Below, in pieces: positions 1-64,000 of a DNA stretch of 64,000 bases. Source of the DNA: Pycnococcus provasolii. Taxonomy: Eukaryota; Chlorophyta; Pseudoscourfieldiophyceae; Pseudoscourfieldiales; Pycnococcaceae. Location: positions 535,501 to 599,500 of the forward strand of contig OW568862.1 in assembly GCA_938743325.2 (NCBI GenBank). The letters run 5' to 3'. Numbering within the stretch: the stretch's first letter is position 1; every line of letters begins with the position of its first letter. The notes under the pieces are model-generated. The model was not told the DNA's origin. It saw only the letters and a list, made by a program, of their open reading frames with translations, and ran no database searches. The translations under genes and the position numbers were made by a program.

Positions 1-194
1 TTCGTACTGGTTCTGCCGGTCGAGTTTTTCGGGGTTTGTGAATCTTCCTTCCCTCCCAGTTCCCCCGGCCCCGGTCCCTCGTCCTCCCTCCTTCCCCTTT
101 CCGCCCCCCGTCTGTGCCATCGCCCCATTCTCGTGCGCCGCCACCCGCCGCCCGCGCACAGCTCGTCAGTCAGTGGTCGTCGACTGATACGCAT

Positions 195-818
195 ATGCCG
201 CGCTCGAACAAGCGCCCGCACAAGAAGGCGCGCGGTGGTGTTTCCGTGGGGCGTGTGGGGAAGCGCAAGGATGCGCGCAAGCACTCTGGAAGCCTGGACC
301 TGCAGCTGACAGACGGTGTTGTGGTGTCGCGTGGTCTCAAGTCCGACACGCCCAAGAGAAAATACGAGCAGGCGGGGTTGCGAGACAGCTCAAAGCTTGC
401 ACTCGGGAGAAAATCTCGAAAGTCTCGCGAAGGAGACGACGACGACGGCGACGACGTGGCGGCGGACGGGCACGACGACAGCGACGACAGCTTGCCGCTT
501 CCGGCTGACCAAGTGTCTGCGGACGAGGTGCGCGCGTTACGCGGCGTTCCTCGCTCGACGGGTGTGGCCCCACCCCCGCGCCTGACTGCAAAGCAGCAGC
601 GCATCGTGAAGGCTCTTTTGGATGCGCACGGCGACGACGTTCTTGCGATGGCGCGAGACCACAAGCGCAACGCTTTGCAGCATACTCCCGCGGTGCTTTC
701 TCGGTTCATTGCTTCTTACCGACGCTGGCACGTGGGCGGCAGTACGCAGGCGAGCGCGCCGTGGGCGTGGTGGAAGCACGGCGAGGGCCGCGCGCCAGAC
801 GCGGAGAATGTTTTGTAA
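195..818 (+). CDS. NOP16: NOP16-like ribosome biogenesis protein
   Basis: 207-residue protein that I read as NOP16, a nucleolar factor in 60S ribosomal subunit assembly. The C-terminal third contains the family signature: a helix starting LTAKQQR, then GDDVLAMARDHKRNALQHTP and a final LSRFIASYRRW. The N-terminus is very basic (PRSNKRPHKKARGG) like other NOP16 proteins, and a central acidic run of Asp fits a nucleolar protein. I chose the ATG at 195 rather than the in-frame ATG at 114, because the family begins with a short basic segment and the residues upstream look like translated 5' UTR. No intron is visible. The identification rests on the C-terminal motif and is fairly secure. Confidence 0.8.
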   Translation: MPRSNKRPHKKARGGVSVGRVGKRKDARKHSGSLDLQLTDGVVVSRGLKSDTPKRKYEQAGLRDSSKLALGRKSRKSREGDDDDGDDVAADGHDDSDDSLPLPADQVSADEVRALRGVPRSTGVAPPPRLTAKQQRIVKALLDAHGDDVLAMARDHKRNALQHTPAVLSRFIASYRRWHVGGSTQASAPWAWWKHGEGRAPDAENVL

Positions 819-1138
819 TTACAGTAATCCCAGCTACTACGGTATGTACGGAGAGCAGCCATAGATTGATAACCTTTACTCCAGCCCAACCCCTGAAACT
901 TTGGGCATACCACTATCCCCTACCCGCTACCACGTCGTTCGTACTGTACTGTACCACCCTAGGAATCCTATCGTAGTAGACTATGGTGAGAAGGTTGACG
1001 AGAGAAGTACCGCGCATGGCACGGCGGCACAGGTGAGCGTTGCATTTCGACCTGATCAGCCACTATCAGCCATTATGGCGAGAACTTCTAAAAGGGTTCT
1101 TTTTAAAGGCTTTTTTTAAAAGGTTATTAGGTTAGAGT

Positions 1139-1202
1139 TCTACCAACTACTTCTTACTGTTTTGTCTATGAAAAAAAGCCTCCTTCTTACATAGTTGGTA
1201 GA
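1139..1202. repeat. 11-bp inverted repeat with 42-nt spacer
   Basis: TCTACCAACTA at 1139-1149 is matched exactly by TAGTTGGTAGA at 1192-1202. It could form a stem-loop or be the ends of a very small element. No coding sequence lies inside. The function is unknown. Confidence 0.5.
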
Positions 1203-1417
1203 CCGTAAACCGTTTCTCTTCATCTCATCCACATCGAGCCTCCTCATTAAAAAAAAGGTACAGTATTGAAATATCGCTCGACCGGGCAGCCGGGATACGC
1301 CGGGATCCTCCCACCGGCCACCGGCCGAACCCGGCCTAAAAAGTACCGCGCACTACGATAGGTGAGGGTGTCGCGTTGAACTTCCACGCGACACAAACAC
1401 AACTTACAACACAACTT

Positions 1418-1512
1418 ACTGTACAGTACTGTACAGTACCAGTACAGTACTGTATGTACAGTACTGTACTGTACTGTACAGGTGGGAAGTAAGGTACAGT
1501 ACAGTACTGTAC
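1418..1512. repeat. GTACTGTAC palindromic repeat cluster
   Basis: Dense array of overlapping GTACAGTAC / GTACTGTAC units, self-complementary at several registers. Shorter examples of the same motif lie elsewhere in the window, mostly between genes (941-954, 2869-2882, 19301-19315, 41007-41020, 41333-41418, 49073-49080). Confidence 0.75.
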
Positions 1513-2210
1513 CACGCCCTCCTCCCAGGAACGCCCGTCTGTCTCCGTGGCGCCGAGGCGAACTACCCACCATTCTCCCGGCACGAATAAGCCGAAGGAC
1601 GAAAAAGGCGAAAGGAAAAACTGAAAAAGGGCGATAGGGTTGGGAGGACGAAAAAGGTAGAATATCTTTGGGAATCGTGCGTGATCTGGGGGCGGGATCC
1701 CAGCGGCCAGCACAGCACAGCAGGGAAAAGGGACAAGCAGTGGATCCCCGGACCACTTTTTCCCTGCCGTGTGGGAATAGTCCCCTCCCCCCCAGGGCAG
1801 GGTTATCACTTCCCCTTCCGGGCGACGCTTGTATGTACTTTTTGCTCTGGCTTGCCCTTTGGCTTTCGCACGCACGACTTCTGAAAGTCGCCATTAATTG
1901 TCGTCGTCGTCGCTGTCTCTGTCTCTGCTCCAGTCTTAACTCCGACTCCTCTCGTCTTGGCTCTAGTCCTCTTGTGCTTGTCACGTTTCAAAGTGTCCTT
2001 GTGCGTCTTGAAATCACGTGATTTTATTCCTCGGAGCTGGTACTAACACTTTGGGCGGCGGCGGAACATTGTGCAACTTTGAGCATCATTTTTTTGCCGC
2101 CTCCCTGCGGATTCGCTCTGTTATTTTTTTTGTTTTGGTAGTTGCAGCGAGCTACAAGGAAAAAAGGTGCTTAGGGGAAAACACTACGACAGAATAAGCT
2201 GACCGAGATC

Positions 2211-2657
2211 ATGAATCCGACGCCGGCGGAACTGCAGAATGCCAAGCACGAGCAGATCGATTGGGAAAAGAAGGTGGAAAGCGCAAAAGTGCTGGACGTG
2301 GCGCGGTTGGAGGAGGTGACTGACGGCGAGGTGGAATTTGTACAAGAACTTCTCGACGCGTTCGATGAGAGCAGCACAAGCGACGTTAACAACATAATCA
2401 AAGCCATCGGCAGCAGTGATACCAAGACACTCAAGTTGAGTGCGCACAGCATGAAAGGCGCTTGCCTCAGCATGGGACTCAACCGCGCAGGCACACTCTG
2501 CTTCTTTATTGAAAAAGGAGCGGAGGGACTGCTTGAGCAGGAGGTGTACAATGGCTTGAATTCGAACGTGAGCAAGCAGCTCGAAGCATTGCACGAAAAC
2601 CTGGTATCTGCCAAAGCAGCAATTCAAAACTACATGCAAAATGTGAGCGAAAAGTAA
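2211..2657 (+). CDS. histidine-containing phosphotransfer (HPt) protein
   Basis: 148-residue stand-alone HPt protein of the AHP/YPD1 type, the soluble intermediate that carries a phosphoryl group from a hybrid histidine kinase to a response regulator. The phospho-acceptor is His79 in the AHSMKGAC motif, the usual HSLKGSS-like signature at the expected position after two predicted helices. Length and all-helical character fit the family. The ATG at 2211 follows a T-rich leader and leaves a short N-terminal extension of about 20 residues. No receiver or kinase domain is fused and no partner kinase lies nearby, so the pathway cannot be named. Confidence 0.85.
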   Translation: MNPTPAELQNAKHEQIDWEKKVESAKVLDVARLEEVTDGEVEFVQELLDAFDESSTSDVNNIIKAIGSSDTKTLKLSAHSMKGACLSMGLNRAGTLCFFIEKGAEGLLEQEVYNGLNSNVSKQLEALHENLVSAKAAIQNYMQNVSEK

Positions 2658-2920
2658 AGCTCTTCGCTTGCTCTAACTACGTAAGAACATGAACTACGAA
2701 ATAACTAAAAGGGCGTACCAACACGACGTGTTTTTGTAACGACCGCATGCACTTTCTTTTATATATGAAGAATTACGAATTTACTCAAAGCGAAGCGTCC
2801 ATGGTTGCGTCAGTGGGTGGTGTAAGCACCTTATCCTCGTCGCCTCCATCAGCATTTGCTTAACTCACGTACTGTACTGTAATGCAATAATGTTTTAAGG
2901 TTGCTATCGTAGTGGTATTT

Positions 2921-5470
2921 TTAACGGCCGAACAGGGACCAAGAAGACTTTCTCGGCGAAGATGGAGCGCCATCCGCGTGGTTGTCATGCGACTTTGCAT
3001 TATTAGCGCGGGCGGTCATGTGCGTCGACGCCTGCAGAGAGATGCCCGTGTTCTCGGCATTTTCATGCTCGCGTTTTTTCGTGTAGAAATCCGAGCACAC
3101 TTCGCCACGCTGAGCGTCAATCCCAAGGCACGCTTCCTCACAATGTGCAAGATCGAGCAGGCGTTCTGCCGTAAGTTCCACATGCGCGATGTCGCGCCGC
3201 CGCCACTGGTACACCAGTGAAAAGCCAGCGCCGCGCCGATCCTCGGCCACAAGCGCCGCCGCACCTGTACGCACGCGATCGTGAGACCATGATGCCATGG
3301 ACGGAGAAGAGTACTCACCAGGTCGTGTGTCGATGTCCAAATAGCAAGGAAAGTGATTTCCCATATCAAAGCTCAAACTCAAGCGCATCGGATATCGCAA
3401 ATCCTCGCGCGGTGCTGCAGGCGGCGGCTGAGCTGCATTAACCGTCCGAATCCAAGCTTCACGCGACATGCCCTCGTGCGTGCTTTGCACAGGATTGTGC
3501 GCCACCACAAGCAGGCGCTGTCCCAGCAAAGTCACAGCAGCTACCCCTGCCGTGTTTGAGCGAAGTTCCGTTCGGATCACCGTTTGGCCACCTGCCATCG
3601 AACCCTGTGCTGGCATTGGCTCCCCCGCCATCGCACGAGACGCCTCGTATGCGCGAGATGCATTGTAGTTCACTGCAAGGTATATGAAGCCCAAGTTATC
3701 GCGCAGTGCAGCTCCGACGAGGCCGTTAGGCATTTCAAAAAGCGCCGGCTCACTTGCAACACCTCCTCTTGGGATGGCATTGCGATCTGGGTCAAGTGGT
3801 TGGGGTGCTCTGCGCTTCTTTCGCAGAAGCTGCCGGCGAGCGGGTGCAGCAGGGGCGCCGGGAGAGTGTCGAGCGGGTGCTCGTGGCGCTTCCGCCGCTG
3901 CGGATGCCTCGCGCTCGCGCACTGTGGTTGCGCGCTGATCGGCGCTGTCAGTCGTGGTGGGTAGCACGGTACCCTGCGGCACCTCACCTGAGATGCGGCC
4001 AGAAACGACCGACCACGACATCCCCTCGTCGTGCGTGAATCCGAAAGCACTCCACCCACGAATGCCACCGTGCTCACCACGCTCGTCCGCAGGTGTCGGA
4101 TCTGCGCTAGCGCCGAACACCCAAAATGGCGTGCCACGCCACGGCACAGCGATAGGAGCATGTCGATTTGGGCCTATTCCATGCACCGAATGCCCGCCCA
4201 GACGTGTCGGCGTCTTGTCCCAAGTCTTGCCTCCGTCAAAGCTGCGCGTGTAGAACGTAGCATAGCGATCACGATTTCGCCCAACGTGGAAAAAGAGCCA
4301 TATGGGAGCGTCGCCGTTCATGCGGTCTTTCGGCGGCGGCTGAAACAAAACCGGATTCCAGTGTGGTTCATCGAACATCGCTGGCTCAATCACGCGCGCG
4401 ATAAGCTCGGGTAGGCTCCAAAGAGCGCTCTCGCATCGTGGACCGCGCGCGCGAGCGCCGACGCAGGCTGGATCGGCCAAACCTGCTGCCTTAGCCCGGC
4501 GACGACTCAACCATATGCCAAATTCGCTGTCGTTCGACGCATCGTGCACGCGACGTGCGCGATCAAATGCGGAGAATTGCGAGCCCGGAGCATTTGCGCG
4601 CGCAAGTAACTGCCGTCGGCGCAACGGCACACCTTCCTCGGCGTCCTTTGCAGTACCGTCGTGATCTGGCCCTCTCACTAGGCTGTAAGACCGCATGGCG
4701 TGCCAAGCAACGAGCGTATCGCCATCAAGAGTGACCAGAACGCTGGGTGCGCCGAGCGCGCCGCCGTGTGCGATTTCGCGAAATGTGGTGCGGCGCCTGT
4801 CGTCCGATTCCTTGCCAAGCACCATTTCGCGCTCGATCAACACGTCTGCATGTTCCTCTGCGCCATAGTCCTCTACTGACGGCGGCTCACATCCCCACTT
4901 TCGTTTCTCGCCGTCAGCGTATGTGTACGGGAAGCCAGCAGGCTCGAGGCGCGGTGCTGAACGATTGCCGAGCCCGTGACCCTCCCAGCCGACCATGTGC
5001 TCCCTTACCTCGAGCTTCTCCGGCGGGCTCTGTAGCGTGCTCGCCCACCTGTCGTATCGGTCCCAGAGCATGCCGCACGTTACCGTTGAGCTGTGCCGAT
5101 TTTTTGGGTCTGCTGAAGCGACTCTCGCCGCCTCCACAGTCTTTTCCATGTATTGGAATGTTTCGTTCACCACCTTCTCGCTGTACTGCACGTCGGTCAG
5201 GTTGTCCATCTGTTCGTCGGCGGCAAAGGTTGAGTTCAGCTCCGCCTGCACCTCTGCAAGCGCCGCTTCCGTTCTCTGCTTGTTCGTTGGGAAGATGGCA
5301 AACTCGGGTCCGTAGTCGCGGGCGAACGTTCGCTTGTGCGCGGGAAATCGGTAGCCCGTTGCCTGCGGATCTTGCATCACCGCGGCATCGGCAAGGGCAA
5401 GGCAAGACCATGTTAAGATCAGGATGGCTGCATGCTTTCGCTGCGAGCTCGGCATACGCGCGCGGCGCAT
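2921..5470 (-). CDS. secreted sialidase-like (Asp-box/BNR) protein
   Basis: Protein of about 849 residues with a signal-peptide-like start (basic residues, then AAILILTWSCLALADA) followed by a sialidase-type beta-propeller. Two Asp boxes are clear, SFDGGKTW and THDEGMSW, plus a related SFDMGNHF further on, with stretches such as WLFFHVGRNRDRYATFYTR between them that resemble BNR-repeat exo-sialidase-like domains. A basic low-complexity insert (RRQLLRKKRRAPQ) sits mid-protein. I use the ATG at 5470; the in-frame ATG at 5557 would put 29 Arg-rich residues before the signal peptide, and the one at 5455 is also possible. Sialidase-like folds often have other glycosidase or binding roles, so the substrate is unknown. 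A second such protein is encoded at 21642-23465. Confidence 0.65.
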   Translation of the reverse strand: MRRARMPSSQRKHAAILILTWSCLALADAAVMQDPQATGYRFPAHKRTFARDYGPEFAIFPTNKQRTEAALAEVQAELNSTFAADEQMDNLTDVQYSEKVVNETFQYMEKTVEAARVASADPKNRHSSTVTCGMLWDRYDRWASTLQSPPEKLEVREHMVGWEGHGLGNRSAPRLEPAGFPYTYADGEKRKWGCEPPSVEDYGAEEHADVLIEREMVLGKESDDRRRTTFREIAHGGALGAPSVLVTLDGDTLVAWHAMRSYSLVRGPDHDGTAKDAEEGVPLRRRQLLARANAPGSQFSAFDRARRVHDASNDSEFGIWLSRRRAKAAGLADPACVGARARGPRCESALWSLPELIARVIEPAMFDEPHWNPVLFQPPPKDRMNGDAPIWLFFHVGRNRDRYATFYTRSFDGGKTWDKTPTRLGGHSVHGIGPNRHAPIAVPWRGTPFWVFGASADPTPADERGEHGGIRGWSAFGFTHDEGMSWSVVSGRISGEVPQGTVLPTTTDSADQRATTVREREASAAAEAPRAPARHSPGAPAAPARRQLLRKKRRAPQPLDPDRNAIPRGGVASEPALFEMPNGLVGAALRDNLGFIYLAVNYNASRAYEASRAMAGEPMPAQGSMAGGQTVIRTELRSNTAGVAAVTLLGQRLLVVAHNPVQSTHEGMSREAWIRTVNAAQPPPAAPREDLRYPMRLSLSFDMGNHFPCYLDIDTRPGEYSSPSMASWSHDRVRTGAAALVAEDRRGAGFSLVYQWRRRDIAHVELTAERLLDLAHCEEACLGIDAQRGEVCSDFYTKKREHENAENTGISLQASTHMTARANNAKSHDNHADGAPSSPRKSSWSLFGR

Positions 5471-5583
5471 GGTACCGTTGCGGCCGCGGCGGGCGACTGC
5501 ACGCGCTGCTTTCCGCGTGGGCTGGGCTGGCGAGGGGTCGCGATCTCGGCACGGCACCCGGCCGGCCGCGCCTGGGACTCTGG

Positions 5584-5613
5584 TTAGGGTTAGGGTTAGG
5601 GTTAGGGTTAGGG
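5584..5613 (+). repeat. interstitial telomeric repeat (TTAGGG)5
   Basis: Five perfect TTAGGG units in the 200-bp gap between the start codons of the divergent genes at 5470 (minus) and 5674 (plus). Because it lies between two genes it is interstitial rather than a chromosome end. It may be a telo-box-like promoter element or a scar of break repair. Confidence 0.9.
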
Positions 5614-5673
5614 CTCGTGAAGTCGGCGCTCCCCCGAACTGTTGCTCCCAACTCCCTTAAGTGCTGGCGACTC

Positions 5674-6399
5674 ATGCTCACTGGCGTGCGTGATCCAGCA
5701 CTAGCTCGGGAACTCGAACAAAACACAAGACACGCGCGACTATTCGCATTCAAACGACGCATGCTCGCACTTCGCCTGACGCTATCATCTTTCAGAGAAT
5801 CCATCATACCAACCATCCTAGCCACGTGCACCGCGTACATGATAAGCGAAGCCGTCGACGAGGCGCTCATATACCAACTACTCGACCAGCCAACGTGCGT
5901 GCCTGATGCAGTGCGCAAACAGTTGCCCGCGGTGATCGACAGCGGACTCAACGCATCGGCCATGTCCGCAGCTGCGATCGCTCTGTCATCAGAGAAACTC
6001 GCCGAGTCGCTTGACGATGCCAGCGGCTCGATTGACCCAACGCAAGGTGAGGCGACAACGTTTGTTAGGCGTGGAGCGTGGTACAATAGCTCGGTGGCAA
6101 TTCGGCACGGCGCGCGTAACGCCGTCGTCATCTTTCCTGTGGAAGGAAAGTCAAAGGCGTGCGATGTCACAGCGCGTTTCTCCAGGAGTGGCGGGCCGAC
6201 GTTTGCGGCATGGTTGCCCATCGCGATGGCTACCGCAACTGGCAAAGACGACACGCCCGCTTTTGAGCTACTCAGCCTAACGGCGGTCGTCGGATACGAC
6301 GGCGGCATTCCTCGACGACTCGACCTGCTTGCACCAAAGCGCGAGAGGAGTGCGGAAACGACGGAACGACCAAGAAAATCATGGTGGCACCTGTGGTGA
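5674..6399 (+). CDS. unrecognised single-pass membrane protein
   Basis: 241-residue protein I do not recognise. A basic N-terminal region (RLFAFKRRMLALRL) leads into a hydrophobic segment around residues 45-65 (SIIPTILATCTAYMI), then a hydrophilic domain ending in a basic tail. The stretch GARNAVVIFPVEG...WLPIAMATA...LLSLTAVV has an alternating beta pattern faintly like cytochrome-oxidase-assembly (Coa1/TIM21-like) membrane proteins, but this is weak and I do not assign it. The frame is open further upstream, but that part translates the TTAGGG repeat into Gly-Leu runs, so the ATG at 5674 is the likely start. It is divergent from the sialidase-like gene. Confidence 0.55.
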   Translation: MLTGVRDPALARELEQNTRHARLFAFKRRMLALRLTLSSFRESIIPTILATCTAYMISEAVDEALIYQLLDQPTCVPDAVRKQLPAVIDSGLNASAMSAAAIALSSEKLAESLDDASGSIDPTQGEATTFVRRGAWYNSSVAIRHGARNAVVIFPVEGKSKACDVTARFSRSGGPTFAAWLPIAMATATGKDDTPAFELLSLTAVVGYDGGIPRRLDLLAPKRERSAETTERPRKSWWHLW

Positions 6400-6502
6400 T
6401 GCGTTATTGTATTGTGCGATGTTATAAATACCAACATACTTCTCTTGTATTGAGGATAGTCATAGCAATCAGTGATTTAGCCAGTGATAGTCAGTGATGA
6501 CT

Positions 6503-7474
6503 TCACGCCCTTCGCCTCCTCGCCGCGGTCTTCTTTGCGTCTCCTCCCGAAGTAGCTGCATCTCCAGTCTCCTTGGGTACCGACTGGCCACCGCTTGCAT
6601 TCGTCGCCGCTGCCGTGGCAGCCGCGCGCCGACGTGCGCCGCGAGTGAATGCGTCGAAGATGTTAAGCTGACTTGCGGCACACGCCATAGCGGGAAGCAC
6701 GTGAGTTGTAGGTTGAGCCGCCGGCGCCGAGTGCGCGGCGTAGTACAGTAGGCACATCCCGCCAAAGCTCAGCTTCGAAGCGAAGACGAGCTGTAGCGCG
6801 GTTCCCGTGACGACAAGAGCACAGCCACAGAGAAACTCCTTTGCATACCTGCCAAACATGCTCAAGGCGGCGTCCCAGTACTCTTCGTCCTTGAACTCTT
6901 GCATAATGGTCTCTAACTGAGGCAACTTGAAGTCACCAGAAGTGTCGCACTTACCATGGACGAGCGCACCACCTGCAATTGCACGTGCCATGTGCAGCTT
7001 TCTTTCATTCCCCTTGCCTTGGTCGGTTGTTCCCTCCTCCGACTTAGCGGCAGTATTTTTAGCGTTGTCGTTGTCAAAATCGCTCTCAAACTCGTCAAAC
7101 TCGTCCGTATCGGGCACAGCGACGTTTGCGTCGTCAGCTGCTGCGGTTTGCTTGCGTGGCGCATCTACGTTCAGCGTGCAATAGGCGTGCTTCCACGCCG
7201 CCTTGGCTACAGCCCCGGGGTATGCAATACAAGAAGCGGTCGTCAGCGCGTACTCGTGCCATTGTGGGCCTCTGTCCTTTCCGAGACGAGCCAGGTGCGC
7301 AGCCGTAATTTCGAGCGGTGAGATACCTATGACGTCGTCGGCGCGGCGCTGGCCTTGAGCGACGGCGGGGTCAGGCACGACTGCGAACGGTATTTGCAGT
7401 GCGACGACCGCCATGAGGAGGCGTCCCAGCACTTTGGTCACGGTGACTGACGTGGAGGAGTCCGCTTCGGCCAT
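6503..7474 (-). CDS. unrecognised membrane protein with acidic middle
   Basis: 323-residue protein of unknown function. It starts with a hydrophobic segment (residues 15-40, LLMAVVALQIPFAVVPDPAVA) that could be a signal or anchor. A Cys-containing region and an Asp/Glu-rich stretch (DEFDEFESDFDNDN, about residue 125) follow, then two further hydrophobic stretches around 215-255 (FLCGCALVVTGTALQLVF; FGGMCLLYYAAH). The C-terminus is Ala/Thr-rich and ends in a run of Arg. The topology suggests a membrane protein with two or three spans. The start is an ATG at 7474. I find no family motif. Confidence 0.55.
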   Translation of the reverse strand: MAEADSSTSVTVTKVLGRLLMAVVALQIPFAVVPDPAVAQGQRRADDVIGISPLEITAAHLARLGKDRGPQWHEYALTTASCIAYPGAVAKAAWKHAYCTLNVDAPRKQTAAADDANVAVPDTDEFDEFESDFDNDNAKNTAAKSEEGTTDQGKGNERKLHMARAIAGGALVHGKCDTSGDFKLPQLETIMQEFKDEEYWDAALSMFGRYAKEFLCGCALVVTGTALQLVFASKLSFGGMCLLYYAAHSAPAAQPTTHVLPAMACAASQLNIFDAFTRGARRRAAATAAATNASGGQSVPKETGDAATSGGDAKKTAARRRRA

Positions 7475-7730
7475 AGTTGGTTTGGGCGGCGGCGGGTCGC
7501 TTTCTGAAGTCGTTTTCCGAAGTCGCTTTCCGATTCTGCTTTCCGAGCACGCATAACCCGAGTTGGGGGTTCGTTCCCTCCCTTCCCAGGCCTTCCCCGG
7601 ACCATGTGCAATGTGTCCCCCTCCCCTCCCCTGCCCGGCCGGTCCCTCCCCAGCAGCAGCCCAACTGATGCGGAGCAGTTCCCTCCATTATTGCCCTCCG
7701 CCTTCTCTTCCCTCCTCGTCCACCCCGCCC

Positions 7731-8267
7731 ATGGCCGACTCCACCTCCCGCGACGACCCCTACGTCGTCATCAGCTCTAGCACAAGCACATCGTGCTCGT
7801 CAAACACATACTCGCACAACTCCGAACACTCCAACGCAAACTCAACCCCTCGCTGCTCGACGATTAAGAGAGAGCTGCGTCGTTACTTGAACACGGGACG
7901 CCAGGAAATGATGGAAACCACGACGCACCACGATGGAACGCAACTTCCAAGCATGTTTGGCGGAAGCACGTTTGGACTGGGTGGCATGTTTAGCAGCCTG
8001 TTTGGTGCCGACGCCGACGCCAATCAGTCCTCGCCGACGCCGGCGCTGCCGCTGCCGCCGTCGTCTTGGTTTGGTTCGGGTTCGGGGGGAGAAGAACGTC
8101 CCGAGGAACTCATAGGCGAACTTTTCAGGACATTCTTCTCCAGCGTTCCAGAGTTTTCCAGGTCGTTCCCACCAATGCCGTCACCACCGTCGCAACAAAC
8201 ACCACCGCCGCCACAGAAACACCAGGATGCTTATGCAGCGTTCCGGAACGACTTTGAGGAAACTTGA
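7731..8267 (+). CDS. hypothetical low-complexity protein
   Basis: 178-residue open frame from ATG 7731, which begins MADSTSRDDPYVVISS. It is Ser/Thr/Pro-rich, with a short Gly/Phe/Met segment (FGGSTFGLGGMFSSLFG), a hydrophobic-acidic helix (ELIGELFRTFFSSVPEF) and a Pro-rich C-terminus with PPPP. No domain is recognised. The in-frame extension upstream to 7563 is Pro-rich leader and probably not translated. Codon composition fits the neighbouring genes, but low complexity leaves real doubt that this is a protein. Confidence 0.4.
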   Translation: MADSTSRDDPYVVISSSTSTSCSSNTYSHNSEHSNANSTPRCSTIKRELRRYLNTGRQEMMETTTHHDGTQLPSMFGGSTFGLGGMFSSLFGADADANQSSPTPALPLPPSSWFGSGSGGEERPEELIGELFRTFFSSVPEFSRSFPPMPSPPSQQTPPPPQKHQDAYAAFRNDFEET

Positions 8268-8358
8268 GATGCAACGGGAGACCTGTGATTTGTTTACCAA
8301 GATTTCAAACAAGTCACTTGCCAACAACCATACCACCCAAAACACCAGCCGGCTATTG

Positions 8359-8403
8359 CCCCCTCCCCCCCCCCTCCCCCCCCCCCCCCACACACGCACA
8401 CAC
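8359..8403. repeat. poly-C tract and CA microsatellite
   Basis: A run of about 30 bases that is almost all C, followed by (CA)n, between the convergent 3' ends of the gene ending at 8267 (plus) and the esterase ending at 8445 (minus). Likely a shared 3' UTR or terminator region. Confidence 0.8.
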
Positions 8404-8444
8404 ACCTTTCGCCGCACACCGGGCACCTCAACCCACGTCAGCAT

Positions 8445-9449
8445 TTAGTTCACCAGCATCGCCAGTGAGTTTGGCTTTGGGTTCGCGTAGAAAAACTCAA
8501 GGATGCTCTCCGCGAGCGCCGGGCGATTTTGCGTGACCACTCCAACGTGGGTTCCCGATGGAATCGTCCAAAACTCGACGTTACCGCCGTCGCCGCAGTT
8601 GTTGAATGCCACGCGGGATGTATCCTGATCTTGACCGCGGGCGAAGAGCCCACCCGATCGGAAGAGATCAAGGCCATTGATCACCTGCACGCCGCCCTCG
8701 CAGCCGTTGAACTCAGCCCATCCACTAACAGTTTCGTTTGCTGAAGGCGTGGGCGCACCATCGAACGTACCACCATCAGCTGGAAACACTGCATCACGCA
8801 TGGGATGCGCATGAGCGACTGCAACCGGCGAGCCAACAGTAGTATTATTCCAAGCTGCGCACAAGCCAGGCTCGACGATTCCTCCACCCGTGAGTGAGAA
8901 TATGGCAGCAATTTCAGTCGACTTCTCACAAGCCAATCGGTGCGCCATAAATCCTCCGGCGCTATAGCCGAAGACATATATTTTGCGAGCATCGACGTTG
9001 TAGTTGCTCACGGCATGCTTAATCATGTCGTGCAGGTACGTTACGTCGTCTCGTGGCTCGAAGCTGGCGCGATTCTCAAGAGTTGGGACAACACCATCGT
9101 TAGCACAGCACGCTGGCGACGCAGCCCAGGCTTGGCAACTCGGTCCACCAAAAAAGGGTGGTCCACAAGTCGGGCAGAAGGCCGTGTTGCGCCGTGCCTC
9201 CGGGACGATCAGCACAAAATTCTTCGTGTCGACGAGGCGGCGAAAATTCAATGCACGCTCGACATCACGCCCCGATTGGCATCGTCCTGAGAGCTCGAGC
9301 ACAAGTGCTGGCTGGGCAGTCTGGTTGTCTGACGGCTCGGGGATGTATATGTTCGCGCTTCCAGCTTCGTAGCGTTCAGACGTGTATGCGTGCACAGCCG
9401 CATGTTGCACTGCGACAACCGCCAAGAGCGCCACTAGCCAAGTCATCAT
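8445..9449 (-). CDS. secreted esterase of the PHB-depolymerase/LpqC type
   Basis: 334-residue alpha/beta-hydrolase related to extracellular poly(3-hydroxybutyrate) depolymerases and feruloyl-type esterases (CE1/LpqC group). A signal peptide is clear (MTWLVALLAVVAVQHAAVHA). The nucleophile is Ser163 in GYSAGG, the probable acid is Asp219 in HAHPMRDAVFP, and the His is His301 in SGTHVG, in the usual order and spacing. Numerous Cys pairs (CPTC, CCANDG) suggest disulphides, as in secreted members. The first in-frame Met of the open frame is at 9449. Likely role: hydrolysis of an external ester, either a polyester or an acyl group on polysaccharide; the sequence alone does not say which. Confidence 0.78.
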   Translation of the reverse strand: MMTWLVALLAVVAVQHAAVHAYTSERYEAGSANIYIPEPSDNQTAQPALVLELSGRCQSGRDVERALNFRRLVDTKNFVLIVPEARRNTAFCPTCGPPFFGGPSCQAWAASPACCANDGVVPTLENRASFEPRDDVTYLHDMIKHAVSNYNVDARKIYVFGYSAGGFMAHRLACEKSTEIAAIFSLTGGGIVEPGLCAAWNNTTVGSPVAVAHAHPMRDAVFPADGGTFDGAPTPSANETVSGWAEFNGCEGGVQVINGLDLFRSGGLFARGQDQDTSRVAFNNCGDGGNVEFWTIPSGTHVGVVTQNRPALAESILEFFYANPKPNSLAMLVN

Positions 9450-9748
9450 CGCCAATGGTGGTCTGGCTGCATCTGGTCGCCTTGTTGCGGCGGTGACATG
9501 TCACGCGACGGCAAGGGAAGAGAAGGACCGCCCTCGGGAATCCAAACCTCGGAACTCAAACCACAAAGCGTTCCCCCGGCTCCACCTCCCGGCCCCACCT
9601 CCGGCCCCAACGGGAATCCAAACCCCCAAATCAATCATATTCTTTTCGTTTTCTTCCATCCCCGGATTTCTGAACCATTCCAGGTTTACCCACCTCTAAA
9701 GACGACCAAAAAAATAGCATAATATTATACATGGGAAGGCAAATACAA

Positions 9749-11187
9749 CTAGCACCTCGCATAAAACAGCAAATAGCCGTGCTCGGTGTTCGGCTCAGCC
9801 TTCACCAAAGGTTTAGGAGGCGCGCCGCCGCCACCGCCGCGCGACGTACCCACGCCTCCCTGCGCGGTCAGCGGGCCTTCCGTAGTCGCGCCGTAAAAAC
9901 GACTCAGGGATTCCGTGGGCATCACTTCCACGAGATCGTCGTCAAAAAGCACCCACGCGGCGTCGCTCGCGGCGTCGCACTCGACGTCGGGCGTGGGCGA
10001 CATCGCCTGAGAGTCTGAAGGACTGTCAACACCATCCACGCTCATCGGAACGGGCGGCGACGACGTTTCCGCAGCGTCGGAAGGTACACTGCCTGTGCCT
10101 TCGGAGGCCGTCGCGGCACTCGTGGTGGTGGCTGTGGCGGTATCGCCCATGCCGCTCTTTGTGAGGCAGACGTAATGTCCATGATTTGGTCCAGAACCAA
10201 GGTGCACGACAACTGCATATAGGCGGTACAATGGCGGTAGCGATCCGCCGGCGCCACTCTGCCCATCTTTCTCCTGTCCCGACGCCATCATCTCCGCGGG
10301 AATGCGAAGCGTGTTCGGGAATGGCACGCGGTGGCACAGCTTTCTGTACTGCCCTAGGCTCTCGATGTACTTGAATCGCTTGAGGTGGAGCGCGAGCACC
10401 TTCGGTGCCGACGCGAAGCGCAGCTGCCGTCTTGCCTCCTGGTACGTGCCGCCGCCGCAGTACTCGCACCGAAACTTCTCGCTGTCGCGCAGCACTTCGG
10501 CTTGTCCAAACTTCCGCAGGCACGCACTCAAGCTTGCGTTCGGCTCGATGTCGAGGCTCAGGTCCAAGAAAGGCTCGTCACGTCGTGTGACGCGTTCGCA
10601 CTGTAGGCACTTCGTTTCAGAGGTGAGGCACCCTTGGAAGATTTCTTGCACAAACGACCTCCAGTGCGTCTGCGGCTCAGGCTCGTCCCCAGTCCGCATC
10701 TTCCTGTGGTCGGTCTCGAGCGTTTCGCAGAGGTTGTTCATGAGGAAGTTGAGGAACTCGTGCGCGTCTTGGTGCATGTACGAGCGAAACAGCTCGTTGT
10801 CCGCTCGAACGCGCGACATGAACTTTTTCGGGCTGATGGTTCCAGTCTTTCGCCTTTGATTCGTAATTTGCTGGAAGAGTTCAGCGAGACACGTCAGAAG
10901 GCTTTCTTCTGTCGGCGCTTCTTGCTCCTTGTGCGCGAGCAGTCTTCCTCTGAATTCCTTGGTAGCGTAAAGTGCTTGTACAACACTATTGACATAACAC
11001 GTGTTCCCAAAGTTTTCGAAACCAAAGAACTTTTCGTTTTCTTCCGTGGTGGACAAGGATTTCACCGAGCGAGAGTTCTTCGAGGCGGCGGATCCTCCCA
11101 CCCCAAGGAAGCTGAACATACCTCCTCCCCCACTGCTTGCGTTCTGCGCTGTTCGTTCGCCGTTATTCTGCGTCTGCGCGGCGCCGC

Positions 11188-11221
<34 letters not shown>

Positions 11222-11278
11222 CGCGGTCCCTGTCCCGAAGAGCGACGCAGCAGCGCTCCTAATCTGCCCGAGCACCAT
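9749..11278 (-). CDS. USP12/46-like ubiquitin carboxyl-terminal hydrolase
   Basis: 509-residue cysteine protease of the USP family that removes ubiquitin from proteins. The Cys box is [14 protein letters not shown] (Cys94), and the His box is [15 protein letters not shown] near residue 400. [11 protein letters not shown] and the C-terminal GYLLFYAR follow as usual. Zn-binding pairs CLQC and CEYC are present. Overall layout matches USP12/USP46 and plant UBP3/UBP4, enzymes that often work with WD-repeat partners. The N-terminus carries an Asn homopolymer of 11 residues encoded by a GTT microsatellite on the plus strand (11188-11222). A Ser/Thr/Pro-rich insert lies between the His box and FDDD. 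Start at 11278, only 220 bp from the divergent lysA-like start. Confidence 0.88.
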
Positions 11279-11497
11279 GAACGAGTGCGTGCCCGTGGGC
11301 CCCCGGGAGAAGGGAACAGGGAAAGGGGAGGCGGACCCGGCTCCGGGGCTGGTGAGTTGCCCCTTAGATGGGGATCCGACGTGGAACCAGCGAGTTTGCA
11401 CAAGCCCCTCCCCTCCCCTCCCCTCCCGGGTGACGTCCCTCCCCTCCCCTCCCCTCCCCTCCCCCCTCCATTGTTGCACCACCGCGCCGCCACAGCC
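11279..11497. promoter_or_regulatory. bidirectional promoter with CCCCT tracts
   Basis: The 219 bp between the divergent start codons of the deubiquitinase and diaminopimelate decarboxylase carry two polypyrimidine tracts of repeated CCCCT (11404-11427 and 11437-11468). One strand is therefore strongly G-rich and could form a quadruplex or triplex. A CGTCGGATC-type run and GC-rich sequence separate them. I infer a shared promoter because no other space is available to either gene. Confidence 0.5.
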
Positions 11498-12970
11498 ATG
11501 CTCGCTCGACGGGCTCCTGCTCGCGCACACCGCACGAACCTCAACACTAACACACGCAGATCGTGCCGTGCTCGTGCCGTCGCAGCGCCGATGAAGGCGT
11601 CATCGCCGCCCGTCGAAACGCTCCGATTCCTCACGCCTGATGTCGCTCGACGCGCACGAGAGACGCTCGGATCACCCGCGTTCGTCTACGACCTGAAGAC
11701 TCTGAAGGATCGTGCGAACGATGCGCTCGCATTCCCCAACGCGTACGGACTCACGGTGCGCTTCGCTATGAAGGCGGCGCCCAACAGGGCCGTGCTACGC
11801 GCGTTCAAGGACCTGGGACTGCACATCGACGCGAGCAGCGGATACGAGGTGCTTCGTGCCGTTGACGCGGGCTTTGAGCCGAGCCAAATCAGCCTGAGCA
11901 GTCAGGAGATTCCTCTAGGCAGGTACGAAGGGGAACCGCACTTCAAGGAACTCGTCGAAATGGGAACCAAGCTGAATGCGTGCAGCCTGCGCCAGCTCGA
12001 GCTGTATGGGCAAGCGTGCCCGGGCGGCGAGGTTGGCCTCCGTTTCAACCCAGGTCTGGGAAGCGGAGGCACTGCCAAGACGAACGTCGGAGGTCCAAGC
12101 TCCAGCTTTGGCATCTGGCACGGACTGCTGCCGGAAGCTCAGGCGATCGTCGAGAAGTACAACCTGAAGGTTGTTCGCATCCACACGCACATCGGAAGTG
12201 GCAGCGACCCCGCGGTGTGGCAGAAGGTGAGCAACATGTCGCTCGACCTCTGCGCAATCTTTCCCGACGTGCACACGCTAAACCTTGGCGGAGGGTACAA
12301 GGTTGCGCGAGTCGAAAGCGAGAAGAGCACGGTGCTCTCCGAGGTGGGCGTGCCCGTGGTTGACAACTTCCGCGCCTTTGCCGAGAAACACGGCCGTGAG
12401 CTGCACCTTGAGATCGAGCCGGGAACGTTCCTGGTTGCCAACGCGTGCAGCCTGGTGGCAACCGTGCAGGATCGCGTTGCGACCACGGCGTCTGCGAACG
12501 GCGCGGATGGAGACGATGGGTACACCTTCCTTAAGCTTGACGCAGGCATGACGGAGGTGCTGCGTCCAAGCCTCTACGGCTCGCAACATCCTGTGGTTGT
12601 GGTTCCCGCGGAAGAGGCTCGTGACGGTGCGGGACGCAGCGCAGGAACCTCGCCGTCGGGCGACGACGCCCACTACGTCGTTGTCGGGCATTGCTGCGAG
12701 AGTGGCGATCTTGTTACGTGCTCCGACGATCCGGAAGCGCTCGCGCCGCGCGTGCTGAATCACGATCAGGTTGAGATTGGTGACCTTGTGGTCCTTGAGG
12801 GCGTTGGCGCGTACTGCAGCTCGATGTCGACGAAGAATTACAATAGCTTCCCGGAGGCGGCGGAGGGCCTGGTCGACTTGTCTGGAGACGTGCACCTCAT
12901 TCGGAGGAGGCAAGTGCCGACGGATCTGTGGAAGAACGAAGTGGACCCGCCAGCTGGCGCGCTGCTGTGA
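11498..12970 (+). CDS. lysA: diaminopimelate decarboxylase, probably plastid-targeted
   Basis: 490-residue PLP-dependent enzyme of the alanine-racemase-fold decarboxylases. It catalyses the last step of lysine synthesis, meso-diaminopimelate to lysine and CO2. PLP lysine is Lys92 in FAMKAAPN. Other family marks are [48 protein letters not shown], the CCESGD motif with the cross-subunit catalytic Cys, and [14 protein letters not shown]. The first 35 residues are rich in Arg, Ala, Thr and Ser and resemble a plastid transit peptide, in keeping with plastid lysine synthesis in algae and plants. The glycine-rich segment reads EPGTFL where many bacterial enzymes have EPGR. I chose the ATG at 11498 because it opens the transit peptide; the open frame upstream overlaps the divergent USP gene. 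Confidence 0.88.
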
Positions 12971-13042
12971 GAAGGGACATGAACGCTGAAACGCAAAACG
13001 TGCATTAAAAAAAAAAACTTTGGTTAGATAAAACAATAAATT

Positions 13043-13798
13043 TTACAGTCCTCGCCGAAGCTGCTCGAGCTGAGCAAGCGTCGTCGGGTCAAGCTGACCT
13101 GCGAGGCGTCCCGCGCGCCTGCCCTCCGCGCGCCTCGCCGCCTTGTCAGCGTCAGCGACTAGGGTCTTCGAGCTGGCACGCAAGCTTCGACACTCAGCAA
13201 CAAAGGATGTGCAACTCTGTACTTCTGCGCCGTACCCGCGCGCGACGGTCGCCTCTGCGCTATCGTCCGTGACGACAACAAGTCGCGCGTCGTTGTCGCC
13301 CAACATCTCTGCACAGATGCGCTCGATGAAGCCGTCCGCGGAATTATCCGTAACGAAGAATCGCGCGAACGACCCTCTCTTCGACCCTGTCATCCACACC
13401 GCAGCGTCTCCGTCGCCCGAGTCGTTGTTATCGGTATGCGTGCTGTTCATTGCGTCGTAGGCCACCGCCACCGCCGCCCCTCTCGCCGTCGCGAAGTGCC
13501 TGAGTTCGTCGTCGAGCATGTCGCGCGCGTCCTCGAGTCGTCCTGATTGAAAGTACGCCTGCGGGCTTTTGGTCTTTCTACCCTTTCTCGCTTTTTTCGC
13601 GGGATCTGCATCGAACTTGCCAGCGAGGTTGTACCCGTCGACGAGCACACGCAAGTTCGCCAAGGATGAGTCGTGGGAAGTTTTTCGAGTACTTCTCCCG
13701 GACGAGCCCGACGACGACGACGACGACGCGCAGAAGATGCGTGAGGGGGATGAGCCACGACGCGTGCAGTATGAGAAGCGACGCGTCGTCGTCGCCAT
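13043..13798 (-). CDS. YacP-like NYN-domain nuclease
   Basis: 251-residue protein with a transit-peptide-like N-terminus (Arg/Ser/Thr-rich, residues 1-45) and a NYN domain of the YacP/Rae1 type. The domain opens with LRVLVDGYNLAGKF (acidic Asp54 and Asn57), continues with ARDMLDDEL, AAVAVAYDAMNS, FVTDNSADGFIE and LVVVTDDSAE, and ends GAEVQSCTSFVAEC. This order matches bacterial YacP/Rae1, a ribosome-associated endoribonuclease, and its plastid homologues, so a plastid RNA-processing role is plausible. The C-terminus ends with a basic helix and LAQLEQLRRGL. I prefer ATG 13798; ATG 13855 in the same frame is possible. It is convergent with lysA and divergent from the Ig-repeat gene at 14037. 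Confidence 0.75.
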   Translation of the reverse strand: MATTTRRFSYCTRRGSSPSRIFCASSSSSSGSSGRSTRKTSHDSSLANLRVLVDGYNLAGKFDADPAKKARKGRKTKSPQAYFQSGRLEDARDMLDDELRHFATARGAAVAVAYDAMNSTHTDNNDSGDGDAAVWMTGSKRGSFARFFVTDNSADGFIERICAEMLGDNDARLVVVTDDSAEATVARGYGAEVQSCTSFVAECRSLRASSKTLVADADKAARRAEGRRAGRLAGQLDPTTLAQLEQLRRGL

Positions 13799-14036
13799 CC
13801 CGAAGCTCCGATCAGATGGATGCGTGGTTCCGCAAGCCTCGGGCGGGAACAGCATCCGGATCCGTGCATCTGTGTATCCCCCGAGAGCGAGATTCCCGCA
13901 TCCGCTCCCCTCCCCGAATTCGCCTCGCCCTCCCCCTGCCCTCCCGTTTTCCCCCTCCAAATCCCCGCCATCTCTCCCAGGAAGTCGCCTACGGTTCGGT
14001 TCGTGCGATCGCCGCGCCCTGCGTTCGCCTCGTCTG

Positions 14037-16575
14037 ATGGACCTCAGCGGCTCCCACGTCGCGCTCGGCGCACAGCACTTAGGCCACGGTGGTGTGGCAA
14101 CGCGAAGAAATAATAACCCAAGCACATTGCCATTCGGTGCACCAGAAGACGTAAGCACCTCAAACGACCAACTGCACTCGCAGCTGGACTCGCAAGGTAA
14201 GCTGCTCGCACCAAGCTTGGTCTTCGGCGTCGCCCTGCCGTCCTGGATCGCTACCAACAATGCAGTCCAACGAGCAAGCATGTGGTACACACGCAAAGGA
14301 AAGAACGTGCTGGCCCGATTTGGTCCGCCAGCTATCGCGCTGCTCCTAGGAACGTTCTTTGCGCTTATGTGCTTCCGAGCGATGGACGTGGACGGCAGCC
14401 TTGACGCTGGGGACGTCTTCGAGGAGGAGGATGCCTCTGCAGATGTCGATGCCTTTGACATCGACGCCGCAAAGCCATCCACCAACTTTGACGAATCCGA
14501 GGCGTTGATTATGGGCCGTGACGCTGATGACACTGCCTCGGATGCGGAGGCGGAGGCGGACGAGTCTGCAAGCACCGCCTCCGCGAACAACAGAAGAAAA
14601 GAAACTTGCACGCCGCACTTCACGTATGGCCCGAAGAAATTGAGCCGCGAGCTGAATCCCGTCATCAAATTTAATACAGACGGGAGCTCAAGCTGCATGT
14701 TCGAGGTCAAGCTCGACCGCAGCGACTGGGTCACAGCGACGAGCCCGCTCAGACTTAAGCGCGCCCTGCAGCAGGGTGAGGAGTCTTTCCATAATTGACT
14801 AGCCAAGCGGTTTCACCTTGACTTAACGACTAACATCCACTCCTATTGCCTTGCCCATCTAACGCATTCCAGGTTGGCATTCGTTCTCCGTGCGAGCGCT
14901 CGACGGCAACGGCCGGCTTAACGACCACGTGCCGATGATGCGATGGAAAGTGGACTCGATCGCACCCGTACTCAATGTACGAAATTCGCCGAGCAAACAC
15001 GATCACGTATCTGCGCCACGCTACGAGCTCGAAGTGAGTGAGGCTGGTTGTACCTACTCATACGAGGCAGAGTATCGTACTTCGAGCAGAGACGAGTGGA
15101 CGCGCATCACCGCGACAGCGGGTTCGACACCGGCACCACCCCTCACAGGCGGTGGATCGCGCAGGGAGCAGCGCCTTGCAGCGAAGCTCGCGGAGCAGCT
15201 GGCGTCGAAGCCCGTTCCATTTGCGCGTTTGGAGCCGGTAAACCCCCTTCGCATGGACCTGGTAATGGGGAATCTCCCCGAAGGAGAGGTGCGCGTCACC
15301 GTGTCAACGACAGACGAGGCGGGCAATCCAGCCTCGCCGCAGATTCTGCAGTGGGAGCTCGACACCACACCGCCCGAGACAGTGATCCACACAGGTCCGA
15401 AAAAGGTTGAGACTTCGAACAGTGCCAAATTCGTCGTGTCGGCGAATGGTGAGATGCCGAGCTCGTACACGTACGAATACCGCCTGGACGGCGAGACGCA
15501 GTGGACGATGGGGCCTAAGAACATGCCGATAGCTAGCGGCTTTGAGTTCGTCGTGGCGCAACTGACTGAGGGCCCTCGTGAGATTGAAGTACGCACGATA
15601 GATCTCGCAGGAAACATCGACGAGACGCCAGCCAAATATGCGTGGACGGTGCACATTAAGGCAACGGACACGATGATCCTGGTCGGTCCCCGACCGCTCA
15701 GCAACAAGATGAGCGAAATGTTTCTCATCACGTCAAGCGAGACGCAATACACGTTTGCGTACAAGCTCGACGGCGGGCCGATCGTGCGTCCAATGGGACG
15801 TAACCTTGTGCGCGGTGAGCAGACGTTCTATGTGCACAATCTCACTGAGGGCATGCACCTTATGCAGGTCAGAGCGACGGACGTAACCGGTAACGAAGAT
15901 CCGACGCCCGCGAAGCACGAGTGGATTGTCGACCTCACGCCACCACAGCTGCAGATTGTCGAGAAGCCGCCAAAGGTGACGACGCAGGAAACGGCTCGCT
16001 TTGCGGTCAACTGCAGCGAAAAGTTCTTGTTGCTTTACAAGCTCGACGACGCGCCGTGGAAGCATTCCGACGGCACGTCTGTGAAGCGCGAGTTGGATGG
16101 GTCGATGAAGCTCGGGGCTAGTTCTAAGCTTATAAGCGGGGTGGCACGATTTAGACTCAGCAACATCAAGGAGGGAAGGCATAAGCTTGCGCTGAACATT
16201 AGTGATGCCGTCGGCAATATTGGTAGTGCCCCACCAGTTGTGTGGGTGGTTGACCTGGGTCCGCCGCACACGACGATCGTGTCGGCGCCCGAATCTCACA
16301 GCCGGAGCAGAAAGGCTGCCTTCAAGCTGAAGGCTGGCGAGCCCGATTGCACGTATGAGTACCGCCTCGACCGAAGAAATTGGCGCGATGCTGCCGGCAA
16401 GAATGCGAAAAGCGAGGGAATGAAGCTCACGCTAAAGCAAGATGAGGTGAGCCATACTGGCGCAATACTTGCTTTCGATGTGACGCCTGGGTTCCACACG
16501 CTTGAGATCAGGGCTAGAGATGCCGCAGGCAACTTGGACCCTCATGTTGTCGCGCATGAGTGGGTGGTATATTAA
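14037..16575 (+). CDS. two-exon membrane protein with Ig-like repeats
   Basis: Exons 14037-14775 and 14873-16575, joined in phase 1 to give a protein of about 813 residues. The N-terminus is cytoplasmic-looking; a single hydrophobic span (FGPPAIALLLGTFFALMCF, about residue 105) follows, then an acidic linker and a string of five to six extracellular Ig-like repeats. Each repeat carries the pattern Y-x-Y-x-LDG...EG-x-H/R-x-(I/L)-x-(V/I)-R-A-x-D-x-AGN-x-(D/E)-x-(T)PA-x-(Y/H)-x-W-x-VD-x-TPP, and the next begins V-x-x-GP/APK with T-x-x-x-A-x-F. The splice restores the repeat ...QQGWHSFSVRALDGNG across the junction, which supports the intron. It is therefore a type II membrane surface protein, possibly for adhesion. 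No catalytic domain is seen. Confidence 0.75.
14776..14872 (+). other. 97-nt GT-AG intron
   Basis: Donor G|GTGAGG at 14776 and acceptor TTCCAG ending at 14872, with a plausible branch site CGACTAAC at about 14827-14834. Reading through the intron hits a stop at 14798. Removing it restores a continuous Ig-like repeat across the junction in phase 1. Confidence 0.75.
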
Positions 16576-16769
16576 TTATTCTATTGACAATTTAATATGT
16601 AACTCTAACACAAATAGTTCATCAATAGTTCAAAGTCACCACTCACCAGCGCCATATACAAGCGCGCTGCAGAATGGTGCCGCTGAATGGGCTGAATGGT
16701 GAATGCCAATGGTGTGAATGGGCGGCCGTTGGACAAAGTAAAGTACATTCCATTACTAAATGAGCGAAC

Positions 16770-18104
16770 TTAGTCGTCGCTGTACGCCTCCATAACGCCT
16801 CCACCAAGGCATGCGTGCGGCTCTTCGCATTCGTAAAGCACGGCGAATTGTCCTGGTGCAAGTCCTTGATCGTCAACGTCGTCCAGAAGACGAAGCACAC
16901 CGCGGTCGCGGGCATTGTTGTCGCGCCAGGTGAGCAACGCGCGATACCGCTCAGGCCCGTGGCGCACCTTCAGCAGCACCTCGCCACTAGGAGGCGCCTC
17001 GCCCTCGACCCACGAGCCCTCGCGCACGCCCACGGTGCGCCGCGTGCCTCTGTACGCCTCATCGTGGTATTGTCGACTGACATAAACAACGCGGCGTCCA
17101 ATGTCCTTCTCAACGACGTACCACGGACCTCCAGAAAGACGCAGACCACGTCGTTGCCCAATGGTATGAAACCAAACGCCGTTGTGCTCGCCGAGCACGT
17201 CGCCCGTCTCCCTCTCGACGATTGGACCAGGCGCCGTTCCGCAGTGCTCCTTTACGAACTCGTTCCACGGCACTTTGCCCAAAAAACAAATACCCTGGCT
17301 GTCCTTGCGATCGGCGGCAGGTATTTGCATGGACGTTGCAAGCGTGCGCACCTGCGCCTTCGACAGGTGGCTGAGCGGAAACAGCACGCGGCTCAGCTGT
17401 GCCTGAGTGAGCTGACTGAGAAAGTACGTCTGGTCCTTAACATTATCAGCGCATGGCAACAGTCGACTCGGTCGCATTTTGTTCGGGTCGTGCTCAACGC
17501 GTGCGTAGTGCCCGCTTGCGACGTACTCGAACTCGCGCTCGTCGTTCTGCACGTGCTCAAGGAAGGCGCCAAACTTGACGCGCGAGTTGCACAGCACATC
17601 CGGGTTCGGCGTCCTTCCATTCTGGACCTCGTGAATTGCGTGGGCGACGACTCGATCCCAGTACGCGTCTGTGAGAGGTACGACTTCGACTTCAACGCCC
17701 GCGAGCTTCGCCGCCGCCTGTGCGAACTCGAGGTCCTCCTCCCACGGGCATGCGTTCCACGTGTTGCGAAAGTCCTCCTGGAACCAAATTTTGAGGTAAA
17801 ACGCCGTCACTTCGTGTCCTGCTCGCTTTAGCAAGTGCAGTGCGACGGACGAATCAACACCTCCGCTCAGCAGCACGGCAACGCGCTTTGGTTGCGGTGG
17901 CGAGGTGGTCAGGCACCCGGCGAACGCGAGTCCTGTGTCCAGGAGCTGTTGTGGGTTGGCCTCTTCACTTAACTCCTGCTGCGTGTGCGCTGCTGTTGCT
18001 TCACACACAAAGCACGGGCGGATCCTGCGCGACTGTGCGTGTCTGCGTAGGTGTACCAGCCTGGTTTTCGCACGGCTGTGCAGCAAGGAGGCTGCTGCCG
18101 CCAT
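16770..18104 (-). CDS. mnmA: tRNA-specific 2-thiouridylase (MnmA/TrmU), organellar
   Basis: 444-residue PP-loop ATPase that puts the 2-thio group on U34 of tRNAs for Lys, Glu and Gln. The PP loop SGGVDSS spans residues 80-86. The catalytic cysteines are Cys172 in TPNPDVLCN and Cys273 in DSQGICFLGK, both present and correctly spaced as in bacterial MnmA. Further signatures are YVASGHYAR, DQTYFLSQL and HNGVWFHTIGQRRGL. About 70 residues precede the catalytic domain, with a basic Arg/Ala/Ser-rich start typical of a mitochondrial or plastid presequence. Bacterial-type ancestry and the presequence make organellar tRNA the likely substrate. Intronless; the start ATG is at 18104. Confidence 0.9.
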   Translation of the reverse strand: MAAAASLLHSRAKTRLVHLRRHAQSRRIRPCFVCEATAAHTQQELSEEANPQQLLDTGLAFAGCLTTSPPQPKRVAVLLSGGVDSSVALHLLKRAGHEVTAFYLKIWFQEDFRNTWNACPWEEDLEFAQAAAKLAGVEVEVVPLTDAYWDRVVAHAIHEVQNGRTPNPDVLCNSRVKFGAFLEHVQNDEREFEYVASGHYARVEHDPNKMRPSRLLPCADNVKDQTYFLSQLTQAQLSRVLFPLSHLSKAQVRTLATSMQIPAADRKDSQGICFLGKVPWNEFVKEHCGTAPGPIVERETGDVLGEHNGVWFHTIGQRRGLRLSGGPWYVVEKDIGRRVVYVSRQYHDEAYRGTRRTVGVREGSWVEGEAPPSGEVLLKVRHGPERYRALLTWRDNNARDRGVLRLLDDVDDQGLAPGQFAVLYECEEPHACLGGGVMEAYSDD

Positions 18105-18377
18105 TGCACCTTGGTGTGGCGGAAAAAGTGGAAAGTGGATAGACTAAAGTGTTGACCCTGTGATGACGAGAAGCCCCGGCGTGATTATTATTCGGGGTTG
18201 GTATTTCGGGGTTTGGACAAGCCAGGGAACAAACTGGGGAAACTTGGTTACGGCAACGACCGCAAGGTCAAAGGTGTCACGCGACGCCGCTGCCATAGAG
18301 TGCCACAGAGTGGCAGCTCGCCGTCTTCGAGACGGCAACCTTCCTATGTTTCACAACGTGAGGCTCAAGCTCAGCTG

Positions 18378-19302
18378 TCAGCCCACGCGCCGGCCAGTAG
18401 GTAAGCGCGGAGGAGTTCGCTGCAACTGCAAAAGCAGGCTCGGGTTCTTCAACTTCACGAGCGCGTTCACGTCCGCGAGACGCGCCGAGAGCAGCGCAAG
18501 CTTCGCCTTCACATTGTTGTACCGGTACGTGATCTGTTTGCGCACCGTCTCCTCGTCGCTTGCAGCAAACTCGACCGAGAGCAGCTCGACGAACTTGTAC
18601 TCCATGTTCTGCGTGTTAGTTTTGAGTCGTTTTGTGAGTGGCAGTAAACATTGAAAAGCAGGCTGCCCGTCGTGTGGCAAGCGCACCGTACCTGAATGAA
18701 GTCCAGGCGCGCCTTGCCATCATTCTTCATGACGAATACCGCGAGGTGCGTGTGAGGCTCCTTTATGCAGTGGTTGAGCATGCGCAGCAGCACGTTCGGG
18801 TACTCTCCGTAGTCCACCATGAGCTTCTGTGTCTGTGCGACGTCGCTGAAGCGCACGCTGTCCATTTCGTGTGTGTAGTGGAAGAAGAGGTTGCTTTCGC
18901 TGCTGAGCTCGACCACAACCCCAGGCGCGGCTGAGCCGGACACACCCGTTTCCATATCCGAGCTGACGACGATACGAACCTTGATTGCCTCGAGCGCACC
19001 CACCTCCTGCGGGTCGTCGTCGCCGCTGTCCTGACTCCTGAGTTCGAACGGCACCTCTCTTTCGTAGTACACCTTCATGCCGTTAGCGAGCGTCGGGTCC
19101 ATTCCGTCTATTGAGACAAAGTCTAGTTGAGACTGCAGCGACGTCGCGAGCGTGTCAGGCACAGACGGCGCCGACCTGTAAGTGCGCGAACCAGAAACGA
19201 GTTTGAGACGTGCGCGTGTGTGTTCAAGAAGGGGTTAACGTGAGTGCTCTGTGTATTCTAGCGCATGTGCATGTCGCGGTGAACGAACACGCACCCTGCC
19301 AT
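18378..19302 (-). CDS. SAS6L: SAS-6-like (SAS6L) centriole/conoid-type protein
   Basis: Three exons on the minus strand: 19302-19295 (only 8 nt, ATGGCAGG), 19175-18692 and 18608-18378, giving 240 residues. Donors are GTGCGT and GTACGG, acceptors TTACAG and ACGCAG, and phases match. The protein is a SAS-6 N-terminal domain: YYEREVPFELRSQD, VVELSSESNLFFHYTHEM, F-x-x-V-x-x-TQKLMVDYGEYPNVLLRMLNHC, then (across the second junction) DFIQNMEYKFVELLSVEFAASDE. It stops about 65 residues after the junction, with no room for the long coiled coil of canonical SAS-6. This matches the SAS6-like paralogue known at the conoid/apical region of Apicomplexa and near the basal plate of trypanosome flagella. The first exon is short, and I infer it from splice signals. 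Confidence 0.75.
18609..18691 (-). other. 83-nt intron in the SAS-6-like gene
   Basis: GT at 18691-18690 and AG ending at 18609, read on the minus strand, in phase 0. Skipping it joins RLDFIQ to NMEYKF, a continuous conserved stretch of the SAS-6-like family, while reading through gives an unrelated tail. Confidence 0.75.
19176..19294 (-). other. 119-nt first intron in the SAS-6-like gene
   Basis: Donor GTGCGT at 19294 and acceptor ACTTACAG ending at 19176 on the minus strand. It follows an 8-nt coding segment, ATGGCAGG. Without it exon 2 has no ATG before the conserved core, which is the reason for proposing it. Confidence 0.55.
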
Positions 19303-20264
19303 GGTACAGTACGTGTCTTGCTTTGCGTGTGGTGGAGCTTTACGGCCGGCCTTAAGGAGAGGCTTAAGGTGGAGTGGTGGTGTCTTAAGGCGAGTCTTCT
19401 TCGCGTCGGGAGTCGGGGTAAGGCGAGGCGAGGGAGGGAAGGAAGGGGGACGGCCGGGGTGGGGTGGTCAAAGGACTCAAAGCTTGCTTTGGACGATCCG
19501 GAGCACTCCAAGGCTGGATGGAGCAAGGCAAGGCGAGCCCTCTCGAACCCCACAACCCGCATGGCGCATGGGAAGGCGTAGGAAGGAAGGCCCTACGAGT
19601 TGGGAAAGCACGAGTCCAACGGCTACCCGGTTAGGGGTCTCCCCACGCTGGGGATCCACGCTTGGTGTGTTGCACCAGTCCGACCAAGGTTCCAAAATCG
19701 CCCCTGAATCGCCCCCAGATGCGGCACCACCTTGCGGCACCTGCTTTTTTGCGTACAGTATTCTTTCTCGTTTCGTATTCCGTGCTCGGCAACGAAGTGC
19801 TCGGGACCCTGTTGTTGTCCGGACTCCTCCCTCTCCCTCCCTCCCTCCCTCCCTCGCCCGGCGCCCGGCACCCCGGCGGGCGGCGGCGTACTTCCTACCC
19901 GTGCCCGTGGGGGGGACACCGAATAACTCCGCCCCATCCGCCCGCCCTCCGTCTCGCCTCATACTTGGCAAAGGAGAACATCTGCACAACTCCAAGCATA
20001 ACCACTCGTTTGTTGTATGCTACGGACGACACGCTGCTGCGATCACTCTGCTTCTACACAAACACCTTTCCACCATTACCAACCTACTCCCCTCCAGCGC
20101 CTGGAGCAGAGCACCAGCTTTTTGCATGGGCCACGAAAACGCAACTCTCAGACAACTACCCACAGCGTACTCGGAGCACAGAGACTACTACTGTGCAGCA
20201 GACAACCATACCGTTGTCACCGTTATTTGAACAACTACTACAACACATCTGCTAATTCTTCAAC
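19303..20264. other. intergenic region, divergent promoters of SAS6L and eIF5
   Basis: About 960 bp between two divergent genes. It holds a GTACAGTAC motif right at the SAS6L start (19301-19315), a G/A-rich stretch at 19420-19460, and a CCCT/CCTC polypyrimidine tract at about 19826-19860. Long open frames exist on both strands, but their products are Arg/Pro/Ser-rich without domains and I do not accept them as genes. Confidence 0.5.
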
Positions 20265-21509
20265 ATGGCGCTCAACATCGGCGCGGAGAACGCGGGCGAC
20301 CAGTTCTACCGCTACAAGATGCCTAAGCTCATCGCGAAGATCGAAGGGCGAGGAAACGGAATCAAGACGAACGTCGTGAACATGGTGGACATCGCGAAGG
20401 CGCTCGCAAGACCGCCCAGCTACACCACCAAGTTCTTCGGATGCGAGCTAGGCGCGCAGTCCAACTGGAACGAACAGGAGGAGCGCGCGATCGTCAACGG
20501 AGCGTTCACCAGCGAGAAGATGCAGGAAACGCTGGAAGGCTTCATCAAGAAGTTTGTCACGTGCTTCAGCTGCGGAAACCCAGAGACGGTGATGGAGGTG
20601 ATTGGAAAAGGCGATGACATCACGCTCACGTGCAAGGCGTGTGGCCACGTCAGCCACGTCGACATGAGGCACAAGCTCACGACATTCATCATCAAAAACC
20701 CACCCGTGAACAAGAAAAGCAAGAAAGACAAGCAGCTACGCGCAGCTGAGCAGGAGCGCGAGAAGGTGGGTGCAGAGCTCGACGCACAGGAGAAGAAGGA
20801 GAAAAAGGAGAAAAAGGAGAAGAAGGAGAAGAAAGAGAAGAAGGAGAAGAAAGAGAAGAAAGAAAAAAAGGAGAAGAAGGAGAAGGCTGAGGACGAGGCA
20901 ACGGCGTCAATGAGCGCACTGCACGTTGACGACGACGACGACGACGACAGTGCTGATGGCAGCGGTGACGCGAATGGCGGTGAGGATCCTTTTGAAGAAG
21001 TTTCTCAGGCTGCGATGGTCTTGGAGATGATGCTCGGCGGTGACGCGACGGAGGTGGCGGCGAAGGCCAAGGAACTCGACGATGAAGAATGGGGTGGCTC
21101 TCGTGTTCTGTTCTGGGCAATGGCTGCACCTGACTATCCCGAAGTATCCCAGGTGGCACCGTCGGTTACGAAGGAAAAGTCCAAGGCAGCACTCGCTTTG
21201 CTATCGGACGGGAAATCGCAGATGAATTTTCTGATGGCGTGGGAGCAGTTTGTCGTAGCCAAGGCTGTCGAACATCCCGATCTGCTGAAGGAGGCGCCGA
21301 AAGTTTTGAAGGCTCTGTATGATCATGACCTGGCGGACGAGGATGTGATCCTGCTGTGGGCGGATAAAAAAGGAGCAGCGCTGTCGGCGAAACGTGGCAT
21401 CCCCGCTGAGGGATCGGCTTTGATTCGCAAGCGCTCGGGCCCTTTCGTCGAGTGGCTCAAGGAAGCTGAAGACAGTGATGACGACGAGGATGACGACGAG
21501 GAGGAGTGA
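20265..21509 (+). CDS. eIF5: translation initiation factor eIF5
   Basis: 414-residue eIF5, the GTPase activator of eIF2 in start-codon selection. The N-terminal domain has the FYRYKMP motif with the arginine finger at Arg16, followed by KIEGRGNGIKTNVVN, FGCELGAQ and a C4 zinc ribbon (Cys100, Cys103, Cys123, Cys126). The C-terminal W2-type HEAT domain covers about residues 255-400 and ends in acidic/aromatic boxes (FVEWLKEAEDSDDDEDDDEEE). Between them runs an unusual lysine/glutamate array of repeated KKE units (residues 176-207) and an Asp run. The gene is intronless, and the start ATGGCGCTCAAC fits the family N-terminus. Confidence 0.95.
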   Translation: MALNIGAENAGDQFYRYKMPKLIAKIEGRGNGIKTNVVNMVDIAKALARPPSYTTKFFGCELGAQSNWNEQEERAIVNGAFTSEKMQETLEGFIKKFVTCFSCGNPETVMEVIGKGDDITLTCKACGHVSHVDMRHKLTTFIIKNPPVNKKSKKDKQLRAAEQEREKVGAELDAQEKKEKKEKKEKKEKKEKKEKKEKKEKKEKKEKAEDEATASMSALHVDDDDDDDSADGSGDANGGEDPFEEVSQAAMVLEMMLGGDATEVAAKAKELDDEEWGGSRVLFWAMAAPDYPEVSQVAPSVTKEKSKAALALLSDGKSQMNFLMAWEQFVVAKAVEHPDLLKEAPKVLKALYDHDLADEDVILLWADKKGAALSAKRGIPAEGSALIRKRSGPFVEWLKEAEDSDDDEDDDEEE

Positions 21510-21641
21510 TGCTGAGAAGTGGCATCTCAGTGAAGAGGGATTTACAAAATTGAAAAAATAAAAACTGGGATTTCTCAATTGCTCAAAATTTACAATAAAA
21601 AATAAAAAATTAGTTTTGACGGATGTTATTTATGACGGATC

Positions 21642-23465
21642 CTAATCCTTAAGTATCGTCACGACGGCTGACCGAATCCCACTAGGTGCGCCGTCGTCGT
21701 TCGAGCGCACAGCGTACGTTACGATGATATGGCCGATATCCAAGTCAACTGCAAGCTTATTATTATCCTTCTCGTCCTCCCCCGCCTTTTGATGCACCTC
21801 TTCCTTGGATTGCACATTGAGAATGGCGACGTAAGGTTCCGTCACGTGGATTGCGCCAATACCACGCGTTGACTCGACTGTCGTGACATGTTTCCATGTT
21901 CGACCCTCGTCGTCACTTGCAGCGAGCTCGAGATTTGTCGAACCCTTCGAACGCGCCTCGTACGCGGCCACAACCGCATCGCCAATCGTTGCAAGTGCAA
22001 CGTAACCTGCAGGCATCACCTGGAATGTGCAAAGCGATGAACGTGAGAATGTGCCGTGAACGCTTGGGGCAACCGCACGATACCATCGCGAGCCGCGCCG
22101 AAACAATATCAGTATACGACCTTCCGGCAGCACGGCAAGCGCGCCGTCGCTAGCACTGTCCGTGGCATCCACGGGCGCCCTCATCGAATGCCACGCGTCG
22201 CCGTCCGTCTCGCGCCACACGATACCAACGCCCGTCGCCATTCCTCCTAGACATGCTCTATTCACAACAGGGGCAACAACGCAACTCTGCCACCGTGCTG
22301 CATTCGGCGCCGTCGCATTCCCCGCGCACGACACCGTCATTGGAGGCCCAAGCGTGATCGCGCCGGTGATCGATGCAGGCCAGCGTATAGGTACAAAATG
22401 CGTAGTGCCCGCTTCGTGTATGGGGGACTCGGCGATTGCGCCAGCGGCAACGGGTGCGCCACGTCGCGCAGCATGCGCGCATGCATCCGGAACCTGGAGT
22501 GTAAGCGTTGCGCTTGTTTGCTCTCGCGCAACGTATAGCTGCGGATTGCCAATCCAAGTCGACTTCTTTGCTGGGTCGCCCTGCCCATGGGACCCGGCAA
22601 GAATGCGTCGCCTTCTCGTTAAACCTTCGTAGGGACGAACTGCCACCTTTCCGTGTCGGTGGAGGCGCGAGGCGACGGGCGCCAGCACTTGGAATGCTGA
22701 TGCGGCGGCGGCGGCGTCGCCAGACCCGGCGTCCTCGCCTTCGTATCCGTCTCCGTCGTCCGCGGAGGAGGATGTTGGCCAGACGGATCGCAGCACCGCC
22801 GTCACAATACCACCATTTAGCGTGGTCCCGACACGGCGTGTAGAATGCGCCACCGTCGGCACATCCCAGCGCAGTGCAAGCCCAGCGCCGTGCACGAAGC
22901 CAGCCTCATTGCCGTCAGCCTTCATACTCTCCGCCGTCGCGCGTGCCACTCTGATCGTGCGCGCCGCGACTCCCTTCACTCCCGCGCCTCCAGTGGTGTA
23001 CGCGACAACCGCTCCGTTCAAGCCGTCCGCAGAAATAGCTGGTGCGGCGAACGTGTGCCTGCTCCCACAGGCAACTTCGACCCATGCGTAGGAAGCACAA
23101 GCAGCTGCGATGGGTCCGTCTGCCAACGCGCCCGCCTTGTTCAGCCGCTGCGCTGTACAGCTGGGTAGTCGCCGCGCCGTCATCCGTTCCCACACTGCAG
23201 TGCAGCTTCTCCTCTTCTCACGCCGTGAGGCCGCACTTCCGTACGTTGCAAACGCAGCTGTGAATAGCGCAATTGTTGCCACGGCCGCTACCACGACACG
23301 TCGTCGCGCGTTGACCGAGGACGCATGCTTGTGCTCCTTGACGCCCGAGTACGTTACCGAGTCCGAGCGTACCTTTGCACGACCATCACCATTTCGCGTC
23401 ACCACGCTGTGGTGGTGTGGTTTGCCAGCACGCCGTGCCGATGACGACGCGTGCGTGTGGTGCAT
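21642..23465 (-). CDS. membrane-anchored sialidase-like (Asp-box) protein
   Basis: 607-residue protein with a basic His/Arg-rich cytoplasmic N-terminus and one transmembrane segment (RRRVVVAAVATIALFTAAFATYGSA, around residue 60), giving type II topology. The rest resembles a divergent sialidase propeller: VGIVWRETDGDAWHSM, ILILFRRGSRWYRAV, and a clear Asp box ASDDEGRTWKHV, with regular beta-rich blocks between. Only one canonical Asp box is seen, so catalytic function is uncertain. The domain family is shared with the protein at 2921-5470, but the two are distant. First in-frame ATG is at 23465. Confidence 0.55.
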   Translation of the reverse strand: MHHTHASSSARRAGKPHHHSVVTRNGDGRAKVRSDSVTYSGVKEHKHASSVNARRRVVVAAVATIALFTAAFATYGSAASRREKRRSCTAVWERMTARRLPSCTAQRLNKAGALADGPIAAACASYAWVEVACGSRHTFAAPAISADGLNGAVVAYTTGGAGVKGVAARTIRVARATAESMKADGNEAGFVHGAGLALRWDVPTVAHSTRRVGTTLNGGIVTAVLRSVWPTSSSADDGDGYEGEDAGSGDAAAAASAFQVLAPVASRLHRHGKVAVRPYEGLTRRRRILAGSHGQGDPAKKSTWIGNPQLYVAREQTSATLTLQVPDACAHAARRGAPVAAGAIAESPIHEAGTTHFVPIRWPASITGAITLGPPMTVSCAGNATAPNAARWQSCVVAPVVNRACLGGMATGVGIVWRETDGDAWHSMRAPVDATDSASDGALAVLPEGRILILFRRGSRWYRAVAPSVHGTFSRSSLCTFQVMPAGYVALATIGDAVVAAYEARSKGSTNLELAASDDEGRTWKHVTTVESTRGIGAIHVTEPYVAILNVQSKEEVHQKAGEDEKDNNKLAVDLDIGHIIVTYAVRSNDDGAPSGIRSAVVTILKD

Positions 23466-23658
23466 CGCCACCACACGCGCTTCAAATTCGTCTCCGTAGG
23501 TGGTTCTTTGCAAGTCCAGCTGATGTTATGTAACGAACCTCCAGTCGTGCGTTGGGCGGGGTGGTCCAAATTTTAACCCCTTCCTCCCAACATACCACCC
23601 TAAACTTTGACCTACTCCAGTCCCGGCCGCGAAAGATTCGCGTCACCATCACCGTTTC

Positions 23659-25749
23659 ATGTTCGTCGTGCGGTGGCGACCCCGTCTCCTCCTCTCTCTG
23701 GCGGTAGTCTGCTGTCTGAGATGCTCTCCGAGAGCAACGGCCGCACCGGTAGACTGGCCGGCAGATAAGGCAACAACTAGCGCAGACCTCGCGGCGGAAG
23801 CCAGGGAAGCAAGCGAACAGATTGAGCGGATTTTGTCGGAGCAAACGAAGCGCGCGGCGGAACTCAACGCCCTCTTGGAAAAGCAAGCGCGCAGGCTGGC
23901 ACGTTTAAGGCAGGAACACGCAAGCGAGGATGTTCGCTCAACTGTCGACTTCAGTGCGGGTGTGTGCGCGAGTTCCAGTACCGGCCACGCCGACGATGCG
24001 ACGGCGTGCGCAGCCGCAGAAAGCGACGCGCCGATGTCAAGCCAGCTGAACGCACCAGGAACAGACGTCGTTCCAGTGTCTACGACAGATCAACCTTATA
24101 TGAGGTATAGCGTTGCGCGCGGGGGCGACGCTTTCGCAGACCATTTCCGTTTAGCAGGCGCCGTGCAGCTCGATGGCGAAGTCACCGCTACCACACCGCT
24201 CCCTCACGACACTCCCAAGGGCATGCCGCGATATGTCGCACTCGCTGACGCACTCGGTGCTCTGTATGTATTCCACGTCGCAGACGGAGCTCTCGCAGCA
24301 AGAATCGATGCATCATTTTCGGGCGACGACACATCCATTAAGACGAGCGGCACGGGCGCGCACGTCACCGCCTTGCACGCCTACCTTAAGCGACGCAACG
24401 AGACGATGATAATCGCGGGGCGATCAGACGGCTCTCTCGCCGTGCTGCGCGCGGTGGAATCGGGCGTCGTGCGCTCACGTTCAGCACGCGGGGGGCAACC
24501 TGCAGTGAGCCACCGCGAAGATCGGCCACAGCTCGCGCTTTCGCATGCGACGGTGTTGCACGGAGGGGATGGTGTACGTTGCAGACCCCGAGGAGGGGGA
24601 GGCGATGGAGACGAAGACACACTCCCGGCATCGCTAGGCGCGGTGATTGTCATCGATGCTGTGAAACAGCCAAACGGAATGCGACTGCTTGCTGCGATGG
24701 ATGCCAGAGGTACTGCGGCACTTTTCGACGAAGCGAGCGGGCGGCTGCAGCCATATTCGATTGTGCGTGCTGCCGTGCCAACTGTGGGATTAAAGCTCAC
24801 GTTGGGAGGAAGTATGCTCTTAATGATTGCGCGGGACGGACGCGCGCTCGTCGCCGAGGTGGCCCGCCCCCCATCACGCCTTCCAGTGGAAGCGAGGGCT
24901 ACGATGCTCAAGGAGTTGCCACTTTGTGTGACGCCGTCAGCCGCGGAATGCCGCGGCACGAATGGATCATCCATTGCTACGGTTGCGTTTGAAATGCACG
25001 CGGTGAGTCGAATCAATGCTGTCACGGACGAGGGCGACTTGCTGTGGTTTTCCGTGGCTATCTCGCAGCGGCCAAAGCAGACAGCGCCAAAAAGGGCGAA
25101 GAAGGCGTCGACGGCTGACGGACAGAGCGATGGCACCTCGCAGGTCGCGGCGGCTCGTCTTGACGTCGACGGTGGGCCAGACGTCAGGTGCCACGTTCGT
25201 GCACGGCGAATTGGTACCGCACATGCTGGAGCGAGCACCCTTGTGACGCTGAAGGGGTACCTGCTTAGCTGGGGCAGTCTCGGTGCGGCGGTGCTAAATG
25301 TGACACTCGCTTCTCAGAAACTCACGCCTGACCTTGCTCTTGCCTCACCTGCAGCCGATGTGGCGGCAATGTTTGGAGGTGACCCTGCCACGCAGGGCAC
25401 AGTGGTTGCAGCATCAAATCGAAATCGATTCCTCTTGTTGTCGTTCACCGACGGCGTCGTGGCTTGGTTCCGTTCGGATCTGCCATTGCACAGGCCCCCG
25501 GACTTCAACACGAAAACGTGGTCACAACCACTCTTCCTCGTCGCCATGGTGCTCGTGGGAGTTTACCAGTTCACGCGCCGCGGCGGTGGTGCATTTGGAG
25601 GCAGTGGTTTTGGCGGAGGCATGGGAGGTGGTTCAATGGGAGGGATGGGATCAGCAATGGGAGGAATGGAGGATATCGATATGGCAATGAGGTCGATGGC
25701 AGGCGGTTCTATGCCTGGCAGAATGGGTGGTGGACCTGGTTATCGTTAG
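23659..25749 (+). CDS. secreted/membrane propeller-like protein with Gly/Met-rich tail
   Basis: 696-residue protein. A signal peptide (MFVVRWRPRLLLSLAVVCCLRC, cleavage after ATAA) is followed by a coiled-coil helix (residues 40-90, EASEQIERILSEQTKR...LEKQARRLARLRQE), then a long beta-rich region with propeller-like blades, such as YVALADALGALYVFHVADGALAARI. A single span near the end (LFLVAMVLVGVYQFTRR) precedes a short tail of Gly/Met repeats (GGGMGGGSMGGMG). This layout resembles the plant uncharacterised membrane protein At1g75140; I recall that resemblance only loosely and could not test it. Predicted topology is type I with an extracellular propeller and a short cytoplasmic tail. Confidence 0.55.
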   Translation: MFVVRWRPRLLLSLAVVCCLRCSPRATAAPVDWPADKATTSADLAAEAREASEQIERILSEQTKRAAELNALLEKQARRLARLRQEHASEDVRSTVDFSAGVCASSSTGHADDATACAAAESDAPMSSQLNAPGTDVVPVSTTDQPYMRYSVARGGDAFADHFRLAGAVQLDGEVTATTPLPHDTPKGMPRYVALADALGALYVFHVADGALAARIDASFSGDDTSIKTSGTGAHVTALHAYLKRRNETMIIAGRSDGSLAVLRAVESGVVRSRSARGGQPAVSHREDRPQLALSHATVLHGGDGVRCRPRGGGGDGDEDTLPASLGAVIVIDAVKQPNGMRLLAAMDARGTAALFDEASGRLQPYSIVRAAVPTVGLKLTLGGSMLLMIARDGRALVAEVARPPSRLPVEARATMLKELPLCVTPSAAECRGTNGSSIATVAFEMHAVSRINAVTDEGDLLWFSVAISQRPKQTAPKRAKKASTADGQSDGTSQVAAARLDVDGGPDVRCHVRARRIGTAHAGASTLVTLKGYLLSWGSLGAAVLNVTLASQKLTPDLALASPAADVAAMFGGDPATQGTVVAASNRNRFLLLSFTDGVVAWFRSDLPLHRPPDFNTKTWSQPLFLVAMVLVGVYQFTRRGGGAFGGSGFGGGMGGGSMGGMGSAMGGMEDIDMAMRSMAGGSMPGRMGGGPGYR

Positions 25750-25762
25750 CTACAATTCACTT

Positions 25763-28700
25763 TCATCTCCATTCCGAAGATACATCTGACGCCGAAACTG
25801 GAGCAGCCGTCGTAGCAACTCGCAATTGACTCTGAGAGCGCCAAGTTTCGAATGTAACAGGCCAGGCGTTGGTTGATGTGTGCCACGCCATTGCATGCAA
25901 TAGCACCATATGAGATAATAGTCTTTCCATCGACGCGATTCTATTCTCCCACCAAGTTTCACAAGCCCCCGCTTCCGAGAAAAGCTCCAATAAGTTTGGA
26001 GCATCTGTGGAGGATTTAGGAACATCGTCGACCTTCACGCCTTCGCGAAGAATTGGAAGCTGAGACGATTCAGTCTGAGCGTCAGCTGACTGCATGACCA
26101 CTCCGCTTCCAAAATTCAAGAATGTCTCGCTGTGTTCCAGAGATGGATGCCTCAATGAGCGCTGGTGGCGGATGGACCCATTAGCCCAGCTTCCACTTCC
26201 AGAATCATTTCGATCAAGAGTCCCGCTCTTGTCTTGAAGCGTGCTGCCTGGAATTCCGACAACGCTCGCAAGCTTTGCGAGGTTCGCGGCGGAACCTTCG
26301 ACCGAATTCTCCATCCTTTCAGCGAAGCTTGACAATCTTGCCATGCTGCCTATAGCCGCTGCCGCCTCGAAGGCTCCCAGCATTCGTAAGGGACCTACTG
26401 CGGAGCTCGATTTCACGCCTGTTCTTGAGAATAATGGACGTACGCTATGCTCAGAAATGCTTTCCGACCGAGCCAAGCTCGCCACCATGGCATAATTTTG
26501 AGCAAGTGTATTCATGTCTTCGGCGTGTAGAGAGACAAGTGCGTGCATGCCAATAGCATAACTTCTATCAACCTCAAATTGCCCGCTAGGATTAGGGCTG
26601 ATGCCTTCTGTTATTTTCTTTGCTTCATTTTGCCCAAGATGTTTAAGTGTCTGCAGCTGATCTCCTGGACCAGGCATGTGTTTGAGCTCTTTCGCTGTGT
26701 TCTTTGCCACTGCATCAGATGTAGCTGCCGTCTCACCGCATGATGTGAATGTCCCCGATGCTAGACGTTCTGTGACAAAATCGGGTCGATGCTTTGGAAG
26801 AGCAACATGTCCATCCAGTGCCACGGAATCAATAAACGGATTGTGCCCCACGGTAATAACCTCTGGACCAAAACCCAGGTTGCATGGGCCCGCTAAACCA
26901 GCACCCGGACGTAGCCATCGCTTCATGTTAGGACGCAACCAGCTTGGAACAAAAGGGTGAACGATGCATTTTGCTTGCCGAAGTGCGAGAAGGATCCATG
27001 ATTCTGCGCGCATCTGTGACCACAGCCTTCCGTCGGGCCGACCAGCGAGGATGAGTACTCCTCGAACGACTCGGTGAGTAAACCTATGAACAAAGTGATC
27101 CACGGCAGATGCGCCATGCACATCGAGTCCGTTTGACGAGTAGCTCAGCGAAAAAAGTTTGCTCGCAAAAGCCTCGAGAGTTTGGTGCACGTAAGGCACA
27201 TCTGCGATCACGATCGTTCGCTTGCCCATTCTTGCAAACGGCGCCCTACACTGGTACCACCTAAGCGCAAGTGCACTCCACATGGGAAGGAAGATGTAGA
27301 TGATTGCGTCAATGCTCTTCAACGCATAAATGAGAAGGTCCCATAGACCAAATGCAAGTGCGGCTGATTGGCTGCGAGGCACGGGTTTAGCATCAGCGTT
27401 GATCAAATTCGGTACCTCAAGCGCACCATTCCCACATGCACGCAATGATAACGCATCGCCAAACGACTGTGCGTCACCCGAAGATCGCTCTGCACCGGCG
27501 GAACATGCCACGCGCGTTACGGCCCATAAACCGAATTGCGCGGCAGGCAGTTGCAAAATAACTATTGTCACAGCTATGTAGAACGCAGAGAGAATCCAAG
27601 ACCTTGGCGATTCAAGGATGTGTTCGGCCCAATGACGTCCAAGCGCGGTAAGATGAGAATGTGTCGCTGAGCCTTCGGAAGTGCCGACGATCTTTGGTAG
27701 AGCAAAGAGAATGCTCATATCTGAGCACCTACGCAAACCTAAAGCATTTTCCTCACTAAGCGTAATGGCTTCGGCAATCGCGACGTGATCTGGAGCTCCC
27801 GAGGAGGAGGCGAGTCTCCCAGTCGACGCGTTCCTGAGCATGCGAAATTTTGTACTGGGTGGGATGCGATTCGACGATGCTTCGATTGCACGTTCGCGTG
27901 TAGACTTTGTTGTACCCAATCCGCCATCACGGCGATCACGATGCGTCCTCTCCACGATGTAGAGCATCAACTCTGTAAGTGTGTGGTGCATTGCCAGCAC
28001 GCTCAACGAACATGGCTCAGATGGTCGCCAGCCTGCCATCGTGTCGAAAACGCAGCCCTTCCACGGGCAGCCTTTGTACACGTATTGTCCAACAGCCTGA
28101 GCCATCTTCGAGTCCACGCTCCCCGCAACGACGAAAAGGCGGTCTGGCGGTAACAAGCCTGCGAGAGCGTGCGTGGCGTGCATGGTTGGAAACGTTTGTC
28201 CGCTGTGGCTCAGCGCTACCACGATTGTTCTTTTCAGATCGATGTTGACGCTGCAGAAAGAAAACCCAGTCATGGCGAACGATCCCTTCGAGTTGCTAAG
28301 GACACCGATTACCTTATTCGCGGAGACGGGAATTACGCGCAGGCACGGGAAGAGGTTTTGCAGGTCACTTGCAAACTGCTCACCAACCCACAGCGAGACC
28401 TCCACACCCATTACGAGCACGTCAACGGCGACGCGCTCTGAAGCCACATCCGAAAGCGAATCAGAAGTGGCGTGAAGCTTGCGTAACACAGCCTCTCTGA
28501 TTGCCGCGTAGAAGTTGCGCGCTGTCTTGACATTGTATGAGGAACTGTCTTTCCATGACTCGCGAATCTTATTGAGTACCATCGGAACATCGGCAAGATC
28601 GTTTCCAACCAAATCACAAGCGCTTGGCACGGCTAATCTCTGCAGGCTCTCAACAACAGGTTGTTGGGAAATGTACGAGTTGTTGCCAAGCTCAATTAGA

Positions 28701-30892
28701 GAGGCGGGTGAAACAAACTCTGAAGGTTCGGCGGCATCGCCTAGGTGGCGAATACGTGCAGTTCCATATCCCGGTGCATCTTCGACATCAACGCCAATGC
28801 AATCGTCGTTAAATTCGTCCACGTTTGTGCTGTCTGCAGACTGCATGAATTCTGTGTTAAGTGAACGCGAAGGTACAGAGTCAGCAGATCCCGCCAGGCC
28901 GTGTTGACGCATAGCTCGCATCCACAGCTCTGGCATTCCAGAGCTGTGCGGAAACGGCTGGAAGCGTGTACTACGGCCACGCGAGGTGAACCAGGCCGCA
29001 TGCGATCGTTTTCCCACATCAAGCTCGATCACCTCGCCATTGCACTCGTCCATATCATGCCGGAAGCTCACTCTATCGTCTTCACTGTTGGTGTTGCCGA
29101 GAGAAGCGCTGTCCAACGTGTCTGACGATGTGCTACCTCCTCGCCAAGATGCGTCTGCAAAGTGCGTTCCTCGACCTCTCTCGTTTTCAAGATCTTCATT
29201 CGTGCCTGTGGTCACGACTGAAGCAAACTTGGACACGGCTGCCTCGACGTCATGCTGATCGTGCAAGGGATATGTCGCATTTCCTGTCGTTGAGCGGCGC
29301 TTCGGAAGTGGCGCATTCATCTGCGCAGTCACCTCACTTCCCCAAAGTATTGCGCCATTCTTTGGCGCGAACGAAAGGGACATAGGTTGCCCGCGAGATG
29401 CAAGTACCACGACATTGGGATCAAGCGTGGAGGTGGCAGACAGGCCGAACGAACCAACCGCATGCGCTAGAAAGACGCTCAGCGCACGGTACAGGTCGCC
29501 GTACAGGAAATTATGCAATGCGGCACTCGCCATGGCTGTCTCAATATTGCTGGCTGTGAGCTTTTGAAGGAACGGTTTGGAGGAGAATGCTGTCTGTGCG
29601 AGGTGAGAAGTCAGACTATTGATTGCCTCATCGGTCCAGCATTCCGCTCCCTGCCGCGTGGCATGCTCACCAAATACGACATCCGCTTCTGCCGCGGTAT
29701 TCACAAGATCGTCAGGCGTGAGAATCAGGTTGATGGCATCGTCGATATCCCGTGCAGCGCACAGCTGTACATACGCCAGTCGGATAGACAGCGCCCATAC
29801 CCCTTGCGTGCGGAGCAGTTCAAGTACGCCGGCGATCTTCACGCTGTCGCAGTCAGGCAGCTTCTGGGCATCCACGCCAAGCACACGGCAAAGCCACGCT
29901 CCGATATCACCCTGCGACACCACGTTGCCAAAGAGTGGGTAGAAGTCGAAGTCTCCGTTATGAGTTATGTAAGTCTCCGTGCGCTCGACTGCGTACTTCG
30001 TCCACGACGCGTCCGAGGTTAGTCGTCTCCACCCGAAGATGCGCCGCGTCTCCTCGAGAGGCGTGGGACGACCATCAATTCGAAATACATGGGGGTGTGC
30101 CTCAAAGCTGCTCGGCGTTGAGCTCGTGGCAAAGCGCGTGTGCCCCAGAAACGCTGCGTGCCCTTTGTCGTTTGCAGCCTTGCTCCTCCTGAGCCTATGT
30201 CGGAAGCCGTTGGCTAGGCCGATAGAAACATCCCCGCGCTTCGTGGGAACGTGCCGATATCGAACTGCTTTGCACCTACTGTCATCGCCTTCACGGACGA
30301 GGGTGACGATACCTCCCGACTGTCCACCGCGCACTGCCGTAGTAGCTGCCATAGCCTGAAGCATTTTGACGCTTTGCGCGAGTCTATCTGCTGCAGCAAG
30401 CGCAGAGTCCAGCGTGTCAGCGAGGACGAACGCGCCAAAGTTGCCACACTGGAATTCGTTGCTCATGGTGACTGAAAGTACCGGCTTGATTAGGTCGGTA
30501 ACGACACTCCCGACCGTCACGGCGACGCAAGCTGCCGCGACAGCACATGATGCTGGAGAATCTGCTTGGCTGCAAGCCCAAAGAGCCAGAGAGAAGGATG
30601 CCAGTATGCCCACCGTGTGCGTCACCACCTTTTGAGGTGTCGTAAGAAGTTGAAAGTGGCTGTGCACGACGCGAACCGACGGGTGCAAACGCTGCGCCGC
30701 CGAACGCGACAAGCCGCCTGTGAGAACAAAAAAAATGACAGCGCTAGGTTGTGTGTTGATTGAGATTGCGTTGATTGGCACTCGTGTGAAGCAGACTAGG
30801 CTTGCGAAGTGTGCACTTTCGTGGATTAGAAGAGAGAGCACGTACGCGAGGGCGTACACGTAGCATATTTCCAAGAGACACAGTAGAGGCAT
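25763..30892 (-). CDS. fusion of a membrane HExxH segment, class II glutamine amidotransferase and SIS domain
   Basis: 1709 residues, intronless. The N-terminus (residues 1-140) is hydrophobic, with HESAH at 24-28 inside a membrane span and an Asp133 in a second hydrophobic stretch, like M50-type intramembrane zinc proteases. A class II amidotransferase follows: Cys149 in QCGNFGAF, GHTRFAT at 250-256, HNGDFDFY at 311-318 and Asp329 in SQGDIGAWL, the usual glutamine-binding set of GlmS and PurF relatives. Because the nucleophile must be N-terminal in this class, cleavage before Cys149 would be required. A SIS (sugar-isomerase) domain spans roughly 770-990, with the phosphosugar motif SHSGQT near 894. 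Two more membrane segments lie around 1115-1200, then a further globular region. It is a GlmS-like fusion, but the sugar and product are unknown. Confidence 0.7.
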   Translation of the reverse strand: MPLLCLLEICYVYALAYVLSLLIHESAHFASLVCFTRVPINAISINTQPSAVIFFVLTGGLSRSAAQRLHPSVRVVHSHFQLLTTPQKVVTHTVGILASFSLALWACSQADSPASCAVAAACVAVTVGSVVTDLIKPVLSVTMSNEFQCGNFGAFVLADTLDSALAAADRLAQSVKMLQAMAATTAVRGGQSGGIVTLVREGDDSRCKAVRYRHVPTKRGDVSIGLANGFRHRLRRSKAANDKGHAAFLGHTRFATSSTPSSFEAHPHVFRIDGRPTPLEETRRIFGWRRLTSDASWTKYAVERTETYITHNGDFDFYPLFGNVVSQGDIGAWLCRVLGVDAQKLPDCDSVKIAGVLELLRTQGVWALSIRLAYVQLCAARDIDDAINLILTPDDLVNTAAEADVVFGEHATRQGAECWTDEAINSLTSHLAQTAFSSKPFLQKLTASNIETAMASAALHNFLYGDLYRALSVFLAHAVGSFGLSATSTLDPNVVVLASRGQPMSLSFAPKNGAILWGSEVTAQMNAPLPKRRSTTGNATYPLHDQHDVEAAVSKFASVVTTGTNEDLENERGRGTHFADASWRGGSTSSDTLDSASLGNTNSEDDRVSFRHDMDECNGEVIELDVGKRSHAAWFTSRGRSTRFQPFPHSSGMPELWMRAMRQHGLAGSADSVPSRSLNTEFMQSADSTNVDEFNDDCIGVDVEDAPGYGTARIRHLGDAAEPSEFVSPASLIELGNNSYISQQPVVESLQRLAVPSACDLVGNDLADVPMVLNKIRESWKDSSSYNVKTARNFYAAIREAVLRKLHATSDSLSDVASERVAVDVLVMGVEVSLWVGEQFASDLQNLFPCLRVIPVSANKVIGVLSNSKGSFAMTGFSFCSVNIDLKRTIVVALSHSGQTFPTMHATHALAGLLPPDRLFVVAGSVDSKMAQAVGQYVYKGCPWKGCVFDTMAGWRPSEPCSLSVLAMHHTLTELMLYIVERTHRDRRDGGLGTTKSTRERAIEASSNRIPPSTKFRMLRNASTGRLASSSGAPDHVAIAEAITLSEENALGLRRCSDMSILFALPKIVGTSEGSATHSHLTALGRHWAEHILESPRSWILSAFYIAVTIVILQLPAAQFGLWAVTRVACSAGAERSSGDAQSFGDALSLRACGNGALEVPNLINADAKPVPRSQSAALAFGLWDLLIYALKSIDAIIYIFLPMWSALALRWYQCRAPFARMGKRTIVIADVPYVHQTLEAFASKLFSLSYSSNGLDVHGASAVDHFVHRFTHRVVRGVLILAGRPDGRLWSQMRAESWILLALRQAKCIVHPFVPSWLRPNMKRWLRPGAGLAGPCNLGFGPEVITVGHNPFIDSVALDGHVALPKHRPDFVTERLASGTFTSCGETAATSDAVAKNTAKELKHMPGPGDQLQTLKHLGQNEAKKITEGISPNPSGQFEVDRSYAIGMHALVSLHAEDMNTLAQNYAMVASLARSESISEHSVRPLFSRTGVKSSSAVGPLRMLGAFEAAAAIGSMARLSSFAERMENSVEGSAANLAKLASVVGIPGSTLQDKSGTLDRNDSGSGSWANGSIRHQRSLRHPSLEHSETFLNFGSGVVMQSADAQTESSQLPILREGVKVDDVPKSSTDAPNLLELFSEAGACETWWENRIASMERLLSHMVLLHAMAWHTSTNAWPVTFETWRSQSQLRVATTAAPVSASDVSSEWR

Positions 30893-31418
30893 CTTGAGCT
30901 GAGCGAACGAAGGATGAGCAGTTTATTTGTTTCGTGTTTCAAAAAAGGTGGATGATGAGCTGACGTGGAGCAAATAATTAGGCACGCATTATGCCGGGAG
31001 GGCCCACCCCGTACCCTAGGAATACCGGTCGGGGAGAGATTCTCTGTTTGATTCTTCACAGACACGCGCAAGATCATCATCATCATAAACTTTACCCTTC
31101 CAAGCTTGGTCTCTTGACCACCTTAATCATCGTGATGCTACAACGGCTGCGAAGTCGCCAACTTGCAACTATGCAAGTCTCTTGCAAGCTCTTTGCACGC
31201 TTTCGGCCGTGCGCGACGGAAATTTTACTGGAATACATAACTGGACGGAGGTTTGGTTACGCGCCTTTTTACCCTTGATCGTGGTATTTACGAAGCCAAG
31301 TCAAACAACTTGATCGTTCGTTCGTTCCGGTTGGTGCCGGCCGGTTGGTGATGGAGACTTGATCGCATACACATACTTCGTGCTTCACTCTTTTTGCGCC
31401 TATTAAGGCTTGCACCGT
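30893..31418. promoter_or_regulatory. divergent intergenic region
   Basis: About 525 bp between the starts of the GATase-SIS gene (minus) and the TTL-like gene (plus). AT-rich patches are present, and I see no element beyond those. Presumably it serves as promoter and 5' UTR for both genes. Confidence 0.4.
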
Positions 31419-33731
31419 ATGTCCTCAGGAAGCACGTGTTCATCGGAACACGACAAGAAGAAGCACTATGCGGTCGTGTACCACCCGTCAACGTCGTACG
31501 AGATCGATCTCGTCAAAAACGCTATAAGCAGACTTCAAGTTCACGTCAACGACGACGGCGACAACGACAACGGCACGCGACACGTCACAATCTTGACGTG
31601 GGCCAAGTCTGCGGATATCAACTGGCCGTTGGTACTCGCCAACTCCGCACAAGCCACCGCGTACTACTTGCGAACATCTGTGACGCGCAAGGCGGAGCTT
31701 GCACGACTCGCCGACCGAAACACACAAGCAGCTGACAAGCTCAAAAATATACTTCCAACAACACACGTCCTCGATGGCGAGGACGACGAAGGCTGCTTCG
31801 ACAGGGCGAGACAAACAGGTGGCGTATGGATTCTCAAGCCTTCCGAAGGAAACCGAGGGCGAGGACTCGTTGTTGCGGACGCAAGCGACACGAGCTCGTG
31901 GAGACGCGCCGTGGCATCGCGGGAGGCGCAACCTGACGCCACGTTTGTATTGCAGCGCTACGTCGCGAAACCTTTGCTGCTCAGTCGCCGAAAGTTTCAC
32001 GTACGCGTGCACGTGCTTTGCGTCGGCGACGTTCGCGTGCTCGTGCACGAACACGCCGTCGTGCTGCTGTCTGCAACGGCGTATGACGCCACAGACCTGG
32101 ACAACCGCGCCGCGCACGTGACGAACCACTGCGTACAGGCGGCCCAAGAGGACGGGGATGGGGATCGTGACATTGAGCTTGGGCTGCCAGAGGCATGTGA
32201 GGCATTGTGGGATGATCACGAGCACCTCCGTGCCACATTCTCGAATGCAACTGGCATGTACAAATGGCTGCAAGCTTCGCTCGCAGATGCGGCAGAAACC
32301 GTCTTCGGTGCTGCGCTTGGCGGGCCACCCCTAGGCTTTTTCCCAATCGCTGGATCCTGCGAGCTCTTCGGCCTTGACGTGCTGCTCTCGGCACCAGACG
32401 AGCCAGGGAACGTCGGTGAGCCGGCGATTGGCATTAACGTGCTGGAAATAAATGCAGATCCGTCAATGGCCGTTTTCGGTAACAGGCCAGACATGCGAGC
32501 GCGGTGTGCAGAAATGCTTTTGGATGTCGCACGACTTGCACTCGCAGAGGCGGCACGACATACTGGCGAGGACGATGCAACGTCCACGTTCGTTGCAGCG
32601 GAGCAAAGCCTGCCTGCATGCGGTTTCCGTGAAGTACTTTCGCATCAGAGGCCTGTCGCGGCACGAGCTGCGCGACTTAGGGCACTGCGACGGCTGATGA
32701 CCGGGCTAAACTCTGTTCGCGATGAAGCGCACGAAGCTGGCGATAGTGACGACGACAACGACAACCGTATAGACAACGGTATCGACAACTCGTCGAAAAG
32801 GTCAGAGAATCGGGCACTTGTCGACATTCAGGCACCGGGCGGCTCCGAGATGGCATCTGCACTTCGAGATACCGGATGGCGCGTGCGTTCTGCAAGCGCT
32901 GGAGCATTGCGCGAGCGCGAGGTGGCAGTAGACAAAACGGCTCAACAGCTTCTGTTCGGTGTTGCGCGTGCTGATGTTGACTGGGCGCGTGTGCTTGCAG
33001 ATAGTAGCCCGATGCTGGTTGGAGTGCTGTTCCGCGGCGACGTTCTATTTTCTCCCTCGAGCCTGAAGCTTGAAGGAGATGCCATCCCAGCGTTCAAAGC
33101 AATCGAATTGTTGGTGGAGGAATCGAAAGACATGCCCAGGCCAGGTCTTTGGCAGATGCTTCGTCCAGCCACTGACGCATCACCGGCGTGGATGGATGAC
33201 CCGCGCGCATTTGACGAGGTGAGAAAGCGCCTTGTTGCACTGAGTTCGGATGACGACGCTTCCACATCTCGCACACGAAAACGGATGCTCGAAATCCTGG
33301 AGGTACTTCCCGCAGATAATGACGGATGTGAAGACTCGCGCGCTCTAGTACTTGTCGCGGGACGACCTGCAAGATGCTATTGCTATCAGAGAGTGATGAA
33401 GGCAGATGGGTCGTGGAACGAGCATGATTTGGTCGAGGTGAAAGCACTTGCAAACGTTTGCGCACGGGCGGTCACACATGCGGCTAGCAAGGAGCGTTCA
33501 GGAAAGGCGCGCATTCTATTGATGTCGTCGACGTTTGAGCTAATGTACATGATATTTAGACGAGGGTTGCTGGTGCGATTTGAGCCATTATCTGCACTGC
33601 CGGCGTCGATGCTTACTGCAGGAGCCGTGACTTCCTCCCTTGCTGGCATTCTCAATAATGGCTTGGACAGTGGGTGGATCAAATGCGACGATGACGTCGT
33701 GTGTGATTGCGACGACAAGAATGCTCTGTGA
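31419..33731 (+). CDS. tubulin-tyrosine-ligase-like (TTLL) protein with extra C-terminal half
   Basis: 770-residue protein. The N-terminal half is a TTL/TTLL domain: GGVWILKPSEGNRGRGL (ATP-grasp core), FVLQRYVAKPLLLSRRKFHVRVHVL, AHVTNHCVQ, FELFGLDVLL and VLEINADPSM are all family signatures. Such enzymes ligate Tyr, Glu or Gly to tubulin or other proteins. The C-terminal half (from about residue 470, LVDIQAPGGSEMASALRDTGWRV) has no motif I can name; its WARVLADSSPMLVGVLF looks faintly like the N-terminal WPLVLANSAQATAYYL of the TTL half, so a degenerate second TTL copy is possible. The in-frame start is ATG 31419; upstream codons are non-ATG. Link to cilia is plausible but unproven. Confidence 0.75.
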   Translation: MSSGSTCSSEHDKKKHYAVVYHPSTSYEIDLVKNAISRLQVHVNDDGDNDNGTRHVTILTWAKSADINWPLVLANSAQATAYYLRTSVTRKAELARLADRNTQAADKLKNILPTTHVLDGEDDEGCFDRARQTGGVWILKPSEGNRGRGLVVADASDTSSWRRAVASREAQPDATFVLQRYVAKPLLLSRRKFHVRVHVLCVGDVRVLVHEHAVVLLSATAYDATDLDNRAAHVTNHCVQAAQEDGDGDRDIELGLPEACEALWDDHEHLRATFSNATGMYKWLQASLADAAETVFGAALGGPPLGFFPIAGSCELFGLDVLLSAPDEPGNVGEPAIGINVLEINADPSMAVFGNRPDMRARCAEMLLDVARLALAEAARHTGEDDATSTFVAAEQSLPACGFREVLSHQRPVAARAARLRALRRLMTGLNSVRDEAHEAGDSDDDNDNRIDNGIDNSSKRSENRALVDIQAPGGSEMASALRDTGWRVRSASAGALREREVAVDKTAQQLLFGVARADVDWARVLADSSPMLVGVLFRGDVLFSPSSLKLEGDAIPAFKAIELLVEESKDMPRPGLWQMLRPATDASPAWMDDPRAFDEVRKRLVALSSDDDASTSRTRKRMLEILEVLPADNDGCEDSRALVLVAGRPARCYCYQRVMKADGSWNEHDLVEVKALANVCARAVTHAASKERSGKARILLMSSTFELMYMIFRRGLLVRFEPLSALPASMLTAGAVTSSLAGILNNGLDSGWIKCDDDVVCDCDDKNAL

Positions 33732-33899
33732 CACATATTAACAATATTAATGTCTGTTTTGATGAAAGAAATTATGTAAGTATCATTTACTTATAAACGA
33801 ATCTGCACGAGTGACCATCGAATCGCGAAAGGGGTGAGAATTGAGTGGTGGTGAGCGTTCAAAGGTCTGCGCCTTCAGACAAGGTTCCCGTGAGTTGAA

Positions 33900-36800
33900 T
33901 TAAAGTCCGCTGTTGCGCCTGTAATCCAGCTGGTCCATCTCCAACGGGTCGCTTTCGCCATCATCACCGAGCGAAACTTCAAGCTCGAGGTGATCAAGCG
34001 GGCTTTGGAGATCTCCGGCCTCCGAGCGGTCTGATTCAGGCTCGTGATCAAGGGGGGGGTGCGGTAGATATGGAGTGTACTGTGTATCCGCCACCATGGC
34101 ATCGCCATCGTGGTCCAAACCGCCTGTCGAAAGAGGGGACATCTCAATTTCGAGTCCTTCAGTTGCATGAGCGTTAGCGTCCTCAGTGTCCATTGCCATC
34201 GCCATCTGCTTGAGAGGGTCAGGTGGTGCCGGCTCCGACGGCGGCAATTCCGACATTCGCATGCTTGCTTGTGTTGCCATCATAGGATTGGCAGCTGCCA
34301 CGCCCATAGCACTTCCTAATCCTATTTCCGAAAGTGGGTTCAATGAACCAAGCGAGGGTTGGCCGTCTTCCGCCTCGAAAGAATCGCCAAGCGTGGCCAG
34401 CTCCACCTCACCAGCGACTGGCGATGTTGCGTGGTGTGGAATTTCGCCCAGCTGTCGGGCTGGTGCACTGAATAAGTCGACGAGTGAGCTTAGGTCGGGA
34501 TGATATCGTCGAAGCATGTCCTCAGTATTCATAAGCATTGGATTTGTCGAGAGTCCTAGCCCACCTCCAAATTCGTCGTCTATAGGGAAGGGGTATGCGA
34601 AGATGTCGTCTTCGAATGACTGGGGCTTACGCGGCGTGACTATCTGCTTGTACGCTAGATATCCTACCCCACCACACATCCCAAGCACAACAACTCCAAC
34701 GACGACGGCTATCGCCGCGATCTTTCCAGAGTCGTCGCTTTTCACGCCATCGTCAGAGGTAGCTGATGGTGGAGGCGACACCGGTGCCGGCGGGTACGTG
34801 ATTGTGCCATTTGGTGGCGGGGGAGGTGATGGTGGCGGTGGCGGTGGAAGTGGTGGCGGCGGCGGAGGTGGTGGTGGAGGGGGAGATATTGGCGGGGGCG
34901 GAGGGGGAGGCGACGGCGGCGGCGGCGGTGGTGGTAGGACTGGAAGTGTTATAAAGAGCTCGATATCCGTGTCGTTGACGCGCTTTGATTCCTTTTCGAA
35001 ATCATCGACCGTTATCACACCCGATGACAAATCTGACACGAGGCCCGTGAGATTCACCTGTGCCTTGTAAGACTGTTTATACAGTGTCACAAGCACGTCC
35101 TGTGTGTCCAACGTCTCGTTCATTGGTACTGTAATCTGTGCCACAGTCGACATGATATCATCGACAGTACTAGTGGCCATCGCGGTCACAGAGGCCACGG
35201 CGGCGGCTTTTGTACGCTCCTCGTCAGTGAGCGTGATGTTCGACTCTAGGACTGCACTCTCTAGCACATTCAATAGCACAGCGGAATCACCTAAATCAAG
35301 CTTTGGCTCTGGCAGCGCATCTGCCTGAAGGAGTGCACGACGATGTCTCAGCTCAACCGGTACTAATCGTAGGACAAATCTCGCTAAAATGGTGTAGATA
35401 GTCTCACTCGCAAGGAGCAAGTCTTTCCAGCCAGATGAAGTTGAAATGAATCTTGTGAAAAGCTCCACCACCATCTGAAGTATAAGAACGGCTCGAAACG
35501 TCGAAACAGCCTCCCGCGAGAAGCCCTTTGACAGCCCGCCGTCGGTATTTGTGATCGTGATTGGCGTAAGCATTCCTTCCAAGTGATCGTACGAGAGGAT
35601 GGGCACATTGAAAGGAATGCCCATGGCGATTTTCACCGAACTTTCCACTGCAGTTAGCGCCTGACCCATACCCACCTCAGTCACATTCACGCTTGGATCT
35701 TCAAGTGCATGCAACACAACTGTTGTCAAAGGTGTGACCACGATCGAGTACGAAGAGCCCGTCCCTGGTGCACCGAGCGTGGTTGTCAGCGGAAGTGTTA
35801 ACGAAAAGTCTGAGCAGGTTCGATTGCCGCGATCACTCTCGACGCGCAGGTCGTAGCCTGGAATGACGGAAAAGTCAAAAGCGCCAGCCTCCGAGGTGGA
35901 TCGTCCATATTCCGTGATGTCCATGCGCTCGCTCGGATCATAGAATACATTCCCATTGTCGTCCTGGAATATAATGCAACCTGCGAAGTAGCTCGATGTC
36001 AGCACCTTGCCGGTAACGGTCGTTTGTGGCGGAGGGGATGGCGGAGGCGGCGGAGGGGGCGGAGGCGGCGGTGGCAGCGGAGAAGGTGGCGGCGACGGCG
36101 GCAATGGCTGCATCGGTGGCGACGGCGGTAGAGGAGAATGGATGCCATAAAATTCGATTGGTATTCCTGGCACATCAGGTGCCAGTGATATTGTCGTTGT
36201 CGTCGTCAATGTCGGAATTGTTGTCGATGCTGTTGGTGATTGTTGGGATACAGGCACTAATGGCGCTGAAAGGCCATAAAATTCAGCTAGAGTATCCATG
36301 GATCCTGGCACATCAGGTGCCAGTGATATTGTCGTTGTCGTCGTCAATGTCGGAATTGTTGTCGATGCTGTTGGTGATTGTTGGGATACAGGCACTAATG
36401 GCGCTGAAAGGCCATAAAATTCAGCTAGAGTATCCATGGATGGCGCCTGTGGTGTTGTCGTGATTGCAATTGTCGTAGTCGTCTCGGTTGACGTTACGTT
36501 ATCCGCAGGTACACCGATTGGCACCGACTCATCTGAAGATGGCACAAGCCCGTACATCGAGTAGAAGCCGTACAGACTCGCAGCCTCCACGGGCGCTGCA
36601 GCGTCGACAATTATGGGAGGGGGCAGTGGTGGCGCCGCCGCCGTCGTCTCGTTGGCCGTCGCGTTATGCGCAGGTACACCGATTGGCACCGACTCAGCTG
36701 AAGATGGCACAAGCCCGTACATCGAGTAGAAGCCGTACAGACTCGCAGCCTCCACGGGCGCTGCAGCGTCGACAATTATGGGAGGGGGTAGTGGTGGCGC

Positions 36801-39800
36801 CGCCGCCGTCGTCTCGTTGGCCGTCGCGTTCTGCACGGGCAAGCCAATCAGCACCGACTCCGGCGGAGACGGTACGAGCCCGTACATCGAGTAGAAGCCG
36901 TACAGACTCGCAGCCTCCACGGGCGCTGCCTTGTCGAAGACGATCGGAGGCAACAGCGGCGCCGCCGTCGTCTCGTTGGCCGTCGCGTTCTGCACGGGCA
37001 AGCCAATCAGCACCGACTCCGGCGGAGACGGTACGAGCCCGTACATCGAGTAGAAGCCGTACAGACTCGCAGCCTCCACGGGCGCTGCCTTGTCGAAGAC
37101 GATCGGAGGCAGAAGCGGCGCCGCCGTCGTCTCGTTGGCCGTCGCGTTCTGCACGGGCAAGCCAATCAGCACCGACTCCGGCGGAGACGGTACGAGCCCG
37201 TACATCGAGTAGAAGCCGTACAGACTCGCAGCCTCCACGGGCGCAGCAGCGTCGAAGATGATCGGAGGCAGAAGCGGCGCCGCCGTCGTCTCGTTGGCCG
37301 TCGCGTTCTGCACGGGCAAGCCAATCAGCACCGACTCCGGCGGAGACGGTACGAGCCCGTACATCGAGTAGAAGCCGTACAGACTCGCAGCCTCCACAGG
37401 CGTAGCCTTGTCGAAGATGATCGGAGGCAGCAGCGGCGCCGCCGTCGTCTCGTTGGCCGTCGCGTTCTGCACGGGCAAGCCAATCAGCACCGACTCCGGC
37501 GGAGACGGTACGAGCCCGTACATCGAGTAGAAGCCGTACAGACTCGCAGCCTCCACGGGCGCAGCCTCGTCGAAGATGATCGGAGGCAGCAGCGGCGCCG
37601 CCGCCGTCGTCTCGTTGGCCGTCGCGTTCTGCACGGGCAAGCCAATCAGCACCGACTCCGGCGGAGACGGTACGAGCCCGTACATCGAGTAGAAGCCGTA
37701 CAGACTCGCAGCATCCACGGGCGAAGCAGCGTCGAAGATGATCGGAGGCAACAGCGGCGCCGCCGTCGTCTCGTTGGCCGTCGCGTTCTGCACGGGCAAG
37801 CCAATCAGCACCGACTCCGGCGGAGACGGTACGAGCCCGTACATCGAGTAGAAAGAATAGAATGAAGTAGCCTCCACGGGCGCAGCCTTGTCGAAGATGA
37901 TCGGAGGCAGCAGCGGCGCCGCCGTCGTCTCGTTGGCCGTCGCGTTCTGCACGGGCAAGCCAATCAGCACCGACTCCGGCGGAGACGGTACGAGCCCGTA
38001 CATCGAGTAGAAGCCGTACAGACTCGCAGCCTCCACGGGCGCTGCCTTGTCGAAGATGATCGGAGGCAGCAGCGGCGCCGCCGTCGTCTCGTTGGCCGTC
38101 GCGTTCTGCACGGGCAAGCCAATCAGCACCGACTCCGGCGGAGACGGTACGAGCCCGTACACCGAGTAGAAGCCGTACAGACTCGCAGCCTCCACGGGCG
38201 CAGCAGCGTCGAAGATGATCGGAGGCAGCAGCAGCGGCGCCGCCGTCGTCTCGTTGGCCGTCGCGTTCTGCACGGGCAAGCCAATCAGCACCGACTCCGG
38301 CGGAGACGGTACGAGCCCGTACATCGAGTAGAAGCCGTACAGACTCGCAGCCTCCACAGGCGTAGCCTCGTCGAAGATGATCGGAGGCAACAGCGGCGCC
38401 GCCGTCGTCTCGTTGGCCGTCGCGTTCTGCACGGGCAAGCCAATCAGCACCGACTCCGGCGGAGACGGTACGAGCCCGTACATCGAGTAGAAGCCGTACA
38501 GACTCGCAGCCTCCACAGGCGTAGCCTCGTCGAAGATGATCGGAGGCAACAGCGGCGCCGCCGTCGTCTCGTTGGCCGTCGCGTTCTGCACGGGCAAGCC
38601 AATCAGCACCGACTCCGGCGGAGACGGTACGAGCCCGTACATCGAGTAGAAGCCGTACAGACTCGTAGCCTCCACGGGCGCAGCCTCGTCGAAGATGGTC
38701 GGAGGCAGCAGCGGCGCCGCCGCCGTCGTCTCGTTGGCCGTCGCGTTCTGCACGGGCAAGCCAATCAGCACCGACTCCGGCGGAGACGGTACGAGCCCGT
38801 ACATCGAGTAGAAAGAATAGAATGAAGTAGCCTCCACGGGCGAAGCAGCGTCGAAGATGATCGGAGGCAACAGCGGCGCCGCCGTCGTCTCGTTGGCCGT
38901 CGCGTTCTGCACGGGCAAGCCAATCAGCACCGACTCCGGCGGAGACGGTACGAGCCCGTACATCGAGTAGAATGAATAGAATGAAGTGGCCTCCACGGGC
39001 GCAGCCTTGTCGAAGATGATCGGAGGCAGCAGCGGCGCCGCCGTCGTCTCGTTGGCCGTCGCGTTCTGCACGGGCAAGCCAATCAGCACCGACTCCGGCG
39101 GAGACGGTACGAGCCCGTACATCGAGTAGAAAGAATAGAATGAAGTAGCCTCCACGGGCGCTGCAGCGTCGAAGATGATCGGAGGCAACAGCGGCGCCGC
39201 CGCCGTCGTCTCGTTGGCCGTCGCGTTCTGCACGGGCAAGCCAATCAGCACCGACTCCGGCGGAGACGGTACGAGCCCGTACATCGAGTAGAAGCCGTAC
39301 AGACTCGCAGCCTCCACGGGCGCAGCAGCGTCGAAGATGATCGGAGGCAGCAGCGGCGCCGCCGTCGTCTCGTTGGCCGTCGCGTTCTGCACGGGCAAGC
39401 CAATCAGCACCGACTCCGGCGGAGACGGTACGAGCCCGTACATCGAGTAGAAAGAATAGAATGAAGTAGCCTCCACGGGCGCTGCCTTGTCGAAGATGAT
39501 CGGAGGCAGCAGCGGCGCCGCCGTCGTCTCGTTGGCCGTCGCGTTCTGCACGGGCAAGCCAATCAGCACCGACTCCGGCGGAGATGGTGCGAGCCCGTAG
39601 ACGGAGTAGAAAGAATAGAATGAAGTAGCCTCCACGGGCGCAGCCTCGTCGAAGATGATCGGAGGCAACAGCGGCGCCGCCGTCGTCTCGTTGGCCGTCG
39701 CGTTCTGCACGGGCAAGCCAATCAGCACCGACTCCGGTGGAGACGGTGCGAGGCCGTACACGGAATAGAAGCCGTACAAATTGGCACCGTCCGCTGGCGC

Positions 39801-40289
39801 TTTAGTCTTCTGCGTAGCTGGTGTGGTCGTTTCGAGTATAGGATGTTCTGGCAGCGGATCAATTGGCGCGTTGTAGAAGCCGTACATTCCGTACATTCCG
39901 TACATGGAAGTTGCTTCCTGTTTTTTCTCTGCAAGGAGCTGTGTTATCAAGTCTTGCTCATCGTACGATGTTTTGTTGAGTAAAGTACGTCCACGGCGCA
40001 GGGTGTCTTCTGTAGACCACCGCACGACGTCTTCAGCATGAGCTCCCTCAAAACCCCTGCCATTTTTATGACTTCCGCGCGCACTATCCGTGTTACTCGT
40101 ACTTATTACTTGGAGCTGTCTTGTAAGCAAGGACACTGGCTGTTTCGCCTGTTCACTTGCGCCTGTGCTCCAGCATAGACTGAGCACGACACATGTGAAC
40201 CAAGCAGACATTGGCCAGTGCATCAGCTCTATATGCCGATGGTACATAACTCCCGTGTATTTTGCGCCTGGTATTGGGCGGCACCGCAT
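33900..40289 (-). CDS. giant Pro-rich surface protein with 21 tandem repeats
   Basis: 2129 residues; the most likely start is the ATG at 40223, which opens a signal peptide (MHWPMSAWFTCVVLSLCWSTGA), although ATGs at 40247 and 40289 are in frame. A spacer rich in MYG/FYS motifs is followed by 21 repeats of 53-54 residues (LYGFYSMYGLVPSPPES...NATANETTAA...PPIIFD...AAPVEA), each with two N-glycosylation sequons. Next come two copies of a SMDTLAEFYGLSAPL unit and a Pro-rich hinge. A globular domain follows (VTGKVLTSSYFAGCIIFQDDNGN..., with many beta strands and helices), then SPPPPP tracts, one membrane span (IAAIAVVVGVVVLGMCGGVGYLAY) and an acidic cytoplasmic tail. The design resembles algal hydroxyproline-rich cell-wall glycoproteins, and it is a type I membrane protein. 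No enzyme domain is seen. Confidence 0.85.
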   Translation of the reverse strand: MRCRPIPGAKYTGVMYHRHIELMHWPMSAWFTCVVLSLCWSTGASEQAKQPVSLLTRQLQVISTSNTDSARGSHKNGRGFEGAHAEDVVRWSTEDTLRRGRTLLNKTSYDEQDLITQLLAEKKQEATSMYGMYGMYGFYNAPIDPLPEHPILETTTPATQKTKAPADGANLYGFYSVYGLAPSPPESVLIGLPVQNATANETTAAPLLPPIIFDEAAPVEATSFYSFYSVYGLAPSPPESVLIGLPVQNATANETTAAPLLPPIIFDKAAPVEATSFYSFYSMYGLVPSPPESVLIGLPVQNATANETTAAPLLPPIIFDAAAPVEAASLYGFYSMYGLVPSPPESVLIGLPVQNATANETTAAAPLLPPIIFDAAAPVEATSFYSFYSMYGLVPSPPESVLIGLPVQNATANETTAAPLLPPIIFDKAAPVEATSFYSFYSMYGLVPSPPESVLIGLPVQNATANETTAAPLLPPIIFDAASPVEATSFYSFYSMYGLVPSPPESVLIGLPVQNATANETTAAAPLLPPTIFDEAAPVEATSLYGFYSMYGLVPSPPESVLIGLPVQNATANETTAAPLLPPIIFDEATPVEAASLYGFYSMYGLVPSPPESVLIGLPVQNATANETTAAPLLPPIIFDEATPVEAASLYGFYSMYGLVPSPPESVLIGLPVQNATANETTAAPLLLPPIIFDAAAPVEAASLYGFYSVYGLVPSPPESVLIGLPVQNATANETTAAPLLPPIIFDKAAPVEAASLYGFYSMYGLVPSPPESVLIGLPVQNATANETTAAPLLPPIIFDKAAPVEATSFYSFYSMYGLVPSPPESVLIGLPVQNATANETTAAPLLPPIIFDAASPVDAASLYGFYSMYGLVPSPPESVLIGLPVQNATANETTAAAPLLPPIIFDEAAPVEAASLYGFYSMYGLVPSPPESVLIGLPVQNATANETTAAPLLPPIIFDKATPVEAASLYGFYSMYGLVPSPPESVLIGLPVQNATANETTAAPLLPPIIFDAAAPVEAASLYGFYSMYGLVPSPPESVLIGLPVQNATANETTAAPLLPPIVFDKAAPVEAASLYGFYSMYGLVPSPPESVLIGLPVQNATANETTAAPLLPPIVFDKAAPVEAASLYGFYSMYGLVPSPPESVLIGLPVQNATANETTAAAPPLPPPIIVDAAAPVEAASLYGFYSMYGLVPSSAESVPIGVPAHNATANETTAAAPPLPPPIIVDAAAPVEAASLYGFYSMYGLVPSSDESVPIGVPADNVTSTETTTTIAITTTPQAPSMDTLAEFYGLSAPLVPVSQQSPTASTTIPTLTTTTTISLAPDVPGSMDTLAEFYGLSAPLVPVSQQSPTASTTIPTLTTTTTISLAPDVPGIPIEFYGIHSPLPPSPPMQPLPPSPPPSPLPPPPPPPPPPPPSPPPQTTVTGKVLTSSYFAGCIIFQDDNGNVFYDPSERMDITEYGRSTSEAGAFDFSVIPGYDLRVESDRGNRTCSDFSLTLPLTTTLGAPGTGSSYSIVVTPLTTVVLHALEDPSVNVTEVGMGQALTAVESSVKIAMGIPFNVPILSYDHLEGMLTPITITNTDGGLSKGFSREAVSTFRAVLILQMVVELFTRFISTSSGWKDLLLASETIYTILARFVLRLVPVELRHRRALLQADALPEPKLDLGDSAVLLNVLESAVLESNITLTDEERTKAAAVASVTAMATSTVDDIMSTVAQITVPMNETLDTQDVLVTLYKQSYKAQVNLTGLVSDLSSGVITVDDFEKESKRVNDTDIELFITLPVLPPPPPPPSPPPPPPPISPPPPPPPPPPPLPPPPPPSPPPPPNGTITYPPAPVSPPPSATSDDGVKSDDSGKIAAIAVVVGVVVLGMCGGVGYLAYKQIVTPRKPQSFEDDIFAYPFPIDDEFGGGLGLSTNPMLMNTEDMLRRYHPDLSSLVDLFSAPARQLGEIPHHATSPVAGEVELATLGDSFEAEDGQPSLGSLNPLSEIGLGSAMGVAAANPMMATQASMRMSELPPSEPAPPDPLKQMAMAMDTEDANAHATEGLEIEMSPLSTGGLDHDGDAMVADTQYTPYLPHPPLDHEPESDRSEAGDLQSPLDHLELEVSLGDDGESDPLEMDQLDYRRNSGL
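36440..39800. repeat. coding tandem array, 21 units of about 159-162 bp
   Basis: Twenty-one nearly identical in-frame units inside the surface-protein gene. Units differ by discrete blocks: one class encodes FYSFYS in place of LYGFYS, and the segment before PVEA varies between FDAAA, FDEAA, FDKAA, FDKAT and FDEAT. Some units carry an extra Ala codon (TTAAAP) or extra Leu/Pro. The last two units are more divergent (PSSAES, PSSDES), so the array appears to have expanded from that end. Confidence 0.9.
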
Positions 40290-41603
40290 GACCGTGCGAT
40301 GCCGCCCAAGGTCCTCTCGTCTTCCAACGTCGCGTAAGATCTTCTCAGCCTGTTGTTAGATGTGCAAGCGCGCGCACGTTCACACACCGGTAAGGTTCGA
40401 ACCAGCTCGCCAAAATGCTTTTAGCAGGTTTCGCTGCGCTGCAGGCTGGGTTGTGTTTTCTCTTAGTTGTTTTGAGATGTTTCTCAGCACATGTTCATCT
40501 AGGTCTCGCGGTAAGCGTGCTGCCTATGCCGCGCAAGCTGGCTGCGCGTATATCGGTATACACCCGTGGAACACCGAGTACAAGCACAGCAGAGCTAGGC
40601 TGCCGGTGCTGCTCCAGTGACGGAGCTCGCTGCTCCGCGTAGGTGCGTGCGGTTGGTCGGTGATGGCGGGGCCGTATTGCGACGGGCGTGGTGGTCTGCA
40701 CGTGGGGGGCAGCACGGCAACACGGCAACCCACACCAGTGATAGGGCAGGGTAGGTACTGTGTAAGGGGGACCCTGGACTTTCCCCTCCGGGCTCATTGG
40801 CGTGCTGTATGTAGTTAGCCTACGGGTAGTATGTATGTACGGGAAGCTTGCACCTGATGCCTGATGCCTGCCCTGCCCGGCCCTGCCTTTCAGCTTATTC
40901 TTGTTCGCACTTATTCTGCGGATCCGTTTCAGAATCTGTGGACACAAATCTGGAGAAACCACGTCCGACTTGTGCGGCTGCCCAAGGCGAGGCGCTTGCA
41001 GAAACTCAGTACAGTACCTGTAACGCGCAACGCGTCCAGCAAAGGTTTATCCCGTCCTCATCCCCATCTCTCGTCTCTTTAGCGTCGCTTGCCAGCTGCG
41101 AGGGGCAAGCGGCAGGTGGCCAGTGGCAGTCTTGCACACCCCAGACGGAGCAATCGCCCTCCAAAATCTGCTTTCCCGCCATTCTTAACCTGAGCCATCA
41201 GGAAGCAGGGGAAGGGATGCAGGGTGATCCTCACGTGATGGCCCATCCGGCCACCTCCGTCGATCGCCTCTCATGTGACATCACACGTCTACTCGTACTC
41301 TGTGCTCATACCTGAGCGACACTATAGGTATCGTACTGTACAGGATACGAAGCTTCTGTACAGTACTAACTTACGATAGACTATTTTGCTGTTAGAATAA
41401 GGTACTGTACTGTACAGGTAAGGTGCCGAAAACAGCGTGGTTCGTTGATCCGAAGAATGAGTTGGATTATTATTAAACGCGAAGAAAAGCAACCAGTGAG
41501 GCGCGCGTGTATAGTCAGGCAAAAAGGGTCGAGTTATGAATCGCGTGTTGAGTTGGGGAAAACCTGTTGGGGAAAATCTTGCTGCTGGTGTGGTCTCACA
41601 CGT
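40290..41603. other. gene-poor stretch with GTACTGTAC motifs
   Basis: About 1.3 kb between the surface-protein start and the methyltransferase end. Small open frames on both strands are not convincing. TACTGTAC/GTACAGTAC motifs recur at 41007-41020, 41333-41343, 41357-41368 and 41402-41418. Confidence 0.55.
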
Positions 41604-42479
41604 CTAATCCTTGTACGCGGCAAACAGTGCCACATTTCCCATCACGCGCACGTTCCACTTCGCAAAATTGGCGTCCAGCGCCTCACACAGTCCCTCACAC
41701 GTGTCGCCAGTGTTTTGGAAAATGTTCTTCGAGTTCAGACCCCTGAGCCAAAACCACTTTTTCAAGCCAATTTTGATGGCTCCATCCTCGTCCGATCCAA
41801 GCACCGTCGCGCCGAAAAACACACCTCCACGCGAGAGCGCGGGACAAAGGCAAGCAATTGCCTTGCTCACCTTCTCCTTCAAATTCGCACCTGGCACGCA
41901 GTGGAATAGCAGGCTCATGCCGATACTGTCGAAAGGTTCGTCGGGCAGATTGACCGGTGTGTCCGCTAGAACATCACGTTGATATGTACGCACCTCCCTG
42001 AACTCACCGGCTAGCTCTGTTGCGCAAAAGTCGAGGCAATGCGGGCTCAGGTCAAGCAGCGCAACTTTGACGTTCTCTTTTCCCTGCGTTGCACGAGGGA
42101 ACGTGCTTTGCTTGAGGAAGTATCCCGTTCCAGGCCCGACGTCAATGTGCTTGTTGCCCGCGTGCTTGTTGTACATGTTCAACAGCAGTTCCTTGGGGCA
42201 TCCCCAGACACGTGGCATGACAAAGTTGAGCACCCACGCGTCGTAGGTTTGAAGGACGTCCGGGCTATACATGGCGGCCCCATCATCGATTGTCGTTCCG
42301 TCCTCGTTAGTTGCGTCGCATACGGGCTTCATGCCGAGCAGGAGGCGTGCTCGGTTGAAGGATTCGCCGCAGCACCTTCGTTTCCCCGGTGCTTTCACCG
42401 ACGCTCCCGTTCCATTTTGCGCGTGCGGTTCTTCAAGTTTTTCGGGAGAGAGGTCGAAGGCGGACGTTCTAGGCGCCAT
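41604..42479 (-). CDS. class I SAM-dependent methyltransferase
   Basis: 291-residue protein with a Rossmann methyltransferase fold. Motif I is HIDVGPGTGYFL (SAM-binding glycine loop), the motif II acidic residue follows in VALLDLSPHCLDF, motif III is seen as YQRDVLADTP, and motif IV is PFDSIGMSLLFHCVPG. The domain ends with AIACLCPALSRGGVFFGATVLGSD. Related proteins are bacterial and fungal stand-alone methyltransferases of unknown substrate. The first 45 residues are hydrophilic and variable (MAPRTSAFDLSPEKLEEPHAQNG) and do not clearly target the protein. ATG at 42479 chosen. The substrate is unknown. Confidence 0.8.
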   Translation of the reverse strand: MAPRTSAFDLSPEKLEEPHAQNGTGASVKAPGKRRCCGESFNRARLLLGMKPVCDATNEDGTTIDDGAAMYSPDVLQTYDAWVLNFVMPRVWGCPKELLLNMYNKHAGNKHIDVGPGTGYFLKQSTFPRATQGKENVKVALLDLSPHCLDFCATELAGEFREVRTYQRDVLADTPVNLPDEPFDSIGMSLLFHCVPGANLKEKVSKAIACLCPALSRGGVFFGATVLGSDEDGAIKIGLKKWFWLRGLNSKNIFQNTGDTCEGLCEALDANFAKWNVRVMGNVALFAAYKD

Positions 42480-42816
42480 GGTAAGTATGGTGGTGCGTGC
42501 TGACGTCTTGACTCGGTCATGAGGCTCGTTCGGTTGGGCGAGGTTTGTGCGTGGACGGAGGAGGGACGGCGAAGGAGGGCGTTGAGGTTGAGCTGCGAGG
42601 GGAACAAAAGGGGCTCGAAGGGGCAGGGCAGGCTGGCAGGGAACGGGACGGACGGGACCACGACATTCCGACATTCCCGTCGGTCGCCCCTAGGGAGTCC
42701 CCTAGGGTAGGGTACCGAACCCCGAGAAGACCCTAAGTTAGCACCGGATGTCCCGTTCGGGGTTCCGAGATTGGGAAAAACGACTGTGTCGTGGATCCAT
42801 AGTTACAAAAAAATTC
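42480..42816. other. intergenic region, nothing found
   Basis: About 340 bp between the methyltransferase start and the DUF2358-SOUL 3' end, both on the minus strand. It has direct repetition of GGGACGG and a short CCCTAGGG-type palindromic patch near 42690-42710 but no gene. Confidence 0.4.
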
Positions 42817-44022
42817 TCAAGGAAGCTCGAAACCGTCGAGAGGAACGCGTACCTCGTACCGGCGAAGCGCCTTCGCCGTTCCAGGGCCATTGTACGCGAG
42901 CAACTCCACCGCGTCAGACCCGCCCTTCGTGACGAGGCGATTTTGCTCGCACAACCGCAGAAGTTGCTCCATTTCGGCAAGCACGACGTCGGCGCTCGCT
43001 TCACCACGAAATGCACGTGCGGCATACACACCTCCAGCGACGTTCACGACGTTGACGCTCGATTCGTTCGGCGAAGGTGCATCAGAAGCGTTGTCGAGCG
43101 GCAAGTAGAACTGCATTTTGGTGTCGCCGCCGGCGACGCGCGCATTCGCCCCGCTCGACACTGGCACGGTCATCGCCATCTTATCAGACGCCGCATTCGC
43201 GCCAAAAATGTAGCCCGCAAGTGAACGAAACGCACTCACGCCCTGCGCGCCACCACCCGCGTTCCCTGACACATTCACCCCTCCCACCTTGCCATCGTCC
43301 TGCGCGGCGTCGTTTCCACGGGCAGGTTCGAGCGTATACGACGTTTCCGCCGCAACGACGTCGTCGTAGGCGCGCACCTCAAGTCCATTGGCGAATCGCC
43401 TGTGAAGTGTGTACGGAGGAGTCCACAAGTCCTTCGGTGCAGCACCGAGGGAGAACACCTGTGCGCCCAGCTCGGCGACGGCGGGCAGGGAAAAGTACGA
43501 CGAGTCGTCGAGGCTGTCCCACGTATCGACGTGGCTGATAAATTTACCCGACTGTTCGTCAACGTCCATGATGGAAGTGCCTGTGAACGTCAAGCGTGGA
43601 TCCCACACGCCCGCTGACGCCAGTGGGTTCGGGATTGCCAACCTCATGTTCATGGTCCATCGTGTTGTGAGCTGCAAGTCTCCTGTCCGCTTCACGTCGT
43701 GAAGGATGAACTCCGGGTCGAACACATTCCGCAGCATTGCAATATTGAAGAGGTAGCCGCTTATCGAATCGTACGAAGTTATGGGGTCTCGAAATGCAAT
43801 GGTGTCGTTGTATTTTCCCGTGTCAATGCCGACATCGTCAAATAGGTGAGGAAGGTCGTCGTAGAGGAAACTTTTGAGCTCGTCCATCATCACATCCACG
43901 TCCGTCTGTGAACGCACGGCGTGGTGTCGTTGTCCGATGCTTCGTCCACCGCGAGCAGGACGTACGGTCGCGACTCGTCTGGCTCCACCGACCCTGTTCA
44001 CCGTGCTCGTCGTCCCCGCCAT
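42817..44022 (-). CDS. DUF2358-SOUL haem-binding protein, plastid-type
   Basis: 401 residues. A basic Thr/Val/Arg-rich start (residues 1-40) looks like a transit peptide. Residues about 45-180 form a DUF2358/NTF2-like domain (ELKSFLYDDLPHLFDD, YNDTIAFRDPITSYDSISGYLFNIAMLRNVFDPEFILHDV), and the rest is a SOUL domain (PPYTLHRRFANGLEVRAYDDVVAAETSY, FRSLAGYIFGANAASDKMAMTVPV, MQFYLPL, ALRRYEVRVPL). The same two-domain order is known in plant and algal SOUL proteins such as Arabidopsis HBP5, which bind tetrapyrroles in plastids. The likely role is haem or tetrapyrrole binding or trafficking. The SOUL part has an insert of about 30 Gly/Asn-rich residues. Confidence 0.85.
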   Translation of the reverse strand: MAGTTSTVNRVGGARRVATVRPARGGRSIGQRHHAVRSQTDVDVMMDELKSFLYDDLPHLFDDVGIDTGKYNDTIAFRDPITSYDSISGYLFNIAMLRNVFDPEFILHDVKRTGDLQLTTRWTMNMRLAIPNPLASAGVWDPRLTFTGTSIMDVDEQSGKFISHVDTWDSLDDSSYFSLPAVAELGAQVFSLGAAPKDLWTPPYTLHRRFANGLEVRAYDDVVAAETSYTLEPARGNDAAQDDGKVGGVNVSGNAGGGAQGVSAFRSLAGYIFGANAASDKMAMTVPVSSGANARVAGGDTKMQFYLPLDNASDAPSPNESSVNVVNVAGGVYAARAFRGEASADVVLAEMEQLLRLCEQNRLVTKGGSDAVELLAYNGPGTAKALRRYEVRVPLDGFELP

Positions 44023-44408
44023 GTTTGTTGTGGTAAGGATGAATAATGCGATCTCAGTAAAGAGTGTGGGGGGGGGTCGTGCTCACCCCAGAGATCGTGG
44101 ATATGTGGTGTGAATTTTGCCAGGGTTAGGGTTAGGCCTAGGGCTAGGGTTAGGGTTTAACCTTAAGGATGTCCCGAAGGGTATTCCCCGAACCAGGCGG
44201 GCGCGCAGGCGGCGGGAGGTCATTCCTTGCTCCCCTCCGTAGTCGCGTCTGTGTCGTCGCCCTAGGCGATCAGCATCAGCGTGACGACGTTCGTTTTTCT
44301 TCCAAGCTTGCTTGGTGGTGCGTATCGCGACCATCTCGTGTTTCTTGGGGAGTATAGGAATCCGTCGTGCTTTGCACCCCGTTGTAGGCAGTTCTGCCTA
44401 TTGCCTCG
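44023..44408. other. intergenic region with telomere-like repeats
   Basis: About 386 bp upstream of the DUF2358-SOUL start. It includes degenerate telomere-like repeats at 44123-44157 and a G-run at about 44067-44076. No gene is apparent. Confidence 0.5.
44123..44157 (+). repeat. degenerate interstitial telomeric repeat
   Basis: GGGTTAGGGTTAGG followed by CCTAGGGCTAGGGTTAGGGTTT, that is TTAGGG units with two variant units. It lies about 100 bp upstream of the DUF2358-SOUL start and next to retroelement-like remnants. It is the second interstitial telomere-like site in the window. Confidence 0.85.
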
Positions 44409-45404
44409 ATGGCGTCGTTCTACGCGTCAGAGTTGGAGGCACGGTCGACTCAGTCTCGTCGTGCCTCCCTGTCGTCACGCACGGGCGTTCCCCCGTCGCG
44501 CCAACTCGCTGTGCCTGTGGCTCAGCTGTGGAAAGATGCCGTGCGCTCTGTGATTGCTGCTGCAGTGGCGGAAACGCTGCCGCATTCCCCCGATCCGCTT
44601 CCTGCCGGTAAGCGTCGCGCCCGTTCTACGCTGCTCGATGACTTTGCAGATCGTCAGTCTGCGGCAGGAGCTCTCGCATTACAGCTCGATCTCGCATGTG
44701 TTGCGCGTGTTCTAGCGTCCACGCCAGAGCGTGTCGCCTCTGCTCCCAAGCGTTCCGCTCATCTTTCCATTGCTCACTTCGTTTCGTGGTCCGCTGGCTA
44801 CATTCGTACTGCTACAAACATTCTGAGGAGACTCAGATCTTTTACGGCTAATGCGAAAACTGTGGATGGTCTTCAGTTGGCATCGTTCCTTGATCATGTT
44901 GACAGGGATGCCCGAAGAAAGATGACGGCGAAATCAATGTCGTCTTCAGCGGCTGGCGCCCCAGCCGAAGTTGATGGCTTCGTACGGACTGATGCGGGCG
45001 GCAGCACGGCTGCCGTCAGCGCCCTCAACAGCCTGAAATGGTTATCAGTTAACGCGGGAATCATGCTTCCGATACATGCTCCCGCGCTTGGCCGTTTCAA
45101 GGGCAAGAAGGCTGATGCGTCTGCGGCATCACCCTCAGTATGCCTCTCCCTTCGAGCTGTCACGTCACTCGACATTAATTCGAAGAAGGAAGGCAATAAC
45201 AAATTCGTTCAGGGACACTGCGCCGCATGGGCATTCTTACACTACTCCGTGTCTCGCTTGGCGCAGGCTCAAAGGGCGACGTTCGTCCTCGACAGAGAAC
45301 ACGCAAGAACGATGGTGACAGCGCGGGAGAAAACTCCCATTGTCAGAGCAGCCCGCCCGAGGGCGTTCTGGGCACCGTCGCGTGGCATCGATGGTGGTCT
45401 CTAA
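44409..45404 (+). pseudogene. tyrosine-recombinase-like remnant (DIRS/Crypton type)
   Basis: 331-residue open frame. Its middle carries the pattern of the core-binding domain of eukaryotic mobile tyrosine recombinases (AVSALNSLKWLSVNAGIMLPIHAPALGRF), followed by a catalytic-domain-like stretch with NKFVQGHCAAWAFLHYSVSRLAQAQRATF and ending ARPRAFWAPSRGI. The catalytic Tyr that should come near the end is not present, because the frame stops at 45404. I therefore read it as a truncated element fragment. Identity is by pattern only and moderately uncertain. Confidence 0.5.
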
Positions 45405-45865
45405 CGGACATCGGAGGCCTCGAAGGACTCGCTGCTGTCTGTGGGCTCTGCTTCCTTGCGTCGGTCGCGCCTGACGTCCGCGACTTCGTCATATATGTTG
45501 ACAACATGGAGGTGGCGTCGAACCTTGTTTCGGGATACTCCGACAGGGAGTGTCTAGTGTGCTTGATGCTGGAGTTTTACCTATTGGTTGCTGCGCGCCC
45601 TGGGCGCGTCTGGATTGAATGGGTGCCCACGGCTGCCAACATCTCGGACATCCCTTCCAGACACCCAGGTATCACATCACTCGTCGACTATGTGCAATCG
45701 CCTACGCTTAAGGCGATCTTTGCTGCAGACAACTTTGCTGATTTTGTTTTTCCCACCCACTCCTCCCTGTGGACGGCTCTACCTCCCATGCTCCCAGTTC
45801 CTGCGAGTATGGGGGGGACCAGCCTTCACGATGGCGATGAAGGCGAACAGCCTGAGCCGTCGTGA
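45370..45865 (+). pseudogene. RNase H-like retroelement fragment
   Basis: The frame that is open from 45227 to 45865 shows an RNase H-like block from about 45370: E-x-x-A-x-x-x-x-x-C, FVIYVDNMEVASNLVSGYSD, and EWVPTAANISDIPSRH, the order of a retroelement RNase H (E, D, then N-x-x-D-x-x-SR). It lies in a different frame from the tyrosine-recombinase-like frame (44409-45404) that overlaps its start. No reverse transcriptase domain is visible nearby, so this is a remnant. Confidence 0.55.
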
Positions 45866-46763
45866 CCACCTACCGGTCCTCGCTGAAGAGATCGGCCCGG
45901 CACTGGTTCATGAAATGTAAGGAAGTGTAACTATGTAGTTACACGAAAAGTTAAAACACCGAGGGGCGTGGCCGCGGGCGCGCAGCGCCCGCCTGGGGGG
46001 AATTATAACTGGGTCCTCGGGACGAGGGGCCCGCCCCGTTTGGGCCCCTCTGTTACTTCGTAATATGCGCGTCGCTTCGCGCCGTTTCCTTCGGTAGTAT
46101 GATTCCTGTTGAGATGGCTCGCAGGAGGCAAGAATAAAATAGATGAGCCAGGTGTCAACTTTGGGATCCATAATTAAACGAGTTCTTGATACCATCTGGC
46201 CTCGGGAGTCGGGAGATAGCTGTCGGGTTGCGAGGCCGCGGGTGCAGGAGGGCGTTGGGGTTTTGGTTGTCCCCCTTCTTGTATGGTGAGGTGAGTGGGT
46301 GTTTTGTTTGGTGTTGGTTGGTGAACGAGAAGGTTGAGGTGTGGGATACCTCTTATGTGGAGGTGAGGATTTGGTTGGATAGGTGTCGGTGACGGCCCGA
46401 GGGTTTCCCGGCCCGAGTGACGTACCTCCCTTTGGTGCGGTGCGCTCTTTTAGTTGTCGACGCGTTTTTATATACGGTTCAGGGTGGCATCGTGCGGTCA
46501 CTGGTGTGACCTGACATAGCGTTGCCTCCGAGAGCGACGACGTTGACGGAAAACTGACGCGGCGAGAACGACGAGATTGACGCAAGCTAGTCGCGAGTTC
46601 TGATCGAGCGTAATACTATGTTACAATACTTGCGCCAGCACCACCACCTTCCGCACCACGAACAGCGACCCCAGCGTCTCGGAGCCTGCTCGTTAGTAGA
46701 TTAGCGCCACGGTGCTCGTTATCATCGAACCATGCCAGGACTTCATCCAAGCCATCTTTCCCA
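45866..46763. other. gene-free stretch downstream of the retroelement fragment
   Basis: About 900 bp with a 20-bp hairpin (45925-45944), a GC-rich block with two palindromes (around 45980-46060) and no reliable gene. The long minus-strand open frame here has repetitive, charged composition and no domain, so I leave it out. Confidence 0.4.
45925..45944. repeat. perfect hairpin GTGTAACTA-TG-TAGTTACAC
   Basis: Nine-base arms with a two-base loop, just past the RNase H-like fragment. It could be an element-end or terminator structure. Its position at the end of the mobile-element remnant is the reason to note it. Confidence 0.7.
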
Positions 46764-47156
46764 TCATCGTCTTGGAGGTGGCGGAGGAGGATGAGGAGGC
46801 GCGGACGGTCCGCCTGATTGTGGTTGTGGCGGCACGCTCACTCGTTGTCGAGAGCGAGGCGGCTCTTCTGGCTCCTCCTCGTCCTCGTCGTTGCTGCTAC
46901 TTTCTTCTAGTAGGTACCTTCGCGTCGGGCGGCCTGATTGTGGTTGTGGCGGCGGCGGCGGCACGCCAGGTGGCGGAGGAGGATGAGGAGGCGCGGACGG
47001 TCCGCCTGATTGTGGTTGTGGCGGCACGCTCACTCGTTGTCGAGAGCGAGGCGGCTCTTCTGGCTCCTCCTCGTCCTCGTCGTTGCTGCTACTTTCTTCT
47101 AGTAGGTACCTTCGCGTCGGGCGGCGTACCCGTTCGGAACGCCGCTGGTGCGCCAT
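46764..47156 (-). CDS. hypothetical acidic/Pro-rich protein, repeated unit
   Basis: 130-residue open frame with an ATG at 47156. It contains two copies of RPTRRYLLEESSSNDEDEEEPEEPPRSR separated by PPPPQPQSG, the result of a 158-bp duplication. The mixture of basic, acidic and Pro segments resembles linkers of mobile-element polyproteins, but no enzyme domain is visible. It sits next to mobile-element remnants, so I regard it as element-derived or non-functional. Confidence that it is a real protein is low. Confidence 0.25.
   Translation of the reverse strand: MAHQRRSERVRRPTRRYLLEESSSNDEDEEEPEEPPRSRQRVSVPPQPQSGGPSAPPHPPPPPGVPPPPPQPQSGRPTRRYLLEESSSNDEDEEEPEEPPRSRQRVSVPPQPQSGGPSAPPHPPPPPPRR
46776..47125. 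repeat. 158-bp direct duplication with 34-bp spacer
   Basis: Copy 1 is 46776-46933 and copy 2 is 46968-47125, offset by 192 bases and near-identical by eye. Each copy encodes the same segment of the open frame on the minus strand (46764-47156), so the duplication is in frame (192 is divisible by 3). Confidence 0.85.
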
Positions 47157-47840
47157 TACTGATCACTTGGGTTAGTTATCCTTTGTTTGCACCGAAACTC
47201 AGAACCCCGAATATTTCTACCGACCATGACACCGGTCAGCCTGAAGCAGGCCAACCCCGCTCTAGGTTACCCCTCCCCCTGGTTTTTTCGTAAGAAATTG
47301 ACAGATGCGCGCAGAAGCACGCGCCACCGCGTAGACGTTGTCGATAAGTGGTCGTCGTCAGTCGCCTGAGACGCCACGAGCACCTAGATACCGGCGCGCC
47401 AGTCTTCTCCGAGCCATGTCGCGCGCCAGCAGGTCGATGAGTGGTCTCGGAAGCCCAGTTTGTCGGTAAGAATGGTGGTGGCGGTTGTTGGCGATCATGG
47501 AGATGAGCACCACGCACACACGAGCGCCCATGAGCGCCCATGAGCGTTGTCGTTGTCAGCAGGGACCCTAGAGAAGCCAACAGAGTCCCTGCTACGCTCA
47601 TGCGCGCTCGTATGGCGACTACTCCCCATCTACCGAACTCCCCAATTCCTCGACTTAGCACAACGGGCGGGGAATCCGCCATGTGCGTTCCCCGTGTCGA
47701 AACTCTCTCAGATCTCGACCTACGCGGCGACAACTGACAGGTCTGCCTGGACTGTGCAACCTTTGGTGCAGGCCCTGGGAGCTCATTCGCGCGACGCGCG
47801 ACGCCATGGCGAAGCTCCGACCTGTAGCCACCGACCATGC

Positions 47841-48077
47841 CTCCGGGGCCCCGCCCTGGAGCTCCCGACCAGGGCTCCGGGGCCCCGCCCTGGAGCTCCC
47901 GACCAGGGCTCCGGGGCCCCGCCCTGGAGCTCCCGACCAGGGCTCCGGGGCCCCGCCCTGGAGCTCCCGACCAGGGCTCCGGGGCCCCGCCCTGGAGCTC
48001 CCGACCAGGGCTCTGGGGCCCCGACCTGGAGCTCCCGACCAGGGCTCTGGGGCCCCGACCTGGAGCTCCGACCAAAG
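47841..48077. repeat. 34-bp tandem repeat, about seven copies
   Basis: Unit CTCCGGGGCCCCGCCCTGGA plus GCTCCCGACCAGGG, starting at 47841 and repeating at 47875, 47909, 47943, 47977, 48011 and 48045. The last two copies have a few changes (CTCTGGGG, GACCTGG). It is GC-rich and contains the palindrome GGGGCCCC in every unit. It ends near a poly-G tract. Confidence 0.95.
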
Positions 48078-48101
48078 CCTTTTGTCCAGGGCCCCGTTCA
48101 A

Positions 48102-48118
48102 GGGGGGGGGGGGGGGGG
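48102..48118. repeat. poly-G homopolymer
   Basis: Seventeen consecutive G residues about 30 bases after the tandem array. A site likely to show sequencing or assembly error. Confidence 0.85.
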
Positions 48119-48240
48119 AACTTTTGGTTCCGCACGGCATGTGCCAGAAGTGACCAAAACCCTAGCCCGGTTCCGTGGTGTCAAAAGAGCCCGCTTATGT
48201 GGGCGGGCCATTAGGGTCTCTCCCTGTCTCCCAATAAAAG

Positions 48241-48258
48241 GTCGAAAACGTTTTCGAC
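48241..48258. repeat. 18-bp perfect palindrome
   Basis: GTCGAAAACGTTTTCGAC reads the same on both strands. It lies in a gene-free region near other inverted repeats. It could be a protein-binding site or an element end. Confidence 0.8.
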
Positions 48259-48312
48259 ATTTATGACAATGACGGACCCCTTTCCCCTATTCCTGCTCGC
48301 CTCCATCGCGCC

Positions 48313-48346
48313 CCGCCCACCAATTTTTTTTCTTTTTGGTGGGCGG
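48313..48346. repeat. 11-bp inverted repeat with T-rich loop
   Basis: CCGCCCACCAA at 48313-48323 and TTGGTGGGCGG at 48336-48346 with a 12-nt T-rich loop. Stem and T-rich loop might be a terminator-like structure or element end. No gene end lies directly upstream. Confidence 0.75.
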
Positions 48347-49106
48347 AGTGACGGAGAGGAGGCGCGCTTCGCGCGCCGTGCCGCCGTCACCAACACCCTT
48401 CTTGAGCCGTGAGCGAGCTAGCTGCTCTAGTTGAAAGACGCTGCCGGCCATGGCCACCGGAAGCTGCCAATGAGCCAATCCGCAATAGATAGGTCTCCTA
48501 ATACTCTCATCATCCTAAGCTAATAACTTAGAACTTAAAAGAGTATGAACAAGAATGATCATTACATCGGGTAGATCTCCAGTCTCCACGGTATCCGCTC
48601 ACGGACGGGCAATTTCATTTGACCTCTCTACTCCTCGACTCTCGAGAAAGCAGAGCGCGAAGTAAGTAAGTACTAAGTACTAAGTGAGGATGCATTTGGT
48701 GATTTATTTGGGTGGTGATGATGGATAATGGATTGATGGTCGTCGGGTTGATGACCAGTCAACGCGAGGAAGAGAATGGCGACGCGACAGCGTTTGCAAT
48801 ACATGCAAAAAGGATGGTTAGAAATACTCTTTGGATCTCGAGGAGGTGCAGCGAAGAACATTTGTATCTCCACCAGTGGCAACTCACCATGTATAAGGGA
48901 GGAAGCGTTGGCAACTCAGAGTATAATGATCGTCACTAAAGAGGCAAAGGGAAGGGCGAGCGGGCGCGCGAGCGCGAGCCCCCGAGCAGGCACGAAAAAG
49001 GCGCGAAAGTAGTTTGAAGAGAGTTATGGTTAGGGGTTAGGACATGGCAACGATAGCCGGCAGATCGGCTATACTGTACTTTGGATAATTAAATTGTATG
49101 ATGATA

Positions 49107-50864
49107 CTACACAAATATAGTGGCAAATCGTGACAAAATACGAGGAGACAGCGACAGCGCCAATGCCAGTACGGACGCGACTACAAAGCTGCTAAGCCAC
49201 TCGCGCCAGCCGCCGGTCTTCCAACTCATTCCGCTGGTGTGAGAACTGCCAAGACTTGCCAAAAATCCAACATCGCGCGACTCATCACGTCTATCATCGT
49301 TGACAGGCACCGATGCGTCGTCGCCCTCGCCACCAAGCCGCACGTGAAACTCACCTTCGAGAGGACAAGGATTCAGCACGCCGATGTAAAGCACTTCTGG
49401 AGACGAGCGAGGTCGCGTTCGTAGGCAAGATGCAACGTTCACGCGAATCACCACGTCCTCCGCGACATCGCCATTCACCACACGCCGACGCGCCGACTTT
49501 CTTGTCACCTCCTCCACGCACGTTAGGCGCCGAACCGAGTCGTAGTCCGTGCCAGGGTAGCGCGCCTCGCCCCATACGGAGCGATCGGTGTGGTTTGCGC
49601 TCGTCGGTGGAGAGTCGAAGCTCGCGAGAACCACCGGCGGCGCAGCATCGTCGCCGAAGCCGTCAACACCAACACCGGGGCACGGCATGAGGCCTGCAAA
49701 CTCAATGCGACCGCGGGTTCGAGTAGTGCCATGGAGGTAGAAGAATGCCGTGCGCAGCGCGCCAACGGGCCACGTCTGCCACCCCGGGCCGTCAGACATC
49801 GCGGCCGTATACTCAAGAGGTAGCAGAGGCTCGTCGTTTAACTCGAGAGCGAACGCGCGCGTGCCGCTGCCGCGGCCGTACTCACGAGCGTCGGCAAGGC
49901 TGGTTACGCCGACGTACGCGACACCCGACGCGACGCCGCCGGGCGTAGTGTGAACGAGAGATGCGAGCGCAACAGATGTGTACCACAGCGCGGCGGCAAC
50001 CGGAAGGCCCGTAGGAGCCGGTGTTGCCCTTGAGGCGGCATGACTATATTGCGATGGAGTTGCCGCCGCCTCGTCGAAGAAGTTGGCATCCGTCGACTCC
50101 GGCGGCGCGCTCTCTTGCGTAGCGGTCGCGAAAACGCCCAACGACGGGTCGCGCGCCACCGCCGTGAGCAGCGGTGTTGTCTGTATGCCAAAGCGGCTTG
50201 GCGCGGTTTGCACATCAGCGGTGTCACTTGCCTCGGCCCCGGCGCCAACCTGCACCCAAGCCTCGGCGAACGGCGAGGCGAAGTGGCGCCACCTGCGCCC
50301 GTCAGCGGCACGGAACGGGGGAGCCGCGACGTGCGATGATATGGGCACGGCGCCGCCGTGCAAAGTCGTAACATGCACCGGAAGGTCAGACGGTAGATGC
50401 GGCAGTACAGCAGGCTTCCCCGGCGGTCCAGCCTGTTCTGCTAAACGCGCCGCGTGTGCCGCGACTCGCGCCGCGCGAGCCGCCTCTGGCGTTCCCTCGA
50501 GTGCCGTCACCGCGCGTGCCGCGAGGTTGCGAGCTTTCCCGATGCGCGCCATCAGCTCGTCGTCCTGTCGTCCCTCTTCCATCGCCTGGCTTGCTGTGCG
50601 CAGTGCCTGCTCGGCGAGCGTTAAGAGCACATCGCCGGCGCGCGGTTCCACTAAGGGCGCAGCAGCAGCGCTGTCGTCGGCACGCTCGCGCAGGGCGTGC
50701 GTTGCCGCGAAGCTGCAGCAGAGTACCACTATCACGGCCGCCTTAGCAAGCCCGTTTGAGTTCGAGCACGTGCGCTCTGTGAGAAGATTCGAACGACACC
50801 GTCGGCGTGGGAGAGAGAAGACGGTTTGGCCGCCCGCATCATCCGAGGCGGCCATCGCTGTCAT
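49107..50864 (-). CDS. unrecognised membrane protein with Ala-rich helices
   Basis: 585 residues. A signal or anchor stretch occurs near residue 45 (LAKAAVIVVLCCSFAATHAL), followed by an Ala-rich, helix-prone region (AARAARVAAHAARLAEQA, about residues 75-145). A large beta-rich Cys-containing domain follows (SGVAYVGVTSLADAREYG, WQTWPVGALRTAFFYLHGTTRTRGRIEFAGL, VVIRVNVASCLR) and a C-terminal hydrophobic tail (WLSSFVVASVLALALSLSPRIL). The layout suggests a type I surface protein with a lumenal or extracellular domain. I find no known family. The start is an ATG at 50864, and ATG 50855 would also do. Confidence 0.55.
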   Translation of the reverse strand: MTAMAASDDAGGQTVFSLPRRRCRSNLLTERTCSNSNGLAKAAVIVVLCCSFAATHALRERADDSAAAAPLVEPRAGDVLLTLAEQALRTASQAMEEGRQDDELMARIGKARNLAARAVTALEGTPEAARAARVAAHAARLAEQAGPPGKPAVLPHLPSDLPVHVTTLHGGAVPISSHVAAPPFRAADGRRWRHFASPFAEAWVQVGAGAEASDTADVQTAPSRFGIQTTPLLTAVARDPSLGVFATATQESAPPESTDANFFDEAAATPSQYSHAASRATPAPTGLPVAAALWYTSVALASLVHTTPGGVASGVAYVGVTSLADAREYGRGSGTRAFALELNDEPLLPLEYTAAMSDGPGWQTWPVGALRTAFFYLHGTTRTRGRIEFAGLMPCPGVGVDGFGDDAAPPVVLASFDSPPTSANHTDRSVWGEARYPGTDYDSVRRLTCVEEVTRKSARRRVVNGDVAEDVVIRVNVASCLRTRPRSSPEVLYIGVLNPCPLEGEFHVRLGGEGDDASVPVNDDRRDESRDVGFLASLGSSHTSGMSWKTGGWREWLSSFVVASVLALALSLSPRILSRFATIFV

Positions 50865-51113
50865 GCGTACGCCAGCGAGATGGGACGGGATGTGTGTGTC
50901 CGGCCGGGGTTGATTCGGTTGGAAGGACGAGGAGGTCCGACCAGTGACCAGTGACCCCCCTGGTGGTACAATACAACACAGCCAACATTTGTAGTACTAT
51001 CATAGGGTGGTACGATAGTGAAAGGGTCGATCTAAAATTTGAGAGCAAAGTTGAAGTTACTTGTAACCTTTATGATAAACACCACAACTCACTCACTCAC
51101 TCAAACACACATA

Positions 51114-51151
<38 letters not shown>

Positions 51152-51172
51152 CTCCCTCTCCGTTGCAATAAA
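50865..51172. other. intergenic region with CT microsatellite
   Basis: 308 bp between the 3' end of the giant surface-protein gene and the start of the membrane-protein gene, both on the minus strand. It holds a (CT)n tract at 51113-51152 and otherwise nothing recognisable. Confidence 0.5.
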
Positions 51173-54100
51173 TCAAAGCGGCAGATAGAACACATCGTCC
51201 GTGAACGAGCCCGAGTGGTCGTGGCCGCCATGGACGTACATGCCTCCCGCCATCACGCCAACCGCCATCTCGTAACGTGGGAGGGGGGTGCTAATGGGAA
51301 GCTGCTTCCAAGTGCACTCAGCAGGGTTGTACTCAAACACCTGGCCATACGCACCGTCGACGTTAGATCCTCCGTACACGATGTACTTGCCGTTGTACTC
51401 GACACTTCCATGCGAGTAGCGGGGAAGCAGGCCCACATCCTTTGGCGTGTTGCCCGACGCCATGCAAGGCGAATTGGTCAAGTCGACGCACTGGCCATCC
51501 GCAACAGAGCAGCTGTAGAATCCGCCGCTGAAGCCCGTGGCGGTGTATCCGCCAAACACCATGAGCGAGTCGCCCACGAGGCTTCCGCTGTGTCCGAACA
51601 CACCGCCCGCAGCCGTCGAGGCGGTAACCTCCGTCCACACACTCTTTGTGAAGTCGAAGCTCCACATGTCCGAACGAATGATGCTGCCATCGCGGCCACC
51701 CATGACGATCATGGCGTCGCCGCTCACCACGGCGACGTGATCGAAGCGCGCGGGCGGCACCACCTCGGATGCAGGTGCAACGTACGACCACGACATCGAG
51801 GTGAGGTTCAGCTTCCACACGTCATTGAACACATACGAGCTTCGCTCGCCGCCGAAGACGTAGACGGAATCGCCATACACGACGCTTGTGTGGCTGTACC
51901 GCGGCGGCGGCGGCGATCCGCTCACCGCCACCGCCTCCCACATGCGTGACTCGACGTTCGCCACGACGGTATCCTCGTCGGCGCTTGGAACTTCCGCCGT
52001 CACCGCGTCGACGTAAGAGAAAACGAAAACTTCGTCCCAGATGGCCGTCGCACTGCCGAGCTCGGCGTTATAGTTCGCGCCAACGCCCATGCCGTTTGTG
52101 ATGCTAAGGTCGTAGAAGTTGACAGCCTCAGATGTCTTCACCGTGACGCCGTCAACCATCGCCTTCATGCCCGCTGACGGCGTGGACACCACCTCGAGGA
52201 GGTGCCAGCCAGCCGCACGCGCCTGCGTCGTCGACTGCCACGGCGAGCTGACAGCGTACTTCGACTCAGTCGAGAGCGTGTACGTGCCAAGCGCTGTGCT
52301 GCGCGCTTCAAGCGGGTTCAAGTCTGACAGCATCGGCTTCTTCTGCACGGCAGTCTGCGGGCACGTCACGTAGTCGGGCGAGATGTACGCTGCAGACTTG
52401 CAAGAGCCATCGTCGTAGAAGAATGCGCTCATCTTGAAGCTGCTCGGGGACGTCGCCAGGGCGCCGGGCGCCTTTCCACTCTGATTGTACTCAAGTCCAC
52501 TCTGATTGTACTGCAACTTGCCCGAGCCGGTGAGCTCGAGAACGCGGCCGAAACGCCCGAACGCGTGCTCGAGGCCGTAAGCGACAGAGAAGCTGGGGTC
52601 CGCAGGGCCGCATCCAACGTCCTGCACCCACTTGTCCGAAGCCACGCCACTCTCGAATCCATCGTAGATGTCAAACGTCTTCGAGGGATCGTTGTACGAG
52701 CTCGACGTGGCGTACAGGTCTCCGTAATACATCTCGATCGTCATACTGCCCACTCCTAAAAAGAGATACGCAGGAATGCTGACGTAGATCGTCGTCTTCT
52801 CTGTACCGCACTTGTGCTCAGGATCCTGGCTGACGTAGTAGAACAGAGGGTTGCCGTTCATCGGCATCTTGAACATGATGTCAAGGCAGTTCGTATTCAT
52901 GCGGCCTCCCTGAATCAGCGTGGCCGTGTCCACCGTGATCTCCACAGTCGTTTGGCTCATTATGACGGAAGTGGTCGTAAGCTTGATGTCCTTCTTGTAG
53001 TACATCGTCTTCTTCGCCGAGAAGCCGTCAGCCATCGACAGCTTTTCCAAGCTGTTCAAGTACGTCTTGTCGGAAGCGGCACCGCCCCACACGTACATGT
53101 CCGTGCCATGCACGAATGCGGTGTGCTCGAATCGGCGCGTGGTAGGTGAGATGAGGGCATTGTCGTTCTTCGTGTACAGCTTGAGCCAGCTGTGATCCGT
53201 GGCTTGCACCTGGATGCCAGCTGTCACGTCGCTGCCCTGGGCGTCGACGACCTGCAAGTTCGACACTCCCTCGATCGCGAATGTAAGCGTGTAGGTGTCC
53301 TTGGCCGGGAGCACAAGAGCCGCGATCCAGTTTTCGGCTTCAGCATCAGCCGCCGCAGACGTTGAGGAAACAGCGGAGGTAGACGACTCTATGTACGTCG
53401 CGGTGATCTTCAGCTTTGGATCGCGCAAAACATTGGACTCCTTGTCGAGCACGGAGAAGGCGATGCTGTACGGCACACCCGGGATGGCGTTAGCGCCCGG
53501 AACCGACACTATCGATATCGTCGCCGCCTCCCCGGCGACAACCGTCACCGGCTGCGCACCGTCGACGAGAGCGGCGAAGAACTCATCGCTCTCTGCGTCG
53601 TGCACCTTCAGGTGATGAATCTGCGCTGACTTGGCAGCCATCGTCGCATAGTACAGGTTGCCGACCGTGGTGTAGTCTGGCTCCTTCACCAGCCTCGTGT
53701 CCGCCTTGATGCCGTCTTGAATCGCATGCTTGGGGTACTCGGGGCAGACGTCTCCCTCGTAAGACGTGTCCACTGGATGGGACATCGTGTACAGCGGGCT
53801 TTCGTCAGCCGCGACGTAAAAGTAGGCACAGTGATCATGCACGGAGATAATCGACCACTCGTCGGACGAACCAACCTTGTACTCGAATCCTGACATGTAC
53901 TTTTCAATCGTCTCCGCCGCCCACTTGGAGTACTTGGAGCTCGGATTCTGGAATTCTGAGTACGGCTGATCGGTACTAAGCGTTCCATTCATCGTACCAA
54001 CCATGCACCCTCCACTCATGGAGAGCGACGAGTGCGGCGCGCATTCGGCTCCGCCAAAACCGACAAGATTCGTGCTGCCAGCTTCGTCGTTGAAGCTGAT

Positions 54101-57100
54101 GTACGCAGCCACGGAACCGGCGGGCTTGTTGAAGCCGGGGCAGGACATCGACTCCTTTACTTCCACAGCCGACAGCGCGGACGTGTACAGGATCACATTG
54201 TCCACCTTGCCTCGGAATCCATGTCCCACGGTAAGAGGGTGATCGTAGTCGTTCGCGTGGACCGCCTTCGTGCCGTTAAACGAAGCGCTTGCCGCAAACA
54301 CTCCTCCCAGGTAGATGGTGAAAGAATCGCCGCTGTAGACAGCCGCGACGTGCGTCCACACGTCCTTCACAAATTTGTCCGTGCACACGGCGCGCAGCTC
54401 GCCACGGCCCACGTACACCTCTGCGCAAAGCTGAGTCGCGTCAACGTACATCTGATACGTCTTAGTGTAGCTGTCTAGGGTGGATTCCTCCGAGGTTCCC
54501 TTGTATACGATGCGGCCCATCTTGTTCTCGGCGGGACCACCGACGACCCAGGCGGACATCGTGACGGTTGTTGACGCGAGATCGAGACCCGTGTAGCCGT
54601 TCTCAGCAACCATGAGCGTCGTGTCGCCGTCGAAGTCACCCGAGTGGCCGGCGCACGCAGTCATCGTCATATTGCCGCCGCCGATAGTCTCGGAAACGCC
54701 ATCCGCCGTCTCGAGCGTGACGGTGATCCAGTACTTGCCAACTTGTTCGGGAACCCAGTAAACAGAGTACTGGCCGTTGCCCAGGGGCGTCACAGTCGCA
54801 TTCTGAACGTGAGGACCAAGGATCGTCGCCTTGAACGTGTCGCTCTTGTCCGTCTTAGGGCAACCGAAAGCGTCATTCGCCTGGATCGTGAATACGTTAG
54901 GCACGCCGAAGCATGTATCCACAAAGCCAACGACTGCGCTCGACTTGGCGTCGGTCACGCCGGGCTTGATCGTGGTGGTGAACTTGTCAAACTCAACGCC
55001 GCCGAGGCTGATGGAGGTCTCGTACGTCTTGCAGATGCCGTCGTACTTCACGTGATAGTTGCCATCATGCGTGTCATCGACCTCGACGCCCTCAAGCGGC
55101 AAAGCGTTCATCGCATCAACCATCGTCACCGTGAATTTATCGCCTCCTTCGCGACGCTGTAAGCCACAATTGTCGCGTGCTGTGATGGTGAACTCTCCAA
55201 AGCTCTTAGTTCCCTTCACAAATTCATTGGCACCCGTTCCGTATCTGGTTGTCGCCGGCCCAAACGCGCTGCCGTAAGCCGCGTAGGGAACCGCGAGGCC
55301 GCTCGCACCGGAGACCCCCGCATTGAATGCGGTGTACGTGTCTCCTGCGCCAAGGAAAAACGCGTGAGCGAAGAAATCTTTCGAATTCTTAGGCGAGCAC
55401 TGGTTATCCGCTTGCACGAACCACGCTGGCTTAGCACCCTCAGAAACGCTAATGTCGGCAACGAGACCGTGGAACCGGCGCTCGTCTTGCGGAGCACTCG
55501 CGACGGGGTGGGTGAGGTTCGACGTGCTCTCGAAGCCGATGTGGAACGACCCAAGGTTTCGCGTCACGAGATGCGTTTCCTCCCACGAGTAGTAGTCAAG
55601 CAGCACGCCATTAAGGTAATAGAAAGCCTTAGTCCCGTCGTACGTAACGGCGATGTGGTTCCAACGCTGAGGGATCACCGTCGTCTTCGGGCTAGCGTAC
55701 TCGCGGTAGGAGCGGCACGTGCCGCCACAGTTCACCTCAACGGCGAATGACACGCGGTCGCCCACAAGGCCGAGCGCGATCTCTCCACCGGCAGATGCGA
55801 AAATCGTCTGATAGTCGTTCGTATAGAACGGGAGCACCCACGTGGAAAGCGTAAGCGTCTGCGGGAGCTTGCCAATAGACAGGGAGACAGGCTTCGCCGC
55901 GTCGTTCATGTTGAGAGCGAAAGCATCGCCTTGCACGAACTTCGCCCTCATCTCACAAGACGACAGAACTCTATCCCAGAACCACGCTCCCGAAATGAAG
56001 CCCTCGAAGTCAGCCTTGCCCTCCGTGCGAAGCTTGCGGGCGGTGGTGCCGTAGAAGTCAGCATCCGCAGAATCCTGAGCCAATGCTTCACCGTTCACGT
56101 AGACCGTCTCGTTGGCACCGGTGGCATGCGAGCAAAGGAGTTTCCATCCACCCACGAGTATCTTGTGTGTCTCCTTATTCGAGTATTTGATGAAGATGCG
56201 CGCGCACATTGTCATCGCACCAGACTTCTCCACGGGCATCTGGAAGTCGACCGATCCGTCGTCCGATCCGTCCACCTGGTAAGCGCTGTTCTCGTACAAG
56301 TCCATGTCGGGATGTGCGTTAATCTCAGGATACTCGAAATAGGCGCCACCGATCACGTCAACCACGGTGTCACCGCTGTTCACCAACATCGGATAGTAGT
56401 GGATCAGTCCCTTGGCGAGGTCATTCGACTCGGCCGAGAATACCACTGCAGTTTCCGACGGGCCTCTTTCCACGTGGAAATCGCTGTTCGTCGCGTATAC
56501 CAATGCTTCCAAACCGGCAGGAGTGTCGCACGACACGGCAGGTGCCGTAAATTCGACAGACGTCGAAGGCTTGGCACCACAGCACTTCTCAACAGGCATC
56601 GAAGATGGCGAGACGAGGTAAGGTTGTGAAGTCGGCGGGAAGAGCTGCATCTTCAGGAACGGGCTCGGCGCGAAGTTCGATCCGAACACCGTCACGGTCT
56701 GACCTCCGTGCAAGTTGGTAATACCCGGGTTAGTGCCAATCACCTGCGACGGGTACCAAGGTCCCGAGGCGGGCACCAGCGCACCATCCTTGACGTCAAT
56801 CGAGAAGGTACCCACCTTCGAAGCGATCTTCATTGTCGCAGCGTCAATGGTGTTCATGTCGAAGTACGCCAGTGCCTCCGACACGTCCGTGGGCTTGAAA
56901 GCCACGTCCATAGGCGATGTCGTGATCTTCGTGGGGTAGAACTTCAGCTGGTCAATCTTGCCGTAGAAGAAGGACGATGGCGCGTTGCCGAGGTTCAAGT
57001 CCGCGCAGAGATGCAGCAGCGCGCCAGGCGTAGGCTTGGATACCGTCGTGAAGTGCTCCTGCATCACGCCGTCAACGTACAGGTCACCCTCACCGTCGGC

Positions 57101-60100
57101 TCCCACGGTGACCATGACAAAGTGCCACTGGCCTGCGGTGGCACCTGCGGAGGAGGTAGACTTGACGTCGAGGATGGCGTCGTCGTAGTAGAAGAAGCGC
57201 TCACCGTCGTACATGAGCAGCGCCTCGTTCTTGATATCGCCCGAAGTCTTCTCGAATGCGAGGACGGTGGTCTCCGACACCATGTTGCCAGCGAGCTCGC
57301 GACGGCGTCCGAGCTTGTCGAAATGAGGGTCGTTCATCGCCTGCAGCATCGTGCGGCGCCCTCCTACCATGATCGCTCTCGTCGTCGTCGATGTCGTCGT
57401 CTGCGGTTCCGGAATCTTCGTCGTTGTGCTCGTTGTCGGATTCGGCGGCGGAGGCGGCGGCGGCGACACAGGTCGCGAGACAGGATTCTCGTAAGGAAGG
57501 ACCCACAGGCTGAACGAGTATCCCGCCGAGCCGGCAAGCTCGCCGGCGAGTCCAGTTGCCGCAGCGGAGTAGTCATCCACGCCATCGCACTCGAGCGCCA
57601 CCTCTGTCAGGTCGAAAAGCTGCGTGTTCAACGTCGTCGGGTTGGTCACGCTAAATTCGTACGCACCGGGCGCGCTGGCGTCCGTGGGTCCGGTACAGTA
57701 GGCGACCGTATCGCTGGCCAGCTCGACATTACCCGAAATCGAATTTTGCAACATCAACGGGGACACGCGCAACGGATATTGTTCCACATATGGCGCGTAG
57801 TTCAGGCCGTACGTTTCGTTGCCGCGAATCAAGTCATGATTTTCCCACGAGAACTCATTCATCCACGGCACAATACCGTTCGGTCCAGGGAACGGGTAGG
57901 ATCCCCACTCGCACTTGGTGTACTTGCTCTTCGCGAAATTGAATCCCGTCACCTTCGTCTTTTCCATTCCATTCAGCGGCGTGCTGCCCATTGGCGGCTT
58001 GTCAGTCAGCTCCTCGTGCACATCGGCAGATGCGACGGAGTAGATTGACGTCGGGTGCCACGGAGACGCCAGGGGCGTGAACGTCGGCACCGACGAGCCA
58101 TCCTTGAGCATCATGTCGCTCTGCGGCGCGGATGCATTCATGGAGTCCATCGTGAACGAAGCGACCGACGTTAACCAAGCGGAGAAGGGCGAAATTCCAA
58201 TATACATCGCTTGGTCGGCATCTGCGGCCTCCTTAACCACCTTAACGGCGTCGATGTGGCCGACGAAGCCCTCTCCCACAGATACGAGATCATATCCATT
58301 TGGCAAACTGGGGATGCCATCGAATTGCACCAAATCCTGCGAAACGCCGTCGAGGTACATCACCAGCTTGCCATCCACGGTCACCACGATGTGGTGCCAC
58401 ATGTCGGGCTCAACGGGGATGGGGTCCGGTACCGGCGTGCCGTTTTCAACGCGTGTAGGCGTAGGCTTGCCACCGAGGTTCACGTACACGCCATTGTCCT
58501 TGAAGTGGATTCCGAGCTCACCACTCAGCTCCATGAGCACTCCAGGATCCGTGGATGTCGTGGGCAACGGCCAGAACCACATCGAGAAAGTGAAACCCGC
58601 CGGCTTGGGATCAGCCACGAGAGACGTTTTGCCGTCCAGCGTCAGGGCGTAGTCCATGAACTTGACATGATGAGGCGGCGATCCCGTGAGACCGCCATCG
58701 TTCGACACACCGGCGTAGAACATGTCGGACGGGTAGTTTACGGGAATGGAGGAATCGCACACCACAGTCTCGTACGAGCCGTAGATGTAGTCATCGTTGA
58801 AGTTTTGCGTGAGGTGAGGCGTCTGCGGCGTGTTCTCGCGCTTCGGAAGCTTCTCGTACGGAGGCACGAGACCCTCACGAACCTTCCAGTTGAGCGTCGG
58901 ATCCCAGTCGTTACGCTCACCCATCGGGCAGAAGGCGCACCTCGTCGTGGTACCGAGCGTGTAGGGGTAGGACGGATTTGTGGCTACGCCAGGGCAACTG
59001 ATGTTCGCCGCGGGCCACGGGCATGCGGGAGAGTAGGCCTTGTTCTTCGGGTTGCGCATCGAAGTTGGGTCGAACCACGGAAGCATCTCATTCGGCTCGT
59101 GCATGGGCGTCGCATCCTTGTAAATCACGTTGGCAGATGAACCGTGATAAGCGAAGGCTTCGCCTGGGGGCGGGATCATCATGCCGAGGCGAGCCCACTC
59201 CTTGTACCCGTCGACACTGAGTTTGTCGCCGTACAAGTACGAGAAATAGTCTCCCCAAGTTTCGTCGTACGAAGAATGATCATAATCCGGACCGCCGTTG
59301 CACGCGTAGGTGCTAAACACGCCTTCGGGATCCTCATTAGACGCACTGGCAGACTCAATGGCGCGTTTGCAATCTGCCTGAGGCTCGATCACCGCACACT
59401 TGAGAAACGGCGAGGGCGCGAAGCCGATGCCCTTCATTGTGATCTTCGTTCCACCATTCACAGGAAGAACATCACCCGCCATTGCACCTCCTGAAACGCT
59501 CGTCACGAGCGGCGCCTCCCACGGCACTCCCGTGTAAATGTACGAGCTGTTCTCGCGGAACTTGATTGGCGCGATTGAGTCAAGTTCGTCGACCACTTGG
59601 ATCGTACCAGTTGCGTCGATGTATCCGGCCGTGTACGCGGCGTCATCCGTGACTCCAATGCGGCGAAGCTGCTGAGCAGCCTTGGCTGCCCGCTCGCTGG
59701 GCGTAGAGGTGGCTCGCGCCGAGAAGTCTGGCACCGGCGCCGGCGCAGGTGGAGGAGGCACCGGGCCTTCCATGCAAGGGTTGTTGAATCGAGCCCAGAG
59801 CACTCGGCCGGCCGGCAGGTCGAGCTCCACAGTCGAATTGGTATCGAGAAGCTTGTTCGCACTCATCTTAAACATCGCTGCGCGAATCTCGTCAATCGAA
59901 AGCGGGCGATTCCATACAGCAATCTCGTCGAGAATGCCGTCGAAATTCTGCGTAGAGTCGTCCTCACACTTTACAGCCATCTTGAACGAGCAGCTTTTCC
60001 CCCCGTAGCATTCCGTTTCCGTGTACGTTGACGCCCCGCCATTGGGCAGATTGTCGTATGCCAGAATCGAGTTGTTGACGGATGTGTAGCCGGTCAAATA

Positions 60101-63100
60101 GCCGTTATTCACGCGCTCTCCGTACTTCTTGTCAACGCTCGTCTCGTTATCCATCTTAGAACCCTCATTGAACCACTCCGTGTTTTCGTGCCAGAGCTCA
60201 CGACGCACCTTAAAGTTTGGATCGCTGGACTGCACGCAGCGATTCGGGAAGTTACGAACATTCACGGATGTTCCCGCGTACTCACCAATTCCGAAATTGG
60301 GATCGTTGGCGTCGAGCTCGACGTTCTTGAGCAGGCGCTGCACGACACCATCCACGACGAGATGCGCGTCGCCCGCGTCGTTCACCGTCACCATCGCGTG
60401 GTGCCACATGTACGAGTCAAAGTCGCCCTCGGTCATGTAGAGGCTCACACCGTCCTTCAGCACAAACTTGTTCCCAATCACGTTGAAGTTGCTTTCGCGT
60501 CCACCAATCTTGTGCGGGTACCAGTTAAGCGCAAGCTTGCAGTCAAAGCGAAGGAGCGTCTCTTCGTCCTTCTTAGGCTGCGGCTGAATGAGAATGGTTA
60601 CGCAGTAAAAAGGCTGCGCCGTAATGAGGTATTTGTCGTACGCGTAGAAGCAAACGACGGAGCGTTCTGGGCGCGGGCAGGGCTGGGTAGCCGTACATCC
60701 CATGTCCGGATCGTCTGCCGCAGGGTCGTTCGGCTTAGGAGCTCTCCAAATAAATTTGCGACGAACCATCATTCCCTCGGGGAACTTCGTCACCTTGCCC
60801 GTAACAGGGTCCTTGATGTCGTCTGTCAGAATCGTGGTGCCAGCTGTGACGCCGTCAATCTGCATGAATCGCATGCCGCCCAGGTTTCCGTCAGCAACGC
60901 GCGGAGGGTGCGGAAGACCGGTGCTCTCAAGGGTGAGCTCGGCGCAGTCGTCCAAGTCCGCCGCGGTGACGTAGAACATAATATCCTCACCGCGGAACGT
61001 CGTAATGGTCGGCGTGTTCTCCTTCCACGTATTGATCGCTTGCTGTTCACTACCCATGGAGGCCACAGTTTTGTTAGCGTATTGCTTGGACCCATGGAAG
61101 ATGCTTAGGTAAGGCGTGTCAGGCACTCCATCGATGTCCGGACCAGAAACGAAGAATGGCGCGCTGTTCATCTTGCATGCTGAATCGGCCGGCACGATGT
61201 TTCCACTGTCAAGTGTGAATGTTCCGCACGTGGAGTTGGTTGCCCCATCCGGAGGCTTACATGCATCATTCTTTGCGATTTTGCCAGCACTGCAAATGGT
61301 GCATGCCTGGGACATCCTTACCGTATTGCCATCGACGGTGAATTCTGCGTACATTCCGTAAACGCCATCACGGTCTGTGAAGGTTTCCACTCCCTTGTAC
61401 TTCGGCTCGTACTTGCACTGCGATCTGCCGATGAGGTTCGTGGCGCACGTGTCTCCCGGATTATTCCCCGGAGCTGCATCATTCGTGTAGACCCAGTTGT
61501 CCTGATTGCTGTTGTGGGTAGTGCCTGGACCATATGGAACAGTCGCGCCGAGCGCGTCCGTCGGAAGATACTCCTTGTTGTCCTTGCACGAGCCGTCGCA
61601 GAAACGGACGGGGCCATCATAGAGGTAGAGCATGAAGTCGAGAGGCACCTTGACACCCCGGCCATCCGCTGGCGAGTCAGTAATCATGACGACCATGTTG
61701 TAAAGTCCCTCTGTCATCGGCTGGCATGAGGACGGGTCGAACGTACCATCCGCAAAGTATTCCGGAAGGCATGGCACACCGTCTTTGTGCCACGTGCGCC
61801 ACTCGACGAGTCCGGGCATCACAGCACGGAAGCTGTAGTCAGTGCCTGTGACATTAGTCGGAACGCGGTCACTGGGGCAGACACCGCTTCGTTCGGCGCC
61901 CGTGTAATCGTCGATGAACACGCTACGAGAGAACCACTGGCAGGTTCCAGAGCCATACTGGCCGTTCGCAAGGTTCAACGGAAGCATTCCGTACGTCGCT
62001 TCGGTTCCGTCACCAGTGCAATTGTAGTACTTGTCCAAGCGATCCTCCTCGCCGGTGTCAAGCTTCTTCTCCTTGTAGAGTTCACACCACTTGGTCGTGG
62101 GGAATTGCGCGCTGGCGACGGGGAACACCTCGCTCTTCGAGCGAGTGATGCCACCGTACTCGCGATAGTTGCCGAAGCGGAACGTAAGTTTGTCGTCGTC
62201 CGAGTCGTACGCCGCGATCTGGAACTTCGCGAAGCCATCCACGGCGGACATTGGCACGGGCAGCACGGGGAGGTTGGACGCGATGGGCGAGGAGTTGATC
62301 CGGCCCAGCGGGTCTTTCTCGAGGTAAATCTCCGTCTCGAGGCGGAAGCGGCCCTCGGCGTTGTTGTTCAGCAGAACCTGGAGCCGGTCGTCGCACGTTC
62401 CGGCGGGCGACAGGCCCTTGTAGTTCGACTCGTCATTCACGTCCAGGAAGGGGTTGTAGTTGCACTCGTACAGGCGGTATCCACCCGTGAAGAACGCGGT
62501 GAACGTGCGCTGGTACGGGTACTTGTGCCGGAACTTGGCCTGACCCTGCAGGTAGTTGCCAGTGATCGCGTTTTTCGTCTCGTCGATCGTCGTCACGTCC
62601 ATCGCCACGTCAACCGTGTTGCCCGCGTCGTCGCCGAGGAACATGCCGTAGATGTCGTCCCACGAACCGCAACGCTCAGGCTGCATGGTCGGGTTGTCCC
62701 TGAACAGCTTGCAAGCGTCGTGCGCAGCCTTGTTATCGAACTCCGTGAACAAGGGTCTCCCGCCAGTCTCGTTGGCTTTCTTGAAGTCGCACTGGAACGG
62801 GCTTGCACACGGCACAACGTTGTCCTGATTGTTGTTCTGCTTAATCGGCGGAAACTTGATGACGAGCTTGGACACGGTGTTGGGGATAAACCTCGGATTG
62901 CTCAGACGGCATCCGTGGTAATCTGTGCAACCTCCGGCAACGTCGAGCTCCGCAGCGGTGGCATTCTGGCAGTCGAGACGCACAGCGCTCGATGCCATAC
63001 AGTCCACCTTAACGGGGTTTTCCGTGACTGACGGGTTGCCGCGCGACGCCACAGGAATGCGCGAGGAGTCGTCGAGGCAGAAGGGGCAGTCGAAGCAAGA

Positions 63101-63402
63101 CTTCATCTCAAGATCGCTCTTCAACGCGCAGTCACGCAACGCCGCCGTGCCCGCGTCGACGAATCCAGACGCAAACAAGGAAGCGGTGCTGACGTCGGTC
63201 TTATACTTTAGCTCAGAGCCGTAGAAGATCTTGTTGCCTTGCGCTTCGCTGGGGGCCAACTCGAGCCACTGCTCTCCGAAGTAGCTACCCCAGTTGTAGT
63301 TGCGGCGATAAGCACCTTTGAAGGTGAACTCCACCTGCGCACCGGTGTCGTCACTTACACCTGTGGGTGCCCACGAAAGCGTTCCATAGCGGAAGTGCGA
63401 CG
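51173..63402 (-). CDS. giant LamG/IPT/filamin/Kelch surface protein, 5' partial
   Basis: More than 4070 residues in one exon, the largest gene here. I place the exon start at 63402, after an acceptor CCAACAG, because the frame there reads SHFRYGTLSWAPTG, a known entry motif of such domains, then EFTFKGAYRR. The signal peptide and first exon should lie upstream, in or near the N gap. In order: an N-terminal Cys-rich region; LamG-type domains (near 60.4, 58.5, 57.2, 56.1, 55.7 and 54.4 kb) with IPT-like segments between (each with a SPFLK or similar motif near 59.4, 57.9 and 56.7 kb); two filamin-like Ig repeats (near 54.7-55.3 kb); then Kelch blades, with a DUF2341-ConA segment inserted between the first and the later ones. 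No membrane span is visible. Likely an extracellular or cell-surface adhesion protein. Confidence 0.8.
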
Positions 63403-63500
63403 CTGTTGGACGTGTATTTGATCAAAGTGGTTGTGTGATCGGCGCGTGTTAGCATAAGTTTTGAACCCGCATATAGGTCAAGGAGACAAACGAGTCGCCA

Positions 63501-63700
63501 NNNNNNNNNNNNNNNNNNNNNNNNNNNNNNNNNNNNNNNNNNNNNNNNNNNNNNNNNNNNNNNNNNNNNNNNNNNNNNNNNNNNNNNNNNNNNNNNNNNN
63601 NNNNNNNNNNNNNNNNNNNNNNNNNNNNNNNNNNNNNNNNNNNNNNNNNNNNNNNNNNNNNNNNNNNNNNNNNNNNNNNNNNNNNNNNNNNNNNNNNNNN
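63501..63700. other. 200-base assembly gap
   Basis: Run of 200 N. It probably contains or adjoins the first exon of the giant surface-protein gene on the minus strand. Confidence 0.99.
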
Positions 63701-64000
63701 CTCCCCCCCACCCCTGCCCATCCAGGCAATCTGGCAATCTGGCAATCTGGCAAAAACCGTGCCCAGACACTCTGTCATCTGGCGGGAACGGTTCTGGGCC
63801 CTCCTCGCCGGCGCCCGAGACTTTTCAGGCGCGAATGGACGGCGGAGAGCGCATCGCGCGGATCCCGGGGGCCCTCCGTGTTGCTCGCCAGCCGAGCTCC
63901 TTGGAACGGAGGCCCCGAAAAGGAGGATCCCGCCTTCCCCTTCCCCTTCCCCTTCCCCTCCAGCCAGTCCCGTCCCGTCCCCGCCCGGCCGCCCCGACAC
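63701..64000. other. low-complexity end region
   Basis: GC-rich sequence with GGCAATCT direct repeats (63726-63750) and a CCCCTT array near 63940-63958. Open frames here run through the gap and are Gly/Glu/Arg-rich; none is believable as a gene. Confidence 0.6.

Follow-up and report, generated by a model that had tools for sequence, protein, structure and literature searches.

The window analyzed in this study, a 64,000-nucleotide stretch of Pycnococcus provasolii DNA, contains a reverse-strand frame that runs from an ATG start through 1709 codons without an internal stop (Table 1). An earlier note, made from the sequence alone, had described a single intronless frame, and this description was confirmed: the frame is open from ATG to stop, the genome holds three single-frame paralogs, and bacterial relatives carry the leader, amidotransferase and SIS parts in one frame, which also argues against a split gene. 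The frame is a real gene, and a chance frame is ruled out by the paralogs and homologs. Adjoining frames are of the MnmA, eIF5, tubulin-tyrosine ligase and ubiquitin hydrolase types; the gene is nuclear-encoded and lies in an ordinary nuclear setting, with bacterial contamination ruled out by these neighbours and by the presence of paralogs on two large contigs. BNR-type repeats were observed in two frames flanking the region (window positions 2921-5557 and 21642-23513 (-); 56.2 bits, the second below the cut-off).

Table 1. Features of the 1709-residue protein and their positions in the window
Feature	Residues	Window positions	Strand	Basis
Whole frame, plus stop	1-1709	25763..30892	(-)	ORF reading; two paralogs
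Leader, M50-like; hydrophobic segments 5-23, 89-107, 117-135	1-148	30449..30892	(-)	Pfam, alignment, profiles, hydropathy
HESAH	24-28	30809..30823	(-)	HEMAH and HELAH in paralogs
VGILAS, second membrane helix; position of the paralogs' AGW.AS motif	94-99	30596..30613	(-)	G95 nearly invariant, 16 rows
Thr-Asp, putative third metal ligand, 16 residues before Cys149	132-133	30494..30499	(-)	Alignments
Class II glutamine amidotransferase domain; extra poorly conserved stretch near 530-605	~149-625	29018..30448	(-)	Alignment, profiles
Cys149, putative N-terminal nucleophile after leader removal	149	30446..30448	(-)	Alignments, leaderless forms
Arg253 in GHTRFATSS	253	30134..30136	(-)	Alignment, profiles
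His-Asn-Gly-Asp	311-314	29951..29962	(-)	Alignment
Asp349, invariant, proposed instead of Asp329	349	29846..29848	(-)	Alignment
SIS domain	~820-995	27908..28435	(-)	Alignment; profile match to GlmS SIS1
SHSGQT	895-900	28193..28210	(-)	Ser897-Gly898 invariant
Membrane segment	1095-1113	27554..27610	(-)	Hydropathy
Membrane segment	1183-1201	27290..27346	(-)	Hydropathy
Conserved block after membrane pair	1216-1380	26753..27247	(-)	K1245, H1273 invariant
Conserved C-terminal tail (R..ATTAAPVS)	1645-1709	25766..25960	(-)	Alignment

Paralogs and distribution of the family

The algal genome searched (a 32.3-Mb assembly in 46 contigs) contains two further full-length copies, one of 1417 residues on contig C20 (33% identity) and one of 1487 residues on contig C2, ~290 kb away (32%). 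Both have their parts in the same order as the window protein, and HExxH, T-D, CGNFG, HTRFAT, HNGD and S/T-HSG-x-T are kept in all three copies. As the order recurs in bacterial relatives as well, it is not unique to this gene. The 1417-residue paralog (L017), and only that one, gave a weak single EF-hand-like match at residues ~1191-1236 (near 1212; at most 16 bits, below the cut-off), which perhaps reflects calcium control. The same assembly gave 51 matches to light-harvesting proteins, and the best solved relatives of one of these are photosystem I Lhca3-type chlorophyll a/b proteins, which marks the genome as that of a green-lineage alga; twelve matches of equal score (92.2 bits) lie on contig C31 in two clusters with changing strands (133072-142609 and 360395-366434), apparently through recent gene multiplication.

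The three-row algal alignment, scanned against 84,980 species genomes, returned 77 pattern matches, from which 31 bacterial loci were confirmed (24 cyanobacterial, 5 Chromatiaceae, 1 Elusimicrobia and 1 Omnitrophota), a lower bound obtained with two pattern types. In most rows the match begins at the Cys or in the leader and extends almost to the C-terminus of the window protein. Among sampled genomes, the family was found in 3 of 386 Cyanobacteria (one being the sample's centre genome itself), 7 of 285 Omnitrophota at E 1e-40 and 14 of 384 at 1e-10 with the N-terminal profile, 3 of 198 and 3 of 340 Elusimicrobiota, and 7 of 195 genomes of the Thiocapsa order, three of these already known. The family is real, rare and widely scattered, and it is unnamed in Pfam and NCBIfam as tested: NCBIfam gave only weak GlmS matches, with TIGR01135 (GlmS/GFAT) scores of 9.8-18.6 bits where listed against a cut-off of 418.05, and a Pfam search with the leaderless protein L019 (E up to 1) gave no match. 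Literature searches found no description of this family, no viral contig was confirmed in searches with family alignments A1 and A2, and plasmids and phages searched with one query (L028) gave no match. Besides the family itself, no gene type adjoins more than 6 of the 31 loci, and most of the shared neighbours, read by eye, are of widespread response-regulator or kinase types.

Some Omnitrophota and Elusimicrobia copies are embedded in frames of 1,750 to 5,334 aa. The leader-amidotransferase module was observed inside frames of 2,682 to 4,621 aa in these two groups (L125 3319-17181, L126 6484-17142, L127 5941-18189, L129, L130 and L131); among those scanned with Pfam (L125, L126, L129, L130 and L131), only L125 gave a match over the cut-off, to a 2'-5' RNA ligase domain. 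On the best 35-row tree, the branches of which are long, the algal trio groups with L036, an HExxH Omnitrophota form (support 97/92); a single clade of the alga and cyanobacteria was not rejected (p 0.103), and a grouping of the alga with L021 was borderline (p 0.048). Descent from the plastid ancestor is one conceivable origin of the algal copies. Alignment A2 leaves out L041 and L049, the careful tree leaves out L069, L056, L063, L041 and L049, and alignments A4 and A5 leave out L017 and L018.

The amidotransferase, SIS and C-terminal regions

The amidotransferase motifs named in the earlier note at Cys149, Arg253 and Asn312-Gly313 are identical in all 32 rows comprising the window protein and its relatives, as are G150, N151, H311, D314, D349, E831, S897, G898, K1245 and H1273; G153 is also kept throughout, giving the catalytic Cys its CG..G context. 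The Cys, Arg, Asn-Gly and SIS motifs recur in both paralogs. The choice of Asp329 as the active-site aspartate fell away, this residue being Asp in only 2 of the 32 rows, and the invariant Asp349 is the proposed equivalent of GlmS Asp123, which binds the amino group of glutamine; the profile alignment with GlmS placed no partner for Asp123. Compared with 12 GlmS sequences, the amidotransferase region (32 rows) gave an hhalign probability of 96.6 against whole GlmS and of 97.1 (local) and 98.4 (global) against the GlmS amidotransferase part, with reversed controls at 0.1-0.3. The global alignment placed Cys149 on GlmS Cys1, in agreement with its earlier assignment as the nucleophile, and R253 and N312-G313 on the GlmS HTR and HNG motifs; Arg253 occupies the position of GlmS Arg73. 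Sequence searches of the PDB gave six matches with alignment A4, five of them GlmS, three weak matches with A1, one weak match with A5, and none with the window protein sequence.

Seven of the 31 bacterial loci, all cyanobacterial, are leaderless: an in-frame stop is followed by a start reading Met-Cys-Gly-Asn-Phe-Gly, and a search of the upstream DNA (1500 bases; 548 bases for L029) turned up no H[EG]xxH leader. An initiator methionine in front of Cys is generally removed after synthesis. A Met-Cys start at this site is what a mature N-terminus at Cys149 would predict, and comparison with these forms suggests that Cys149 is that terminus. Leader presence or absence changed at least five times on the 35-row tree, which together with the Met-Cys forms indicates that the leader is dispensable.

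The SIS region gave a probability of 49.8 against whole GlmS and of 70.0 (local) and 39.2 (global) against GlmS SIS1 alone, with reversed controls at or below 0.3. The SHSGQT motif reported earlier was likewise recovered, with Ser897-Gly898 identical in 32 of 32 rows and the motif kept in both paralogs. The earlier note had left unexplained an extra domain with two membrane segments after the SIS; the segments were found again, and the domain proved to be a conserved part of the family, its membrane segments being present also in L019, the leaderless form examined. The order of parts in GlmS raises the possibility that the region after the membrane pair, with the C-terminal tail, forms a second SIS; the profile test of this against GlmS was negative (at most 0.7, with L037 and L045 left out).

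The membrane leader and its putative active site

Of the 42 rows inspected for a leader, 33 carry one with H[EG]xxH and 7 carry none; the leader of L045 is without the motif, and that of L021 is of another type. The HESAH motif noted earlier in the first membrane span sits at the very end of the first hydrophobic segment, and all 16 of the aligned rows with a leader, HG forms included, have H24, H28 and D133. The Gly of the M50 LDG motif is missing, the window protein reading TDL and the family [STRA]D followed by other residues. Residues 14-106 matched Pfam PF02163 (M50) below the gathering cut-off (17.5 versus 27.2 bits, E 0.0028), and the full-length window protein scored 13.4 bits (E 0.05). 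M50 was the best or only M50-type match in 5 of 10 leaders scanned, always below the cut-off, and matched 7 of 30 members of alignment A4 at E up to 1. Pooled, 24 leaders (L021 left out of the profile) matched 17 M50 proteins with a probability of 87.1 over 71 columns, compared to 4.4 when reversed and 0.1 for the later membrane region of the same proteins; the three algal leaders alone gave 21.1 against M50 (reversed 0.1) and 14.7 against the bacterial leaders (reversed 0.5). The proposal that the first ~140 residues are protease-like is thus upheld in its motifs and in the pooled profile, but not by a Pfam match over the cut-off or by the algal leaders taken alone, and an M50-like leader is supported by motifs and weak profile similarity. 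In Pleurocapsa, L045 (4632-5094) lacks the start of the first helices and HxxxH and its near relative L044 has HELGH, so the former is possibly a broken copy or a sequencing error.

In 25 bacterial leaders, Lys and Arg make up 12.6% of residues before the first helix and 11.1% of the long TM1-TM2 loop but only 0.6 and 1.1% of the two short loops, which by the positive-inside rule would place HxxxH, the Asp, the Glu of the added helix (helix 0) described below and the amidotransferase on one, presumably cytosolic, face. The distance from this Asp to the Cys is 14 in 27 of 33 leaders, with 15 in two and 12, 16, 17 and 18 in the others, the last three being those of the alga. In the 25 bacterial leaders, from which L070 (no G motif found) and rows without an in-frame [PF]E are left out, the Asp-to-Cys distance has a standard deviation of 0.27 compared to 5.93 for His-to-Asp (109 to 127). 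In further Omnitrophota leaders, read by eye, Asp-to-Cys was 13 (L129, L130, L156), 12 (L155), 11 (L159) and 21 (L157). The near-fixed spacing suggests a tether that would hold the bond before Cys at a set place relative to the metal site, or it might merely reflect a rigid domain junction.

The window protein and both paralogs keep HExxH, whereas 26 of the 33 leaders read HGxxH, without the catalytic Glu. In 25 of these 26, an added membrane helix has at its beginning, 36-48 residues before the motif, a Glu (in PE, or FE in L030/L049); the exception, L025, has LPE at that place in another reading frame. L028 and L042 are examples of the HG/LPE form. Among the seven HE leaders, the three algal ones and L036 are without the helix Glu, and L044, L048 and L070 have both. 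L048, a compact relative from Thiocapsa, reads HELGH. The Glu/Gly exchange at HxxxH required at least three changes on the 35-row tree, the rows being related and not independent events, and the redundant pairs L030/L049, L042/L066 and L046/L069 count once each. Nine further Omnitrophota loci (L128-L130, L154-L159) were read after this rule was framed, and all six with M50-like leaders have at least one of the two Glu residues: L129 has HE, L130 NE, L155 NE plus LPE, L156 HG plus LE, and L157 and L159 an HE motif lengthened by one residue ahead of its second His. Since the S2P Glu is held to activate water (PMC10202637), HG leaders would be either dead or using another base, for which the helix-0 Glu is a candidate.

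The leader of the Elusimicrobia relative L021 matched PF02517 (Rce1-like) at residues 948-1083, with the Cys at 1093 (19.1 bits, cut-off 22.4, E 0.0017; E 1.1e-4 in the member scan), and contains EExxxR, FxxxH and HxxxN, motifs of the Rce1 family. If this call is true, the nucleophile is directly preceded by either of two unrelated folds of intramembrane protease, which is hard to explain unless the leader is there for cutting; the Rce1-like case is a single protein. In the Omnitrophota loci L128 (1942-7731) and L059, the membrane stretch ahead of the amidotransferase Cys (CGIVG) carries no M50-like motif and represents a further leader type; the leader of L158 is also of another kind, and L154 is masked in this region.

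Interpretation and comparison with known systems

The reading that we favor, and consider somewhat likelier to be right than wrong, is that the gene encodes a membrane-bound proenzyme related to GlmS. Its leader would be cut off ahead of Cys149, and in HExxH forms, the window protein among them, the leader itself probably makes the cut. The product would represent an undescribed GlmS-related family that joins a class II (Ntn-type) amidotransferase, a SIS domain, a membrane helix pair and a conserved C-terminal region, and it would be made as a proenzyme. The leader, as a small M50-like membrane domain, would hold metal ligands His24, His28 and Asp133 and catalytic Glu25 at the membrane face of the amidotransferase, and a cut between residues 148 and 149 would expose Cys149 as the N-terminal nucleophile. 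In the window protein this cut would most likely be made by the leader, in cis or between neighbouring copies; the cut enzyme would stay membrane-held through its later helices and transfer glutamine-derived ammonia to a phosphosugar-like substrate bound at the SIS part. We infer the cut, its agent, the metal, the substrate and the product, and our guess for the product is a membrane-side amino-sugar or lipid-sugar. The initial interpretation is thus partly supported: it keeps its M50-like leader and its nucleophile at the GlmS position, to which the Met-Cys forms are added, and loses Asp329.

The idea of a removed leader is well supported by sequence comparison. The proposal of a proenzyme draws on Cys149 in all 32 rows, the Met-Cys forms, the invariant H24, H28 and D133, the near-fixed Asp-Cys spacing, the shared membrane face, the pooled M50 profile, the Rce1-like leader of L021, and the precedent of the bacterial S2P SpoIVFB, which removes the pro-region of pro-sigmaK (PMC10202637). 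Counted against it are the HGxxH leaders, the loss of the LDG Gly, the algal spacing of 16-18, the weak algal leader profiles, the restriction of the Rce1-like case to one sub-cut-off protein, and the leaders of other kinds in L128 and L158. In particular, the absence of the HExxH Glu from 26 of 33 M50-like leaders argues against self-cutting as a general rule, and class II amidotransferases are described as cutting short propeptides autocatalytically (PMC9140057), which needs no protease.

It is conceivable, though unlikely in our estimation, that the amidotransferase cuts the leader off by Ntn autocatalysis at Cys149 and that the leader is a mere membrane anchor derived from an M50 protease. 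This would follow the route described for short propeptides and would accommodate both the missing Glu residues and the seven bacterial loci without a leader, but an anchor would not need His, His and Asp residues that are invariant even in HG forms, a hardly varying Asp-Cys distance, or a different protease-like leader in the same place in L021. We give little credence to the possibility that the leader is an effector acting on other proteins with the amidotransferase-SIS part as a sugar or nitrogen sensor; S2P proteases do act in signalling (PMC10202637), and the two domains could bind glutamine and sugar phosphates, yet all 32 rows have the same catalytic amidotransferase residues, leaderless forms retain them, and a near-fixed distance to the Cys would not be expected. 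Removal by another protease, such as a plastid or ER processing peptidase, with the leader doubling as a targeting signal in the alga, is similarly improbable: it suits a nuclear-encoded protein among ordinary eukaryotic genes for which no cutting agent has been identified, but leaves the conserved metal-site motif and the same layout in bacteria unexplained.

A broader and more tentative reading, which we regard as rather doubtful, is that intramembrane proteases of both M50-like and Rce1-like folds were captured as built-in maturases of an Ntn amidotransferase, each cutting just ahead of the nucleophile of the enzyme that carries it, with the Glu having moved from HExxH to LPE in most bacterial M50-like leaders, so that HGxGH and the LPE of an added neighbouring helix would surround an unchanged His-His-Asp metal site. 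The HG/LPE pattern would offer a natural experiment on whether an S2P site can function with its glutamate relocated. If the favored proenzyme reading is true, the enzyme would be switched on by a membrane protease that is part of its own chain, and two well-studied fields, Ntn enzymes and intramembrane proteolysis, would meet; a literature search pairing glutamine amidotransferase with site-2 protease found no paper common to both. It would also name a membrane-bound relative of an amino-sugar enzyme in algae and photosynthetic bacteria. A replacement for ordinary GlmS is ruled out: all 11 of the family-bearing bacterial genomes that were tested also encode a canonical GlmS, which means that the family serves a different purpose, and the alga has a GFAT-like protein (L004, a 768-aa frame beginning MCGIF, named by motif reading).

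Compared to GlmS/GFAT, the family shares the Cys nucleophile motif, HTR, HNG, the amidotransferase fold by profile and a SIS motif in the same order, but it has a leader and membrane helices, is about twice as long, and gives no second-SIS match. Its leaders resemble M50 proteins (PF02163) in having HxxxH on one helix, an Asp on a later helix, a G-rich second helix and, by charge, a cytosolic-side site, while differing in their sub-cut-off Pfam scores, the reduction of LDG to D, the frequent loss of the HExxH Glu (26 of 33) and their fusion before an amidotransferase Cys. Rce1/CPBP proteins (PF02517) are matched by the L021 leader; they have no sequence relation to the M50-like leaders and are absent from the window protein. 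As in the class II amidotransferases with short propeptides (MEROPS C44, e.g., PurF/GPAT), the Cys would have to become N-terminal (PMC9140057); in those enzymes, however, a propeptide of a few residues is cut autocatalytically and there is no membrane domain. The closest parallel in action may be SpoIVFB and pro-sigmaK, where an S2P removes an N-terminal pro-region near the membrane (PMC10202637), although there protease and substrate are separate proteins and the substrate is a sigma factor, whereas here both would lie in one chain and the substrate would be an enzyme.
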